Assembly (NCBI GenBank): GCA_913060865.1
Contig: CAJXTU010000001.1
Coordinates: forward strand, 186,001 to 250,000
DNA from: an uncultured Cycloclasticus sp.
GTDB taxonomy: Bacteria > Pseudomonadota > Gammaproteobacteria > Methylococcales > Cycloclasticaceae
Length of the DNA stretch: 64,000 nucleotides
Reading direction: 5' to 3'
Part shown: piece after piece, positions 1 to 64,000 of the stretch
How the letters are laid out: each line of letters opens with the position of its first letter
Position numbering within the stretch: position 1 is the stretch's first letter
Made by a program: the position numbers and the translations under genes
The notes under the pieces: model-generated
Told to the model about the DNA's origin: nothing
The model's input: the letters and a program-made list of their open reading frames with translations, nothing else
The model's database searches: none

Positions 1-1948
1 TTTTGCTGATTTCAGCGTCCGTGTAACTGACGTTAAAACGTGTATTTAGCTGAGTGCCCATGAGCCTGTTTTGGTTATAGACGAATTCTGCACCTTTGGT
101 TTTAACGGTATCAACCGGTAGAAAAGTTCGAAGTGTTCCGCCGTTTACGGTGACATTTTGACTAAAAATTACGTCATCAACATCTTCATAAAACAGATTG
201 AAGCGTACAAAGCCATCTTTGATTTGGTGCTCGATCATTAAGTTTTGGAAAATACCGTCTTCGGGTTCGAGATTAGCATCGGCAACAGAGACTTGTAACG
301 CTTCGTTAACATTTTGATACAGCTCTTCGGTAACTGGGAACCGTAAAGCGCGTGCTGCAGAGTATCGAATCGTCGTTTTATCGGTCATGAAGTGAGCCAA
401 TGAAAATTTAGGCGAGAAGCCACTTTCATGGCGGTCATCGTGCTTTTCTGAGCCGGTTAAAAAGCCGTCAGCATTATCATCAAAGAAGCCATTTTCTCCG
501 CGCCAATCGTCATAGCGAAGACCTAAAGAAAGGTCCCACTTTGGGTCAAACAACCAGCCCCATTGTGCAAAAATAGAGTGTGTGAATGTTTCACCACCGC
601 TTGCGCCACGGGTAGTGCCTTTTATATTATTGATGGCGTCATACCGAAAAGGCTCGATTTCTAGTTCATATTGACTGTAATTGTAACCGAGGGATAGACG
701 TTGATTTTCATCGCCTCTTAACGTCTCGGTGCCAATTTTTGCATCGAGAGTTTTCCATCCGGTGTCGTCATATTCTGTTAACCGGCCACCAAAGGCGGTA
801 TTTGCTGCGACAAACGTTGGATCTTCAGGGTTGCGACCGGTGCGTTCTTCTTCGTCTTTTAGAATATCGAAGCTCGTAGCATAAATATCAAAAATCCAAT
901 CGCTATCGTCACCTAACGGCCCTGTTAACCCCAGCCCTAGGAGTAAGCTTTCGCGGTCATGAGTGCGTTCTTGGAATACGCTAGCGCCGTAGCTGCTGGT
1001 CGTAAAATTTGTTCCACTAAGTGTCGTGACATTGTTGTCATAAACGGAGTTTCCAGATGCGTCAGTGAGAAAATTATTGACCTCATCTTGTTCTCTCTTT
1101 CTATCTTCATAAGCGACGCTACCACGAATTTGATAGTCGCCAATATCGTAGTTGGCTTTAATTTTAAATAAGTCGGTGGTGACATGATCCGGGCCAGAAT
1201 CGCCATAGTAAGTGACTGGATTACCATGCTCCTCAGTGCCAGGCGTTGCCCCGCTGACTACTGTTCCGCCTGCGCCTGATTCGCTAGCGGCAAACTGTGT
1301 TTGAGGCTGACTGTCATTCTCTAAGTGGCTATAAGAGAGATAAAGGCCTAAATTGCCAAATTTATCCTCAAAAGACGCAAAGCCCTTACCACCATTGAAG
1401 TATTCATTGGTGTCTAACGTATCGTAATCTTGACTGAATAAAGTTCCTTGTAAAACAATGCGACGTTTTTGGGGGTCGCGTGTTTTAAGCTTAACAACGC
1501 CACCCATTGAATTGCCGCCATATTCGGCAGAGTAAGGCCCATAAATAACCTCCGCACTTTCAACTTCATCTGATCCAACCAATGACCAGCGTGGTGAGCC
1601 GGAATAACTGGTTTGTAAAAAGTAATGTAGCGGTAGGCCATCGGCAGTTACCATTGTTCTAGTTGTTTGAAACATGTTTGATCCGCGAATACCGATAGTG
1701 CCATTTGAGTCGCCGATATAACGCTTACGAATGATGAGGTTTGGCTCGTGAGAAACAATGTCTTCAGTTGTCGTTACATTGATGCCTCTTGCCTGTTCGG
1801 CGGTGATTTTTGATGTAGGGCTAACAATGCTGGTATCGCGAAAAAGTAGGTCGCTTGAAACAGTTAATGTGGGTATTGTTTCATCAGATAGGGCTGCGGT
1901 GCCATGTAAAATACTAAGCGTGACAATAAGGGGTTTAGTTATTCGCAT
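1..1948 (-). CDS. TonB-dependent outer-membrane receptor (partial, C-terminus beyond window start)
   Basis: Open minus-strand frame from ATG at 1948 to the window edge (not in the ORF track because the stop is outside). Translates as MRITKPLIVTLSILHGTAALS...ITAEQARGINVTTTEDIVSHEPNLIIRKRYIGDSNGTIGIRGSNMFQTTRTMVTADGLPLHYFLQTSYSG...VIYGPYSAEYGGNSMGGVV, a signal peptide plus plug domain typical of TonB receptors. Confidence 0.9.
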   Translation of the reverse strand, partial: MRITKPLIVTLSILHGTAALSDETIPTLTVSSDLLFRDTSIVSPTSKITAEQARGINVTTTEDIVSHEPNLIIRKRYIGDSNGTIGIRGSNMFQTTRTMVTADGLPLHYFLQTSYSGSPRWSLVGSDEVESAEVIYGPYSAEYGGNSMGGVVKLKTRDPQKRRIVLQGTLFSQDYDTLDTNEYFNGGKGFASFEDKFGNLGLYLSYSHLENDSQPQTQFAASESGAGGTVVSGATPGTEEHGNPVTYYGDSGPDHVTTDLFKIKANYDIGDYQIRGSVAYEDRKREQDEVNNFLTDASGNSVYDNNVTTLSGTNFTTSSYGASVFQERTHDRESLLLGLGLTGPLGDDSDWIFDIYATSFDILKDEEERTGRNPEDPTFVAANTAFGGRLTEYDDTGWKTLDAKIGTETLRGDENQRLSLGYNYSQYELEIEPFRYDAINNIKGTTRGASGGETFTHSIFAQWGWLFDPKWDLSLGLRYDDWRGENGFFDDNADGFLTGSEKHDDRHESGFSPKFSLAHFMTDKTTIRYSAARALRFPVTEELYQNVNEALQVSVADANLEPEDGIFQNLMIEHQIKDGFVRFNLFYEDVDDVIFSQNVTVNGGTLRTFLPVDTVKTKGAEFVYNQNRLMGTQLNTRFNVSYTDAEISK

Positions 1949-2116
1949 TATTATTTCCAATTGATGAGTTAATCGACGAATTTTATAGACTGCTTCTTGA
2001 CTTTAGAATGTGGCAAATTGTCGCGGCCTATTTAGTCTGCTTTATTGAGTGCTTTTGAAGCTTGGAAGCATTAAAGAAGCGTGCGAAGATACGTTACTTT
2101 TCAAACGTATAAAAAC

Positions 2117-4156
2117 ATGACAAATCCCCTATTAGAAAAACTCAAGTTACCTCACTTCGCTGATATCAAGGTATCGGATATTGAGCCGACTATTAATGAA
2201 ATTTTAGAAAAAAACACCAAAAAAATTGATGCTCTGCTCGAAGCGCAGTCCTCATACAGTTGGGAAAACTTAGTGCATCCAATTGAGTTAATGGATGATC
2301 ATTTAAGTCGTGTTTGGTCGCCTATTAGTCATTTGAATTCAGTGATGAATAACGATGAGTGGCGGACGGCGTATTCAAATTGTTTACCAAAATTGAGTGA
2401 GTACTCAACGGCAATGGGTCAAAATAAAACACTTTATTTAGCGTATCGATCTATTAAAGAGAGCCCAGAATTCACACAGTTAGAAACGTCGCAGCAGAAA
2501 ATAATTGATAATGCGTTGCGTGATTTTGAATTATCCGGTGTGGCGCTATCAGAGGAGAAAAAACAGCGTTATATGGAAATATCACAAAACTTGTCGTCAT
2601 TAACTAATCAGTTTGAAGAAAATTTGATGGATGCGACTAACGCATGGAGCAAGCTAGTTTTAGATAAGAGTGAACTGTCTGGCTTGCCAGAGTCTGCGAT
2701 GGACTTATTACGCCAAACTGCTCAGCAAAAAGAAAAAGAGGGTTGGATGCTCACTTTAGAGTTCCCCTGCTACATGGCGATAATGACATACGCAGATAAC
2801 CGTGATTTACGTTATGAAATCCATCATGCGTTTGTTACCAGAGCATCAGATCAAAGCAGCGGTGAGCAGAGTTGGGATAACACGCAAATAATGAATGATA
2901 TTGTTGGCTTGAGACAGGAAAAGGCGCAGCTATTAGGTTTTGAAAGCTATGCTCATTTGTCCTTAGCGACCAAAATGGCAGAACAGCCAAAAGATGTTTT
3001 AGAATTTTTAAATCAATTAGCAGATCGTTCTTTGCAGATGGCGAAAAAAGATTTTGCAGCCCTAGGTGAGTTTGCCCTTGAGCAAGGACACAAAGGAGAT
3101 CTTGAGTCCTGGGATACGGCTTATTATTCAGAAAAACTACGCGAAGAGCGTTATCAATTTTCTCAAGAAGAAGTAAAGCCTTATTTCCCAGTGAATCGTG
3201 TACTGAGAGGTATGTTTGCCGTAGTGGAAAAACTGTACGGCCTTAACATTTCAGAAGTAAAAGGCGTAGACACATGGCATAAAGACGTTCAGTTTTTTAC
3301 GATTACGGATGAAAGTGGCGTGCTGAGAGGCGGTTTTTTTATCGACCTATTTGCTCGGCCACATAAACGAGGTGGCGCATGGATGGATGAGTGTGTCGCA
3401 CGGTTTAAGAAAGAAGAAGGCGTACAGATACCCGTCGCATACTTAACGTGTAACTTTACGCCACCTATTGGAGATGATCCATCGCTGCTAACGCATGGTG
3501 AGGTGGAAACGTTATTTCATGAGTTTGGTCACGGTTTGCATCATATGTTAACTAAGGTGGATTATTTGAGTGTGTCGGGTATTAATGGCGTGGAATGGGA
3601 TGCTGTAGAGCTGCCTAGTCAATTTATGGAAAATTGGTGCTGGCAAGCGGATGTGATGGCGTTGATTTCTGGTCACTATAAAACAGGCGAGCTATTACCC
3701 AGCGATATATTTGAAAAAATGTTAGCGGCGAAGAATTTTCAATCTGGCATGCAGATGGTGAGACAAATTGAATTCTCGATTTTTGACTTCCGGGTGCATT
3801 TGGAATATGACAAAACAAACAGTACGCAAATTTATGATATTTTAGCCGAAGTAAGGGCATTGGTTAGTGTGGTTAAAACCCCCGAATTTAATCGTTTTCC
3901 GAATGGCTTTTCACATATTTTTGCAGGTGGTTATGCGGCAGGGTATTACAGCTATAAGTGGGCGGAAGTTTTATCGAGCGATGCCTTTTCGTTATTTGAA
4001 GAAAAAGGGGTGTTTGATGAGCAAACGGGCCGTTCTTTCTTGCATAATATTTTAGAAAAAGGGGGCAGTGATGATGCGCTTGAGTTATTTACAGCGTTTA
4101 GAGGTAGAAAACCGACAATAGACGCCCTGCTTAAACACTCGGGCATAGCCGCATAA
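2117..4156 (+). CDS. prlC: Oligopeptidase A (M3 family zinc metallopeptidase)
   Basis: HEFGHGLHHML zinc motif and full-length M3 architecture; likely start at MTNPLLEK (2117) rather than 2081. Confidence 0.93.
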   Translation: MTNPLLEKLKLPHFADIKVSDIEPTINEILEKNTKKIDALLEAQSSYSWENLVHPIELMDDHLSRVWSPISHLNSVMNNDEWRTAYSNCLPKLSEYSTAMGQNKTLYLAYRSIKESPEFTQLETSQQKIIDNALRDFELSGVALSEEKKQRYMEISQNLSSLTNQFEENLMDATNAWSKLVLDKSELSGLPESAMDLLRQTAQQKEKEGWMLTLEFPCYMAIMTYADNRDLRYEIHHAFVTRASDQSSGEQSWDNTQIMNDIVGLRQEKAQLLGFESYAHLSLATKMAEQPKDVLEFLNQLADRSLQMAKKDFAALGEFALEQGHKGDLESWDTAYYSEKLREERYQFSQEEVKPYFPVNRVLRGMFAVVEKLYGLNISEVKGVDTWHKDVQFFTITDESGVLRGGFFIDLFARPHKRGGAWMDECVARFKKEEGVQIPVAYLTCNFTPPIGDDPSLLTHGEVETLFHEFGHGLHHMLTKVDYLSVSGINGVEWDAVELPSQFMENWCWQADVMALISGHYKTGELLPSDIFEKMLAAKNFQSGMQMVRQIEFSIFDFRVHLEYDKTNSTQIYDILAEVRALVSVVKTPEFNRFPNGFSHIFAGGYAAGYYSYKWAEVLSSDAFSLFEEKGVFDEQTGRSFLHNILEKGGSDDALELFTAFRGRKPTIDALLKHSGIAA

Positions 4157-4157
4157 A

Positions 4158-4790
4158 ATGTTGAAACGGATTTTCTTATTACTGCTTCTTTTACCGACAT
4201 GGGTACAGGCCGCGCATATAACAGATAAATTATTGGCGGGCATGTATGCTAAACCAACAAGCGCCGAGCAACCTGTGCAATTGCTCCCAAGTGGTACACC
4301 AATCGAGTTAATAGGTGAGCAGGCAGGTTTTGTAAAGGTGCAATTGGTGGATGGTAAAACGGGCTGGGTTGAGAAACGCTTTTTGTCAGCGGATAAGCCT
4401 GCAAAAGTAAGGTTGCTCGCGTTGCAAAGTAGATATCGGCAGCTTCAGGCAAAGCTGGATATTGCTGAAGAAGCGTTGGCTAGTTTGAGGCAACTATCAG
4501 AGCCAGTCAGCACGGTAGAGCATGAAAGGCAACAGCCAGCAGAAAAAGCGCAGCAGGCGGAGTTGGCAAACGCTTACGATAAAATTCAACATTTAGAGCG
4601 ATTGCTTAACCAGTACGACGCAGCAGAATTTTCTATGCAAGCAAAAGGCGGAGAGGGAGAACGCGGCATACTATCCAGTTGGGCTGCTATTTGTGTCGCT
4701 CTGATGATCGCTCTGGTAGGTGGGGTGCTCGTTGGTATGCGAGTTCAAGATGCCCGCCAATTGAAAAGACATGGGGGCTTTAGGGTTTAG
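4158..4790 (+). CDS. SH3 domain-containing protein with C-terminal TM helix (TIGR04211-like)
   Basis: Signal peptide, bacterial SH3 region (GWVEKRFLS), coiled coil, then C-terminal TM helix. Confidence 0.75.
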   Translation: MLKRIFLLLLLLPTWVQAAHITDKLLAGMYAKPTSAEQPVQLLPSGTPIELIGEQAGFVKVQLVDGKTGWVEKRFLSADKPAKVRLLALQSRYRQLQAKLDIAEEALASLRQLSEPVSTVEHERQQPAEKAQQAELANAYDKIQHLERLLNQYDAAEFSMQAKGGEGERGILSSWAAICVALMIALVGGVLVGMRVQDARQLKRHGGFRV

Positions 4791-5047
4791 AGGATACGCA
4801 TATGGGGTTTTCTTGTCTGTAGAGGTTTTAAAAAATTAACAATCAGGCAAGTAATTTAAAATTTTCAACGGATGATTTCCGACAAAATTAAAAGTAATTT
4901 TTATGCCGGGAAAGTAACACTATAAATGCTTTAGGTTGCAAAATGACAGGCTTGCCCTTTTTATATTGTGGTTTATGTTGAAGGGCCGTAAGAAATTCTT
5001 AAGGCAGCATCTCAATTGCGATATGGGTCGTTAATAATTAGTATACA

Positions 5048-5082
5048 AAAAAAGGCGTTCAAATAAATGAACGCCTTTTTTT
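5048..5082. terminator. Bidirectional intrinsic terminator
   Basis: aaaaaggcgttcaaataaatgaacgcctttttttg hairpin with T/A tracts on both sides, in a convergent intergenic region. Confidence 0.8.
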
Positions 5083-5099
5083 GTTGAGGGATGAAGGCA

Positions 5100-5330
5100 T
5101 TAATTTGACACTTTAATATAAAAATATTGAACGTCATCATGGCGTTCATGCAGAAGCATTTCGTGGTTTGATTTATCTATAAAAACACCGACATCTAGAT
5201 GAGAAGCGGGATCGGTTGCTATCATTTTTATAACCTCGTCAGGGTTAGATTTTTGCAAAAGTTGTTTTAGCCTAAGTAACGGCAGTGGGCAGTTTAGCCC
5301 CTTTGTGTCCAGCGTAATGTCGTATTTCAT
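5100..5330 (-). CDS. TusA/SirA-family sulfurtransferase
   Basis: LDTKGLNCPLPLLRLKQLL, the TusA family CPxP-type motif. Confidence 0.88.
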   Translation of the reverse strand: MKYDITLDTKGLNCPLPLLRLKQLLQKSNPDEVIKMIATDPASHLDVGVFIDKSNHEMLLHERHDDVQYFYIKVSN

Positions 5331-5390
5331 ATCTTAGTTTTTGTATCGGTGTTACTTTATAATCTCATAAAAATAACGATTTAAAGAAAA

Positions 5391-6857
5391 ATGGATTATA
5401 AAGATTTACGTGATTTTATCTTAAAACTTGAAGCGTTGGGCGAGTTAAAGCGAATTACGGAAGAAGTGGACCCTTATCTCGAAATGACTGAGATTTGTGA
5501 TCGAGTCATTCGGCAAAAAGGTCCGGCCATTCTATTTGAAAACCCCAAAGGTCACGACATGCCCGTGCTAGCTAATCTGTTTGGTACGCCAAAGCGTGTT
5601 GCCTTAGGTATGGGGCAAGATAGCGTTAGTGCTTTAGCTGATGTAGGTGAGGTGTTGGCCGCATTGAAACAGCCTGAGCCACCGGAAGGCATGAAAGATG
5701 CGTTTGATAAATTGCCGGTTTATAAGCAAGTACTCAATATGGCGCCGAAGGTTATAAAAAAACCCGTGTGTCAGCAAATACTCATTGAAGGGGATGCGGT
5801 GAATTTAGCTGATTTCCCTATTCAAACTTGTTGGCCAGGCGATGCAGGCCCTCTGATTACCTGGCCGTTGGTCATTACTAAGGGGCCTACTGAAAAGCGC
5901 CAGAATTTGGGAATTTATCGTTTGCAAGTTATTGCGCGCAATAAAGTGATTATGCGTTGGTTGGCCCATCGAGGCGGTGCGTTAGACTTTAAACAATGGC
6001 AAGCAGAGCGTCCTGGTGAGCCTTTTCCAGTAGCCGTCGCTTTAGGTGCCGACCCGGCAACTATTTTAGCGGCTGTTACGCCGGTGCCAGACCCTTTGTC
6101 TGAGTACGCCTTTGCGGGTTTGTTGCGTGGCTCTAAAACAGAGCTGTCTAGCTGTATAACGCATAATTTGAAAGTCCCGTCTAGCGCGGAGGTTATATTG
6201 GAAGGTTATATATATCCTGATGAAATGGCTGACGAAGGGCCATTTGGCGATCATACCGGCTACTATAATGAAGTTGAAAGTTTTCCCGTTTTTACGATTG
6301 AAAGAATAACGCATCGAAAGTCGCCTATTTACCATTCAACCTATACTGGTAAGCCACCTGATGAGCCTGCTATTTTGGGTGTCTCATTGAATGAGGTGTT
6401 TGTGCCCATACTAAAAAAACAATTTCCTGAGATTCAAGACTTCTATTTGCCACCTGAAGGTTGTTCTTATCGTATGGCCATTGTTAGTATCAAAAAGCAA
6501 TATCCTGGGCATGCAAAACGTATTATGTTTGGTATTTGGTCATATCTAAGGCAGTTTATGTACACAAAATTTGTGGTTGTAACGGATGATGATGTGGATA
6601 TACGCGATTGGGAGTCAGTGATTTGGGCCATTACGACTCGAGTAGATCCTTCTCGAGATACCACGTTGATTGATAATACGCCGATTGATTACTTAGATTT
6701 TGCCTCTCCCGTATCGGGGTTAGGTTCCAAAATGGGCTTGGATGCTACCAACAAATGGCCAGGGGAAACCACGCGAGAATGGGGTAAGCCGATTAGTATG
6801 GATGAATCTGTCCAACAAAAAATTGATGAATTATGGCCGAGCTTGGGGCTTGATTAG
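5391..6857 (+). CDS. ubiD: 4-hydroxy-3-polyprenylbenzoate decarboxylase (UbiD family)
   Basis: 488 aa, [23 protein letters not shown]-terminus, [12 protein letters not shown]-type motif ([15 protein letters not shown]). Confidence 0.95.
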
Positions 6858-6859
6858 CC

Positions 6860-8074
6860 TTAAGTCATTACGACAGGTGTTTCGTTAAGGACTTTTTTAT
6901 TCACACTTAGCTCTAGCCCTGTCTTGTAACAGGCATTTGCTGTGTCAGTAGATTCGCCAAACTGCTCATAGGTCTGCCCCAATAAAAGGTAGGCTAAGCT
7001 GGTCGGCTGTAGTGCGATGCTGTCGTCTAAATAGGTTTTTGCCTTCTCCCATTGTTCTTGCTCTAAGCAAAGTTGAGCAAGGGTGTTGAGCAGTTCTGGA
7101 CTAGCTGCTTGTTTGCGCAAGCACTTGTCTAGCTGTTGCAGTTTTTTGTCGGGAGCAATATTTAGTTGAAGATAAAGGTTCAATAAGGCTTCAGTTACTT
7201 GCGCGTTAAGCCCTTTTATTAGTAACTCTTCAGCGACTTTGCTTTCACCTTTGTGAATAAGCTGTGATACGTAGGGTATGAGGTAATCAGGGTTTAATTT
7301 TTGCTTTCTATCGAGCGATTTCCATACCGTGTTAAGGTCTTTTTGATGGACATTATTTGGGGATTTAAACAGTTGGACTAAGGTGTTTTTTTCAATCGCT
7401 TGCCACTCTTCTTGGGGTATTTTTCGATTGTTTTTTATGGCAGGCAATAAATTATAAAGTGCTTCCCATTCGTTTAATTGCTGATGTGTTTTCATTAGTA
7501 AGGTTAATACAACCGGATGACTAGGGGTTGCCGTTTTAAGTTGCAGCAAGGTAGCAAGGGCCTGTTCAAATTGGCCTGCTGTTAGTTGTAATTTGGCACG
7601 TGTTAGATGAATAGCGTGTATTTGATCGGGTAAGGCTTCGCCTGCTTTTAACAAGTAGTCATCCCGACGGTCGTAAGCACTTTGTGATTGAGCCGCATGA
7701 GCAGCACTGAGATAGTTCAGTAAAGGCGTGTCACTTTGCGCGGCGTGCTTGACCAGTAATTTTTCTGAACGTTGCCAATTGCCTTCAGCCGAGTCAATAA
7801 GCCCTTTGTTGATTTCTTTTTTTGACCTTGTTAGTTTACGTTTTTCGTTCCATTTGCCAATAGTTTTAGGCGTAGACTTAACTCGTAAGATGGTTCTAAG
7901 GATGAAGTAAAACCCGAAGAAGCTAAGCAGAGTAAGGAACGACAGTACAGCTAAAGATGTTTCAATAGAAAACTGACCGTAGGTTAAAAGCGCGTAACCA
8001 GGGTCTTGATGAACTTGGTAAGCAAGGCCGCTGGCGATGACGAGAGCGAGTATGAGGAGGAGTATTAGTTTCAT
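6860..8074 (-). CDS. hemY: Heme biosynthesis-associated TPR protein HemY
   Basis: Two N-terminal TM helices, TPR repeats, position downstream of hemX/hemD/hemC. Confidence 0.9.
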   Translation of the reverse strand: MKLILLLILALVIASGLAYQVHQDPGYALLTYGQFSIETSLAVLSFLTLLSFFGFYFILRTILRVKSTPKTIGKWNEKRKLTRSKKEINKGLIDSAEGNWQRSEKLLVKHAAQSDTPLLNYLSAAHAAQSQSAYDRRDDYLLKAGEALPDQIHAIHLTRAKLQLTAGQFEQALATLLQLKTATPSHPVVLTLLMKTHQQLNEWEALYNLLPAIKNNRKIPQEEWQAIEKNTLVQLFKSPNNVHQKDLNTVWKSLDRKQKLNPDYLIPYVSQLIHKGESKVAEELLIKGLNAQVTEALLNLYLQLNIAPDKKLQQLDKCLRKQAASPELLNTLAQLCLEQEQWEKAKTYLDDSIALQPTSLAYLLLGQTYEQFGESTDTANACYKTGLELSVNKKVLNETPVVMT

Positions 8075-8083
8075 AGTCGTACC

Positions 8084-9379
8084 CTAGAGTTGAGTATCAA
8101 CAGATTCGTTAGCGGGAATGTTGGTGGTACTGTTTGACGGTGCGAGTGACTCCTTGGGCGTTTGTTCAGTAGAAGCCTTTTCTGGTGGTGTGAGCGGTTC
8201 ATTGGGGCTCTGTTCGGCCTGAGCTTCTTCTGGTACAGCTTTGGCGTCGTTAACTATGTTGGCAGCCGCTATAGGCTCATTGTTTTCAGGAAGTGCTAAT
8301 AGCGGCAATTCACGCAGCATTTTTAGTGATAGCGCTATGGATGGCAGCTCGGATTTTATGGAGGTGTTTTCGAGGATGGCGAGTTGCTCAATAGCTGTCT
8401 TCACAGCAGCTTTATTAGTATCAAAGTAATCACCCAGCCACTTTTTAGAAATAGCGATGCTCGCAGTGTAAAGCGCTTGATTTTGATTGATTAGCGCAAG
8501 CCTTGCCGATTCGAGCTTAAGGGCTAAATTTTTTCTAATGAGTTCAACGCGTTCGGGTGTCATTAGAGCGGCTATTGGTTTATCGTTGCGACGTACCACC
8601 ACTAATTTACTGAAATTTTCCCAAGCATCATTGAGTGTTTCTTGGATGTTTTCTGGAATAGGCGAAGGCTCGCCTTTGCCTATTTCAGGTGCTTGAGCCG
8701 TTCCAGCGTGGGGTTCTGAAATACCCATATTAGAAACGGCGTCTTCCAAGGCAAGAATTTGTGATGACAAGCCTACAATATCGGGTAACTCGGTGCTTTT
8801 TAGAATATTGATTTCTTTTGCAAGTTGCTGGCGCACTGCAAATGTCATTGGGTTGCCATTCTCTTTGAGTCGTTGGTCGGCAGTTTGCAAGGCCACTATA
8901 GCGGTGTCGAGGTCACCAGCTAAAAGCAGGCGAGTATTGGCGACGCTCACTAAATATTCTGCTTCTGCGATAAGCCATTGACGTTTGTTCTTACCCACTT
9001 GTTTTTGCAATAAAGTGATGCTTTCATCAGTGGATTGTTGGCGTTCGTGCCATTGTTTGGAGGCATTAGAAATGTCGGTGTCAATACGAGCCGTTTGAGA
9101 GTCGAGCTTGTTTGACATGCTAGACGCACTTTGCTGAAAAGACTCGAAACTATTGGTTAACTGGTTGAGCTGTAGCACTAACTGTTGATAGGCAAAGTAT
9201 CCGGCGCCAATAGCACAAAGCGTTAAAACAATGGCAAGCCAAGCGATACCTGCACCAGGTTTTTTCGGCGTTTTATTATCAGGGGATTCTTTTTCCACCG
9301 TCTTTTTAGGTTTCTCAGCTACCTGCTTTGAAGTGGTTTTATCTTTGTTAGACGTTTCCTGCTTTGCTGTGTCTTGCAT
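8084..9379 (-). CDS. hemX: HemX-like protein (uroporphyrinogen-III C-methyltransferase-like)
   Basis: Lys/Glu-rich N-terminus, single TM helix, coiled coil with QWLIAEAEYLVSVANTRLLLAGD; gene order hemC-hemD-hemX-hemY. Confidence 0.92.
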   Translation of the reverse strand: MQDTAKQETSNKDKTTSKQVAEKPKKTVEKESPDNKTPKKPGAGIAWLAIVLTLCAIGAGYFAYQQLVLQLNQLTNSFESFQQSASSMSNKLDSQTARIDTDISNASKQWHERQQSTDESITLLQKQVGKNKRQWLIAEAEYLVSVANTRLLLAGDLDTAIVALQTADQRLKENGNPMTFAVRQQLAKEINILKSTELPDIVGLSSQILALEDAVSNMGISEPHAGTAQAPEIGKGEPSPIPENIQETLNDAWENFSKLVVVRRNDKPIAALMTPERVELIRKNLALKLESARLALINQNQALYTASIAISKKWLGDYFDTNKAAVKTAIEQLAILENTSIKSELPSIALSLKMLRELPLLALPENNEPIAAANIVNDAKAVPEEAQAEQSPNEPLTPPEKASTEQTPKESLAPSNSTTNIPANESVDTQL

Positions 9380-9497
9380 GACATATATCCGTATGTTTTA
9401 AATAGGCTGCTTTAAAACGAAGAGCCTAATTTGTGTAAAGAAAGTTAGGACGGTGACTTAGTATAGCGTTGATGCAGTTGGTTCGCCTTAAAATTTA

Positions 9498-10241
9498 CTA
9501 TCGTTTGGTTGAATGAACAATAGTGGATACCACGCCCATATCACTAGCTTCTTGACTGGTGAGTATATGTTGGCAGCCTAAGCTTTCTGCATAATGGGCT
9601 ATTCGCTGACTGAAGGCGACGAAGGTTGCGCGCTTTTTTAGTTCGAGGGTTTGTTTCGGCAATAATGAGAATAAGTTATCTAGAGCGAGTTGGCTGGTGA
9701 CCGTGATGTATTGAATTTTTTCAATATTTATGTCGTTACTTTTGCTAGGTAACGCGCGTTTGTAGACATCTATGCAGTCGACTTTCATGCCACGCTGCTG
9801 TAACTGTTCGCTTAATAAGGCTCGACCGCCTTCACCTTTAATGATGAGGCCCTTCTTTTGTTCGAGAGTACTAGGAAGCTGCTCTAATAAATTTTCTGAG
9901 CTAAAAGGCGCTGTTGAAATGATGCTGGGTTTTATACCGATCTTAGTTAATAAGTCGGCTGTTTTAGGCCCAATTGCAACAATATTAGCTTGTTGTAGTG
10001 GCCACTTCTTTTTAAGCAAAGTATCTGCTAGTGAAACCGCGTTGGCGCTAACGAAAATAAGGTAGTCGTACTGGTGGCTGTGCAGTAAGACTCCCTTTGC
10101 AATAGACGTGTCGCTAACCGCTTGAATGTCAATGGTGGGGAAACGGATTGGCTGGAAACCATGTGCAGTTAACAGCGAGCATAAGTGGGTGGCTTGATGC
10201 GAGGGCCGGGTAACTAAAACGTAATTTTCATTAGTCGGCAT
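9498..10241 (-). CDS. hemD: Uroporphyrinogen-III synthase
   Basis: [15 protein letters not shown]...FVSANAV...[10 protein letters not shown]; overlaps hemC end. Confidence 0.9.
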
Positions 10242-11160
10242 GGTTATACAGCTTGTCGAGGATCGCTTTGGCGCCGCCTGCTAAAAGGCGATTGGCAACG
10301 GTAACGCCCATTTTTTCTGCCTCTTCAATAGGCCCTTCTAGCTGTTCTGTGATCATAACACTACCATCAGGTTCGGCCACCAAGCCGTGCAAGCGTAAGG
10401 TTTTATCTTTGATTTGGGCATGGCCCGCAATAGGCGCTTGGCAGCCGCCTTCAAGAGTGAGGTTCATTGCACGCTCAGCGCGTACCCGAATGGCTGTTTC
10501 TGGGTCATTCAGGCAAGCTATTAGGGCTTTGGTTGCAAGGTCGTCTTTGCGACATTCGATGCCAATGGCGCCTTGGCCAATGGCCGCCAGCATAATGTTG
10601 ACGGGAATTGAGGTTTTGATGCGTGACTCGAAGCCTAGTCGAATAAGCCCCGCAGCGGCAAGAATGATGGCATCGTAATCACCATCATCGAGCTTTTGTA
10701 AGCGGGTGTTAACATTACCTCGCAGTGATTTGATTTGTATGTCGGGTCGCTGATTTAGTAATTGGCATTGTCGTCTAAGGCTAGATGTACCCACTACAGC
10801 GCCTTGCGGTAACTCGTCGATGTTGGAATAGGTATTGGAAACGAAGGCATCGCGGGGATCTTCACGCGAAAGAATAGCGTCTATCTCAAGTCCATCGGGT
10901 AACAGGGCGGGTACATCCTTCATCGAATGTACGGCAATATCCGCGTCACCATTGAGCATGCCTTGTTCTAATTCTTTAACAAAAAGGCCTTTACCGCCAA
11001 TTTTTGCTAGTGGCGTATCGAGAATTTTATCGCCTTGAGTCACCATAGTAACCAACTCAACGTTAAGAGTCGGGTGGGAGGCGCGTAACAATTTGGCGAC
11101 GTGTTCGGCCTGCCAAAGTGCTAAAGGGCTTTTACGAGTTGCAATTTTAATAAGCGGCAT
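10231..11160 (-). CDS. hemC: Porphobilinogen deaminase
   Basis: [40 protein letters not shown] cofactor Cys motif. Confidence 0.97.
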
Positions 11161-11224
11161 GGAAGTAAGGGATGTTGTTAGTTTTGTAAATTATAACAGT
11201 CGGTGGCCAGTTGTTTTCTGAGTA

Positions 11225-11965
11225 TCAAGGTTTTTGCCGAAGAAGGCGGTTTAATTCGGCTTGATGCCGCCTGCTAATAGTTAGTATCTCCTCGCTGCCG
11301 TGTAGGTGCGCGTGGAATTGCCCCGTGTTTGATTTTGAAATGGATTGTATCGCACTGATGTTAATTAAAGCGTTTCTGTGAATGCGGAAGAAATTTTCGC
11401 TGAACTCTTCTTCCAGCGCTTTAAGCGACTCTTCAAGTAAAATGGAATCGTTGCTGGTGGCTGCAAGCACGTATTTGTTATCTGCTTTGAAAAACAAAAT
11501 ATCGCTAATGTTAAGTCGTTTTAATCCGGTATGTGTCTGAGCGCAAAGGTGTTGCCGAGGAGACTTTGCTGAGGTTGCCGGCTTTGGTACGTCGCTAGAG
11601 TGGGTGTTAAAGCGTGCTGCTTTCTCTATAGCTTGCTGGAGCCGCGCCTGTTTTACCGGCTTGAGTAAATAATCAATCGCATTTTTATCAAAGGCCTCAA
11701 GGGCGTATTCATCATAGGCGGTGACAAAAATGATTTGAGTTTTTACGTTATTCTTAGCTATTTTACTGGCCGCTTGTAAGCCATCCATTGCCGGCATTCG
11801 GATGTCTAGCAGGGCGAGGTCGGGGCGATATTTTATGCATTGATCTACAGCCTCTAAGCCATTGCTGGCAGTGGCGTAAACGATATGTTCAGGGCTTATT
11901 TCTTCCACTAATCGTTTTAAACGTAGTCTGGCGAGTGGTTCGTCGTCTGCGATTAGAATTTTCAT
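11225..11965 (-). CDS. LytTR-family response regulator (AlgR-like)
   Basis: REC domain (ILIADDEPLAR...LLDIRMPAMDG) plus LytTR domain; next to hemC as in pseudomonads. Confidence 0.92.
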   Translation of the reverse strand: MKILIADDEPLARLRLKRLVEEISPEHIVYATASNGLEAVDQCIKYRPDLALLDIRMPAMDGLQAASKIAKNNVKTQIIFVTAYDEYALEAFDKNAIDYLLKPVKQARLQQAIEKAARFNTHSSDVPKPATSAKSPRQHLCAQTHTGLKRLNISDILFFKADNKYVLAATSNDSILLEESLKALEEEFSENFFRIHRNALINISAIQSISKSNTGQFHAHLHGSEEILTISRRHQAELNRLLRQKP

Positions 11966-13017
11966 GAGTACTTAGTTTGATAAGGAAATTTGAGTTGTGT
12001 TTGAAATTCCCCGCCACTTGAACTGATCAGCAATTTGCTTTGATCGGGAAAACATTGCGCCATGCGTAAGCGAATATTGTTGATGGCCATGTTATTGCTG
12101 GAGCGGATGCTAGTGGGTTGATCAAGGTTAATAGGGTTTTTGACGAGGAGGGTAATGATGTTTTTATCCATGTGAGCGACAATGCTTAATGTGCCGCCTT
12201 TCTCGCTGGGTTCAATACCATGGTAAATAGCATTTTCAATAATCGGTTGGATACTTAACGGTGGTATTAAGGCATTGTCTGGAATAGCAAAGAGGTCTAT
12301 CTCTATTAATAAGCGCTCGCCGAGCCGAGTTTGCTCAATATTTAAGTACTGTTGAACAAGGGTCAGCTCTTGTTTAAAAGGTATAAGTCGCTTGGATGTT
12401 TGCATATTGGCTCTAAATAACTCGGATAAATCTTCAGTGAGTGTTTCTGCTAGGGCAGGGTTTAAGCGAGTTAAGCTGGCAATGGTATTGAGGCTGTTGA
12501 ATAAGAAATGTGGGCGTATTCGAGCTTGTAATGCATCAAGTTGTGCATTCGCTTCGGCTTTAGATTGTTTTCTCCATTGAAATTGAATGTATAGAAAACG
12601 TAGTAAAATGAGACTAAAAATGATGCTGATCCCAACATTTCTGAAGTAAATGCTCATATGGTTTTGACTGGGCGTCATAAACAAGTCTAATTGCGGTAAC
12701 AATGATGAGATAACCCAGGTAATAAAGAGGGTTGTTATGTTGATAGTGAAAAACATCAAAATACAGATGTAGATGGGTGAGCAGCGATTTATTTGATGTT
12801 TAAAGGCGCAAAAAATGCTGGCACAGGTAAACCCGACCCAGAGGATAAATAAAGCGTTTAAACTCAGCGCATTCCAAAAGTCTCCAGATATAAAACTAGT
12901 ATTTAACGCGAGAATGATAGCCAATAGTTGGGCAATGAGTGTGAGATACAGGACATTTTTTGCACGGCACATATCAGGTAAAAAATATGACTGATCTGTT
13001 AGAAAACTTTTGTCCAT
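11962..13017 (-). CDS. LytS/AlgZ-like membrane sensor histidine kinase
   Basis: TM region then ALQARIRPHFLFNSLNTIASL H-box and PPLSIQPIIENAIYHGIE N-box; overlaps the response regulator. Confidence 0.92.
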   Translation of the reverse strand: MDKSFLTDQSYFLPDMCRAKNVLYLTLIAQLLAIILALNTSFISGDFWNALSLNALFILWVGFTCASIFCAFKHQINRCSPIYICILMFFTINITTLFITWVISSLLPQLDLFMTPSQNHMSIYFRNVGISIIFSLILLRFLYIQFQWRKQSKAEANAQLDALQARIRPHFLFNSLNTIASLTRLNPALAETLTEDLSELFRANMQTSKRLIPFKQELTLVQQYLNIEQTRLGERLLIEIDLFAIPDNALIPPLSIQPIIENAIYHGIEPSEKGGTLSIVAHMDKNIITLLVKNPINLDQPTSIRSSNNMAINNIRLRMAQCFPDQSKLLISSSGGEFQTQLKFPYQTKYS

Positions 13018-13106
13018 GATATGAGTGTTAACTCGTTGTCTATTCGCTCAAATTAAGCCAATCTTAAGTGATATACTAGGCGAAATTTCATATTTATTCG
13101 TAAAAC

Positions 13107-14504
13107 ATGTCTCAAGATAAGCAAAATAAACTGTGGGGTGGACGCTTCACTGAAAGCACCGACGCCTTTGTTCAAGCATTTACTGCCTCTGTTAACTTTG
13201 ATCAACGCTTAGCGCCTTACGATATTCAAGGCTCAATTGCACACGCAAAAATGCTCACCCACGTGGGTATCTTAACGGAGCAGGAGTGCTTGCAAATTAC
13301 AGACGGCTTGGCTGATATTCTGGATAGTATCCAGGCGGGTGAGTTTGAATGGTCTATTGCACTTGAAGACGTGCATATGAACATAGAAGCAGCATTAACC
13401 GAACGCATTGGTGTTGCGGGGAAAAAACTGCATACTGGGCGTTCTCGCAATGACCAAGTGGCGACTGATATTCGTTTGTTTTTGCGTGAGCAATTGCTCT
13501 TGATTAAATCAGAGCTAACCCGTTTGCAAGAAGGTCTTGTCGGCTTAGCGGAGAAGCATGCGGATACAATTATGCCGGGGTTTACCCACCTGCAAGTGGC
13601 ACAACCAGTAACGTTTGGGCATCATCTAATGGCGTGGTTTGAAATGCTAAAACGCGATGCGGAACGATTCGCCGATTGCGCTAAACGTGTCAATGTTATG
13701 CCGTTAGGCTCAGCAGCTCTGGCGGGTACAAGTTACCCGATTGATCGTTTAATGACCGCTGAATTGCTTGGTTTCTCACGCCCTTCAGCAAATTCACTAG
13801 ATGGAGTGAGTGATCGCGACTTTGCGATTGAATTTTGTGCGGCATCGGCATTATTGATGACCCATTTATCACGCTTTTCTGAAGAAATAGTGTTGTGGAC
13901 GAGCGCGCAATTTAACTTTATCCATTTGCCTGATGCGTTTTGCACCGGCTCGTCGATTATGCCGCAGAAGAAAAATCCCGATGTGCCTGAGTTGGTGCGA
14001 GGTAAAACCGGCCGAGTAAATGGCCATTTGGTGTCGCTGTTAACGTTAATGAAGTCTCAACCTTTGGCGTACAACAAAGATAACCAAGAAGATAAGGAGC
14101 CGTTATTTGATACGGTTGATACCGTATTAGGTTCATTACGCGCCTTTGCGGATATGGTGCCTAACATTGAGCCGGTGAAAGAATCGATGCTGAAGGCGGC
14201 AAAACAAGGTTTTTCTACGGCAACAGACCTAGCTGATTACTTGGTAGGCAAAGGGATTCCATTCAGAGATGCGCACGAAATTGTGGGTTTAGCCGTTCGC
14301 TTAGGAACTGACACGAATCGTGATTTGTCCGAGCTATCGCTTGATGAGTTGCAGAGTTTTTCAGCAGAAATTTCTGACGATGTGTTTAGTGTCTTGACCT
14401 TAGAAGGCTCGGTAGCTGCACGTGATCATATTGGCGGCACTGCGCCTAATCAAGTGCGTCTGGCGGTAAGGGAAGCAAAAGCATTTTTGGTCCAGTTAAA
14501 ATAA
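13107..14504 (+). CDS. argH: Argininosuccinate lyase
   Basis: [26 protein letters not shown] fumarase-superfamily signature. Confidence 0.97.
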
Positions 14505-14583
14505 GCTAAAAAAAGTCGGCATTTTTCTTAAAATCAGCAATACTTAGGGTACCGTTAATACTAAGAATAACTGATTGCTCAAA

Positions 14584-15387
14584 ATGTTTGATTCATTATC
14601 AGGGAGTTGGGGTCAACAGGCGCTTGAAGTCGTCGACTTTGGTGTGCTGGTGTTAAGCGATCAACGAACGCAATGGGTCAACCCCTACCTTCTTGCTTTA
14701 CTGGGTTTAAAAGAAAGTGACTTGGCGGGTAGCATCATTTCAAAAGAGGACCGGCTTTCTACTTTATTGCTGGGTACAGATAACCCTTTTCTTATTGTCA
14801 ATCAGCTGGGTCATGACACATGGCTAAAGCGTGAGCATGTGAAAACACCTGAGCATGACATTTATTTTTTTCATGAGTGTACAGATCTCGTTATTATTGG
14901 TAACGAATGTCGGCGGTTACAAAAAGATTTGTCCGATTTAAACCCAAAGGATCCGGTTACTGGAATGATGAGTAACGACATTATTATTGAAATGCTCGAT
15001 GGGCATATTAGCCGCAGTCGTCGTTATGATAACCCGCTATCTTTGTTAAGAATAAGTTACGCATTTTCTGAACAAATGGATTCGCTCCTGTTTTCTCAAT
15101 GTATTAAACGGATTGCGTTCTTTCTTAAAGATCAACTGCGTTGGGCAGACCAAATTGGCATGTTAGATCGGTATACTTTTTTAGTTATATTGCCTGAGAC
15201 TGACTACCAATCGGCGGCGGCTTTATTGAAAAAATTTAATGAAGAACCGCATTTATCACTATTTTCAAAAGGTGATGGTCGGCCGCTTTCTTTTTCGGTC
15301 GGGCTAACCGAGTGGTCAAAAGGCGATACGACCAAGAAAATGTTACAAAATATCCGACAGGATGTTGATTTAACGATGATGACGTAA
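14584..15387 (+). CDS. PAS-like plus degenerate GGDEF-domain protein
   Basis: DPVTGMMSNDIIIEMLDGHISRSRRYDNPLSLL matches the GGDEF N-terminal signature, but the active loop reads RWADQIGMLDRYTFLVILPET instead of R.GGDEF. ATG at 14584 preferred over TTG 14575. Confidence 0.7.
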   Translation: MFDSLSGSWGQQALEVVDFGVLVLSDQRTQWVNPYLLALLGLKESDLAGSIISKEDRLSTLLLGTDNPFLIVNQLGHDTWLKREHVKTPEHDIYFFHECTDLVIIGNECRRLQKDLSDLNPKDPVTGMMSNDIIIEMLDGHISRSRRYDNPLSLLRISYAFSEQMDSLLFSQCIKRIAFFLKDQLRWADQIGMLDRYTFLVILPETDYQSAAALLKKFNEEPHLSLFSKGDGRPLSFSVGLTEWSKGDTTKKMLQNIRQDVDLTMMT

Positions 15388-15390
15388 GGG

Positions 15391-18234
15391 ATGCCTGAAA
15401 TACCAAAAAGGGCGGCAGAAAAGCATACCTTAAAGAAAATTAATTTAGTGGGTGCTGATGGCGACATCAGTAAGAAAAGCCTGAGACTGATCAAACAACG
15501 TTTTTTAAACCTACATAAGTTGAAGATGCAGCGAGCATTGGATGCGGTTACGCCTCGTCAGAAGATATTTTTAGAACTGTTGCCCTTGTTGTTTCACGTC
15601 AATCATCCTGTGTTGCCGGGTTATGTTTCAAGTAAGGCGCCGGCAGGTATCGCGGATTATACCCCCAGTAAACTATCCATTGATAAGGCCAAAAAATTAG
15701 GCAAAGGGTTTGTTTATAGTAAAAGAGCAAAGCGATCTTTTGGCATTGAATCCATTTTCTTGATGGGAAGCGTTGGCAGCATTGCTTACGCTAAGGGAAG
15801 CGATATGGATTTGTGGCTGTGTCATGCACCGAATTTGATCGCTAAAGATTTAGAAGTATTGAAACAAAAAACGGCAGATATTGAGAAATGGGCGGGTACG
15901 CTGGGCTTAGAGGTACATTTCTTTTTGATAGATGCAGCGCAATTTAAAAAAGGTGTGGCGACGCCATTATCGTCTGACAGTAGTGGCAGTACCCAGCATC
16001 ATTTATTATTGGAAGAGTTTTATCGTACAGCCTTATATGTTGCAGGGCGTTATCCGGTTTGGTGGTTGGTGCCACCTGAAGCCGAAAATAATTACCAAGA
16101 GTTTGTCGATAATTTATTGAAACAACGTTTTATTGATAGGAATGATGTTATTGATTTTGGCGGGCTTGAGAATATTCCTGCCGAAGAGTTTTTAGGCGCA
16201 TCATTTTGGCATTTGTACAAAGCGATTGATTCACCATACAAATCGTTGTTGAAGTTGATGTTAATGGAATCATACGTCGATCAATACCCCAACTCACATT
16301 GGGCTGCGCTATTAATGAAAGAGCGTATATATGCGGGTGAGGCGGATGTTAATAAATCAGATGCTTATCTCATCTTGTACGATGTGTTAGAGCGATATTT
16401 CGTTAAACGAAATGAACCAGAACGTTTGAATTTAATGCGTTATTGCTTTTATAGTAAAGTCAGTGAGCATACTCGTACTCGTTCAAAGCACGATTGGCGT
16501 CAGCAGGTGTTTAATGAGATGTTGGCTAAGTGGGAGCCATTGCCTGATTATCTTGAACGTTCTCTTAAACAAGAGAGTTGGGATATCTCTCAAATTCAGC
16601 TGGAAAAAGAGCGTTTGACTAATGAGTTGAAGGACAGTTATCGGTTATTGATAAAGTTTGCCAAAGAACGAATAGATAAGTCAAAGCGCGATAGTGATGA
16701 GTTGGTGTTGCTAGGTAGAAAATTGAATGCGGCGTTTGAAAAAAGGCCAAGCAAACTAGAGCGTTCTACGATTAAAAACTCACGAACCAAGCAAGAAAGC
16801 AGGGTTGTTTTAAAGCGAGTTGAGACAAAAAATGAACCAATAAATTGGTCCCTTAGTCGGCTAGATATCAATCAACAGGAACACTTTATTCGTCAAGCGC
16901 ATAGCCTGATTAATTTGTTGGCTTGGAGTGTTGATTATGGTGTTTTGGGCGAAAAAACTAAGATTGCCTTAGATCCGGGGGAGAGCCAAATAACTTCGCG
17001 TGAGGTAACGCAAACACTGCGTACCATTTTGGCATTTTTTAATGCGCTGCCAGAGACCCCAGCTCATCTTGATGCGTATCGTCATGAGCCCTTAGTAACC
17101 GATGCGTTGCTAGTGATTAATTCGGGCTTAGACTCAATGAGCGATTTTACCGATAAAGGCGTTAATTTAACGAGTGAACGCTCGGATGCGCTAAGTTTTG
17201 GTTCTCAACGTCGTAATTTAATTCATACTGTCGATATGATGCTGCGTAATTCATGGAACGAAATTATTGTTGCTAAATACGACTCGATGAGTGGTTTGAT
17301 GGCGTGTTTGTGCGGAATTTTTGACCCGAAAACTTGGGGGCCGGCTCAGGCGTTACCGAATTTAAGGTGTATAAGTTATAACTCGCCCAGAGCCATGAGC
17401 GTGGCAAAGCGAGTGCAGGAGCTTTTTACAGAAGCTGCGGCGGTATTTAAACACTACAGCGATACAAGCTCTCCAAGATTTGTCGTCCAATTTGCTCGTG
17501 CGTTTTGCGTGATGCAAATAAAGAATCATAAAATGACGGCTATTGAGGTGGCAGAGGCCGATCTATTAAAGTCGTTATCAGCACCACAGTCTATTTTTAG
17601 TCCTATATATTTTGATCGTAGGATGGATCAAAAAGGTTTGCTGCCTGTCATCTATGGGCGTCATAAGCCAGGTCAGGTGCAACTTTATTATGTTTGTATT
17701 AGTGATGCTAAAACGCAAATTTATATTTTGGATGAGAAGGGCTCGCTATTTTTTAAAGAGCAAGAGTTCATTGATGAGAATACCTTATTACAAGCATATA
17801 AAGAGCTGATAGATAATATGTTTTATCGGCGAGGCCTGACAACGTATGAACAAAATAATACGCCGTTTGATTTGGATATAGAATGCTATAGAGCTGAAAA
17901 AATTCGACAACATTGGGCGTTAGAGAAAGTGTCTGTTGCGGATAGAAAGTCAAATAAGAAGATGGATGTTCGTGTGGCTTATGATGCACAGACAAAGCAG
18001 CCGCACATTTATTGTAACGGCCAGCTTTTTTCAAGCTTAGAGTATGGCGCTGAACTATATAACGAGGTGTCTGCATTTATTCGGCAAGAAAGATCGTCGA
18101 GCGCCATATATTCTGTCTATATTACTGACATTGATGTGCCGTACGAAGAATTGGGCGCATCAAGTTATGCGCAATTACAAACGATTCATTATTTGAATTA
18201 CAAACAGCGTGTTGAAGAAAAGTTAAATATTTAA
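15391..18234 (+). CDS. cyaA: Class I adenylate cyclase
   Basis: 947 aa; FLMGSVGSIAYAKGSDMDLWLCH nucleotidyltransferase motif typical of CyaA. Confidence 0.93.
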   Translation: MPEIPKRAAEKHTLKKINLVGADGDISKKSLRLIKQRFLNLHKLKMQRALDAVTPRQKIFLELLPLLFHVNHPVLPGYVSSKAPAGIADYTPSKLSIDKAKKLGKGFVYSKRAKRSFGIESIFLMGSVGSIAYAKGSDMDLWLCHAPNLIAKDLEVLKQKTADIEKWAGTLGLEVHFFLIDAAQFKKGVATPLSSDSSGSTQHHLLLEEFYRTALYVAGRYPVWWLVPPEAENNYQEFVDNLLKQRFIDRNDVIDFGGLENIPAEEFLGASFWHLYKAIDSPYKSLLKLMLMESYVDQYPNSHWAALLMKERIYAGEADVNKSDAYLILYDVLERYFVKRNEPERLNLMRYCFYSKVSEHTRTRSKHDWRQQVFNEMLAKWEPLPDYLERSLKQESWDISQIQLEKERLTNELKDSYRLLIKFAKERIDKSKRDSDELVLLGRKLNAAFEKRPSKLERSTIKNSRTKQESRVVLKRVETKNEPINWSLSRLDINQQEHFIRQAHSLINLLAWSVDYGVLGEKTKIALDPGESQITSREVTQTLRTILAFFNALPETPAHLDAYRHEPLVTDALLVINSGLDSMSDFTDKGVNLTSERSDALSFGSQRRNLIHTVDMMLRNSWNEIIVAKYDSMSGLMACLCGIFDPKTWGPAQALPNLRCISYNSPRAMSVAKRVQELFTEAAAVFKHYSDTSSPRFVVQFARAFCVMQIKNHKMTAIEVAEADLLKSLSAPQSIFSPIYFDRRMDQKGLLPVIYGRHKPGQVQLYYVCISDAKTQIYILDEKGSLFFKEQEFIDENTLLQAYKELIDNMFYRRGLTTYEQNNTPFDLDIECYRAEKIRQHWALEKVSVADRKSNKKMDVRVAYDAQTKQPHIYCNGQLFSSLEYGAELYNEVSAFIRQERSSSAIYSVYITDIDVPYEELGASSYAQLQTIHYLNYKQRVEEKLNI

Positions 18235-18451
18235 TGTTCTTTGCGGATGAATTTTGGGCAGGTTAGAGCACCTAATAAAAGGGAGCATGCTTTTTTGTGT
18301 TTGATCAGCATCATATTTATTCGCTGAATAAAAGGCGGTTAATATTTAAGTCGGTATTTTGATGAAAGCTGGTTTTAAGCGACCGAGCACAAGCAAGTTG
18401 AATGTTTCATTTCAGTAAACGTATGCCTGAAGTAATACTTAGGGGTGCAGT

Positions 18452-18491
18452 CCCTTAACCTCCGAGTGTCAAAATAATTCGGAGGTTAGGG
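18452..18491. terminator. Hairpin between convergent cyaA and peroxiredoxin genes
   Basis: cccttaacctccga...tcggaggttagggg; perfect taacctccga/tcggaggtta core; no long T tract. Confidence 0.5.
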
Positions 18492-18505
18492 GCGGAAGAG
18501 GTTTG

Positions 18506-19030
18506 CTATGCGCTTTTAAGGTGATTCAGTAACGTGTCAACATCGCTGCAAGTGAACGGGTCGTCAGGACAGTTGTCCATTTTTCCCGGCTCACTGAACA
18601 GAGCAGTAATGGTTTCATCCTCTACGATCATGGAATAGCGCCAAGATCGATCGCCGAACCCTAAATTGTCTTTTTTAACGAGCATGCCCATTAACCGTGT
18701 GAACTCGCCATTGCCATCAGGTAGCATTTTTACGTTGTTGATGCCGAGATTTTTGCTCCATTGGAACATCGTGAAAGCGTCGTTCACGCTGAGGCAATAA
18801 ACTTCATCAACGCCAAGGTCTTTTAGTTCTTGGTATTTTGCTTCAAACCCTGGTAAATGGGTGCTAGAGCAGGTGGGGGTGAATGCGCCGGGTAAGGCGA
18901 GTACGACTATTTTTTTACCTTTGAAGATGTCGGCTGTTGTAACGTCCTGCCAACGGAATGGGTTATCGCCTTCGATGCTTGCGTCTCTAACGCGTGTTTT
19001 GAATGTTACTTGAGGTACGGTATGGGTCAT
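18506..19030 (-). CDS. Peroxiredoxin (Prx5-like, AhpC/TSA-redoxin superfamily)
   Basis: ALPGAFTPTCSSTHLPGFEAKY peroxidatic Cys motif; MTHTVPQVTF start preferred. Confidence 0.9.
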   Translation of the reverse strand: MTHTVPQVTFKTRVRDASIEGDNPFRWQDVTTADIFKGKKIVVLALPGAFTPTCSSTHLPGFEAKYQELKDLGVDEVYCLSVNDAFTMFQWSKNLGINNVKMLPDGNGEFTRLMGMLVKKDNLGFGDRSWRYSMIVEDETITALFSEPGKMDNCPDDPFTCSDVDTLLNHLKSA

Positions 19031-19144
19031 TTTTCTCTCCAGTGTTGGTGTTAATACGCGAGTATTCGCGCTGACTGGGGACAGTGTAAGCAATACATTC
19101 GCTTAGGTAAAATCGATTGTTTTTATAGTATCAATAGGCAGCGC

Positions 19145-20026
19145 CTATTTAGACCTAGACTGTTGAATGAGTTGCTTGAGTTTGTTGATTAATAGCGATT
19201 TTGGGGTGGTTTTTCGCCAGACAAGACAGATGGTACGTTGAGGCTGGGGTTCTCTAAAAGGTATATACCGAATATTGCTGTCATCGTTTTGAATGGCGAT
19301 ATCGGGCATAAATGTAATGCCGGTATTGGCGCGAACCATTTGTCTTAGGGTTTCTAAACTGGTCGCTCGGACGTTTTGTTCTTCCTCCGCGCCGTTGAGT
19401 TGGCAAAACTGAAGCGCTTGATCACGCAGGCAGTGTCCCTCGTCCAATAACAGTAAGGGTTCGCCAACTAAATCTGATGGGTTAATGGAAGCTTGTTTGG
19501 CTAGATGGTGTTGAGCAGAAACAGCTAATTTAAATGTATCGTCAAATAAGCGCTCGGCAACTAAGTCATCTTCTTTAATGGGCGCGGCTAATAACGCAGC
19601 GTCAAGGTCACCATTTTTAAGTTGCTGAATGAGTGTGTCTGTTTTTTCTTCGACTAAAATGAGCCGTATATGTGGAAGTTGGTTTTTTATTAAAGGGACT
19701 AGGCTAGGTAAAATATAGGAGGCAAGTGTCGGAAATGCACCCAATTTAAAATTACCCGCTAATGGGTTTTGCGCATTAGCTGAGATCTCTTCAATTAAAT
19801 CGACGTCTTGAAGAATGTGCTTCGCCGTTGCGATAATGAGTTCGCCGACGTCGGTGATTAAAACGCGTTTATTATTACGTTCAAATATTTTTACTCCCAG
19901 GGATTCTTCAAGCTTTTTAACTTGCATGCTTAGCGTTGGCTGGCTGACAAAGCATTGCTGAGCGGCTTTAACAAAACTTTTTGTATGAGCGACAGCGACG
20001 ATATACTTTAAATCACGGAGGTTCAT
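19145..20026 (-). CDS. oxyR: LysR-family hydrogen peroxide sensor OxyR
   Basis: LysR HTH, and GHCLRDQALQFC carrying both redox cysteines of the OxyR family. Confidence 0.93.
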   Translation of the reverse strand: MNLRDLKYIVAVAHTKSFVKAAQQCFVSQPTLSMQVKKLEESLGVKIFERNNKRVLITDVGELIIATAKHILQDVDLIEEISANAQNPLAGNFKLGAFPTLASYILPSLVPLIKNQLPHIRLILVEEKTDTLIQQLKNGDLDAALLAAPIKEDDLVAERLFDDTFKLAVSAQHHLAKQASINPSDLVGEPLLLLDEGHCLRDQALQFCQLNGAEEEQNVRATSLETLRQMVRANTGITFMPDIAIQNDDSNIRYIPFREPQPQRTICLVWRKTTPKSLLINKLKQLIQQSRSK

Positions 20027-20071
20027 AAGAGGTCAGTTTGATTATTGTGATCAGTGATTATTCAAGGCTGT

Positions 20072-20431
20072 TTATAAAAAAATGATAAGCCACGTAGAGG
20101 CGGTTAAAGCGACAGCAAATAAGACGGCGGCTGAGCTAATGTCCTTTGCTCTACCGGATAATTCATGGTGCTCAAGCCCAATTCTATCTATCGTTGCTTC
20201 AATAGCAGAATTTAACAATTCTATAATGATGAGTAGGAGTAAACTGCCAACTAACAACACCCTTTCAACAGGTGTGTTGCCAACAAAGAAGGCTAACGGT
20301 ATGCCGATTGATGCAAGGATAACTTCTTGCCTGAAAGCCTCTTCATGTACCCAGCAAGCTTTTATACCCGCTGCGGAGTTGTACCCAGCAGCTTTTAGCC
20401 GTTGCAAGCCTTTTAAGTTTTGTCCTGCCAT
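20072..20431 (-). CDS. dgkA: Diacylglycerol kinase
   Basis: AGYNSAAGIKACWVHEEAFRQE and ELLNSAIEATIDRIGLEHHELSGRAKDISSAAV signature. Confidence 0.95.
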   Translation of the reverse strand: MAGQNLKGLQRLKAAGYNSAAGIKACWVHEEAFRQEVILASIGIPLAFFVGNTPVERVLLVGSLLLLIIIELLNSAIEATIDRIGLEHHELSGRAKDISSAAVLFAVALTASTWLIIFL

Positions 20432-20462
20432 CGTGGTTTGCCGTGTGCTCGTTATTCGCTGT

Positions 20463-22157
20463 TTAGTTTAACGCAATGGTATCTTTGTGTAATAAAGAAC
20501 TAAAATTAATCATCTTTTTTCTCGCGTACGGTGAGCCAATCATACGTTTTCGAGTAACAAAGTTAGGGTTGAAAATACTGCGTGTTTGGTCATTACCTTT
20601 AAAATCTATACCTGCTAAATCAGCCCAGCTGTAGATGAAATCAGATGTTTGGTATGAGCGATTTAAGGTATTTTGAAGGCTTGGCATGGCGTGCTCTCTT
20701 TTCCATTCGGGAGATAACCAGGCCATAAATGGAATGGTATACATAGCCGGTGTCGGCTTGCCTTCATTTCTCCCGCAAAATAAATCAGCTTCGGTATCGT
20801 ATACCTCTTCACCGTGATCTGAGAAATAAACTAAAGAGCTATTTGATGATTTATTTTTTAATATATTAATTAAACTGGCGACAACATGATCGTTAAATAG
20901 TATCGCGTTATCGTAATCATTGTATTCCTCAGCATGTTCTTCTGGTACCCAATCGGGCATACCCGAGCGGTCATTAAATTGCTTGAAATTTTCTGGGTAG
21001 CGATAATTATACTTACGGTGCGTTCCTAATAAGTGAACGACAATAAATGTTGGGCCCTCAGTATCATCTATCGCTTTTTTAAAGGGCTCTAGAACATCAT
21101 CATCGAATTGGCCTGAATTCTGAACGCGATTATTATTTAAATAAACCTGTTGGTCAGCTTGTTGTGAAAACGTAAGAAGCAAGGTGTTACGTTTTGTTTG
21201 TGTTTGCTGATTGGTAATCCAAAGTGATTGATAGCCAGCTTGGCGCATCATATTCATCAGAGTTGGCTTGGTTAAGTAAGTATCAGGGTCTTGTTGGTCA
21301 GCAAAAGTAAGGACTTGTTGCAAGGCTTCAATGGTGGAGGGCCTTGGACTAATGACATCGGTATATGTCAGCAATTCACTGCGCATATTATCTAACTGAG
21401 GGGTTGTCTTGCGGGGGTAGCCGTATAGGCTCATTCTTTGGGAATTAGTCGACTCCCCTATAACAAGCACCATTGTTTGTTTGTTATTTGTGTGAGCAAA
21501 GTTATCTAGAGGGGGTACTCGGGTACTTTCAGCTAGTTGCTTATTCATCGCATCTAGGACTTTTGTGTATTTAAAATACCCAGCAATCATATTCCAGGGT
21601 GCCGCAGGCTCAATGTGATCTTGCAATGATTTAACGGAATGCTCCCAACTATTTCCATAAACGATCAGCGGCTTTAAAAAACCGCCTCCAAATAGCAGTG
21701 AAATAACACAAATAGTGATGGTCTTATTTAGTCTAGGCAAATACACGGGCGATAATTGATGCCAAAGGTAAGCGCCAATGGTGGCGTGAGCTATAACCAG
21801 TATGACAATTGTGGAGTCAATATATGACTCTATAAACTCCTTACTTTCGGAGAGATTTGATTCAAATATGATAAAGAGTACGCTTTGCGAAAAATCTTGC
21901 CCGTAAATATAAAAATAACTAAGGCTGACGAGTGAGGCAGGCCAAATTAAAAGTCCAATAATGGCTGAAATTTTGCGTGTATATTGTGGCCATATTAAAG
22001 CGGGAATGATCCAAAGGGTCGATACTAACAGCGCCTGCCTAATGCCAACCGTGTTTGACATCCCCGCTGCATAAATAAGAATTTGAGTTAACCCAGAGAA
22101 GTAAAAGAAATACAGATACAGCTTACCCAACGATTTCCAGCTAAAATTTTGTGCCAT
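20463..22157 (-). CDS. eptA: Phosphoethanolamine transferase, EptA/sulfatase family
   Basis: N-terminal TM helices, VLVIGESTNSQRMSLYGYPRKTTP, VVHLLGTHRKYNYRYP, SLVYFSDHGEEVYD. Confidence 0.9.
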   Translation of the reverse strand: MAQNFSWKSLGKLYLYFFYFSGLTQILIYAAGMSNTVGIRQALLVSTLWIIPALIWPQYTRKISAIIGLLIWPASLVSLSYFYIYGQDFSQSVLFIIFESNLSESKEFIESYIDSTIVILVIAHATIGAYLWHQLSPVYLPRLNKTITICVISLLFGGGFLKPLIVYGNSWEHSVKSLQDHIEPAAPWNMIAGYFKYTKVLDAMNKQLAESTRVPPLDNFAHTNNKQTMVLVIGESTNSQRMSLYGYPRKTTPQLDNMRSELLTYTDVISPRPSTIEALQQVLTFADQQDPDTYLTKPTLMNMMRQAGYQSLWITNQQTQTKRNTLLLTFSQQADQQVYLNNNRVQNSGQFDDDVLEPFKKAIDDTEGPTFIVVHLLGTHRKYNYRYPENFKQFNDRSGMPDWVPEEHAEEYNDYDNAILFNDHVVASLINILKNKSSNSSLVYFSDHGEEVYDTEADLFCGRNEGKPTPAMYTIPFMAWLSPEWKREHAMPSLQNTLNRSYQTSDFIYSWADLAGIDFKGNDQTRSIFNPNFVTRKRMIGSPYARKKMINFSSLLHKDTIALN

Positions 22158-22242
22158 TAACTTAATGCCTAGAATTGAAAATGATTCTAGTACTTTATGA
22201 AATGAAGCTTAAGAAAGCCTTAAATTAGCGGATCGTCAAATT

Positions 22243-22280
22243 AAGTAGAGTACGTAAATAAATATTTACGTACTCTACTG
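22243..22280. repeat. Perfect inverted repeat (17-bp arms, 2-nt centre)
   Basis: agtagagtacgtaaata aa tatttacgtactctact, read directly; arms 22244-22260 and 22263-22279. Confidence 0.85.
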
Positions 22281-22310
22281 AGAAGGCATGACGTAAGGTT
22301 GGGTAGTTTG

Positions 22311-22982
22311 TTAAGTTAGCACGCTAGCTAACCAATGCTTGATATCTTGAATTTCTTTTGGACATACGGCGTGTTCCATAGGGTAGCTATTCCAGTCTAC
22401 CGAGTAGCCTGACTCTTCAAGGAATCGTTTAGATGACTCTGCTTGCTCAATGGGTATAACAGGGTCGTGATCTCCGTGCCCATAAAAGATAGGGATTGCG
22501 CCGTTACCGCTTTGCTCGGCAGTTGGTAATGTGTCGCGCATCGGGATGTAGGTTGAAAGGGCCATAATGCCGGCAAGTGTTTCAGGGAATCGAATCCCCG
22601 CATCAATAGCAATAACGCCACCTTGTGAGAACCCAGCAAGCACAATTTTAGAGGGCTCAATACCCGTTGCGATTTCATCATTGATCATATCAGTGATGGT
22701 TTTACTAGAAGCAACAATGCCAGAGCTGTCAGCTCGTTTCATTAAATCCATTTCAGTAATGTCATACCATGCAGGCATAACAGCACCACCATTGATAGTG
22801 ACTGGGGTCATCGGTGCATGAGGAAAAACAAAGCGAATACCTAATTCATCCTGCAGGCCTAATTCGGGCACGATAGGGGCGAAATCGTTGCCACTAGCAC
22901 CGAGGCCATGTAACCAAATGACGGCGCAGCGAATAGGTGTGTTTGGATTGGATATAATGGCGGGAAGGCGAGTAGCTAGCAT
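22311..22982 (-). CDS. Carboxylesterase/phospholipase family alpha/beta hydrolase
   Basis: VIWLHGLGASGNDFAPIVPEL, LAGFSQGGVIAIDAG, YGHGDHDPVIPI; start at MLATRL likely. Confidence 0.92.
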   Translation of the reverse strand: MLATRLPAIISNPNTPIRCAVIWLHGLGASGNDFAPIVPELGLQDELGIRFVFPHAPMTPVTINGGAVMPAWYDITEMDLMKRADSSGIVASSKTITDMINDEIATGIEPSKIVLAGFSQGGVIAIDAGIRFPETLAGIMALSTYIPMRDTLPTAEQSGNGAIPIFYGHGDHDPVIPIEQAESSKRFLEESGYSVDWNSYPMEHAVCPKEIQDIKHWLASVLT

Positions 22983-23082
22983 GGCGATTAATTCAGTTGG
23001 TTTCTTAAAAGGATTAGAGTATGCCAAAAAATGCCAAACGTTTATACTGCCGACTATCGAAATAATACAAAAGGATGCAAAA

Positions 23083-23202
23083 ATGGCGCGTTTGTTAAAA
23101 GTAGTGCTAATTTGTGGTTTAGTCGCCGTATCATTGGGTTGTGGGCAAAAAGGGCCGTTATATATGCCAAGCCAACAAGTTGCTCAAGAAGCAGGTTTGT
23201 AA
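23083..23202 (+). CDS. lptM: LPS translocon maturation chaperone LptM (YifL-like lipoprotein)
   Basis: MARLLKVVLICGLVAVSLGCGQKGPLYMPSQQ: lipobox and GCGQKGPLY signature; immediately upstream of lysA. Confidence 0.88.
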   Translation: MARLLKVVLICGLVAVSLGCGQKGPLYMPSQQVAQEAGL

Positions 23203-24474
23203 ATGGATCATTTTCAGTACCGCGATAACCAGCTTTGTGCGGAAAATGTTGCTGTTCCCAATATTGTTGAGCAATTTGGCACCCCCACTTACGTTTATTC
23301 TAGGGCCACCATAGAGCGGCATTGGAAGGCGTTTGATCAGGCATTCGAAGGCCGTCCACATCTAATTTGTTATGCTGTTAAAGCGAATTCAAATATTGCC
23401 GTACTAAATGTGCTAGCACGTTTAGGTTCAGGCTTTGATATTGTCTCGGTGGGTGAGCTTGAGCGTGTTTTGAAAGCGGGTGGGCAAGCCGAAAAAATTG
23501 TTTTTTCAGGGGTCGGTAAACGTCACGATGAAATTCGTCGTGCATTAGAGGTTGGTATTCGTTGTTTTAACGTTGAGGTGTCAACAGAGCTCGATAGAAT
23601 CAACGATATTGCCGGTGAAATGGGCGTAGTGGCTAATATTTCCATCCGCGTTAACCCAGATGTGGATGCGCAAACGCACCCGTATATTTCAACAGGCTTA
23701 AAAGAAAATAAGTTTGGCTTAGCGATTGAAACGGCGTTTTCTGAATATCAGCGTGCTAATGAGTTAGCGAACTTAAATGTGGTGGGTTTAGATTGCCATA
23801 TTGGTTCTCAGCTCACCGAGGTGACGCCGTTTGTGGACGCACTTGACCGTGTATTGAGCTTATTGGCGCGACTAGAGAGCGTGGGTATTACTATTGAACA
23901 CCTAGATTTAGGCGGCGGCTTGGGTATTTGCTACCGAGATGAGCAGCCGCCTTTGCCAGCAGATTATGTAAAAGCCTTGTATGAAAAGTTAGCTGATTTA
24001 CCTTACGAAATTTTATTAGAACCCGGTCGTGCGATCGCGGGTAACGCCGGTATTTTGGTCACCAAAGTGGAATACATTAAGCCGACAGAAGACAAGCAAT
24101 TTGCCATTGTTGATGCAGCGATGAATGACTTGATGCGCCCTGCCTTATATCAAGCTTGGCAAAATATTGTCCCGGTTGATTTAAATTCAACAGCGCAAGA
24201 AGATTGTTATGACATCGTGGGCCCCGTATGTGAAACGGGAGACTTCTTGGGTAAAGATAGAACCTTAGCCATTGAGGAAGGTGATTTGTTGGCCGTACGG
24301 TCTGCGGGTGCTTATGGTTTTACGATGAGTTCAAATTACAACTCCCGGCCCAGTGTTGCTGAAGTGATGGTAGATGGAGAGCAGCTTCACTTGATCGGTT
24401 CGCGGCAAAGCGTTGAGAGTTTATGGCAAAATGAGTCTTTATTACCCAGTGATAGCGAGGAAGTGGGTTGTTAA
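23203..24474 (+). CDS. lysA: Diaminopimelate decarboxylase
   Basis: CYAVKANSNIAVL PLP-lysine motif, HIGSQLTE, EPGRAIAGNAGIL. Confidence 0.97.
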   Translation: MDHFQYRDNQLCAENVAVPNIVEQFGTPTYVYSRATIERHWKAFDQAFEGRPHLICYAVKANSNIAVLNVLARLGSGFDIVSVGELERVLKAGGQAEKIVFSGVGKRHDEIRRALEVGIRCFNVEVSTELDRINDIAGEMGVVANISIRVNPDVDAQTHPYISTGLKENKFGLAIETAFSEYQRANELANLNVVGLDCHIGSQLTEVTPFVDALDRVLSLLARLESVGITIEHLDLGGGLGICYRDEQPPLPADYVKALYEKLADLPYEILLEPGRAIAGNAGILVTKVEYIKPTEDKQFAIVDAAMNDLMRPALYQAWQNIVPVDLNSTAQEDCYDIVGPVCETGDFLGKDRTLAIEEGDLLAVRSAGAYGFTMSSNYNSRPSVAEVMVDGEQLHLIGSRQSVESLWQNESLLPSDSEEVGC

Positions 24475-25295
24475 TTAATTTCAGTAAAATGCACGGCCTC
24501 GGTAATGATTTTGTCGTTATTGATGCGGTAAACCAAACGATTGATTTATCTGCTACGGTGATTAAAGCATTAGCAGATAGACATTATGGCGTTGGGTTTG
24601 ATCAGCTTCTGCTTGTGCAACGAGCCACAGGTGCAGCAGACTTTCGTTACGTTATCTACAATGCAGACGGTAGTGAAGTTTCTCAATGTGGCAATGGCGC
24701 GCGTTGTTTTGCGCTATTTGTAACCCTAAAAGGCTTGACTGATAAACGTTCAATTCGAGTGGAAACGGGCGCAGGTGATCTGCTTCTGACAATCAATTCG
24801 GATAACCAAGTCATGGTGGATATGGGTGTTCCTCGTTTGGAACCCGCGAGTATTCCCTTATTGGTTGACCAGCAAAAATTGCAATATGCCGTTGATGTGG
24901 GTGGTCATCATATTGAGTTTACTGCATTGTCGATGGGTAACCCGCATGCGGTGATCCAAGTAGATAACATCAAGACCGCAGCGGTTGAAAAAATTGGCGC
25001 AGCGATGGAAAGTCACCCTGTTTTTCCAGAAAGGGCCAATATTGGTTTTAGTGAAATAACCGGAAAGTCCAGTCTTTCGTTGCGTGTTTTCGAGCGTGGC
25101 GCGGGTGAAACATTAGCCTGTGGAAGTGGTGCCTGTGCTGCCGCCGTTGCAGGTATTCAACTGGGAAAACTGACCTCACCTGTAACGGTCGGCTTAAGGG
25201 GCGGTGAACTCATTATCGATTGGAAAGGTGAAGGTCAACCGGTGCTAATGACGGGACCTGCAACATTTGTGTTTGATGGTATGATTGAAGTATGA
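24468..25295 (+). CDS. dapF: Diaminopimelate epimerase
   Basis: FSKMHGLGNDFVVID, NADGSEVSQCGNGARCFA, ACGSGACAAAVAG; TTG start overlapping lysA stop. Confidence 0.96.
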   Translation: MLINFSKMHGLGNDFVVIDAVNQTIDLSATVIKALADRHYGVGFDQLLLVQRATGAADFRYVIYNADGSEVSQCGNGARCFALFVTLKGLTDKRSIRVETGAGDLLLTINSDNQVMVDMGVPRLEPASIPLLVDQQKLQYAVDVGGHHIEFTALSMGNPHAVIQVDNIKTAAVEKIGAAMESHPVFPERANIGFSEITGKSSLSLRVFERGAGETLACGSGACAAAVAGIQLGKLTSPVTVGLRGGELIIDWKGEGQPVLMTGPATFVFDGMIEV

Positions 25296-25996
25296 GTGAG
25301 CAACAAAAATTAGCAACAACAAGTTTAACGGCGCAGCAGGTTCGTGAGTATTTGCTTCAAACACCTGATTTTTATCAGCAGTACCCTGAATTACTGGACG
25401 ATATTCAGGTGGCTGATAAGCGGAGTGGGGTGGTTTCTTTAACGATGCGACAACTCGCTGTATTGCGTGACAAAAATGGTAAGTTGCAACAGCAGTTGGA
25501 AGGCTTATTGGCGATAGCACGTGAAAATGACGCTTTATTTGGGCGTATGCAGCAATTAACAACCGCATTGATTGATGCGCGTTGTGTTGAGGATGTGTTT
25601 GCAACATTGGATGACACGTTAAGAGATTGTTTCAGTGCTGATTTCTTTTCCATTCGCTTGATTCAAGGCGAAGGTGAGCTGGGGTTTCCTATTAGTAACG
25701 TTGTTTGGCAAACTGACGATGTTCAATTGGATCACTTTAAGCGCTTATTTGACTCGCAAAAAATAAAATGTGGCCTCCCTACTCACGCACAGGCAGAAGC
25801 CTTATTTAGTGAGCAAGCAAACGAGGTTAAATCGGCTGCTTTAATTCCTTTGAAAATTGGTCAGCAAGATGGTTTGTTGGCAATAGGTAGTAAAGATACC
25901 GATCGTTTTCACCCAACCATGGGAACCTTATTTTTAACCCATCTGGGTGAGCTGGTTGCAAAACGGCTTCATTCATTGCAACCAGTTAACGAGTAA
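25292..25996 (+). CDS. DUF484 family protein (GAF-like)
   Basis: VREYLLQTPDFYQQYPELL...; conserved position between dapF and xerC. Confidence 0.92.
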   Translation: MSEQQKLATTSLTAQQVREYLLQTPDFYQQYPELLDDIQVADKRSGVVSLTMRQLAVLRDKNGKLQQQLEGLLAIARENDALFGRMQQLTTALIDARCVEDVFATLDDTLRDCFSADFFSIRLIQGEGELGFPISNVVWQTDDVQLDHFKRLFDSQKIKCGLPTHAQAEALFSEQANEVKSAALIPLKIGQQDGLLAIGSKDTDRFHPTMGTLFLTHLGELVAKRLHSLQPVNE

Positions 25997-25998
25997 TC

Positions 25999-26907
25999 AT
26001 GGATAAACCTGCTGTTGATATTTGCCAGCAGTTTTTAGACGTTCTAAAGGTAGAGCGCCAACTCTCTCCTAATACATTAAGTGCGTACGAACGAGATTTA
26101 TCTCAATTAGTAAGCTATTGCAGTGAGCAGGGTTTAAATGCGTGGCCTGAATTAACGAGTCATCAGGTTCGAGGGTTTATAGCCGAACGACACCGGCAAG
26201 GTTTAGGTAGTCGAAGTCTACAACGAGAGTTATCAGCCTGCCGAAGCTTTTTCGCTTACCTAATTAAAATTAAAATACTTCCTAACAACCCAGCGGGGGG
26301 TATTCGAGCGCCAAAAGCGGCAAAAAGTTTGCCAAACATGTTGGATGTCGATCAAATTCATGGTCTTTTAGAGGTTGAGCCTTCAGGCCCATTGGAAAGC
26401 CGTGATTTAGCGATGTGGGAATTGCTTTATTCATCGGGCCTACGCGTGAGTGAATTAGCTAATATAAATTTAATGGATATCGATTTAAGTGGGAAGACCA
26501 TACACGTGGTTAGTGGCAAGGGGAAAAAATCGAGGTTGTTACCTATAGGAAGTAAGGCAATTAGCGCTATTCATGCTTGGCTGTCTGTACGAACACAGTT
26601 CGATATAATGGATGAAATGGCGTTGTTTGTTGGAAAAAGGGGCGCGCGTTTAACCACAAGAGCCATTCAGTCTCGTTTAGAACGCTGGAGGAAGCGTCAA
26701 GGTCGGCAAGGGCGGTTGTACCCACATATGCTGAGGCACTCATTTGCTAGCCATATGTTGGAATCGAGCCAAGATTTAAGAGCCGTTCAAGAGCTCTTAG
26801 GTCATAGCAATATCAGTACGACACAAGTTTATACTCACTTAGACTTTCAGCATTTAGCGTCGGTGTATGATCAAGCGCATCCAAGAGCAAAGCAGAAAAA
26901 GAAGTAA
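25999..26907 (+). CDS. xerC: Tyrosine recombinase XerC
   Basis: LSPNTLSAYERDL, ELLYSSGLRVSEL, PHMLRHSFASHMLE, LGHSNISTTQVYTHLDFQHLA. Confidence 0.96.
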   Translation: MDKPAVDICQQFLDVLKVERQLSPNTLSAYERDLSQLVSYCSEQGLNAWPELTSHQVRGFIAERHRQGLGSRSLQRELSACRSFFAYLIKIKILPNNPAGGIRAPKAAKSLPNMLDVDQIHGLLEVEPSGPLESRDLAMWELLYSSGLRVSELANINLMDIDLSGKTIHVVSGKGKKSRLLPIGSKAISAIHAWLSVRTQFDIMDEMALFVGKRGARLTTRAIQSRLERWRKRQGRQGRLYPHMLRHSFASHMLESSQDLRAVQELLGHSNISTTQVYTHLDFQHLASVYDQAHPRAKQKKK

Positions 26908-26917
26908 GGTTTACGCC

Positions 26918-27607
26918 TTAGTCTGGTTTTGGTAGCTTCCCATCCGATGGCTTGCTTAAGATGTCTTCGTCACTGGACGCACCAAACAGCTTGCCTAAAA
27001 ATTTAAAAACGCGCTTTATCCCACGCCATAACTTTGGTAATGCCCAAATCATTAACAAGATGAATAAAACCAAGCCTACAACAAAGAAAGCAGGGTGTTG
27101 AATAGAAGCCCAAACGCCAGCAAAAACAGCGATATCTTCCATAATGGACGCGGTCCAGTTGGTGAATGGTTCAGGCGAAGTGTTGATTAAGGCTCGACTG
27201 CCGGCTTTAGTTGCGTGTGTTGCAGCGGCTAAGCCACCACCAACAATGGCAGCAGCAATTTCAGCGGCGGGACCAATGTCGCCGATAGCACCCGCAGCTA
27301 GCATTGCGCCAGCAGGAATTCTCACGAAGGTGTGGAGGGTGTCCCATCCGGTATCAACGCCGGGCACTTTATCCGCAAAAAACTCAACAGCGTACATCAG
27401 CCCCGCAGCTGTCATCACCAATGGGTCGGCAACAATCATAAGGTCGGGCGGTAAATCAATATTACCGGTGTGCGCCAAGTAACCTAACATTAGAAGGGTC
27501 GCGTACAAATTTATACCGCTGCCCCAAGCAGCGCCCATGCTAAGAGCTAATGTTTGAGAAATCTGGTTTAGTTCATCCACGATAATCACTCCCTGTTTTG
27601 TTCTCAA
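26918..27607 (-). CDS. DUF4126-type multi-TM membrane protein
   Basis: Hydrophobic helices and AAIVGGGLAAATHATKAGSRALINTSPEPFTNW motif. Confidence 0.8.
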   Translation of the reverse strand: MRTKQGVIIVDELNQISQTLALSMGAAWGSGINLYATLLMLGYLAHTGNIDLPPDLMIVADPLVMTAAGLMYAVEFFADKVPGVDTGWDTLHTFVRIPAGAMLAAGAIGDIGPAAEIAAAIVGGGLAAATHATKAGSRALINTSPEPFTNWTASIMEDIAVFAGVWASIQHPAFFVVGLVLFILLMIWALPKLWRGIKRVFKFLGKLFGASSDEDILSKPSDGKLPKPD

Positions 27608-27716
27608 ATAAGAATATCATAAGTTAAATGAATAGCGACTAAACAAACGTGGTGAACACGCTAAGGGGTGAATATTGTGTAAAATGTAGGGTCAACAGTT
27701 AAAGTGAGAGATTAAC

Positions 27717-28265
27717 GTGGATTTTAGAGGGACAACGATTGTTTCAGTACGGCGCGGTAATAGCGTTGTGATTGGGGGTGATGGGCAGGTAACACTGGGC
27801 AATACCATTATGAAAGGAAATGCTAGAAAAGTTCGTAAGCTAGCCAGTGGTGATGTGATAGCAGGCTTTGCCGGGGCGACAGCCGATGCGTTTACCTTAT
27901 TTGAACGCTTTGAAGGTATGCTTGAAAAGCATCATGGTAATTTGACAAGAGCAGCAGTTGAAATGGCGAAAGATTGGCGTACAGATCGCATGTTACGTAA
28001 ATTAGAAGCCTTACTAGCCATTGCTGATAGTAAAGACTCGTTGATTATCTCCGGTAATGGCGATGTTATTCAGCCTGAGCAAGATCTGATTGCTATTGGT
28101 TCTGGCGGCCCTTTCGCACAATCGGCGGCGAAAGCGTTATTAGAAAACACTGAATTGAGTGCCCGTGACATTGTAGAAAAATCACTGAACATCGCGGGTG
28201 ATATCTGTATTTATACAAACCACAATCAAACGATTGAAGAATTAACGTCCGAGGAAAGAACGTAA
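27717..28265 (+). CDS. hslV: ATP-dependent protease subunit HslV
   Basis: [28 protein letters not shown]-terminal Thr motif; GTG start. Confidence 0.97.
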
Positions 28266-28266
28266 C

Positions 28267-29589
28267 ATGAGCCAGATGACACCGAAAGAAATCGTGCATG
28301 AACTTGATAAGCATATTGTTGGACAAAATGCTGCAAAAAGAGCCGTTGCTATTGCACTAAGAAACCGTTGGAGACGCGGGCAAGTATCAGATAGCTTGCG
28401 TGGTGAAATTACACCAAAAAACATTTTGATGATTGGCCCAACGGGTGTTGGTAAAACTGAAATTGCCCGCCGTTTAGCGACCTTAGCGAAAGCCCCATTT
28501 ATAAAAATAGAAGCGACTAAGTTTACCGAAGTAGGTTACGTGGGCCGCGATGTTGACTCTATTGTACGTGATCTTGCCGATATTGCCGTTAAAATGACGC
28601 GCGAAGTTGAAATGGAAAAGGTGAAGCGAAGAGCTGAAGATGCAGCAGAGGATAGAGTTCTAGATATTCTATTACCGCGTGCAGAGGGTTCAGACTCTAA
28701 CGATACATCAGGTGATGCAACGCGCCAGAAATTCCGTAAAAAATTACGTGAAGGAGACTTAGACGATAAAGAAGTTGAAGTGGAAATTACTGCGCCGAGT
28801 GTCGGTGTGGAAATTATGGCCCCCCCTGGTATGGAAGAAATGACTAACCAATTGCAAGGGATGTTTCAGAACATGTCGGGCGAAAAAAAGAAAAAACGTA
28901 AGATGGCCATTAAACATGCGTTAGTGGCAATGACCGAAGAAGAAGCGAGCAAGCTGGTTAACGAGGAAGAGTTAAAGCACAAAGCGATAGAGAACCTTGA
29001 GCAAACGGGTATCGTTTTTTTAGATGAGCTAGATAAAGTTTGTAAGCGTGGGGACAGCGGCGGTGCAGATGTATCTCGCGATGGTGTTCAACGTGATTTA
29101 TTACCGCTGGTTGAAGGCAGCACGGTAACCACTAAGTACGGCCCTGTGAAAACAGACCATATTTTGTTTATTGCATCAGGTGCTTTCCATGTGTCCAAGC
29201 CATCGGATTTAATTCCTGAACTGCAAGGCCGTTTCCCTATTCGAGTTGAATTAGATGCGCTAGTGGCAGCGGATTTTGTGCGGATTTTAACCGAGCCGGA
29301 TGCCTCCTTAACGGAACAATATGCGGCGTTATTGGAAACAGAGGATGTTAACCTCCAATTCACCGAAGACGGTATTGCGCGTATTGCAGAAATAGCATGG
29401 CAAGTGAATGAAGGTACCGAAAATATTGGTGCTCGTCGTTTACACACTATTTTGGAGCGATTACTAGATGAGATCTCATTTAAAGCACCGTCTGGTTCGC
29501 ATGTGGATGAAGTTATTGATGCGGCCTATGTGGATGCTCATTTAGCTGAACTCGCGTCTGATGAAGATTTGTCGCGTTATATTTTGTAG
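28267..29589 (+). CDS. hslU: HslU ATPase subunit
   Basis: [34 protein letters not shown], Walker [16 protein letters not shown]. Confidence 0.98.
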
Positions 29590-29596
29590 GTAAAAA

Positions 29597-29953
29597 ATGG
29601 TCACTATTACAGATTTAGTACTCAATCAAAAAGACAGGATATTGTCGTTAAGTTTTGACGACGGTAGAACAATAGAACTCAGCTGCGAGTATTTGCGCGT
29701 GTTTTCGCCATCGGCTGAAGTCCGCGGGCATGGCCCCGGTCAAGAAGTATTACAAGTGGGCAAAGAAAACGTCAATATCGTCGCCATTGAGCCAGTGGGT
29801 AATTATGCCGTTCGGCTAGTGTTTAGCGATGAGCACGATACAGGCTTATACGCATGGCCATTTTTAATTGAGTTGGCTGAGAAAAAAGCTGAGAACTGGC
29901 AGGATTATTTGGATAGACTTGAAGCTGCAGGTCATCAGAGAGACGCTTCGTAA
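29597..29953 (+). CDS. DUF971 (gamma-butyrobetaine hydroxylase-like N-terminal domain) protein
   Basis: [34 protein letters not shown]. Confidence 0.9.
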
Positions 29954-29976
29954 ACCAACATTTTAAAGGATTAGTT

Positions 29977-30726
29977 ATGGCTGATAAATCGACAACGCAT
30001 TTTGGCTTTACAGACGTTCCTGTTGAAGAGAAAGTCGGTAAGGTTCGTGAGGTGTTTGATTCGGTTGCACCCTCTTATGATGTTATGAACGACCTTATGT
30101 CGATGGGGGTTCATCGTTTGTGGAAACGGTTTACGGTAGAAATAGCAAACGTAAAGCCGGGCCATATAGTGCTGGATTTGGCCGGTGGTACGGGTGACTT
30201 ATCAGCCTTGTTTGCAAAACGTGTTGGTAAAACGGGCAAGGTTGTTTTAGCGGATATTAATGAAGCAATGTTGCGTGTGGGGCGCGACCGGATGATTGAT
30301 AAAGGTCATATTAATAACATGACCTATAATTTAGCGAATGCTGAATGTTTGCCCTATGCATCGAATCAGTTTGATCGAGTGTGCATAGGCTTTGGGCTAA
30401 GAAACGTGACCGATAAAGAGGCTGCCTTACGCTCGATGTTCGATGTGTTAAAACCGGGTGGGCGCTTGTTAATTTTGGAGTTTTCAAAACCAACAAACCC
30501 TATTCTAGATAAAATTTACGATGCGTATTCATTTAAGTTGTTACCTAAAATTGGTGAGTTGGTAGCAAAAGATGGTGATAGTTATCAATATCTTGCCGAA
30601 TCTATTCGTATGCACCCTGATCAAGAAACCCTGAAAGGTATGATGGAGGATGCTGGTTTTGAGCGTTGCCAAGTTAATAATTTAACAGGCGGTATCGTTG
30701 CTGTTCATACTGGTTACAAACTTTAA
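29977..30726 (+). CDS. ubiE: Ubiquinone/menaquinone biosynthesis C-methyltransferase
   Basis: [44 protein letters not shown]. Confidence 0.97.
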
Positions 30727-30731
30727 ACGCC

Positions 30732-31376
30732 GTGTCATTAGCTACACCTTTTATTAAACCCCTACAAATAGCGATTAATAACTATTTGGATTACGACCCC
30801 GAAGTACCCAATCAATTAGCGAAAATGCACAACAAAGTGGTGCAGTTAAACCTTCAGCCATTTGAGCTGAGTCTATATATCATTATCACTGATGATGGTT
30901 TAGATATTCGAGATGAGTTTGATAGCAACGTTGATACCAAAATTTCAGGTTCGCCATTGTCGCTGGCGATGATGGGGTTGAGTGAAGCATCAACATCTAG
31001 TTTGTTTTCGGGCGATGTGAGCATAGAAGGTGACACTGAGCTTGGGGGGCAATTTCAAACCTTCTTAGAAAATATACAGGTTGATTGGGAAGAACCGTTG
31101 TCGAAGCTAACGGGTGATGTAGTGGCCAATCAAATAGGTGATTTTGTGCGTGATTTCTCAGCTTGGATGGGAGAAACGACAAGCACAAATGCGTTAAATG
31201 TGTCTGAATATTTTCGTGAAGAGCAAATCATGCTGCCATCTAAGTTTGAAGTGAATAAATTTAAAACCAGTGTGGATGAGCTGCGTTTATCGACAGATAG
31301 ATTAGAGGCAAAAGTCCAGCGGTTGCTGGCTAACAAACAAACGTTGGAAAATGAGCCAACAAAGGATGTAACGTGA
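30732..31376 (+). CDS. ubiJ: Ubiquinone biosynthesis accessory factor UbiJ (SCP2 domain)
   Basis: Located between ubiE and ubiB; SCP2-like N-terminal part and C-terminal coiled coil; GTG start. Confidence 0.9.
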
Positions 31377-33019
31377 TAAAGCTAACGACCGCTTTTCGGC
31401 TTATTAAAATTCAGCGTGTGCTACTGCGTTATGGTCTGGACGAGTTTGTCTTTAATTTGCATTTATTTAGGCCGTTACGGTATTTAACGTATTTGTCGCC
31501 CAGTTACATAATGGGCAAGCGAAAGGGAGCGCGCGGTGAGCGACTTCGTATGGCGTTGGAAGACTTAGGCCCCATTTTTGTAAAGTTCGGTCAAATCTTA
31601 TCAACACGACAAGATTTATTACCCCCCGATATTGGTGAAGAACTTTCACAACTACAAGATAACGTGCCGCCATTTGCTGATAACTTAGCGCGCCAGATAA
31701 TTGAAAAGTCGTTAGAGGTCCCCATTGAGGATGTGTTTTCGGCGTTTTCGCAAAGCCCACTGGCATCGGCTTCTGTAGCGCAAGTACACACGGCAACGTT
31801 ACATACAGGGGAAGACGTTGTTGTTAAAGTGCTTCGCCCGGGTATTGATAAAATTATTGATTCAGATGTGGCGCTACTTTATACGTTGGCAGAACTTGCC
31901 AATAAATATTGGGATGAGGCTAAGCGATTAAAGCCTGTAGAAGTAGTCCAAGAGTTTGACCATAGCATTCATGGTGAGCTAGATCTCGTTCGTGAAGCAG
32001 CCAATGCATCACAATTAAGGCGAAATTTTGAAGGCTCTGATCATCTTTATGTGCCTGACATATATTGGGACTATACGCGTCAAAACGTGATGGTCATGGA
32101 GCGAATTTATGGCACGCCGATAGGTAAGATAGATGAGCTGCGTGAAAAAGGCGTTGATTTAAAATTGCTCGCCGAGCGTGGCGTGGAAATTTTCTTTGCA
32201 CAGGTCTTCCGCGATAACTTCTTTCACGCGGACATGCACCCCGGCAATATTTTTGCGTCGGATGAAGCCAAATATCTCGCCGTAGATTTTGGCATTATGG
32301 GCAGCGTTACTGTGGCAGATCAACGCTATCTAGCAGAAAACTTCCTCGCATTTTTCAATCGCGATTACCTTCGCGTAGCTCAATTACATATCGAGTCAGG
32401 GTGGGTGCCAAAGCATACGCGTGTTGATGAGTTTGAAAGTGCGATTCGCGCTGTATGCGAACCCATTTTTGAAAAACCGCTTAAAGAAATTTCTTACGGC
32501 CACTTGTTGCTGCGCCTTTTTCAAACTGCACGCCGTTTTGATATGGAGGTGCAGCCTCAGTTAGTATTATTGCAAAAAACGTTGTTGAATATCGAGGGCT
32601 TAGGTCGCCAGCTGTATCCGGATTTGGATTTATGGCAAACAGCCAAGCCTTACTTAGAAGACTGGTATAAAAACACCGTGGGGCCGAAAGCGACCTTTAA
32701 CAAGCTTAAAGAGCATTTGCCGATTATGGCAGAGAAGTTCCCCGAGCTACCAGAAATGGCGTATCAAGTGCTTAGTGATGCAGCAAAAGGTGAGCTGGAA
32801 ATCAAATGGAAATCCAAGCAATTAGAGGACATTAAGCTACAAATGGCCAAGAACCATCGTAAAAACATTATGGCGATTTGTGGTGGAAGTTTAGTCGTAT
32901 CAGCGGCTATTATTCTGGGTTTAGATGGGTTTTCTCCATTGATGTTAGGTGATGCGCCATTGGTTACATGGGTGTTCGGTAGCCTAGGCGGCTTGCTATT
33001 GTTTAAGGCGCTAGACTAA
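31373..33019 (+). CDS. ubiB: Ubiquinone biosynthesis kinase-like protein UbiB
   Basis: [22 protein letters not shown], KxGQ-type motif, [13 protein letters not shown]-terminal TM helices. Confidence 0.96.
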
Positions 33020-33027
33020 ATAACGCT

Positions 33028-33579
33028 ATGACACTGATGCATACGCCCGTTTGTGAATTTGGCTTAGTCGCCCCAGATTTCAATCTACAAGGGGTGGATA
33101 ATCGATACTGGACGCGAGATGGATGTGCCGGTGAAAATGGTTTGCTAGTGATGTTTATCTGTAATCATTGTCCCTATGTAAAAGCGATTCAAGGGCGGTT
33201 AGTAGAAGACGTTGCCGTGTTAAAGGAAAATGGCATCGGTGTCGTCGCAATCATGTCGAATGACCCAAATGACTACCCCGCAGACTCGTTTGAGAATATG
33301 CAAAAAGTCGCTAACGAAAAAAACTACAACTTCCCCTATTTGATCGACGGGACTCAAGAAACTGCAAAAGCGTTCGGCGCCATTTGTACGCCCGATTTTT
33401 TTGGTTATAACGCCAAAATGGAGCTGCAATATCGTGGGCGACTGGATGAGAGCGGGGTGCAAAGCAACGAAGGTGATGTTAAGCGCGACCTAGTTGAAGC
33501 GATGTTATTGGTGGCAAAAACGGGCAAAGGGCCGATTCAGCAAATTCCTAGCATGGGGTGCTCTATTAAGTGGTTATAG
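33028..33579 (+). CDS. Thioredoxin/redoxin family protein
   Basis: FICNHCPYVKAIQGRLVED and QIPSMGCSIKW C-terminus typical of this redoxin family. Confidence 0.9.
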   Translation: MTLMHTPVCEFGLVAPDFNLQGVDNRYWTRDGCAGENGLLVMFICNHCPYVKAIQGRLVEDVAVLKENGIGVVAIMSNDPNDYPADSFENMQKVANEKNYNFPYLIDGTQETAKAFGAICTPDFFGYNAKMELQYRGRLDESGVQSNEGDVKRDLVEAMLLVAKTGKGPIQQIPSMGCSIKWL

Positions 33580-33611
33580 ATTCGAGTAACTTAACTTTAG
33601 ATGATGGCTCA

Positions 33612-34370
33612 ATGTCTATTATCGGAATAGATTGCGCGACTCAGCCGAATAAGGTTGGACTTGCCCTTGGGTCAATCTCTAACGGTTTGTTAACAATCGA
33701 TAGAGTCGAGAAGGTTGGTAAAAACGAATCAATAGCCAACTTAGTATCAAGTTGGGTAAAAGGAAAAAGCAATACTAAAACGTTGATAGCGATTGATGCG
33801 CCATTAGGCTGGCCAATAAAGCTAGGAGAAGAATTGATTACTCATGTCGCCGGTTCGTCGCTAAGCACAGCGGCTCACCCAATGTTTCGCCGAAGAACGG
33901 ATTTTTTTATAAAAGAAAAGGCAAATAAACAATCGCTCGATGTTGGTGCGGATAGAATCGCCCGTACAGCGCATGCCGCTTTAACGTTGATAGAAGAGAT
34001 AAAAGAACAGGTCGGTGTTTCTATTCCTTTGGCATGGAATTCTGAATTAGCTCACCCAATAAGTGTTATTGAGGTTTATCCCGCAGTGACATTGAAGTCT
34101 TGTGACCTTCTTCCTGCAGCGAGTTATAAAAAAGAAGATAGTAAAGAAAGAGAGCAGATTTATGATGGCTTGAGTGACTTAATGAGCTTATCAAAAGTAG
34201 AGAAGCGGTCAATAATCGAAGATGATGATATTTTAGATGCGGTGGCATGTGTTTTGGCAGGCTATCATTTTGTTAATGGTGAAAGTGAAGGGCCGACAAC
34301 AAAAGTAGATCGTGCTCTAGCAGAGAAAGAAGGTTGGATTTGGGTAAAAATGCCTGAATTAAATGAGTGA
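33612..34370 (+). CDS. DUF429 family protein
   Basis: IIGIDCATQPNKVGLALG...LIAIDAPLGWP...HPMFRRRTDFFI...VIEVYPAVTL; MSIIGID start likely. Confidence 0.8.
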   Translation: MSIIGIDCATQPNKVGLALGSISNGLLTIDRVEKVGKNESIANLVSSWVKGKSNTKTLIAIDAPLGWPIKLGEELITHVAGSSLSTAAHPMFRRRTDFFIKEKANKQSLDVGADRIARTAHAALTLIEEIKEQVGVSIPLAWNSELAHPISVIEVYPAVTLKSCDLLPAASYKKEDSKEREQIYDGLSDLMSLSKVEKRSIIEDDDILDAVACVLAGYHFVNGESEGPTTKVDRALAEKEGWIWVKMPELNE

Positions 34371-34476
34371 TATTAAAATTCTTATTTTCAGAAGAAATCA
34401 TAAAATAATAGGGTTACCCTAGTCGAAGGAGATTTAACGCCAAAAAAAACCGTAACGATTAAATTGGAGCGCATAA

Positions 34477-34839
34477 ATGCCAATAGAAAAATCGACTGAG
34501 AAACTAGATCAAATTATTAGCAAAGTTCGTAAAGATCGTGAGCAAAGTGATAAGGGTTACCGTGCGAAAGCATTAAAAATGTACCCTTGGATTTGTGGAC
34601 GTTGCACAAGAGAGTTTTCATCGGAGAATTTACAAGAGCTGACGGTCCATCATCGAGATCATAATCATGATAACAATCCTGAAGACGGGAGTAATTGGGA
34701 ATTGTTATGCGTTTACTGTCATGACAATGAGCACTCAAGACTGCTTGATCATGAATATGGCTCACTAGCGGAAGGTAAAAATAAAGAAGAATTAATGCAG
34801 AGTCCATTCTCAGGGCTTTCCGCATTATTAAAAAAATAA
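34477..34839 (+). CDS. HNH nuclease, YajD-like
   Basis: CGRCTREFSSENLQELTVHHRDHNHDNNPEDGSNWELLCVYCHDNEHSR. Confidence 0.9.
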   Translation: MPIEKSTEKLDQIISKVRKDREQSDKGYRAKALKMYPWICGRCTREFSSENLQELTVHHRDHNHDNNPEDGSNWELLCVYCHDNEHSRLLDHEYGSLAEGKNKEELMQSPFSGLSALLKK

Positions 34840-34902
34840 ACTGCCTCTAAGCCGTTATTACTTTATGCTGATGGGGAATTAATAATAAAAATAGGAGAAA
34901 GT

Positions 34903-35334
34903 ATGTCTGAGGTTAATAAAAAAATTGTTAGGGAATTTTTCGCAGCGATGGATAGTAAGCGATTTGATGATATGAGAGCTTTGTTGCATGAAGACCACCT
35001 GTTTCATTTGCCTATGGCTAAGGAGCCGTTGGATAAAGATGCGCATATGATCATGAATATGAAGTTGCAAGAATCACTGACGGATTTTGATCGACACTTT
35101 TATGATCAGATCTCTGAGGGGGATAAGGTCGTTAGCCGAATGAAGCTGCGCATGAAGCATGTTGGTGAATTCAATGGTGTTCCACCGACGAATGAATATG
35201 TTGATCTAGATGCTATTCATATTATGCGTATTCAAGATGGCTTGAATGTTGAAGAATGGGATGCCGTGGATTTTGTTCCATTTCTAAAAGCACTTGATTT
35301 TATTCCAAAAGATTCGAAAGGCCCTTGGGATTAA
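34903..35334 (+). CDS. SnoaL/NTF2-like ester cyclase-type protein
   Basis: NKKIVREFFAAMDSKRFDDMRALLHEDHLFH...EEWDAVDFVPFLKALDFIP. Confidence 0.75.
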   Translation: MSEVNKKIVREFFAAMDSKRFDDMRALLHEDHLFHLPMAKEPLDKDAHMIMNMKLQESLTDFDRHFYDQISEGDKVVSRMKLRMKHVGEFNGVPPTNEYVDLDAIHIMRIQDGLNVEEWDAVDFVPFLKALDFIPKDSKGPWD

Positions 35335-35512
35335 ATAATGAAGGCTTAGAGCACCTTAATCAAAGTGTATAAATTATTTTTTGTGAGTAATTTATATTTA
35401 AGGGCTCTTTCTGATTTCAACGCATGATGGGTAGGCACTAGTAGATTTTGCATAACAGCAATATTATTTCAAATAAAATTTAATAAAGAGGTTTATCACA
35501 AACAATAAACTG

Positions 35513-35539
35513 GCAAACCATAGACTCTCTATGGTTTGC
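35513..35539. repeat. Perfect inverted repeat (11-bp stem, 5-nt loop)
   Basis: gcaaaccatag actct ctatggtttgc, read directly. Confidence 0.85.
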
Positions 35540-35595
35540 TTTAAGGTCAATGTCGCAAAGTGGCTTTTTTTACAGCTGGGTGTCATGGCCTTTAA

Positions 35596-35721
35596 ATGAA
35601 TACGGCTCAAAAAAACACCTATAAACCAGAGCGTCCCAAGAATGATTGTTGTGGATGTTGCGGGTGTGTTTGAAATGCTTGCTTTAATTAGTTGGACCTG
35701 CGTGAAGAGCGGCAAGAAAGG
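35596..35721 (+). pseudogene. Decayed oxidoreductase-like (Oxidored-like N-terminal domain) gene relic
   Basis: One frame reads MNTAQKNTYKPERPKNDCCGCCGCV*NACFN*LDLREERQER, colinear with the intact ORF at 38101 (KILKPIKPENDDCCGGGGCCPCVWDTYYNQLDLWEGQKVKEK); TGA at 35671 and TAG at 35689. Confidence 0.82.
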
Positions 35722-35725
35722 AATG

Positions 35726-35846
35726 GTGGGCGAGGTGAAACGGGGTTTAGTAGACGCGATGGTGTAGGTGGCAAACACGGGGGCAGGTCGGTCCAGAAGA
35801 TCAAATCCCCAGCATGGGGTGCCCTATAAAATGGAAGAACAGCTAA
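35726..35846 (+). pseudogene. Decayed 3' end of a redoxin gene
   Basis: VGEVKRGLVDAMV*VANTGAG, then after a frameshift PEDQIPSMGCPIKWKNS*; colinear with EGDVKRDLVEAMLLVAKTGKGPIQQIPSMGCSIKWL of the intact ORF 33028-33579. Confidence 0.85.
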
Positions 35847-35984
35847 ATGCTGAAACGTAGGATGGTGAATTATTTCTTAAAGTTAGAATCTAAAATGGGC
35901 TTGAGCAGTATTACTATTGAAGTCTTCAAAAGACTTAGAGCGGAGGCCTAATTTAGGCGGACGTCCATAGCACGAAATAAAGAA

Positions 35985-36443
35985 CTACTGTCTCAGTTTT
36001 TTTCGAAAAGCTCGTCGCTCTTCGGGTGTTTTAGATTGCCATTGTTGTCTTAGTTTTTGTCGCTTTTCTTCAGGTAGGTCATCAAACCATTGTTTGCGTT
36101 TACGCAAACGTTGTTGTTGTTCGGGCGTAAGTTGTTTAAAACGCTGTAGGCGCTGTTTTAGTGTTTGGCGCTGCTCAGGCGACATTTTTTTGAATCTTTC
36201 TAATTTATGTTTTGCGCTTTTACGTTGCTCCGGGGTCATGGTTAGCCAACGGTTGGCACCTTTTTGGAACCGGCGTCGTTGTTCGGGTTTTAAGGTGTCC
36301 CACTTGGGCTGCATTCTTTTTAGTACGCGTTGTTGTTGTTTGCTTAATTCGGTCCACGCGAGACCGTTTTCCGCTTGGGCGCTGAACGTCAGCATTAAAC
36401 CGAATAAGATGAGTATTAAGCGGCTATTGAACGTTTTTTTCAT
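35985..36443 (-). CDS. DUF3106-type secreted repeat protein (LTPEQ-rich)
   Basis: Signal peptide and repeated (L/M)(T/S)PEQR(Q/R)xxxxRxxRFKQ units. Confidence 0.85.
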   Translation of the reverse strand: MKKTFNSRLILILFGLMLTFSAQAENGLAWTELSKQQQRVLKRMQPKWDTLKPEQRRRFQKGANRWLTMTPEQRKSAKHKLERFKKMSPEQRQTLKQRLQRFKQLTPEQQQRLRKRKQWFDDLPEEKRQKLRQQWQSKTPEERRAFRKKLRQ

Positions 36444-36630
36444 GTTGTACCTCGGTCTCTGTCGGTAATTCTTTTATGTTTGCTAAATCTTCTGGGTCTA
36501 TCCATTTGCCTTGCTCAGTTTCCCAGTCGGCTAAAAATTCGAGCAAGTCTTCATCGGGTAATTCATTGTCGGCTAGCGCGTAACCGGTAGCAAAAACGAG
36601 AATCAATAGGGCTAAATATGCTCTAGCCAT
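36424..36630 (-). CDS. Small exported acidic protein of an ECF-sigma operon
   Basis: Signal peptide MARAYLALLILVFATGYALA, overlaps both neighbours. Confidence 0.65.
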   Translation of the reverse strand: MARAYLALLILVFATGYALADNELPDEDLLEFLADWETEQGKWIDPEDLANIKELPTETEVQHEKNVQ

Positions 36631-36964
36631 GGGTTTTGTCCAGCCATTGGTAAAATTCTAGATCGTCGAATAATTCAAGTTCTTCTACGTCTGTGCCAGC
36701 AAACAGTTGTAGTTGTTCGAGACTGGCAAAGGGCGTTGGGTTTTGCACGTTGATGGGCGTAACAATAACGACGAGAAGCGCTAATGCACCCACACCGGCG
36801 ACACCCATACCCCACGGTAAAGCAACTGGTTTTTTGTTTGTCTTTACATCAAAGGCGTGTTGTCGCGCGTTATTTAATTTGGCGAGTGTGGTGGCGTCTA
36901 AATTATCTAGGCTGTCGTCTAGTTGTTGTTTAACGCGTTGTTGGAACGTATCTTTTATGGCCAT
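36623..36964 (-). CDS. Single-TM protein, DUF3619-like, putative anti-sigma factor
   Basis: FQQRVKQQLDDSLDNLDATTLAKLNNARQHAFD then TM helix; directly downstream of and overlapping the sigma factor. Confidence 0.7.
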   Translation of the reverse strand: MAIKDTFQQRVKQQLDDSLDNLDATTLAKLNNARQHAFDVKTNKKPVALPWGMGVAGVGALALLVVIVTPINVQNPTPFASLEQLQLFAGTDVEELELFDDLEFYQWLDKTHG

Positions 36965-37482
36965 GTGTCACCTAATTGTAAGCGCAACTCGGTGAGTGCG
37001 CGATGGTAATGTGTTTTGACGCTACCACTAGAACAGCCCATGGCCTCAGCGGTTTGGTTTGTATCCATGCCTTGCCAGCAACGTAATAAAAAGGCCTGCC
37101 GTTGCCTCATCGGCAGTGTTTGTAGCGCTGTTTGTAAAGTGTTGAGCGCTTGTTTAGTTTGTGTCGATTGATCCGGCGCAAGGGTGACAGAATCTTTAAC
37201 GGACTGCATCGGCTGGGCGTCATCATCGCTTGAGTCTAACCAACCAAATAGCCGGTTATTTAACGTTTGTTTGCGGTGCCAATCGGTTATCTGCCGTTGC
37301 AGGATACGGTGGAATAAAGGTCCCCACTCATCTGCTGGGCGAGCTTGGTATTTTTGGACGAGTTTCATCATAGCGTCTTGGACGATGTCCATGGCATCAT
37401 CCGAATGTCCTGTGGCTAATTGGGCCATTCTAAAGGCATACCGTTCACGTTCAGCGAGAAATTGATTCAGTGCGTCACTCAT
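36955..37482 (-). CDS. ECF-type RNA polymerase sigma factor
   Basis: AMDIVQDAMMKLVQKY region 2, MRQRQAFLLRCWQGMDTNQTAEAMGCSSGSVKTHYHRAL region 4. Confidence 0.93.
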   Translation of the reverse strand: MSDALNQFLAERERYAFRMAQLATGHSDDAMDIVQDAMMKLVQKYQARPADEWGPLFHRILQRQITDWHRKQTLNNRLFGWLDSSDDDAQPMQSVKDSVTLAPDQSTQTKQALNTLQTALQTLPMRQRQAFLLRCWQGMDTNQTAEAMGCSSGSVKTHYHRALTELRLQLGDTWP

Positions 37483-37579
37483 GGATGGGGTTCGTTTCCT
37501 GGTAGATGCCCACTAGCGAAGGGTTAGTGGACATCATAGTATTAAGCACAGGTGTTGAACACCTCCAATGGGACAAGCC

Positions 37580-37978
37580 TTATCGGCGAGCGTGAAATTT
37601 ACCGTTAATTTTTGCGCCTTTGCGATCTAGACGACGATCAATGTTTGCGCCCTTACGGTCTAAACGTTGATTTACTCGATCGCCTTTTCTGTCTAGGTGC
37701 GCGTTCACTCTGTCACCTTTTCTTTCTAGGCGGTTGGCGAGTTTGTCCCGTCCGTTGTCGCTGGCGATATCAGCGCGGTTATCAAATCGGTTTTCTATAC
37801 GATCCCCTTTGTTATCTAGGTGCTGATCAATGCGGTCACCTCTGTTATCTAAGCGTTGCTCTATTCGATCGCCTTTATTGTCTAAGTGAGTTTCAATTTT
37901 ATCGCCGACGTCAGCCGTTGCTATTGAAAGGCTGAAAGCAGAAAACAGGCCGGTGGTGAGTATCAGTTGTGATTTCAT
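37580..37978 (-). CDS. Exported 11-residue repeat protein (RLDxKGDRI repeats)
   Basis: MKSQLILTTGLFSAFSLSIATA signal peptide followed by tandem RIEQRLDNRGD-type units; start at 37978. Confidence 0.8.
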   Translation of the reverse strand: MKSQLILTTGLFSAFSLSIATADVGDKIETHLDNKGDRIEQRLDNRGDRIDQHLDNKGDRIENRFDNRADIASDNGRDKLANRLERKGDRVNAHLDRKGDRVNQRLDRKGANIDRRLDRKGAKINGKFHARR

Positions 37979-38100
37979 CTTTTTCTCCAAAATTAAAGTC
38001 ATATGTAGGTGTCTACAGTTAATACAACGCGTGAGATTGAAATCGGTTGACAAGAAGTGACACTTTTTTTGATGTAACACTTGCCTGTTTCATATAATGA

Positions 38101-38307
38101 ATGCGAATGAACGAGATTAAAAAGAAAATTTTAAAGCCTATAAAGCCAGAGAATGACGACTGTTGTGGCGGGGGTGGTTGTTGTCCGTGTGTTTGGGATA
38201 CGTACTATAATCAGTTGGACCTTTGGGAAGGGCAGAAAGTGAAAGAAAAGGAACTGCTTGATAAGGCAACCGGTGACGTGAAAGACGCCATTGAAAAGTT
38301 GCAATAG
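38101..38307 (+). CDS. Small Cys-rich oxidoreductase-like domain protein
   Basis: ENDDCCGGGGCCPCVWDTYYNQLDLWE signature of the oxidoreductase-like N-terminal family. Confidence 0.82.
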   Translation: MRMNEIKKKILKPIKPENDDCCGGGGCCPCVWDTYYNQLDLWEGQKVKEKELLDKATGDVKDAIEKLQ

Positions 38308-38325
38308 ACTTCAGTTAATTAAAGG

Positions 38326-38805
38326 TTAGGTTCGTGGTGCGTAGGCCAAATTTTGGTGCCAAAAATCAACGACATACTCAATTCTTGCTCGTAAATCAGC
38401 GCGGTAATGCGGTAACTCGCTAAGGTGAACCCAGCGACATTCAATGATGCCTTCCTCGACTTGAGGTAAGATTTTGTCATCTACACCGCTGTAGTGCATA
38501 AGGTACCAATGGGTTTTTTTTAAGTATTTAGTGTTTTGGTGCCGAGTGGTGTGCCATGTTGAAACGAGTTTGCCTTTAATGCGGAGCTTATTAAGCTCTA
38601 TACCCGTTTCTTCATGAACTTCACGTAAGGCGGCAATTTCTTTTGATTGGCCTTCTTCGATTCTACCTTTGGGCATATCCCACTTGCCACGTTTAAATAT
38701 TAATAGAATATGGTGGTTTTGGTTGCAAACCAATCCCCCAGCAGATTCAATAATAGGTAAGTTTATGGTGTTGCTTAATGTGATTTTTGTGTCATTCATG
38801 TTCAA
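38326..38805 (-). CDS. NUDIX hydrolase
   Basis: MPKGRIEEGQSKEIAALREVHEETGIE Nudix box. Confidence 0.93.
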   Translation of the reverse strand: MNMNDTKITLSNTINLPIIESAGGLVCNQNHHILLIFKRGKWDMPKGRIEEGQSKEIAALREVHEETGIELNKLRIKGKLVSTWHTTRHQNTKYLKKTHWYLMHYSGVDDKILPQVEEGIIECRWVHLSELPHYRADLRARIEYVVDFWHQNLAYAPRT

Positions 38806-39258
38806 AAGGGAATGTCTAGCGAGGAAAATTTTTCCTGTTCATTTTTCCTATTCTTAGAGCTCTTTTATAACAGTAAGTTGTTGTAAAGTTAAGTCCTTAA
38901 GCTTAACGCCGCTAACTTGGTGCTGTACATGTTGCCAATGCTTTCGTTTGTTAATGGAGTGACTTTTTTATTGCAAGGTAAAACTCTAAATATAGAGTAG
39001 ACATATTTTGTAAAAATGAAATGATGTAGCGAAGATTGTATACATGATGGCGTGTTTGATCATTTTAATAAAAGGTTGTTACAGTTTTGTTACCCTTACA
39101 CGAGTGTGTTTTAAGGTCTAGGTTTTTTAAAAAACGTCCTTGATTGAAAAGTGACTTAGTCCGTGGTTTCTCTTATTGCTGGTTCAGTGTAAAATTAGCG
39201 GTTTTATTAATCCGCGTTTTTAACACGGGTTATTGCACCCACTAACTAAAAATCAATC

Positions 39259-41262
39259 ATGAGCCAATCACCTTCTCGTAAAATGCTAGCTAACGCCATT
39301 CGTGTCCTTAGTATGGATGCCGTTCAACAAGCGAATTCAGGCCACCCCGGTGCACCAATGGGTATGGCAGACATTGCAGAAGTGCTGTGGAATGATTTTT
39401 TATCGCACAACCCAGCCAATCCGCATTGGGTTAACCGCGATCGGTTTGTGTTATCGAATGGGCATGGCTCGATGTTGCTGTATTCGTTGTTACACTTGTC
39501 AGGTTATGATTTAGACATAGATGAAATTCGTAATTTCCGCCAGTTGCACTCTAAAACGCCGGGGCACCCCGAGTACGGTTATGCGCCAGGTGTAGAAACA
39601 ACGACAGGTCCTTTGGGTCAAGGCATTAGTAATGCGGTGGGTATGGCATTGGCCGAAAAAGTGTTAGCGGCACAATTTAATCAGCCAAACTTCCCTGTGA
39701 TTGACCATTACACCTATGCCTTTTTGGGTGATGGTTGCCTAATGGAAGGCATCTCGCACGAGGCGTGTTCTTACGCGGGTACGCTTGGCTTGGGGAAACT
39801 CATTGCGTTTTGGGATGACAATGGCATCTCGATTGATGGCAACGTGGAGGGCTGGTTTACCGATGATACTCCTGCGCGTTTTGAAGCCTATGGCTGGCAC
39901 GTAGTTCGTGGTGTTGACGGACATGATTCAGGTGATATTAAACAGGCGATACAGCAAGCGCAAAAAGAAACGAATAAACCGACGTTAATTTGCTGCAAAA
40001 CGGTAATCGGTTCTGGTGCGCCGAATAAAGAAGGTACGCACCATGTGCATGGCGCTCCGATAGGTGCAGAGGAAATCGAAGCTACCAGAAAAGCCTTGGG
40101 CTGGACGGCACCAGCATTTGAAATTCCAGCTGAAATAAAGAATGCGTGGGATGCAAATGATAGTGGTGAGCAAGCTGAGTCTAAATGGGAAGAGTTGCTA
40201 GAAACGTACGTGGCTGAATACCCTGAATTAGCGGATGAGTTATTAAGGCGTTTATCCGGTGAGCTGAGTGCTGATTGGGAAGAAAAATCATCGGCGTTTA
40301 TTGAAGCGGCTCAAGAGGCAGGCGAAACGATTGCGTCACGTAAAGCCTCATTAAATACATTGAATGGCTTTGGTCCATTGTTGCCCGAATTTCTGGGCGG
40401 TTCAGCCGATTTAACGGGGTCAAATTTAACTGAGTGGACGGGCTGTACTGATGTTGATGGCACGAATGCTAACGGTAACTACTTACATTATGGCGTACGT
40501 GAGTTCGGCATGAGCGCGATTCAAAATGGTATTGCGTTACACGGCGGTTTTATCCCCTATGGCGCGACCTTCTTGACGTTCTCTGATTACGCACGTAACG
40601 CGGTGCGTATGGCGGCGTTAATGAAACTAAAGAATATTTTTGTTTATACGCACGATTCTATTGGTTTGGGTGAAGATGGCCCAACACACCAATCAGTTGA
40701 ACACGTGTCGAGTTTGCGTTTAATTCCTAATTTAAATGTTTGGCGTCCATGTGACGCAGTGGAATCAGCAGTGGCATGGAAATGTGCGGTAGAGAGTGAA
40801 AGCACTCCATCGGCGTTGATTTTTACGCGTCAAAATGTGCAGCACCAAGAACGTTCTGCTGAGCAATTGGCGGCGATTGCTAAAGGGGGTTATACCCTTA
40901 AAGATTGCGAGGGCGAGCCTCAAGTTATATTGATTGGCACCGGTTCGGAAGTGGAGCTAGCGACAACTGCGGCCGAAACGCTCGCAGCGGATGGTATTAA
41001 AGTGCGCGTTGTCTCTATGCCTTGTACAGATATTTTTGATGTACAAGATGCAGCGTACAAAGAATCTGTGTTGCCTTCATCAGTAGTGGCAAGGGTAGCG
41101 ATTGAAGCTGGCTCAACGAGTCTTTGGTATAAGTACGTTGGTTTGCAAGGCGCGGTGATTGGTCTAGATCGCTTTGGTGAGTCAGCACCTGCAAAAGAGC
41201 TGTTTGAGTACTTTGGTATTACAGCGGAAAAATTGGTAGCGGCTGCAAAAGATATTTTATAA
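39259..41262 (+). CDS. tkt: Transketolase
   Basis: [62 protein letters not shown]. Confidence 0.98.
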
Positions 41263-41273
41263 GTTTCAAGGAA

Positions 41274-42254
41274 ATGAGCATAAGAGTCGCCATTAATGGA
41301 TTTGGTCGTATTGGGCGCAGTGTTCTCAGGGCGTTGTACGCATCGGCCCGAAATGAGCAAATTATATTGGTGGCCATTAATGACGTAGAGCCGATAGATT
41401 GCTCACTTGAGTTGTTGAACAATGATGCTATCGATGGCGTGTTTGTACCAGAGGCTAAAGCGAAAGGTGATTCACTAGTGGTTGGTGGTGAAGAGATTCG
41501 CTATTTCTCACAAGTTAATCCTGTAAAGCTACCTTGGAAAGAGCTCGGTATTGATGTCGTGCTTGAATGTACAGGGGTGTTTACACAGGCAGAGCAATCC
41601 CATATGCACTGTCTCGCGGGTGCCAAAAAGGTACTCATCTCCGCATTGTCTGATGATAACGTTGATGCCACCATTGTTTACGGTGTTAACCATGAGGCTT
41701 TGCAGCCGGAATTTAAGGTTGTGTCGAATGGGTCTTGTACGATCAATTGTTTGGCGCCGATGCTCAAAGTGTTGCATGACGAATTGGGTATTGATAGCGG
41801 GTTGAGCACAACTTTACATGCCTATAATAAAGAGCAGGCGCAAGCTAAAGGGGTGGGTGCACCATTAATTCCAACTCAAACGCATTCGCCAAGCGCTATC
41901 GGACTGATTTTGCCTGAGTTGGACGGCAAAGTTGATGGCCTATCTATCCGTGTTCCCACCATGAATGTGGCGTTGGTGGATGTGACCTTTACCAGTCAAA
42001 AAGAAACCTCAGTGACTGAGGTGAACGCCTTGATGCAAAAAGCAGCATTATCAAGTGCCAAGGGTGTACTAAAATGCAATATAGAGCCCTCTGTATCATC
42101 GAACTTTATTCATGATTCTGCGTCATGTATTTTTGATTCGACACAAACAATGGTTAAGCAAAGGCAGCTTGTTAAAGTAGTCGCTTGGTTTGATAACGAG
42201 TGGGGGTTTTCTAACCGTATGCTAGATACGGCAGAAGCAATGATGCGCTGTTAA
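41274..42254 (+). CDS. Glyceraldehyde-3-phosphate / erythrose-4-phosphate dehydrogenase family protein
   Basis: [31 protein letters not shown] active site, [14 protein letters not shown]; between tkt and pgk. Confidence 0.9.
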
Positions 42255-42277
42255 GCGATAATAAAGTAGGGATTAAA

Positions 42278-43453
42278 ATGACGATTACAAACATGCGAGA
42301 CATAAACTTATCTGGAAAGCGCGTGTTGATAAGGGAAGACTTGAATGTGCCTATTAAAGACGGGAAAGTCAGTAGTGATGCACGTATCCGTGCCAGTTTG
42401 CCGACCATTCAGCAAGCGCATGCCGAAGGCGCAATGGTGATGGTGATGTCGCATATTGGCCGGCCGACAGAAGGTGAATATGATCAAGCATTTAGTTTGC
42501 AACCCGTCGCCGAGCATCTATCTGAGCTATTGGGTAAACCAGTGCGATTAGAAAAAGATTGGATCGATGGAGTCAGTGGCGAAGCCGGTGACATCATTCT
42601 GTGTGAAAACGTGCGTTTCAATGTGGGTGAGAAAGCGGATGATGAAGGCCTATCAAAAAAAATGGCTGCATTATGTGATGTGTTTGTGATGGATGCATTT
42701 GGTACAGCTCATCGCGCACAAGCATCAACACACGGCGTAGCCAAGTTTGCGCCAGAGGTGTGTGCGGGTCCTTTATTAGCAGCAGAACTGGATGCTTTAG
42801 CTAAAGCCTTGTTTGAGCCGGCTAAACCGATGTTGGCGATAGTTGGTGGGGCAAAAGTATCGACAAAACTCACTGTGCTGGACTCAATGTTAGATAAAGT
42901 TGATCAATTGATTGTTGGCGGTGGTATTGCTAATACATTTATTGCGGCACAAGGTTATTCAGTGGGTAAATCATTGTATGAAGCAGATCTAATAGACGAA
43001 GCGAAGGCGCTACTGGAAAAAGCTGAAAAGAACGGTGCGAGTATTCCTGTGCCTATTGATGTGGTTTGCGCTAAAGCATTTTCAGAAACAGCAGAAGCGA
43101 CCATCAAGCGAGTGCAAGATGTGGATGACGATGATTTAATTTTAGATGTTGGGCCACAAACAGCTAAGCAGTATGCTGATATTGTGAAGGAGGCGGGTAC
43201 GATTGTTTGGAATGGCCCATTAGGCGTGTTTGAATTTGACCAATTTGCCAGTGGCACTAAAACGCTTTCGCAGGCGATTGCTGACAGTGATGGTTTTTCG
43301 ATTGCTGGCGGTGGAGACACTTTGGCCGCAGTCGATAAATATAGCATCACCGATAAGGTGTCCTATATATCTACAGGTGGTGGTGCATTCTTAGAGTTTT
43401 TGGAAGGTAAGGCCTTACCTGCAGTGACTGTCCTAGAAAAACGTAATAGCTAG
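42278..43453 (+). CDS. pgk: Phosphoglycerate kinase
   Basis: [44 protein letters not shown]. Confidence 0.98.
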
Positions 43454-43467
43454 ACATTACGTTTTTT
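43438..43467 (+). terminator. Intrinsic terminator overlapping the pgk stop codon
   Basis: aaaacgtaat agctagac attacgtttttt stem-loop with T tract; pgk TAG lies in the loop. Confidence 0.7.
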
Positions 43468-43644
43468 GATGCAGCCCTTGTTCTAATGGCTGTGCACCTT
43501 TCTTTATATTTGGTTGTTGTTTGAGTTTATCAAGTTAGCTTGCTAAGTTCAGCGTGTGCTTTTATGTTTAAGTTATATCTAACTTAGCCGATACAAGGGT
43601 TACCTACACTATCAACACCCCAAGTGCTTGAAACAGCACTCAAC

Positions 43645-45216
43645 ATGCCAATGAAAAATAATAAGCACTTTTTCCTAACCTGTTTTTTGCTCTTTGCGCT
43701 CACTGCCTCTTACGCTCACGCGGCTGTTTTTAATAAAAATAAAGCCTTGGAGGTTAGGGTGTTGGTTGATGTGTCAGAGCGGATGAAAATTAGCGACCCA
43801 GATGACCGTAGAGTTGCTGCGCTTAAGCTGTTTATTCAACTTTTACCAAATAACGCAAACGTTGGGATTTGGATGTTCGACGGGATGACGACTGAGATTA
43901 TGAAGACGGGAAAGTCGGGCATTTCCTGGAAAACGCAAGCGATGAAAAATGTAGATAAGGTACATTCCTCGGGTAAAGCAGCAGATATTGAAAGAGCGTT
44001 AGCGGTTGCATCTTTAGACTGGGTGGAAGAAAGCGAGCGCGCGAACCGACATATTGTGCTTTTAACGGATGGCAAGATAACGTCTGGAAAAACTAAAAAG
44101 GAGAATGTGGCCTCAAGAGAGCGGGTATTGAATTATCAAGTAACGCGCTTAAAGGATGCTGGTGTGAGTATTCATACGGTTGGGTTTTCAGGTGATGCAG
44201 ATGTTGATTTTTTGGAGTCTATCGCCAACGAGACGCTGGGTTGGTTTGATCTTGCAAAAACACCTGAACAATTAGAGCGGGCTTTGTTGCGTGTGAGTAA
44301 GCGACTGGTTGAAAAAAATAGTATTCCATTAGTGGCCAATAAGTTCACTGTAGATGAGACGGTTCGGCAATTTACAGCCGTTGTTTTTAGAAAAAAAGGT
44401 TTTGGTTCAACTCAGCTTGATGACCCAGAAGGGATGGATTTTGGGCGGAGCAGTGATAGGGCGGGTGTGACTTGGCATCGTGAAAAGAAATATGACATTG
44501 TGACAGTCACTAAACCGATGGAAGGTGAATGGCGATTAATTGCCGCGAAGGACCCTGATAATGAAATTTTCATTACAACCAATTTACAAATGGCCGTTGA
44601 AAATATGCCAAAGGAAATTATTGCTGAAACTGATACACGAATAAGAATGTTGATGACCGATAACGGGAAGTTGTTAAAAAACAGTAATTTTCTGAGTGCG
44701 ATAACAGCAACGGTTGAAATAACGAATAAACGCGGTGACAAAGATACTCTGCCGATGGAGCTGGATATGATTACAGGCGGTTATTTCTTTGTTGATATTG
44801 GGCGTGAATTAAAAATAGGGCCATATGAGTTAGTGGTGAAGGCGGTAGGTAATACCTTCGAGCGAACAGAGACGTTGTCGTTTTATGTGAAGCCTAAACC
44901 TAAAGTTGATTACGTGGAAATTAACCCCGCGTTTGATAAGGTTTTAGCAGCAGCGGGTATTGAGTTGCCTGAGAAAGGGGTGACAAAAGAAAACATTCTT
45001 CAATGTCCAGACTTGTCGAAAATTATAGTGGGTGGGGATGGTTTGCCGCCACCAGAGGTGGTTGAAGAAGAGAGCGAGTCGAGCTGGGTATTGACTAGCG
45101 GTATCGTATTGATTTTGAATTTATTATTGGCCGCTGCCGGGTTCTTAGGTCTTAAATTTTATAAAAACAAGATGACTGAAAAAGATAACGAGTTGGCTAA
45201 AAAGTTATCAACTTGA
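43645..45216 (+). CDS. Exported VWA-domain protein with C-terminal TM helix (possibly TIGR03503-like)
   Basis: Signal peptide; VRVLVDVSERMKISDPDDRR, HIVLLTDGKI, TVGFSGDADVDFLESIA; C-terminal TM helix. MPMKNN start preferred. Confidence 0.8.
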   Translation: MPMKNNKHFFLTCFLLFALTASYAHAAVFNKNKALEVRVLVDVSERMKISDPDDRRVAALKLFIQLLPNNANVGIWMFDGMTTEIMKTGKSGISWKTQAMKNVDKVHSSGKAADIERALAVASLDWVEESERANRHIVLLTDGKITSGKTKKENVASRERVLNYQVTRLKDAGVSIHTVGFSGDADVDFLESIANETLGWFDLAKTPEQLERALLRVSKRLVEKNSIPLVANKFTVDETVRQFTAVVFRKKGFGSTQLDDPEGMDFGRSSDRAGVTWHREKKYDIVTVTKPMEGEWRLIAAKDPDNEIFITTNLQMAVENMPKEIIAETDTRIRMLMTDNGKLLKNSNFLSAITATVEITNKRGDKDTLPMELDMITGGYFFVDIGRELKIGPYELVVKAVGNTFERTETLSFYVKPKPKVDYVEINPAFDKVLAAAGIELPEKGVTKENILQCPDLSKIIVGGDGLPPPEVVEEESESSWVLTSGIVLILNLLLAAAGFLGLKFYKNKMTEKDNELAKKLST

Positions 45217-45306
45217 TGGTTAAGTTGTGAATAGTAGTATGGCATGAGATGTCTTATTAGCTTTGATGGCCGTGACTGCCAAAAAGAATAAATGGAGAAA
45301 GTTTAG

Positions 45307-46002
45307 ATGAGTGAAGGTTTTCTTATAATATTGGTTGAGCTCGTTCTTGTGCTGTTAATTGGCGGTGGTTTTTTGCTTTTTAAAGCGCATAAAAAGAGAG
45401 AGGGCACGAGAAACCAAGTAGCAGGATTATTCAAGAAATTTGCTAATGAGGCTCCAAACAGAAAAGAAAAATTGTCCTTCATTTTGAAGGACTTCGGTTT
45501 TTCTGATGATCAAGTAGAAGAAGGGGTTAGTCGGTTAGTAGGGGCTGAAAAAAGCTGTATAACGGCATTTGCATCTGCGCAGTTAACTCAGGCTCAGGAT
45601 GATATTGCTTTCTTTTCTGATGTGGTGTACGACTTGTCGGCGGTACACATGGATATAATGAGTATGGTGAAAGAGAATGTAGCGGCAGTAGCTTCCGCTC
45701 CATTAGATTCGGTGGCATTACCTGAAGTGCCTCCTGCGTCAGGCCCAGCGGTGATACCTGAGCCAGAAGAAGATTACAAAGCAGAGGGTGGGTTGAGTTT
45801 GAGTCAAGACGATGATGATATTGAAGTATCGCTTGATTTAGATGACCTAGAGGAGCTAGATAAGCCGGAAGAGCTTGACGAGATAAGTGATTTGTCTTCA
45901 AGTGATGGTGAGGTCTTGCCAAAGGAAGATAGAGATAAGGATAAAGATATACCGACTGCTGATGTATTGGTGGACGATGAAGAGGGTAGTGCGTCCTCGT
46001 AA
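45307..46002 (+). CDS. Hypothetical membrane-anchored protein with acidic C-terminal tail
   Basis: N-terminal TM helix and Asp/Glu-rich low-complexity C-terminus; follows the VWA gene on the same strand. Confidence 0.65.
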   Translation: MSEGFLIILVELVLVLLIGGGFLLFKAHKKREGTRNQVAGLFKKFANEAPNRKEKLSFILKDFGFSDDQVEEGVSRLVGAEKSCITAFASAQLTQAQDDIAFFSDVVYDLSAVHMDIMSMVKENVAAVASAPLDSVALPEVPPASGPAVIPEPEEDYKAEGGLSLSQDDDDIEVSLDLDDLEELDKPEELDEISDLSSSDGEVLPKEDRDKDKDIPTADVLVDDEEGSASS

Positions 46003-46248
46003 TTCAGCAAAATGGGTAATACGCTGCAAGAGACGAGTTGATTTTAAGCGCAAAGCCTTTCCGTTATTTAGATTATCCCAATAGACCGATTAAGCTCTTT
46101 AAAAACGAACCTTTCTCACTCGGTCTGTGGCTATTCTTAGCTACCCGCGGACTTCATTGGTAAAAGAAATTAATGTTTAAACAAATATTAGAATAATATA
46201 ATATAGTCTGTTCTTCCCATAAAACAATAAATGACACGAGGCAGGATA

Positions 46249-47334
46249 ATGACAAATACAGATAAAAAAGCGGTGACTCTACGGTACCTTGCAGGGTCAT
46301 TGATGTTAATGCTGGGTGTGTTCGGTTTTTACTTGGGTGGCCTTTGGACTTGGCTCGGAACTGCTGCGTTTATTTTGTTAGTTATACTTGATGTTTATTT
46401 ACCTAGAGACGAAGAGTTACATCAGGTTAAATCTAGTGGCTTTCAACACGCGGTGCTTTATTTTCAGCTACCACTGATTGTTACCTTATGGTTGATGTTT
46501 GCTGACATGCTAAGCACGGGTAATGGCGGCCTGCTTGAATTAACGGGGGCTATCTTTTCGATCTCGTTTTTAAGTGCGTTAGGCGGCTTGCCTCCGTCAC
46601 ATGAATTAATGCATCGTTATGGCGGTTTTGACCGCTTTTACTGCTCGCTTTATCTCACTGTGTTTTTATTACCAATGAATGATTTAGGGCACGTGAAGGG
46701 GCATCACTTGAAGGTAGCGACATCTGAGGATAGTGATACGCCTCGTAGGGGTGAATGGGTGTACACGTTTGCTTTCAGGTCGATATGGGGGCAGTTAATT
46801 GAATCCATTGGTATTGAGAAAAGTCGCTTACAGAAAAATAAAAAGCCTTTATGGTCGTTCGGTAGCCGATTCTTGCAGTCGGCGATTTTAATCACTATTT
46901 GGTTATCTGTTTGGTTTTCAATCGCGGGGATTGAGGCGTTGCCGGTGTATGTTTTGACAATGGCTATTTTCTATTTAGTGCTAGGTGGTTTTAACTATAC
47001 TCAGCATTATGGATTGATTCGCTTGATTGGAGAGCCGATTGAAACGAGGCATTCTTGGAATCAATTAAAACCACTAAGTCGGGCGCTTTCATTTGAAATT
47101 TCAAATCACTCTGAACATCATTTGAAACCAACGCGTTTTTATACCGACCTAAATCCATACCCAGACGCGCCACAACTGCCGAGCATCGCTTTGTGTTTCG
47201 TTTGTGCCTTTATTCCTCCCATATGGGAAAGTAAAATTGTAAGGCCGCAATTGGCTATTTGGGATGAAACGATGGCCAGTGATGCAGAGCGAGAGTTAGC
47301 TCATGAAGCTAATATAAAAGCGGGTTGGGTTTAA
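46249..47334 (+). CDS. XylM/AlkB-like membrane-bound non-heme diiron monooxygenase
   Basis: His boxes HELMHR, HVKGHH, NYTQHYGLIR, NHSEHH; TM helices; DSDTPRRGE and C-terminal APQLPS...IPPIW...WDE...ERELAHEANIKAGW resemble XylM as remembered. Start MTNTDKK (46249) or upstream ATG 46231. Confidence 0.88.
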   Translation: MTNTDKKAVTLRYLAGSLMLMLGVFGFYLGGLWTWLGTAAFILLVILDVYLPRDEELHQVKSSGFQHAVLYFQLPLIVTLWLMFADMLSTGNGGLLELTGAIFSISFLSALGGLPPSHELMHRYGGFDRFYCSLYLTVFLLPMNDLGHVKGHHLKVATSEDSDTPRRGEWVYTFAFRSIWGQLIESIGIEKSRLQKNKKPLWSFGSRFLQSAILITIWLSVWFSIAGIEALPVYVLTMAIFYLVLGGFNYTQHYGLIRLIGEPIETRHSWNQLKPLSRALSFEISNHSEHHLKPTRFYTDLNPYPDAPQLPSIALCFVCAFIPPIWESKIVRPQLAIWDETMASDAERELAHEANIKAGWV

Positions 47335-47483
47335 ATTTGGGGATATGTAGGTTTGTGTAAATATCGGTCGCTAGGTTGTTTATTTCTTCGTCTTATTTAT
47401 ATCTTGGTCGCATTGTATCTATAGCTATATTATCGAATTGGAGGCTTATTAAGCGCCCGTATTCTTTATTTAAACAAGATGTG

Positions 47484-47525
47484 AAATAAACTATGAATAT
47501 TATGTTAAATATTCATAGTTTATTT
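47484..47525. promoter_or_regulatory. 18-bp perfect inverted repeat, candidate TetR operator
   Basis: aaataaactatgaatatt atgtta aatattcatagtttattt, ending 14 nt before the TetR start codon. Confidence 0.65.
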
Positions 47526-47539
47526 GTTATAGTGCGCGG

Positions 47540-48148
47540 ATGAAGCGATTTGATACAAATCTATCTGAAAAGCAGATAAAAAAGGACATTCTCAGTGCGG
47601 CTGATAAGCGTTTCCGGACGTTTGGATTTAAAAAAACAACCATGGCAGAAATTGCGCAAGACTTGGGCATGTCGACGTCAAACTTGTATCGTTATTTCCC
47701 CAGTAAGGTAAGTATTGCTGAAGCGTTTGCCCTGCATTGTTTTGAAGAAAAAGAAGCTGGCCTTCAGTTGTTACTTGAACAACCACTGGTTAGCGCAGTT
47801 GATAGCTTGTTTGTTTATGCAAAGGGGCTTTTACATTATAACTTTGACCAGCTAAACACCTACCCCGCTATCAATGACATGATCATGGCCTTATGTGAGA
47901 CCAGTTCAGAGATCGTTGATAAAAAAAGAGAAGGGGAGCTGTCTATTCTTAAGGTTATCTTAGAGAAGGGGCAAGAGGAAAAGTGTTGGGTTATAGAGGA
48001 CTTAGATGAAACGGGTTTGGCGATCATGGCTTCTTGGGTGATGTTTAGTACGCCAACATTTATGCGTCATCAAACATTAGAGCAATTAGAAAAGCGTCTG
48101 GGCAATTTGCTCAATTTAATTATCACAGGTTTGAGAGTTAGGGATTAA
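47540..48148 (+). CDS. TetR/AcrR-family transcriptional regulator
   Basis: ILSAADKRFRTFGFKKTTMAEIAQDLGMSTSNLYRYFPSKVSIAEAF HTH. Confidence 0.95.
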   Translation: MKRFDTNLSEKQIKKDILSAADKRFRTFGFKKTTMAEIAQDLGMSTSNLYRYFPSKVSIAEAFALHCFEEKEAGLQLLLEQPLVSAVDSLFVYAKGLLHYNFDQLNTYPAINDMIMALCETSSEIVDKKREGELSILKVILEKGQEEKCWVIEDLDETGLAIMASWVMFSTPTFMRHQTLEQLEKRLGNLLNLIITGLRVRD

Positions 48149-48150
48149 CT

Positions 48151-50469
48151 ATGCATCGTTTAGAAACAAATTTTAGTGAATGGGTTATACGCTACCGTGT
48201 GGCAATTATTGTATTGAGTGTGTTGGCCGTTGCTGCGTCAGGATTTGGGGTTAAATACCTTGGTTTTACACCGGATTATAGGGTTTATTTCAGAGCTGAT
48301 AGTCCGCATTTAATGGCATTTAATCAGAATGAGTCAACTTATGCTAAGTCAGATAATGTCTTTATTCTTATCGCGCCTGAAACAGGTGATGCTTTCCAGA
48401 AGGATATTTTGACGCTGGTTGAAGATATGACGGAGGAGGCTTGGCAAATCCCTTATTCACTTAGGGTGGACTCAATTCAGAATTTTCAGAATACCTATGC
48501 AGAAGAGGATGATCTGGTTGTTGAGGACTTGTATGCAGATGCCAGCTCTTTAGAAGAGGAAGATATTCAGCGGGTTAAATCTGTGGCGCTCAGCGACCCT
48601 CTTCTCTATAAGCGAATTGTTTCAAAAGATGGGAGGGCAACGGCTGTTAATGTCACGATTGAATTTCCTGAAATTGAGCCTGAAGATGAGCTGCGCGAAG
48701 TCGTGGCTTATTCCCGTGAACTGGTGAAAAAATACCAAGAAAAATACCCGACCGTTAAGTTTTATGTGACCGGTATGGCGTTTATGAACAATGCCTTTGT
48801 AGAGTCAGGTCAAGGGGATGGGGAAACACTTTTTCCGATTAGCTTTGTGGTCATGGTTTTATTCCTCACGATCTTATTACGCAGTGTGAGCGCAGTATTT
48901 GGTGTGACCTTAGTTATTTTTATGTCAACACTAGTGGCGTTTGGCTTGGGTGGCTTTGCCGGGGTTTTATTGGCACCAGCATCGGTCGCATCTGGGCAAA
49001 TGATTATGGTGTTGGCAGTGGCCAATAGTGTGCATATGCTGGTCACGTTTATTTTTGATTTGCAACACAATGTAGCGAAAACAGAGGCATTAAAAGAAAG
49101 TTTGCGTATTAATTTAGTCCCTATTTTCTTAACCAGTGTGACCACAATGATTGGCTTTTTAGGCATGAACTTCAATGAGTCAGCGCCCTATCGAGATTTG
49201 GGTAATTTGGTAGCGGTCGGTGTCTTTGCATCCATGGTTTTTTCATTGACATTTTTGCCTGCAATAATGAGCTTCTTACCGGTTCGAGTTAAGCAAGGAG
49301 AGGATGCAGCCGTCCCATACTTGGAAAAATTCTCGAGATTTTCCATTAAATTCCATCGGCCGCTTTTATTGTTGATGTGTGTTGTGGCGATCTTGTCAGC
49401 AGCGGCCATACCGTTAAATACATCGGAAGAGCATTTCACCACGTATTTCGATCATACAGTACAGTTTCGCGTTGACTCGGATGCGACTCTAGACATTATG
49501 GGTGGTACTTTCCAACTAACGTACTCAATGCCTGCCAAAGCGAAAGGCGGGATAAGTGAACCAGCGTATCTTAATAACTTAAAAGACTTTGCAGACTGGT
49601 ACCGAGAGCAGCCAGAGACAATCAATGTGTTTGTCTTTACCGATACCATGTTGCGACTCAATAAAAATATGCATGGGGATGATCCTGCCTGGCGAAAATT
49701 GCCAGAAAGCCGTGATTTGGCCGCGCAGTATACGTTGCTGTATGAAATGTCGCTGCCCTATGGTTTAGATCTGAATAATCAGGTGAATGTGGATAAGTCG
49801 GCAACACGCATGGTGGCCACTGTAAGGGATATGACCAATAATGAGCTGATGGCTCTTGAGGACAGAGCTCAAGCATGGTTAAAAGCGAACGTTCCAAGCA
49901 CAATGACGACGATTGGTACGGGTACATTAATGATGTTTTCACACTTGGCTGATACCAATACAACCAGCATGATCGTCGGCTCTGTACTGGCGCTGATTCT
50001 GATCTCAGGCATTCTTATGGTGGCGCTTCGATCCTTTAAAATGGGTCTCTTAAGCTTGGTAACGAATATATTACCAGCGGGTATTGGTTTTGGGCTTTGG
50101 GGTGTGCTCAGCGGTGAAGTTCATATGGGCTTATCCGTTGTTGTGAGTATGACACTGGGTATTGTGGTGGATGACTCGGTGCATTTCTTAAGTAAGTATT
50201 TACGTGCAAAGCGTGAAAAAGGCTATACGACAGAAGAATCAATTACTTACGCCTTTACTCATGTAGGTAAAGCGCTTGGCATTAGTACGCTCGTCTTAAT
50301 AGGTGGTTTTGGTGTGCTAATGGCGTCACACTTCGCGATGACAACAGATATGGCGCTGTTAACGGTATGGATTATTTTGGCTGCCTTAGCCGCTAACTTT
50401 TTATTCTTACCTGGTCTATTACTGGTTTTTGATAAAAACAAAGCTAAAGTATTGGAGAAAGATGCTTAA
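48151..50469 (+). CDS. MMPL/RND-superfamily transporter (copy 1)
   Basis: 772 aa, about 12 TM topology, repeated MMPL segments (LAVANSVHMLVTFIFDLQHN; GIVVDDSVHFLSKYLRAKREKG). Confidence 0.92.
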   Translation: MHRLETNFSEWVIRYRVAIIVLSVLAVAASGFGVKYLGFTPDYRVYFRADSPHLMAFNQNESTYAKSDNVFILIAPETGDAFQKDILTLVEDMTEEAWQIPYSLRVDSIQNFQNTYAEEDDLVVEDLYADASSLEEEDIQRVKSVALSDPLLYKRIVSKDGRATAVNVTIEFPEIEPEDELREVVAYSRELVKKYQEKYPTVKFYVTGMAFMNNAFVESGQGDGETLFPISFVVMVLFLTILLRSVSAVFGVTLVIFMSTLVAFGLGGFAGVLLAPASVASGQMIMVLAVANSVHMLVTFIFDLQHNVAKTEALKESLRINLVPIFLTSVTTMIGFLGMNFNESAPYRDLGNLVAVGVFASMVFSLTFLPAIMSFLPVRVKQGEDAAVPYLEKFSRFSIKFHRPLLLLMCVVAILSAAAIPLNTSEEHFTTYFDHTVQFRVDSDATLDIMGGTFQLTYSMPAKAKGGISEPAYLNNLKDFADWYREQPETINVFVFTDTMLRLNKNMHGDDPAWRKLPESRDLAAQYTLLYEMSLPYGLDLNNQVNVDKSATRMVATVRDMTNNELMALEDRAQAWLKANVPSTMTTIGTGTLMMFSHLADTNTTSMIVGSVLALILISGILMVALRSFKMGLLSLVTNILPAGIGFGLWGVLSGEVHMGLSVVVSMTLGIVVDDSVHFLSKYLRAKREKGYTTEESITYAFTHVGKALGISTLVLIGGFGVLMASHFAMTTDMALLTVWIILAALAANFLFLPGLLLVFDKNKAKVLEKDA

Positions 50470-50504
50470 TGAAAGCGTTTGAGTTGCTAGAGAGAACTAG
50501 ATAG

Positions 50505-52802
50505 ATGGATCGTTTGGAAAACTATTTTAGCGGATGGGTTATTAAGTACCGTGCATGGATAATTGCTGTCAGCCTGATGGTGCTGATAGCAGCTGGAAAT
50601 GGCTTGCAGTATCTTGGATTTGATAATGATTATCGTGCTTTTTTCACTGATGATAACCCTGAGTTATTGGCTTATGATGAGGTTGAAAATACGTATACAA
50701 AGTCAGATAACGTATTCATTCTGATAGAACCAAAAACGGGTGATGTTTTTCAGCCTGAAATACTCAAACTGATTGAGGAGCTAACAACATCGGCATGGCA
50801 AACGCCTTACTCTCGGCGTGTTGATTCGTTACAGAACTTCCAAAACACCTATGCAGAAGATGATGACCTAGTTGTTGAAAGTTTGTATGAAGACGCCACT
50901 AACTTGGTGGCCGTGGATATTGAAAACGTCAAGCAAGTAGGGCTATCCGACCCATTATTACTAAAAAGGTTAGTGTCTGCCGATGGGCGTGTTACCGCCT
51001 TGAATATTACCATTGAGTACCCAAAGGTTGACGCCGATAAAGAGTTAAAGGCGGTGGTGTCTAAAACACGCGACATGGTGTCTCATTACAAAAAGGCTTA
51101 CCCAAATGTTAACTTTTATATTACCGGAATAGCGTTTTTAAATAATGCATTTGTGGAAGCGGGGGAGAACGACCTGTCCTTGTTAGTGCCCGTTAGCTTG
51201 CTATTGATGCTTGTTATTATGTTTGTGCTATTGCGCAGTATCAGTGCAGTCATAGGCATCACGCTGATTATTATTTTTTCGGATGTTATTGCACTAGGTT
51301 TGGGTGGTTATGCTGGTGTGAAACTAACCCCTGCCTCCATTTCATCTGCGCAGATGATTATGGTGTTAGCGGTAGCGAATAGTGTTCACTTGTTGGTCAG
51401 CTTTATGTATGGCCTGCAACACAAGGTCGCAAAGCAAGAAGCTTTGAGAGAAAGTATTCGGATTAATTTACAGCCTATTTTTCTAACCAGTGCAACCACT
51501 ATGATAGGCTTTTTGTGCATGAATTTTAGTGAGTCACCGCCTTTTCATGATTTAGGTAACTTGGTGGCAGCAGGAGTATTTGTCTCTTTTTGTCTTTCAT
51601 TGACATTTTTGCCGGCGATCATGAGTTACCTGCCTGTTCGTGTAAAAGTGGGTGAGGATATTTCTGTTGAGCGCTTAGCTTTCTTTTCTACGTTTGTTAT
51701 TCGGCATAAAAACTTTATATTGTTCTCATCGCTGGTGATTATCTTAGCGTCTGCTTATGCGGCCACGCTAAACAAACCGGAAGAACAGTTCCTTAAGTAT
51801 TTTGATAAGTCAGTGGAGTTTAGAGTTGATTCTGATTTTGCCAATCAATCAGTCGGTGGTCTTTTTCAATTATCTTTTTCTTTGCCTGCTGAGGGTAAAG
51901 GTGGCATCAGTGATCCTGAGTACCTTGAGAGCTTAGATCGTTTTGCTCAGTGGCTTAAAGTACAGCCAGAAATAATTAATACGTATGTCTTAAGCGACAC
52001 TCTGCGACGGCTGAATAAAAATATGCATGGAGATGACCCCGCTTGGTATAAATTGCCAGAAAGCCGGGAGTTAGCCGCGCAGTATTTACTTTTGTATGAA
52101 ATGTCATTGCCGTACGGCTTGGATTTAAACAACCAAGTTAACATTGATAAATCAGCCACCCTATTGGTGGTGGGTGTTCAAGAAATGAGCAATGTAGAGT
52201 TACTTGACTTTGAACAGCGTGTGCAACAATGGATGCAAAGTAATTTGCCTGAGAGTATGCAAACAAATGGTTCGGGAGCTATGCTGATATTTGCTCACCT
52301 GACAGAAAAAAATATCAAAAGTATGTTAAGTGGCTCTGTATTGGCGTTAGTGCTCATTTCAATGATTCTTATTTTTGCACTTCGCTCAATCAAAATAGGT
52401 CTTTTAAGCCTTGTGCCCAACTTAGTGCCTGTGATTATTGGTTTTGGCCTCTGGGGTCTACTTTATGTTGAGGTTAATATGGCCCTAGCATCCGTCGTGA
52501 GCATGACGCTCGGTATTGTGGTGGATGATACCGTGCACTTTTTAAGTAAGTATTTACGTGCTAAACGTGAAAAAGGCTATAGCACAGAAGAATCTATTAC
52601 CTACGCCTTTACCCATGTTGGTAAAGCGTTAACTATTAGCACACTGATACTGAGTGCCGGTTTTGGTGTTTTAATGATGTCACCTTTTTCACTTAACTCA
52701 GATATGGCTACGCTAACAACCTGGATTATTATGATTGCGTTAGTGGTGGATTTGCTGCTATTACCCATTTTATTACTCAAACTAGATAAGGAAAAACAAT
52801 GA
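50505..52802 (+). CDS. MMPL/RND-superfamily transporter (copy 2)
   Basis: 765 aa, colinear paralogue of the preceding gene with long identical stretches. Confidence 0.92.
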   Translation: MDRLENYFSGWVIKYRAWIIAVSLMVLIAAGNGLQYLGFDNDYRAFFTDDNPELLAYDEVENTYTKSDNVFILIEPKTGDVFQPEILKLIEELTTSAWQTPYSRRVDSLQNFQNTYAEDDDLVVESLYEDATNLVAVDIENVKQVGLSDPLLLKRLVSADGRVTALNITIEYPKVDADKELKAVVSKTRDMVSHYKKAYPNVNFYITGIAFLNNAFVEAGENDLSLLVPVSLLLMLVIMFVLLRSISAVIGITLIIIFSDVIALGLGGYAGVKLTPASISSAQMIMVLAVANSVHLLVSFMYGLQHKVAKQEALRESIRINLQPIFLTSATTMIGFLCMNFSESPPFHDLGNLVAAGVFVSFCLSLTFLPAIMSYLPVRVKVGEDISVERLAFFSTFVIRHKNFILFSSLVIILASAYAATLNKPEEQFLKYFDKSVEFRVDSDFANQSVGGLFQLSFSLPAEGKGGISDPEYLESLDRFAQWLKVQPEIINTYVLSDTLRRLNKNMHGDDPAWYKLPESRELAAQYLLLYEMSLPYGLDLNNQVNIDKSATLLVVGVQEMSNVELLDFEQRVQQWMQSNLPESMQTNGSGAMLIFAHLTEKNIKSMLSGSVLALVLISMILIFALRSIKIGLLSLVPNLVPVIIGFGLWGLLYVEVNMALASVVSMTLGIVVDDTVHFLSKYLRAKREKGYSTEESITYAFTHVGKALTISTLILSAGFGVLMMSPFSLNSDMATLTTWIIMIALVVDLLLLPILLLKLDKEKQ

Positions 52803-53575
52803 AAAAATTAGTCAGTTTATTGGTGCTTTTATTGCCATTGGTGGCCATTGCACAAACGCCGGAAGAAAGAGGAATGGAAATTGCGGTAGAAGGTGATAAA
52901 AGAGATGCGGGTTTTGGTGATATGTCATCAAATATGGTTATGACCTTAAAGAATGCCAACGGCGATGTCAGTATTAGGAAAATGCGATCAAAAAACCTTG
53001 AAGTAACTGGGGATGGTGATAAAGGCTTAACCATTTTTGATGAGCCAGCTGACATTAAAGGAACCGCTTTTTTATCCTTTACGCATATTTTAGACGCAGA
53101 TGACCAATGGCTATATTTGCCGGCCTTAAAGCGAGTAAAGCGTATTTCATCTAAAAATAAGTCGGGCCCTTTTATGGGCAGCGAGTTTGCCTTTGAGGAT
53201 TTATCGTCTCGTGAAGTGCCAAAGTACACGTATTTGTACTTACGCGATGAGGTCATTGATGGGGAAGAAGTGTTTGTTGTTGAATCTAAGCCTAATTATA
53301 AGTATTCAGGGTACACACGTTCAGTTGCTTGGATCAGTAAAGAGAAGTATCAGCCGTTAAAGATTGAGTACTATGACCGTAAAAAGTCACTGTTAAAAAC
53401 CATGACAGCAACAGGTTATCAGCAGTACTTAGGTCAGTACTGGCGTCCAGATTCATTAAATATGGTGAATCACCAAACTAAAAAGGAAACACGGCTGGAG
53501 TTTTCTAACTACCAGTTTCAAAAAGGTTTGTCAGACCGTGACTTTAATAAAAGCAGCCTGAAGCGAGCACGCTAA
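52799..53575 (+). CDS. Outer-membrane lipoprotein-sorting (LolA-like) protein
   Basis: Signal peptide; FLSFTHILDADDQWLYLPALKRVKRISSKNKSGPFMGSEFAFEDL motif; overlaps the upstream transporter stop. Confidence 0.85.
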   Translation: MKKLVSLLVLLLPLVAIAQTPEERGMEIAVEGDKRDAGFGDMSSNMVMTLKNANGDVSIRKMRSKNLEVTGDGDKGLTIFDEPADIKGTAFLSFTHILDADDQWLYLPALKRVKRISSKNKSGPFMGSEFAFEDLSSREVPKYTYLYLRDEVIDGEEVFVVESKPNYKYSGYTRSVAWISKEKYQPLKIEYYDRKKSLLKTMTATGYQQYLGQYWRPDSLNMVNHQTKKETRLEFSNYQFQKGLSDRDFNKSSLKRAR

Positions 53576-53592
53576 ATACTGGATACACGTAA

Positions 53593-54786
53593 ATGAGCAT
53601 TAAAAAAGCAGTTGTATGCGGCCTGTTAATAGGGGGGATAGCTTTCCTATCACCAGGTTTCGCAAACGAATGGTCCGGGTATGTGGCGGCTGAGTATCGT
53701 TATTTCACACAATCAGCGTTAGACCAGCAGCAATTCAACGGAGGCAGCGTATCGTTTTCAGCAGAACCGGAGTTCTACCATAGTTGGAACGATGGAGATG
53801 ATGCCTTTATTTTTAACTCTTTTTTTCGCTGGGATGAGCATGATCCACAGCGTACACATATTGATTTGCGTGAGTTGATGTGGGTCCATGCTGAGCGAGA
53901 CTGGGAGTTGCGCTTAGGTGTCGGCAAAGTGTTTTGGGGGGTGACTGAGTCCCAACATTTAGTGGATATCATCAACCAGTCGGACACGGTTGAGAACCTC
54001 GATGGTGAAGATAAGCTAGGACAGACTATGCTTAACCTATCGCTTATTAAAGACTGGGGGACAGTCGACCTGTTTGTGTTGCCAGGGTTTAGAGAACGAA
54101 CATTCTCGGGTAAAGATGGGCGCTTTCGTCCAAACCCAGCGATAGACGATCACACGGCTTACCAATCTGCTTCGAAAGATAAGCACGTAGATTATGCTCT
54201 ACGTTGGAGTCAAACGTTTGATGACTGGGATGTTGGTATTTCTCATTTTTACGGTACTAGCCGAGAGCCAAGAATTATTCCAACGCCGATACCGGGCGGT
54301 GTTGCGCTGGTGCCTTTTTACGATATTATTAATCAAACCGGTATAGATGTGCAGGCAACGCTCGACGAGTGGCTCTGGAAAGTTGAAGTGATTCACCGTA
54401 GTGGTCAGGGCGAAACATTCAATGCCTTTACCGGTGGTTTTGAATATACCTTTGTTGGTGTCATGGAGTCTGCGGCAGATTTTGGTCTGATAGCGGAATA
54501 TTTGTACGATGACCGTGGTGCAGATGCGGGTGTTGTTTTTGATGATGATATTTTTGTTGGTGGTCGCTTAGCGATGAATGATGCGGCTTCTAGTGAGCTA
54601 TTGTTTGGTGTGATTGCTGATGTCGACGAGAGTACTCGATTCTATAGCCTTGAGGGGAGTCGGCGCATCGGTGCTGATTGGGTGTTAAGCGTTGAGGCGC
54701 GTTTCATATCGGCGGCTACTAATGCTCCTCTTGCACCCTTTCGTCATGATGATGTTATTCAATTGGAGTTGGCTCGCCACTTTTGA
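53593..54786 (+). CDS. Predicted outer-membrane beta-barrel protein
   Basis: Signal peptide, alternating aromatic/hydrophobic strands, C-terminal ...IQLELARHF ending in Phe. Confidence 0.75.
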   Translation: MSIKKAVVCGLLIGGIAFLSPGFANEWSGYVAAEYRYFTQSALDQQQFNGGSVSFSAEPEFYHSWNDGDDAFIFNSFFRWDEHDPQRTHIDLRELMWVHAERDWELRLGVGKVFWGVTESQHLVDIINQSDTVENLDGEDKLGQTMLNLSLIKDWGTVDLFVLPGFRERTFSGKDGRFRPNPAIDDHTAYQSASKDKHVDYALRWSQTFDDWDVGISHFYGTSREPRIIPTPIPGGVALVPFYDIINQTGIDVQATLDEWLWKVEVIHRSGQGETFNAFTGGFEYTFVGVMESAADFGLIAEYLYDDRGADAGVVFDDDIFVGGRLAMNDAASSELLFGVIADVDESTRFYSLEGSRRIGADWVLSVEARFISAATNAPLAPFRHDDVIQLELARHF

Positions 54787-54901
54787 TAAGTCGTCTAGTC
54801 TTAGCTTGTTTCTATAATCTAAAGAACAGCCTTTAATCTACGCACCAAAATAGGTTGATGAATGCTCGACTTTGATGCAAAATCGTGAATTCGTTCAATA
54901 A

Positions 54902-55255
<354 letters not shown>

Positions 55256-56548
55256 ATGAAGCAGATTAACTACGGTCTAATTTTAAGTTTACTATTGTTG
55301 CCGAGCTTGGCGTTTGCTGATGAACTAAATGGCGCAAACACAGCATGGATTTTGACGTCTACAGCCTTGGTGCTGTTTATGACAATTCCTGGTCTGGCTA
55401 TGTTTTATGCAGGTTTAGTGCGTAGTAAAAATGTGTTGTCAGTGTTTATGCAGTGTTTTGCAATTACCTGTGTGGCTTCAATATTATGGTTTGTTGTCGG
55501 CTACAGCCTTGCGTTTGGTGAAGGTAATGCATGGATTGGTGATTTATCAAAAGTGATGTTTTCTGGGATTGGTCGAGAATCATTATCAGGTGATATTCCT
55601 GAGGCTTTATTTGCCATGTTTCAGATGACCTTTGCGGTGATTACTCCTGCGCTGATTATTGGTGCATTTGCTGAAAGAATGAAGTTTTCTGCGATGCTGT
55701 TGTTTAGTGCAATCTGGCTTATTGTCGTCTACGTGCCAGTAACTCATTGGGTTTGGGGCGGTGGTTGGTTAGGTGCAATGGGCGTGTATGACTTTGCCGG
55801 AGGTATTGTTGTGCATATTACAGCGGGTGTTGCGGCCCTAGTGGCAGCTATTGTAATAGGCCCTAGAAAAGGGTTCCCTACAACAGCAATGCCACCTCAT
55901 AATCTAACCATGACCATCGTCGGTGCAGGTATGTTATGGGTTGGCTGGTTTGGGTTTAATGGCGGAAGTGCGTTAGCTGCAAATGGTGATGCTGCAATGG
56001 CCATAGTTGTCACTCATATCTCAGCGTCAATGGGTGCGTTTACTTGGATGGTTATCGAGTGGAGGAAATTCGGTAAGCCAAGTGCCTTGGGTGCGGTCAC
56101 CGGTATGGTGGCGGGGTTGGGAACTATTACGCCAGCTTCAGGTTTTGTTGGGCCAGGTGGCGCCTTAGTCATAGGTCTATTAGCAGGCTTTATTTGCTTT
56201 AATGCGACACAATATATTAAGCGTGTATTGAAAATTGATGATTCATTAGACGTGTTCCCAGTGCACGGTGTGGGCGGTATATTAGGCTCTTTAATAGTCG
56301 CTGTGTTTGCGTCTACTCAATTGGGTGTATTTAGTGGTTATGGTTTTGCCGATGGTATTGCAACAATTGCGGGTCAGTTATCTGTCCAAGCCATTGGCGT
56401 AGTATCAACGATTGCGTTTACCGCCATTACGACGTACGTTATTTTGAAACTTGTTGGCGTTTTAACAGGTGGTTTACGTGTTGAAGAGGAAGACGAAGTC
56501 CAAGGCCTGGATGTTACGTCTCACGAAGAAACAGGTTATAACTTGTAA
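55256..56548 (+). CDS. amtB: Ammonium transporter
   Basis: FYAGLVRSKNVLSVFMQ, DFAGGIVVHITAGVAALVAA, WVGWFGFNGGSA. Confidence 0.97.
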   Translation: MKQINYGLILSLLLLPSLAFADELNGANTAWILTSTALVLFMTIPGLAMFYAGLVRSKNVLSVFMQCFAITCVASILWFVVGYSLAFGEGNAWIGDLSKVMFSGIGRESLSGDIPEALFAMFQMTFAVITPALIIGAFAERMKFSAMLLFSAIWLIVVYVPVTHWVWGGGWLGAMGVYDFAGGIVVHITAGVAALVAAIVIGPRKGFPTTAMPPHNLTMTIVGAGMLWVGWFGFNGGSALAANGDAAMAIVVTHISASMGAFTWMVIEWRKFGKPSALGAVTGMVAGLGTITPASGFVGPGGALVIGLLAGFICFNATQYIKRVLKIDDSLDVFPVHGVGGILGSLIVAVFASTQLGVFSGYGFADGIATIAGQLSVQAIGVVSTIAFTAITTYVILKLVGVLTGGLRVEEEDEVQGLDVTSHEETGYNL

Positions 56549-56567
56549 GTAGTTTCAGTGATTAAAA

Positions 56568-56592
56568 AAGCCCGGTTTAACCGGGCTTTTTT
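56568..56592 (+). terminator. Intrinsic terminator downstream of amtB
   Basis: aaagcccggtttaaccgggctttttta. Confidence 0.88.
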
Positions 56593-56663
56593 ATGCCCAA
56601 TATGAAAATATATGCTACAAATAGAATACTGCCAGTAAGAGCAGGCTAATTGAGGAGTGCGTG

Positions 56664-57287
56664 ATGATTAAATTATACGGTTACCCTAGGTCTAGAAGTA
56701 CACGAGTAGTATGGATGCTTGAAGAGCTTGGCACCGATTACGAGTTTATTAAAATAGAACTGCTAGAAGGCGCGGGCCAAGCGGAAGATTATTTAAAGAT
56801 ACACGCTGATGGTAAGGTGCCCGCAATTGATGATGATGGGTTTGTGTTAACCGAGTCGGCCGCAATCGTAACGTATTTAGGTGATAAATACCCCGCGTCA
56901 AAACTGGTGCCTGAACCCAAAACACAACAAAGAGCACGCTATGATGAATGGTGTTTTTTCGTTCTATCCGAACTAGAGCAGCCTTTGTGGACGGTTGGAA
57001 AGCATACTTTTGTATTTCCAGAAGAAAAAAGGGTGCCTGGCATTCTTGAGGTGGCACATTGGGAATTTTTGAAAGCTTGTAAGGTGTTGGAGAAAAACTT
57101 AGCAGGAAAGGAGTTTGCTTTAGGAGATGATTTTTCTGCTATTGATATTTTGATAGCACATACCCTACGTTGGGCCGACGCATTTGGTCTTCCGACAGGG
57201 TCTAGGGTATTAGATGCTTATAGGGAGCGAATGAGCGCACGACCTTCTTTGGATAAAGTAATAAATAGAGAGGCTGAGGCTGGTTAA
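56664..57287 (+). CDS. Glutathione S-transferase family protein
   Basis: IKLYGYPRSRSTRVVWMLEELGTDYEFI, GKVPAIDDDGFVLTESAAIVTYL. Confidence 0.93.
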   Translation: MIKLYGYPRSRSTRVVWMLEELGTDYEFIKIELLEGAGQAEDYLKIHADGKVPAIDDDGFVLTESAAIVTYLGDKYPASKLVPEPKTQQRARYDEWCFFVLSELEQPLWTVGKHTFVFPEEKRVPGILEVAHWEFLKACKVLEKNLAGKEFALGDDFSAIDILIAHTLRWADAFGLPTGSRVLDAYRERMSARPSLDKVINREAEAG

Positions 57288-57419
57288 TAACACATAGCGG
57301 TCTATTCATGGAGTTAAATTCGGTGATATAATAAGGGGTTCATTCAAACGAATTATTTTCGGCATAAGCTATCACTTTTTGTTTGGATAATACCTTTTTA
57401 ACTTAACAATTGTAGACTT

Positions 57420-59504
57420 ATGACTGATTTAGCCAAATATAGAAACATCGGTATTTTCGCCCACGTGGATGCAGGTAAAACCACCACGACAGAACGTATC
57501 TTAAAATTAACCGGTAAAATTCATAAAACAGGTGAGGTTCACGATGGTGAAGCAACAACCGACTTTATGGAACAAGAAGCTGAACGTGGAATAACCATTC
57601 AGTCTGCTGCCACATCATGCGAATGGAACGGACACCGCATGAATATTATTGACACACCGGGGCACGTTGATTTCACCATCGAAGTATATCGCTCGTTAAA
57701 AGTACTTGATGGCGGCGTTGGTGTTTTTTGTGGGTCAGGTGGTGTTGAGCCTCAGTCAGAAACAAACTGGCGTTATGCAAATGACTCTGAAGTAGCGCGT
57801 GTTATTTTTATTAATAAAATGGATCGTATGGGCGCAGATTTTTACCGCGTAGTAGATCAGGTTGAAAACGTGTTGGATGCAAACCCATTGGTGATGGTTT
57901 TACCAATCGGCATTGAAGATGACTTCACCGGGGTTGTTGATCTATTAAGCCGTAAAGCTTACATCTGGGATGATTCTGGTTTACCGGAAAATTATACGGT
58001 TGAAGAGCCGCCAGCAGATATGCTGGATAAAGTTGAAGAATACCGTGAAAAGCTTATAGAGATGGCGGTTGAGCAAGATGATGATTTGATGGAAGCCTAC
58101 CTTGAAGGTGAAGAGCCTTCTCTAGAAGAGATTAAGCGTTGCATCCGTAAAGGAACCATCGCGCTAGACTTCTTCCCGACATACTGTGGCTCAGCGTTCA
58201 AAAACAAAGGTATTCAATTGGTGTTGGACGCAGTGGTTGATTACTTGCCGAACCCTACTGAAGTTAAACCTCAGCCAGAAACAGACGACGAAGGTAACGA
58301 AACGGGTAATTTTGCGATTGTTGATCCAAAAGGTCCTTTACGTGCCTTGGCGTTTAAAATTATGGATGACCGTTTTGGTGCCTTAACATTTATTCGTATT
58401 TACTCAGGCGTGATGAACAAAGGCGACTCAGTTCTAAATACATTCACCGGTAAAACAGAACGTATTGGCCGTTTGGTAGAGATGCACGCGGACGAGCGAA
58501 TTGAATTAACCGGCGCTACAGCGGGTGATATTGTTGCGGTTGTCGGTATGAAAGACGTGCAAACAGGCCACACATTATGTGACCCTAAAAACCCAGCAAC
58601 ACTTGAACCAATGATTTTCCCAGATCCTGTTATTTCTATCGCAGTATCACCTAAAGATAAAGGTGGTTCAGAAAAAATGGGTATCGCGATTGGTAAAATG
58701 ATTAAAGAAGATCCATCTTTCCGCGTTGAAACTGACGAAGATAGCGGCGAAACCATTCTTAAAGGGATGGGCGAGCTTCATTTAGATATTAAAATTGATA
58801 TTCTTAAGCGTACTCACGGTGTGGACGTAAGCGTTGGTAAACCACAAGTGGCGTACCGTGAAACGATCACTAAGCGTTTAGAAGATAGTTATACACACAA
58901 GAAACAATCAGGTGGTTCTGGTCAATTTGGTAAAATTGATTATGTCCTTGAGCCAGCTGAAACAGGTGAAGGCTTTAGTTTTGAATCAAAAGTAACCGGT
59001 GGTAATGTTCCTCGTGAATACTGGCCAGCAGTTGAAAAAGGTTTCTCGAAACAAATGGCAAAAGGTGTGCTTGCTGGCTACCCATGTGTAGACGTTAAAG
59101 TAACCTTGATGGATGGTGGTTTCCACGCGGTTGACTCCTCTGCAGTAGCGTTTGAATTAGCAGCGAATGGTGCGTATCGCCAATCTATGCCTAAGGCAGG
59201 CGCACAGTTAATGGAGCCGATCATGAAAGTGGACGTGTTTACACCAGACGATCATGTAGGTGATGTTATTGGTGACCTTAACCGTCGTCGTGGCATGATT
59301 AAATCGCAAGATGCAGGTGCAACAGGTGTACGTATTAAAGCTGAAGTACCATTAAGCGAAATGTTTGGTTACATTGGTGACTTACGTACGATGACATCAG
59401 GCCGTGGTCAATTCTCAATGGAATTTGTTCACTATATGCCTTGTCCTAAAAACGTTGCTGAAGAAGTGATCAAAGAAGCAAAAGAGCGTGAAGCAAATAA
59501 GTAA
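57420..59504 (+). CDS. fusA: Elongation factor G, FusA2-type paralogue
   Basis: [40 protein letters not shown]; not in an rpsL-rpsG-tuf context. Confidence 0.93.
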
Positions 59505-59526
59505 TTAATATTTGTTAGATAATTTA

Positions 59527-59554
59527 AGGGCTGGTTTTTACCAGCCCTTTTTTA
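59527..59554 (+). terminator. Intrinsic terminator downstream of EF-G
   Basis: aagggctggtttttaccagcccttttttat. Confidence 0.88.
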
Positions 59555-59576
59555 TGCAAAACGATAAAATAAGCAT

Positions 59577-60815
59577 ATGAATATATTAATTATTGCCTCT
59601 GTGTGGCCAGAACCGACCTCGTCTGCAGCGGGGCGAAGAATGATAGATTTAATAGAGTTATTTCATGCACAAGGGTGGGCATTAACGTATGCCTGTACAG
59701 CAACAGCCTCCGATTTTTGTTATCCACTTGAATCTCTAGGAGTTAAACGACAAAGCATCGCAGTAAATGATGCTGCATTCGATGAATTTGTTAAAGAAAT
59801 ATCACCGGATATTGTTCTGTACGACCGTTTTATGGTGGAAGAACAGTTTTCTTGGCGGGTAGAAAGGGAGTGTCCAAAAGCGATGTCGATGCTGGAAACA
59901 TCTGATTTACACAGCCTTCGAAATGCTCGTGAAGTGGCGTTAAAAAAAGGTAGGGAGTTTAGCACCGCCGATTTAATGAGTGACGTGGCCTATCGAGAAG
60001 TGGCTAGTATTTTACGTACGGACCTTACATTAGTCATATCGACATATGAGGTGGGGCTATTGAAATCGGTGTTTAAAGTTGATGAGTCACTTATTCACTA
60101 CTTCCCCTTTGTTGTTGAAACTAAAAACATAGAGAAAAGTAGTAAAAACTGGCCGATATATGAAGAACGTAATGGATTTATGTGTATTGGCAATTTTAAA
60201 CACGCGCCAAACTGGGATTCTGTGCATTATTTAAAGCAGGAAATTTGGCCACGTATTAGGAAACAGTTACCGACCGCTGAACTATTTATTTACGGTGCTT
60301 ACACGCCACCTAAAGCCATCCAACTGAATAAAGAAAAGGATGGGTTTTATATAAAAGGCAGGGCGGATGAAGTGAAGGCAGTTATGCAGCGCGCACGAGT
60401 TTGTTTAGCCCCATTACGTTTTGGCGCGGGGTTAAAAGGGAAGTTATTAGAAGCCATGGAATATGGGACGCCTAGTATTACATCGTCGGTTGGAGCTGAA
60501 GCTATGCATGGAGATTTGCCGTGGAATGGTTATATTGAAGATGAACCACAAGGGTTTGCAGACGCAGCGGTTCAGTTGTATAAGAATAAAGCTGTGTGGC
60601 AAACATCACAGTTGCAAGGTACTGACATATTAAATGAATGTTATTCATCGTCGTTGTTTACGCAGCCACTGATAGAAAAAGTGTTATCCATTCGAGAAAA
60701 TTTAACGGCCCACCGCCAACAAAATTTCCAAGGCGCTATGCTAAAGCACCATTTGATGAAAAGTACAAAATATATGTCGCTTTGGATAGAAGAAAAAAAC
60801 AAGGGGAAAGAATAA
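59577..60815 (+). CDS. Glycosyltransferase (GT4-like)
   Basis: NGFMCIGNFKHAPNWDSVHYLKQEIWPRIRKQLP...RVCLAPLRFGAGLKGKLLEAMEYGTPSITSSVGAEAM. Confidence 0.85.
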   Translation: MNILIIASVWPEPTSSAAGRRMIDLIELFHAQGWALTYACTATASDFCYPLESLGVKRQSIAVNDAAFDEFVKEISPDIVLYDRFMVEEQFSWRVERECPKAMSMLETSDLHSLRNAREVALKKGREFSTADLMSDVAYREVASILRTDLTLVISTYEVGLLKSVFKVDESLIHYFPFVVETKNIEKSSKNWPIYEERNGFMCIGNFKHAPNWDSVHYLKQEIWPRIRKQLPTAELFIYGAYTPPKAIQLNKEKDGFYIKGRADEVKAVMQRARVCLAPLRFGAGLKGKLLEAMEYGTPSITSSVGAEAMHGDLPWNGYIEDEPQGFADAAVQLYKNKAVWQTSQLQGTDILNECYSSSLFTQPLIEKVLSIRENLTAHRQQNFQGAMLKHHLMKSTKYMSLWIEEKNKGKE

Positions 60816-60817
60816 TT

Positions 60818-61657
60818 ATGGCGAAAATTATGCTGATCGGTTGTGGCGATGTCGGAATGGAACTTGCCAATAAGCTTGTCGCTGAGGGTCATGATGTACG
60901 AGGGGTTAGACGAACATGGCAGGCGCAGCCAGCAGCTATAAATTTTATCCAAGCGGATATAACGAAAGCCGCGCAAGTCGAAGCATTAGATTTGAATGTT
61001 GATCAGCTTGTTTATATTCTCTCTCCCGAAGACCGTGATATAGCCGCTTACAAGGCAGTTTTTGAAACGGGCGTTGATAATTTACTGAATACATTAAAGC
61101 GGCAACAGCCAGCACTGCCGATAATGTTTATCTCATCGACAAGGGTTTATGCTCAGCAACAGGGGGAATGGGTTAATGAAAGCTCTACAACAGAGCCAAC
61201 CGATGAGAGGGGGCGAGCTTTATTGGAAGCGGAAGGTAAGTTCTTAGCGTTTAATAAGCAGACCACGGTGGTTAGGTTTTCAGGGATTTATGGGCGTTCA
61301 AATTTCTTTATTAATCAGTTAAAAAAAGGTGCTGGAGTTCAAAAAGAACCACCTTATTATACAAATAGAATTCATCGAGAAGACTGTGTCGGCGTGCTTG
61401 AGTTCCTGTTAACCAAACAGTTAAATGGTGAGAGCTTAGCCCGAGTTTATTTGGCATCTGACCATAACTCAGCAGAAAAATGGGAAGTGGCAAACTATAT
61501 AACGAATAAGTTGGGGTTGGCTCCTTGTAGTGCATTGATGCTAGACAGTGATGCCAAGCGTAATAAGCGAATAGATAATAGACGGTTAATCGAGGCGGGT
61601 TACGAATTTAAGTTTGCGAGTTATAAAGAAGGTTATGGAGAAACGATTAATGGATGA
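60818..61657 (+). CDS. NAD(P)-dependent epimerase/dehydratase-like Rossmann protein
   Basis: [41 protein letters not shown]; real start at 60818 (track ORF begins too early). Confidence 0.88.
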
Positions 61658-62354
61658 GATTAAATCAATTGTTATATTAACGGGAGCCGGCGTGTCAGCA
61701 GAGTCAGGCATTCAAACGTTTAGAGCCAGTGATGGGCTTTGGGAAGAGCATAGGATTGCAGACGTTGCTACGCCTGAGGGATTTGAACGAGACGCAACAT
61801 TGGTCCATCGCTTCTATAATGCTCGCAGACAACACTTATTAAGTGATGAAATTAAACCAAACGAGGCGCATCTAGCGTTAGCAGAGCTGGAGAAAAATAA
61901 GGATTTAACTGTGTTAGTGGTCACGCAGAATATAGACAATCTACATGAACGAGCGGGGACAAAAAATATTATTCATATGCACGGCGAGCTATTGAAATGT
62001 TTTTGTACTGAAAGCCAAAAACGTTTTCCAATTGATAGAGATTTAACTAAAGAGGCGGTTTGTGAGTGTTGTGGGCAGGAGAATAATTTACGTCCAGATA
62101 TCGTTTGGTTCGGCGAAATGCCATATCAAATGGATGCGATTTATGCAGCTCTTAGCCAGTGTGATTTATTTATATCAATAGGGACATCTGGAAATGTGTA
62201 CCCTGCTGCAGGGTTTGTGCAAATAGCCAATCAAGCTGGAGCGCATACGGTGGAATTAAATCTTGAGCCATCTCAAGTTGAATCAGAGTTCAAAGAAAAA
62301 ATTTATGGTCCAGCAACCAAGTTGGTTGCTAGCTATTTGGGCCAGATAGGCTAG
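61650..62354 (+). CDS. Sir2-family NAD-dependent protein deacylase
   Basis: [60 protein letters not shown]; start 61650 follows a ggag. Confidence 0.93.
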
Positions 62355-63883
62355 TTTATTTGCTGAGAATGAACACTAGGTTCTGGGTAGGGCTGTAACT
62401 CGTCTAAAGGGGTGGACATACCGTTTGGCATCACTATTCGGGCATGTTGCCGGTTCAAGCGTCTCGGTCCTGAAACACCGCACGAGTGAGCAATGGTTGA
62501 GATTTCTTTCACAAGGTTTTTTTGATAATTGGCAACCCGATTGGCTTTATTAGCAGGGTCCAAACCGCGCTGAAGATCGACATCGTGAGTGGTTATTCCC
62601 GTTGGGCAAGTGTTTTTATTGCATTGGAGTGCTTGGATGCAACCGAGTGCAAACATAAAGCCACGCGCTGAAGTCACAAAATCGGCACCTGCACATAACG
62701 CCCAAGCGACTTCTGTAGGGTTGACGCGTTTCCCAGAGGCGATAATGCGGATGCGTTTACGAAGGCCGTATTTAAGCAATACATTCTCTACCGCAGGTAA
62801 CGATTCGGTTAGTGTAAGCCCGACATTATCAATCAGTGACATGGGTGCGGCACCTGTTCCACCATCACCGCCGTCAATGGTAATAAAGTCGGGAGCAGAT
62901 TCTTCACCTCGAGTATGAATGAGCTCACAAAGCTCTTCAAGCCACCGCCATGAGCTAACGACTGTTTTAAAGCCAACAGGTTTGCCGGTAACCTTGCGAA
63001 CATGGTTAATTAAGTCTAACAGCTCAGTGGGTGAGTCCACATCGATATGGCGGTTAGGACTAATAGAATCGAGGCCTGCTGGAATGCCGCGAATGCTGGC
63101 AATTTCTTTGGTCACTTTTAAGCCGGGTAAAATACCTCCCTTCCCGGGTTTAGCTCCTTGGCTAAGTTTAATCTCAAACATTTTAACTTGGTGGTGCTGT
63201 GCGACTTCTTTGAGTTTGTTATCACTTAAATTGCCGTGCGTATCGCGAACCCCATATTTAGCAGTACCGATTTGAAAAACAAGGTCGCAACCGCCTTCTA
63301 AGTGGTAAGGCGAAAGACCGCCCTCGCCTGTGTTATACCAACAGCCGGCTTTTTTAGCGCCGCGCGAAAGCGCCTGTACAGCAGGTTTGGAAATAGCACC
63401 AAAACTCATACCAGAAATATTAAAAACGGATGAGGTGGAATAAGGTTTATCACAATAAGGCCCAATCATGATAGGGCCTAGGGCAGCGTTCTCGTGCTCA
63501 AGTTTAGGGAATGGGCAGTTAACAAAAATAATGGCGCCAGGTTGTCGCAGGTCTTTGGTTGAACCAAACGCAACGGTTGAGTCTAAATTCTTTGCGGCTC
63601 GATATACCCAGCTTCGCTGAGCACGGTTAAAAGGCAACTCTTCTCGATCCATGGCAAAGAAATATTGCCGAAGAAACTCACCTGCCTTTTCAAATAAAAA
63701 CCTAAACCGGCCTATGAGCGGGTAGTTTCTTAAAATGGTAGATTCTTTTTGCGTACTATCTTTTACATAAAGAAGAAGTGAATATAAAAGGAATAAACCA
63801 AGGGCAAAGATAAAAAAAGCGCTTAAAAGCTCAATGGATCTCGATAAATAAAGTGCAACATCCATTGAAAATAAGCTGTCCAT
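62351..63883 (-). CDS. FMN-binding glutamate synthase family protein
   Basis: [59 protein letters not shown]. Confidence 0.93.
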
Positions 63884-63889
63884 AATAAA

Positions 63890-64000
63890 TTATTCCTTAA
63901 TCTTTTTTGCTATCCAGAAGTCTATGCTTAAATATTTTCCCGCGCCGATGAAAAATAAAGCAAGTAGCATGATGAAATAGGTACTCGCAAATTCAATACC
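63890..64000 (-). CDS. DoxX-like membrane protein (C-terminal fragment, continues beyond window)
   Basis: Minus-strand frame reads ...GIEFASTYFIMLLALFFIGAGKYLSIDFWIAKKIKE*, resembling DoxX C-termini. Confidence 0.6.
   Translation of the reverse strand, partial: GIEFASTYFIMLLALFFIGAGKYLSIDFWIAKKIKE

Follow-up and report, generated by a model that had tools for sequence, protein, structure and literature searches.

A TetR-linked MMPL-LolA-barrel gene module next to a XylM-type monooxygenase in Cycloclasticus: a probable, monooxygenase-independent trans-envelope transporter for a hydrophobic molecule

The locus described here lies in a window of 64,000 nucleotides (the whole stretch of DNA that was analyzed) from a 2.43-Mb Cycloclasticus-type genome, referred to below as G000 (contig C1, 186001-250000). 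It consists of the following genes and predicted regulatory site.

46231..47334 (or starting from a second Met at 46249), plus strand: XylM-type membrane di-iron monooxygenase, 367 aa (PF00487, 3e-24)
47488..47521 (site 47492-47517), no strand: predicted palindromic TetR operator, AAACTATGAATATTATGTTAAATATTCATAGTTT, core TGAATA-N10-TATTCA, based on conservation
47540..48148, plus strand: TetR-family regulator, 202 aa, intact, presumed autoregulator of the module (PF00440, 4e-12; PF17935)
48151..50469, plus strand: MMPL/RND (HAE3-like) transporter 1, the genus-specific tandem copy (PF03176, 3e-34)
50505..52802, plus strand: MMPL/RND (HAE3-like) transporter 2 (PF03176, 2e-37)
52799..53575, plus strand: LolA-like periplasmic protein, 258 aa, with a signal-peptide-like start (PF17131, 4e-66; DUF1329, 2e-11)
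53593..54786, plus strand: outer-membrane beta-barrel, 397 aa, a distant DUF1302 relative (no Pfam match)

A preliminary description of this DNA, which started the monooxygenase at the second Met, had reported six ORFs on the same strand, and they are indeed all on the plus strand, with exactly the gaps it gave from TetR through the barrel (2, 35, -4, and 17 nt); the monooxygenase, which it placed about 200 nt upstream, is 205 nt from TetR. Pfam agreed with its family calls (XylM/AlkB fold, TetR, two MMPL proteins, and a LolA-like protein), and its assignment of an outer-membrane barrel also holds: Pfam gives no match, but the homologs of this protein across the class end with F, Y, or W in 54/56 cases. 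The locus is preceded by genes for a VWA protein and pgk and followed by glnK and amtB, then by GST and EF-G homologs. Scans for promoters and terminators at the locus gave results no better than those obtained with shuffles.

We then analyzed the sequences of the transport proteins. Each pump contains two PF03176 domains, and an alignment of 64 sequences showed a conserved DDxxH motif in TM10 (first Asp and His in 64/64, second Asp in 61/64), whereas the equivalent position of TM4 is mostly N, D, or S; the TM4/TM10 assignment and the role of these segments in proton relay follow what is established for RND proteins. The best NCBIfam model for the pumps is HAE3 (TIGR00921), with 136 and 188 bits (E value of 2e-55 for transporter 2), both under the 351.9-bit cutoff of the model, and their TIGR03480 scores are far under cutoff. 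Their predicted fold is nearest to those of MmpL4, HpnN, MmpL5, and NPC1-type lipid transporters (model pLDDT of 64), so the window pumps share an RND fold of the MMPL/HAE3 kind with HpnN and the MmpL lipid transporters. The two tandem pumps are 62% identical to each other. In the genus tree, the first copy forms a separate, strongly supported branch, and it was found only in G000, G001, G007, G009, and G015, i.e., in 5 of the 13 Cycloclasticus genomes that bear the block.

The LolA-like protein matches a solved LolA_like structure (3bk5; phmmer E value of 7e-93) and scores far higher with PF17131 (223 bits) than with DUF1329 (44 bits, which is still over the cutoff of that model). The barrel ORF has a signal-peptide-like start and aligned with DUF1302 in hhalign with an E value of 2e-5, compared to 0.04 to 0.45 for the controls (FadL, TonB-receptor, TolC, DUF1329, and RND). 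A structure model built from 5 sequences contained many strands, at low confidence (pLDDT of 39).

The monooxygenase belongs to a known kind of enzyme. It is 38.6% identical over 96% to XylM of the TOL plasmid pWW0, it matches AlkB from the PDB (E value of 5e-37), and the nine His ligands of the membrane di-iron site (HELMH, HVKGHH, QHYG, and HSEHH) all align with those of pWW0 XylM, the HYG motif included. Unlike pWW0 XylM, it has no adjacent XylA reductase, XylB, XylC, or XylN; a XylA-like reductase candidate (41%) is unlinked, on a separate contig (G000:C3:192739). Without an adjacent reductase, a TOL-type operon was ruled out. The nearest named relatives of the window enzyme are in Cycloclasticus MAGs (70 to 78%), and it is also closer to relatives from Rugosibacter and Immundisolibacteraceae (42 to 49%) than to pWW0 XylM. 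Several loci of the latter relatives contain XylA, XylB, or Rieske genes nearby, and hydroxylation of aromatic methyl groups by the window XylM would fit this context; the flanking sequences examined for these relatives did not contain the transport block.

Upstream of TetR, the palindrome TGAATA-N10-TATTCA is conserved in Cycloclasticus, and the palindrome, its 10-nt spacer unchanged, also precedes TetR orthologs in unrelated gammaproteobacteria. It was found in 9/12 unrelated loci having this TetR versus 0/44 loci lacking it (847 kb, ∼0.01 expected). From this conservation, we predict that it is the autoregulatory operator of the module, to which TetR would bind. The window copy is the sole perfect site in its own genome and XylM has no copy of it; we therefore rejected the regulation of XylM via the same operator.

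We searched 369 sampled gammaproteobacterial genomes, applying a cutoff for LolA orthologs of E ≤ 1e-60 that was chosen in this analysis. LolA-like orthologs were present in 117 genomes and AlkB/XylM relatives of any kind in 45. The two occurred together in 17 genomes, against 14.3 expected (P = 0.39; P = 0.60 when Cycloclasticus was left out), and 100/117 LolA carriers (85%) had no detectable AlkB/XylM, this content being the only basis on which they can be called nondegraders. The order MMPL-LolA-barrel is repeated in dozens of unrelated genomes from many gammaproteobacterial families, hence the arrangement is not due to chance. The three genes were kept together in most of the loci that we fetched, the barrel being present in 47/53, and no catabolic neighbor recurred across the 53 loci, where only TetR-type regulators (in some) and small shared housekeeping groups did. 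Carriers with no monooxygenase nearby include Photobacterium sp. GJ3, Halioglobus pacificus, and a plasmid of Pseudoalteromonas rhizosphaerae. The "five-gene block" of the preliminary description is thus made of real genes, but the unit is better described as a three-gene core to which TetR and a tandem second MMPL gene are joined. That description had also coupled transport to hydroxylation and had suggested checking how often the block occurs with and without the monooxygenase. As far as genome content goes, the block occurs mostly without it, and the chance-level co-occurrence, the large share of carriers devoid of AlkB/XylM, and the module's own TetR and operator argue against coupling as a property of the module. 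Given the co-occurrence at chance, we ruled out that the block is a monooxygenase-dependent unit.

Within the genus, a strong LolA ortholog was found in 13/18 Cycloclasticus genomes, and glnK-amtB follows the block wherever the contig extends that far. A XylM ortholog is present in 8 genomes (the window itself and seven others at 69 to 79%), all of which are among the 13 block carriers (Fisher P = 0.036); the remaining 5 carriers lack XylM. The distance between XylM and the block is about 6.5 kb or less in 7/8 genomes: XylM is immediately 5' of the block in the window genome, G001, and G009, and is separated from TetR by aromatic-catabolism genes spanning ∼4 to 6 kb (Rieske alpha/beta, homotrimeric Rieske oxygenases, a BphC-like extradiol dioxygenase, and an alpha/beta hydrolase) in G007, G010, G011, and G017. 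G015 carries XylM on one contig and the block on another. The same slot holds genes for a CCP/MauG protein and a GGDEF-EAL protein, and no XylM, in G004 and G006 (Pfam was run on the G006 pair). At L144 12099-16084 and L143 323-4335, we noted a di-heme cytochrome c peroxidase (MauG-like) and a PAS/GAF/GGDEF/EAL protein in this slot. Since it contains XylM, aromatic genes, or unrelated genes depending on the strain, the slot is a hotspot for variable genes, and XylM is best read as part of a variable aromatic-catabolism slot just upstream of the module, of which it is probably a neighbor and not a part.

The regulator is also variable in Cycloclasticus. In G001, where XylM is directly upstream, several frameshifts and stops have turned TetR into a pseudogene (L141 14300-14830); in G009 (L008), TetR and the operator are lost and XylM lies 72 nt 5' of the first MMPL gene. 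As TetR has decayed or disappeared where XylM abuts the pumps, coupling may have arisen locally in these two relatives. TetR is also absent from G003 and G006, neither of which has XylM. Separately, G017 carries a second, diverged MMPL-LolA-barrel copy (44 to 52%), ∼6 kb from AlkB-like and Rieske dioxygenase genes (L156 1980-14073).

One of the closest characterized systems is AmeABCD from Castellaniella defragrans, an exporter whose deletion lowers the tolerance to monoterpenes and increases the accumulation of Nile Red (PMC6394551). Both systems combine an RND pump (HAE3-like in the window), a periplasmic protein of the LolA superfamily, and an outer-membrane barrel; AmeA (DUF1302) has a distant relative in the window barrel, as does AmeB (DUF1329) in the LolA-like protein. 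In contrast to AmeABCD, the window operon lacks an AmeC (BNR/YCF48) gene, its LolA-like protein is of the short PF17131 type (258 versus 451 aa), its barrel is smaller (397 versus 605 aa) and goes unrecognized by the Pfam DUF1302 model, and it has its own TetR and operator. Lacking both a Pfam DUF1302 match and AmeC, the window operon falls outside the AmeABCD type; the transport module is a compact cousin of that system, a variant without these two hallmarks. True Ame-type cassettes (BNR, RND, DUF1302, and DUF1329), AmeC included, do exist in the genus. They are found on the same strand and directly 5' of a XylM paralog and Rieske alpha/beta genes in four Cycloclasticus genomes; the cassette loci are L248 2501-12614, L249 2293-12385, L250 2384-12464, L251 6227-10634 (at a contig end, with the DUF1329 end only), and L243 6205-15215. 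The genome of the window also has an Ame-type cassette and Rieske genes, with no XylM between them. The loci that pair such a cassette with a XylM paralog are better candidates for transporter-oxygenase coupling than the window locus.

Other systems are comparable in part. In Thalassolituus oleivorans, an MMPL-LolA fusion and the adjacent predicted porin (TOL_3187/TOL_3188) are upregulated on n-C28 (PMC6304351). The likeness to the window genes, MMPL and LolA followed by a barrel or porin, is one of architecture, and the Thalassolituus MMPL and LolA parts are fused in one protein, unlike those of the window. An ORF of 1069 aa that fuses MMPL and LolA, with a barrel adjoining, has the same architecture (L197 109-4533). 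The DUF1302/DUF1329 genes PP_0765/0766/2018/2019 of Pseudomonas putida are required for growth on Tween 20 (PMC10866462). HpnN differs in that it can do without LolA or barrel partners of its own (PMC6394551). We dismissed the alkane uptake system AupA/AupB as a match, AupA being a FadL-like porin and the AupA/AupB paper naming no MMPL or LolA protein. MMPL proteins are not mentioned in the Cycloclasticus literature on naphthalene, PAH sensing, and pentane, and our literature search returned no member of this exact module with tested function, expression, or biochemistry.

We propose that the module is a TetR-autoregulated transporter, driven by the proton motive force, that carries a hydrophobic molecule across the envelope, and we consider it probable that it does so without the monooxygenase. 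A trans-envelope path for such a molecule, as put forward in the preliminary description, best accounts for the MMPL-LolA-barrel core. The substrate may be a lipid, a fatty-acid-like molecule, or a hydrocarbon; the MMPL/RND pumps would extract it from the inner membrane, after which the LolA-like protein would ferry it across the periplasm and the barrel would deliver it to the outer membrane or let it pass through. The module would be ancestral and functional without the monooxygenase. By analogy, the Ame, Thalassolituus, and P. putida systems support such a path in either direction. The likeness to AmeABCD leads us to favor the outward one, as efflux or export of an envelope lipid.

Alternatively, XylM and the transport genes might form one functional locus, in which hydroxylation and passage across the envelope, of the hydrophobic substrate or of its hydroxylated product, go hand in hand. 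The presence of the block in all the XylM-bearing Cycloclasticus genomes, mostly at short distance, is consistent with this idea, as are the loss or decay of TetR in G009 and G001 and, in four genomes, the Ame-type cassettes located 5' of XylM paralogs and Rieske genes. However, five genomes of the genus have the block and no XylM, co-occurrence across the class is at chance, the window module has a separate operator, and XylM relatives outside Cycloclasticus lack the block in the flanks examined; moreover, TetR has also been lost in G003 and G006, where there is no XylM. We therefore regard a single functional locus as improbable. The reverse of our preferred direction, with the module importing hydrophobic long-chain nutrients that would enter via the barrel, would accommodate the induction on n-C28 and the requirement on Tween 20. 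Characterized HAE3/MMPL proteins mostly move their substrate outward, and AmeABCD itself is an exporter (PMC6394551), which makes an importer rather unlikely.

A third reading, which overlaps with our preferred one and specifies the substrate, is that the module serves housekeeping or stress-induced homeostasis of envelope lipids, such as trafficking of phospholipids or fatty acids between the membranes, and is unrelated to hydrocarbons. Its broad distribution without AlkB/XylM, the lipid-transporter-like fold of the pumps (HpnN, MmpL4, and NPC1), and the lack of a recurring catabolic neighbor in the 53 loci all point this way. The module is also absent from the 22 genes mapped in a transposon screen for PAH growth in Cycloclasticus P1, which is informative only if P1 carries the block (PMC8547461). 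On the other hand, its patchy presence (117/369) speaks against an essential housekeeping role, and the similarly built Thalassolituus fusion and porin respond to n-C28 (PMC6304351). We see lipid homeostasis as a real possibility, though one that falls short of an even chance. Returning to the hydrophobe transporter that we prefer, a broader version may also hold, and we advance it tentatively: MMPL, a short LolA-like protein, and a compact DUF1302-like barrel would constitute an unnamed, widespread transporter, run in part of its range by a dedicated TetR via TGAATA-N10-TATTCA, that provides gammaproteobacteria with a general route for hydrophobic molecules across the envelope and that, in Cycloclasticus, underwent duplication and was recruited towards aromatic catabolism.

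Outside of Lpt, Mla, Lol, and the HAE1 efflux pumps, little is settled about the routes by which hydrophobic molecules pass the Gram-negative envelope or about the direction of this traffic. Because the module is common, its three-gene core is defined, and an operator can be predicted in loci with the TetR, its inducer and substrate should be within reach of ordinary genetics; the core occurs in Photobacterium and Pseudoalteromonas, which are tractable marine hosts. The locus also cautions that gene adjacency in hydrocarbon degraders does not amount to functional coupling. On the 24-kb plasmid of P. rhizosphaerae, from oyster hemolymph, MMPL-LolA-barrel adjoins gamma-mobile-trio genes (gmtX, gmtY, and an integrase gene; L257 1028-11926), which suggests that the module may travel as cargo of mobile islands.
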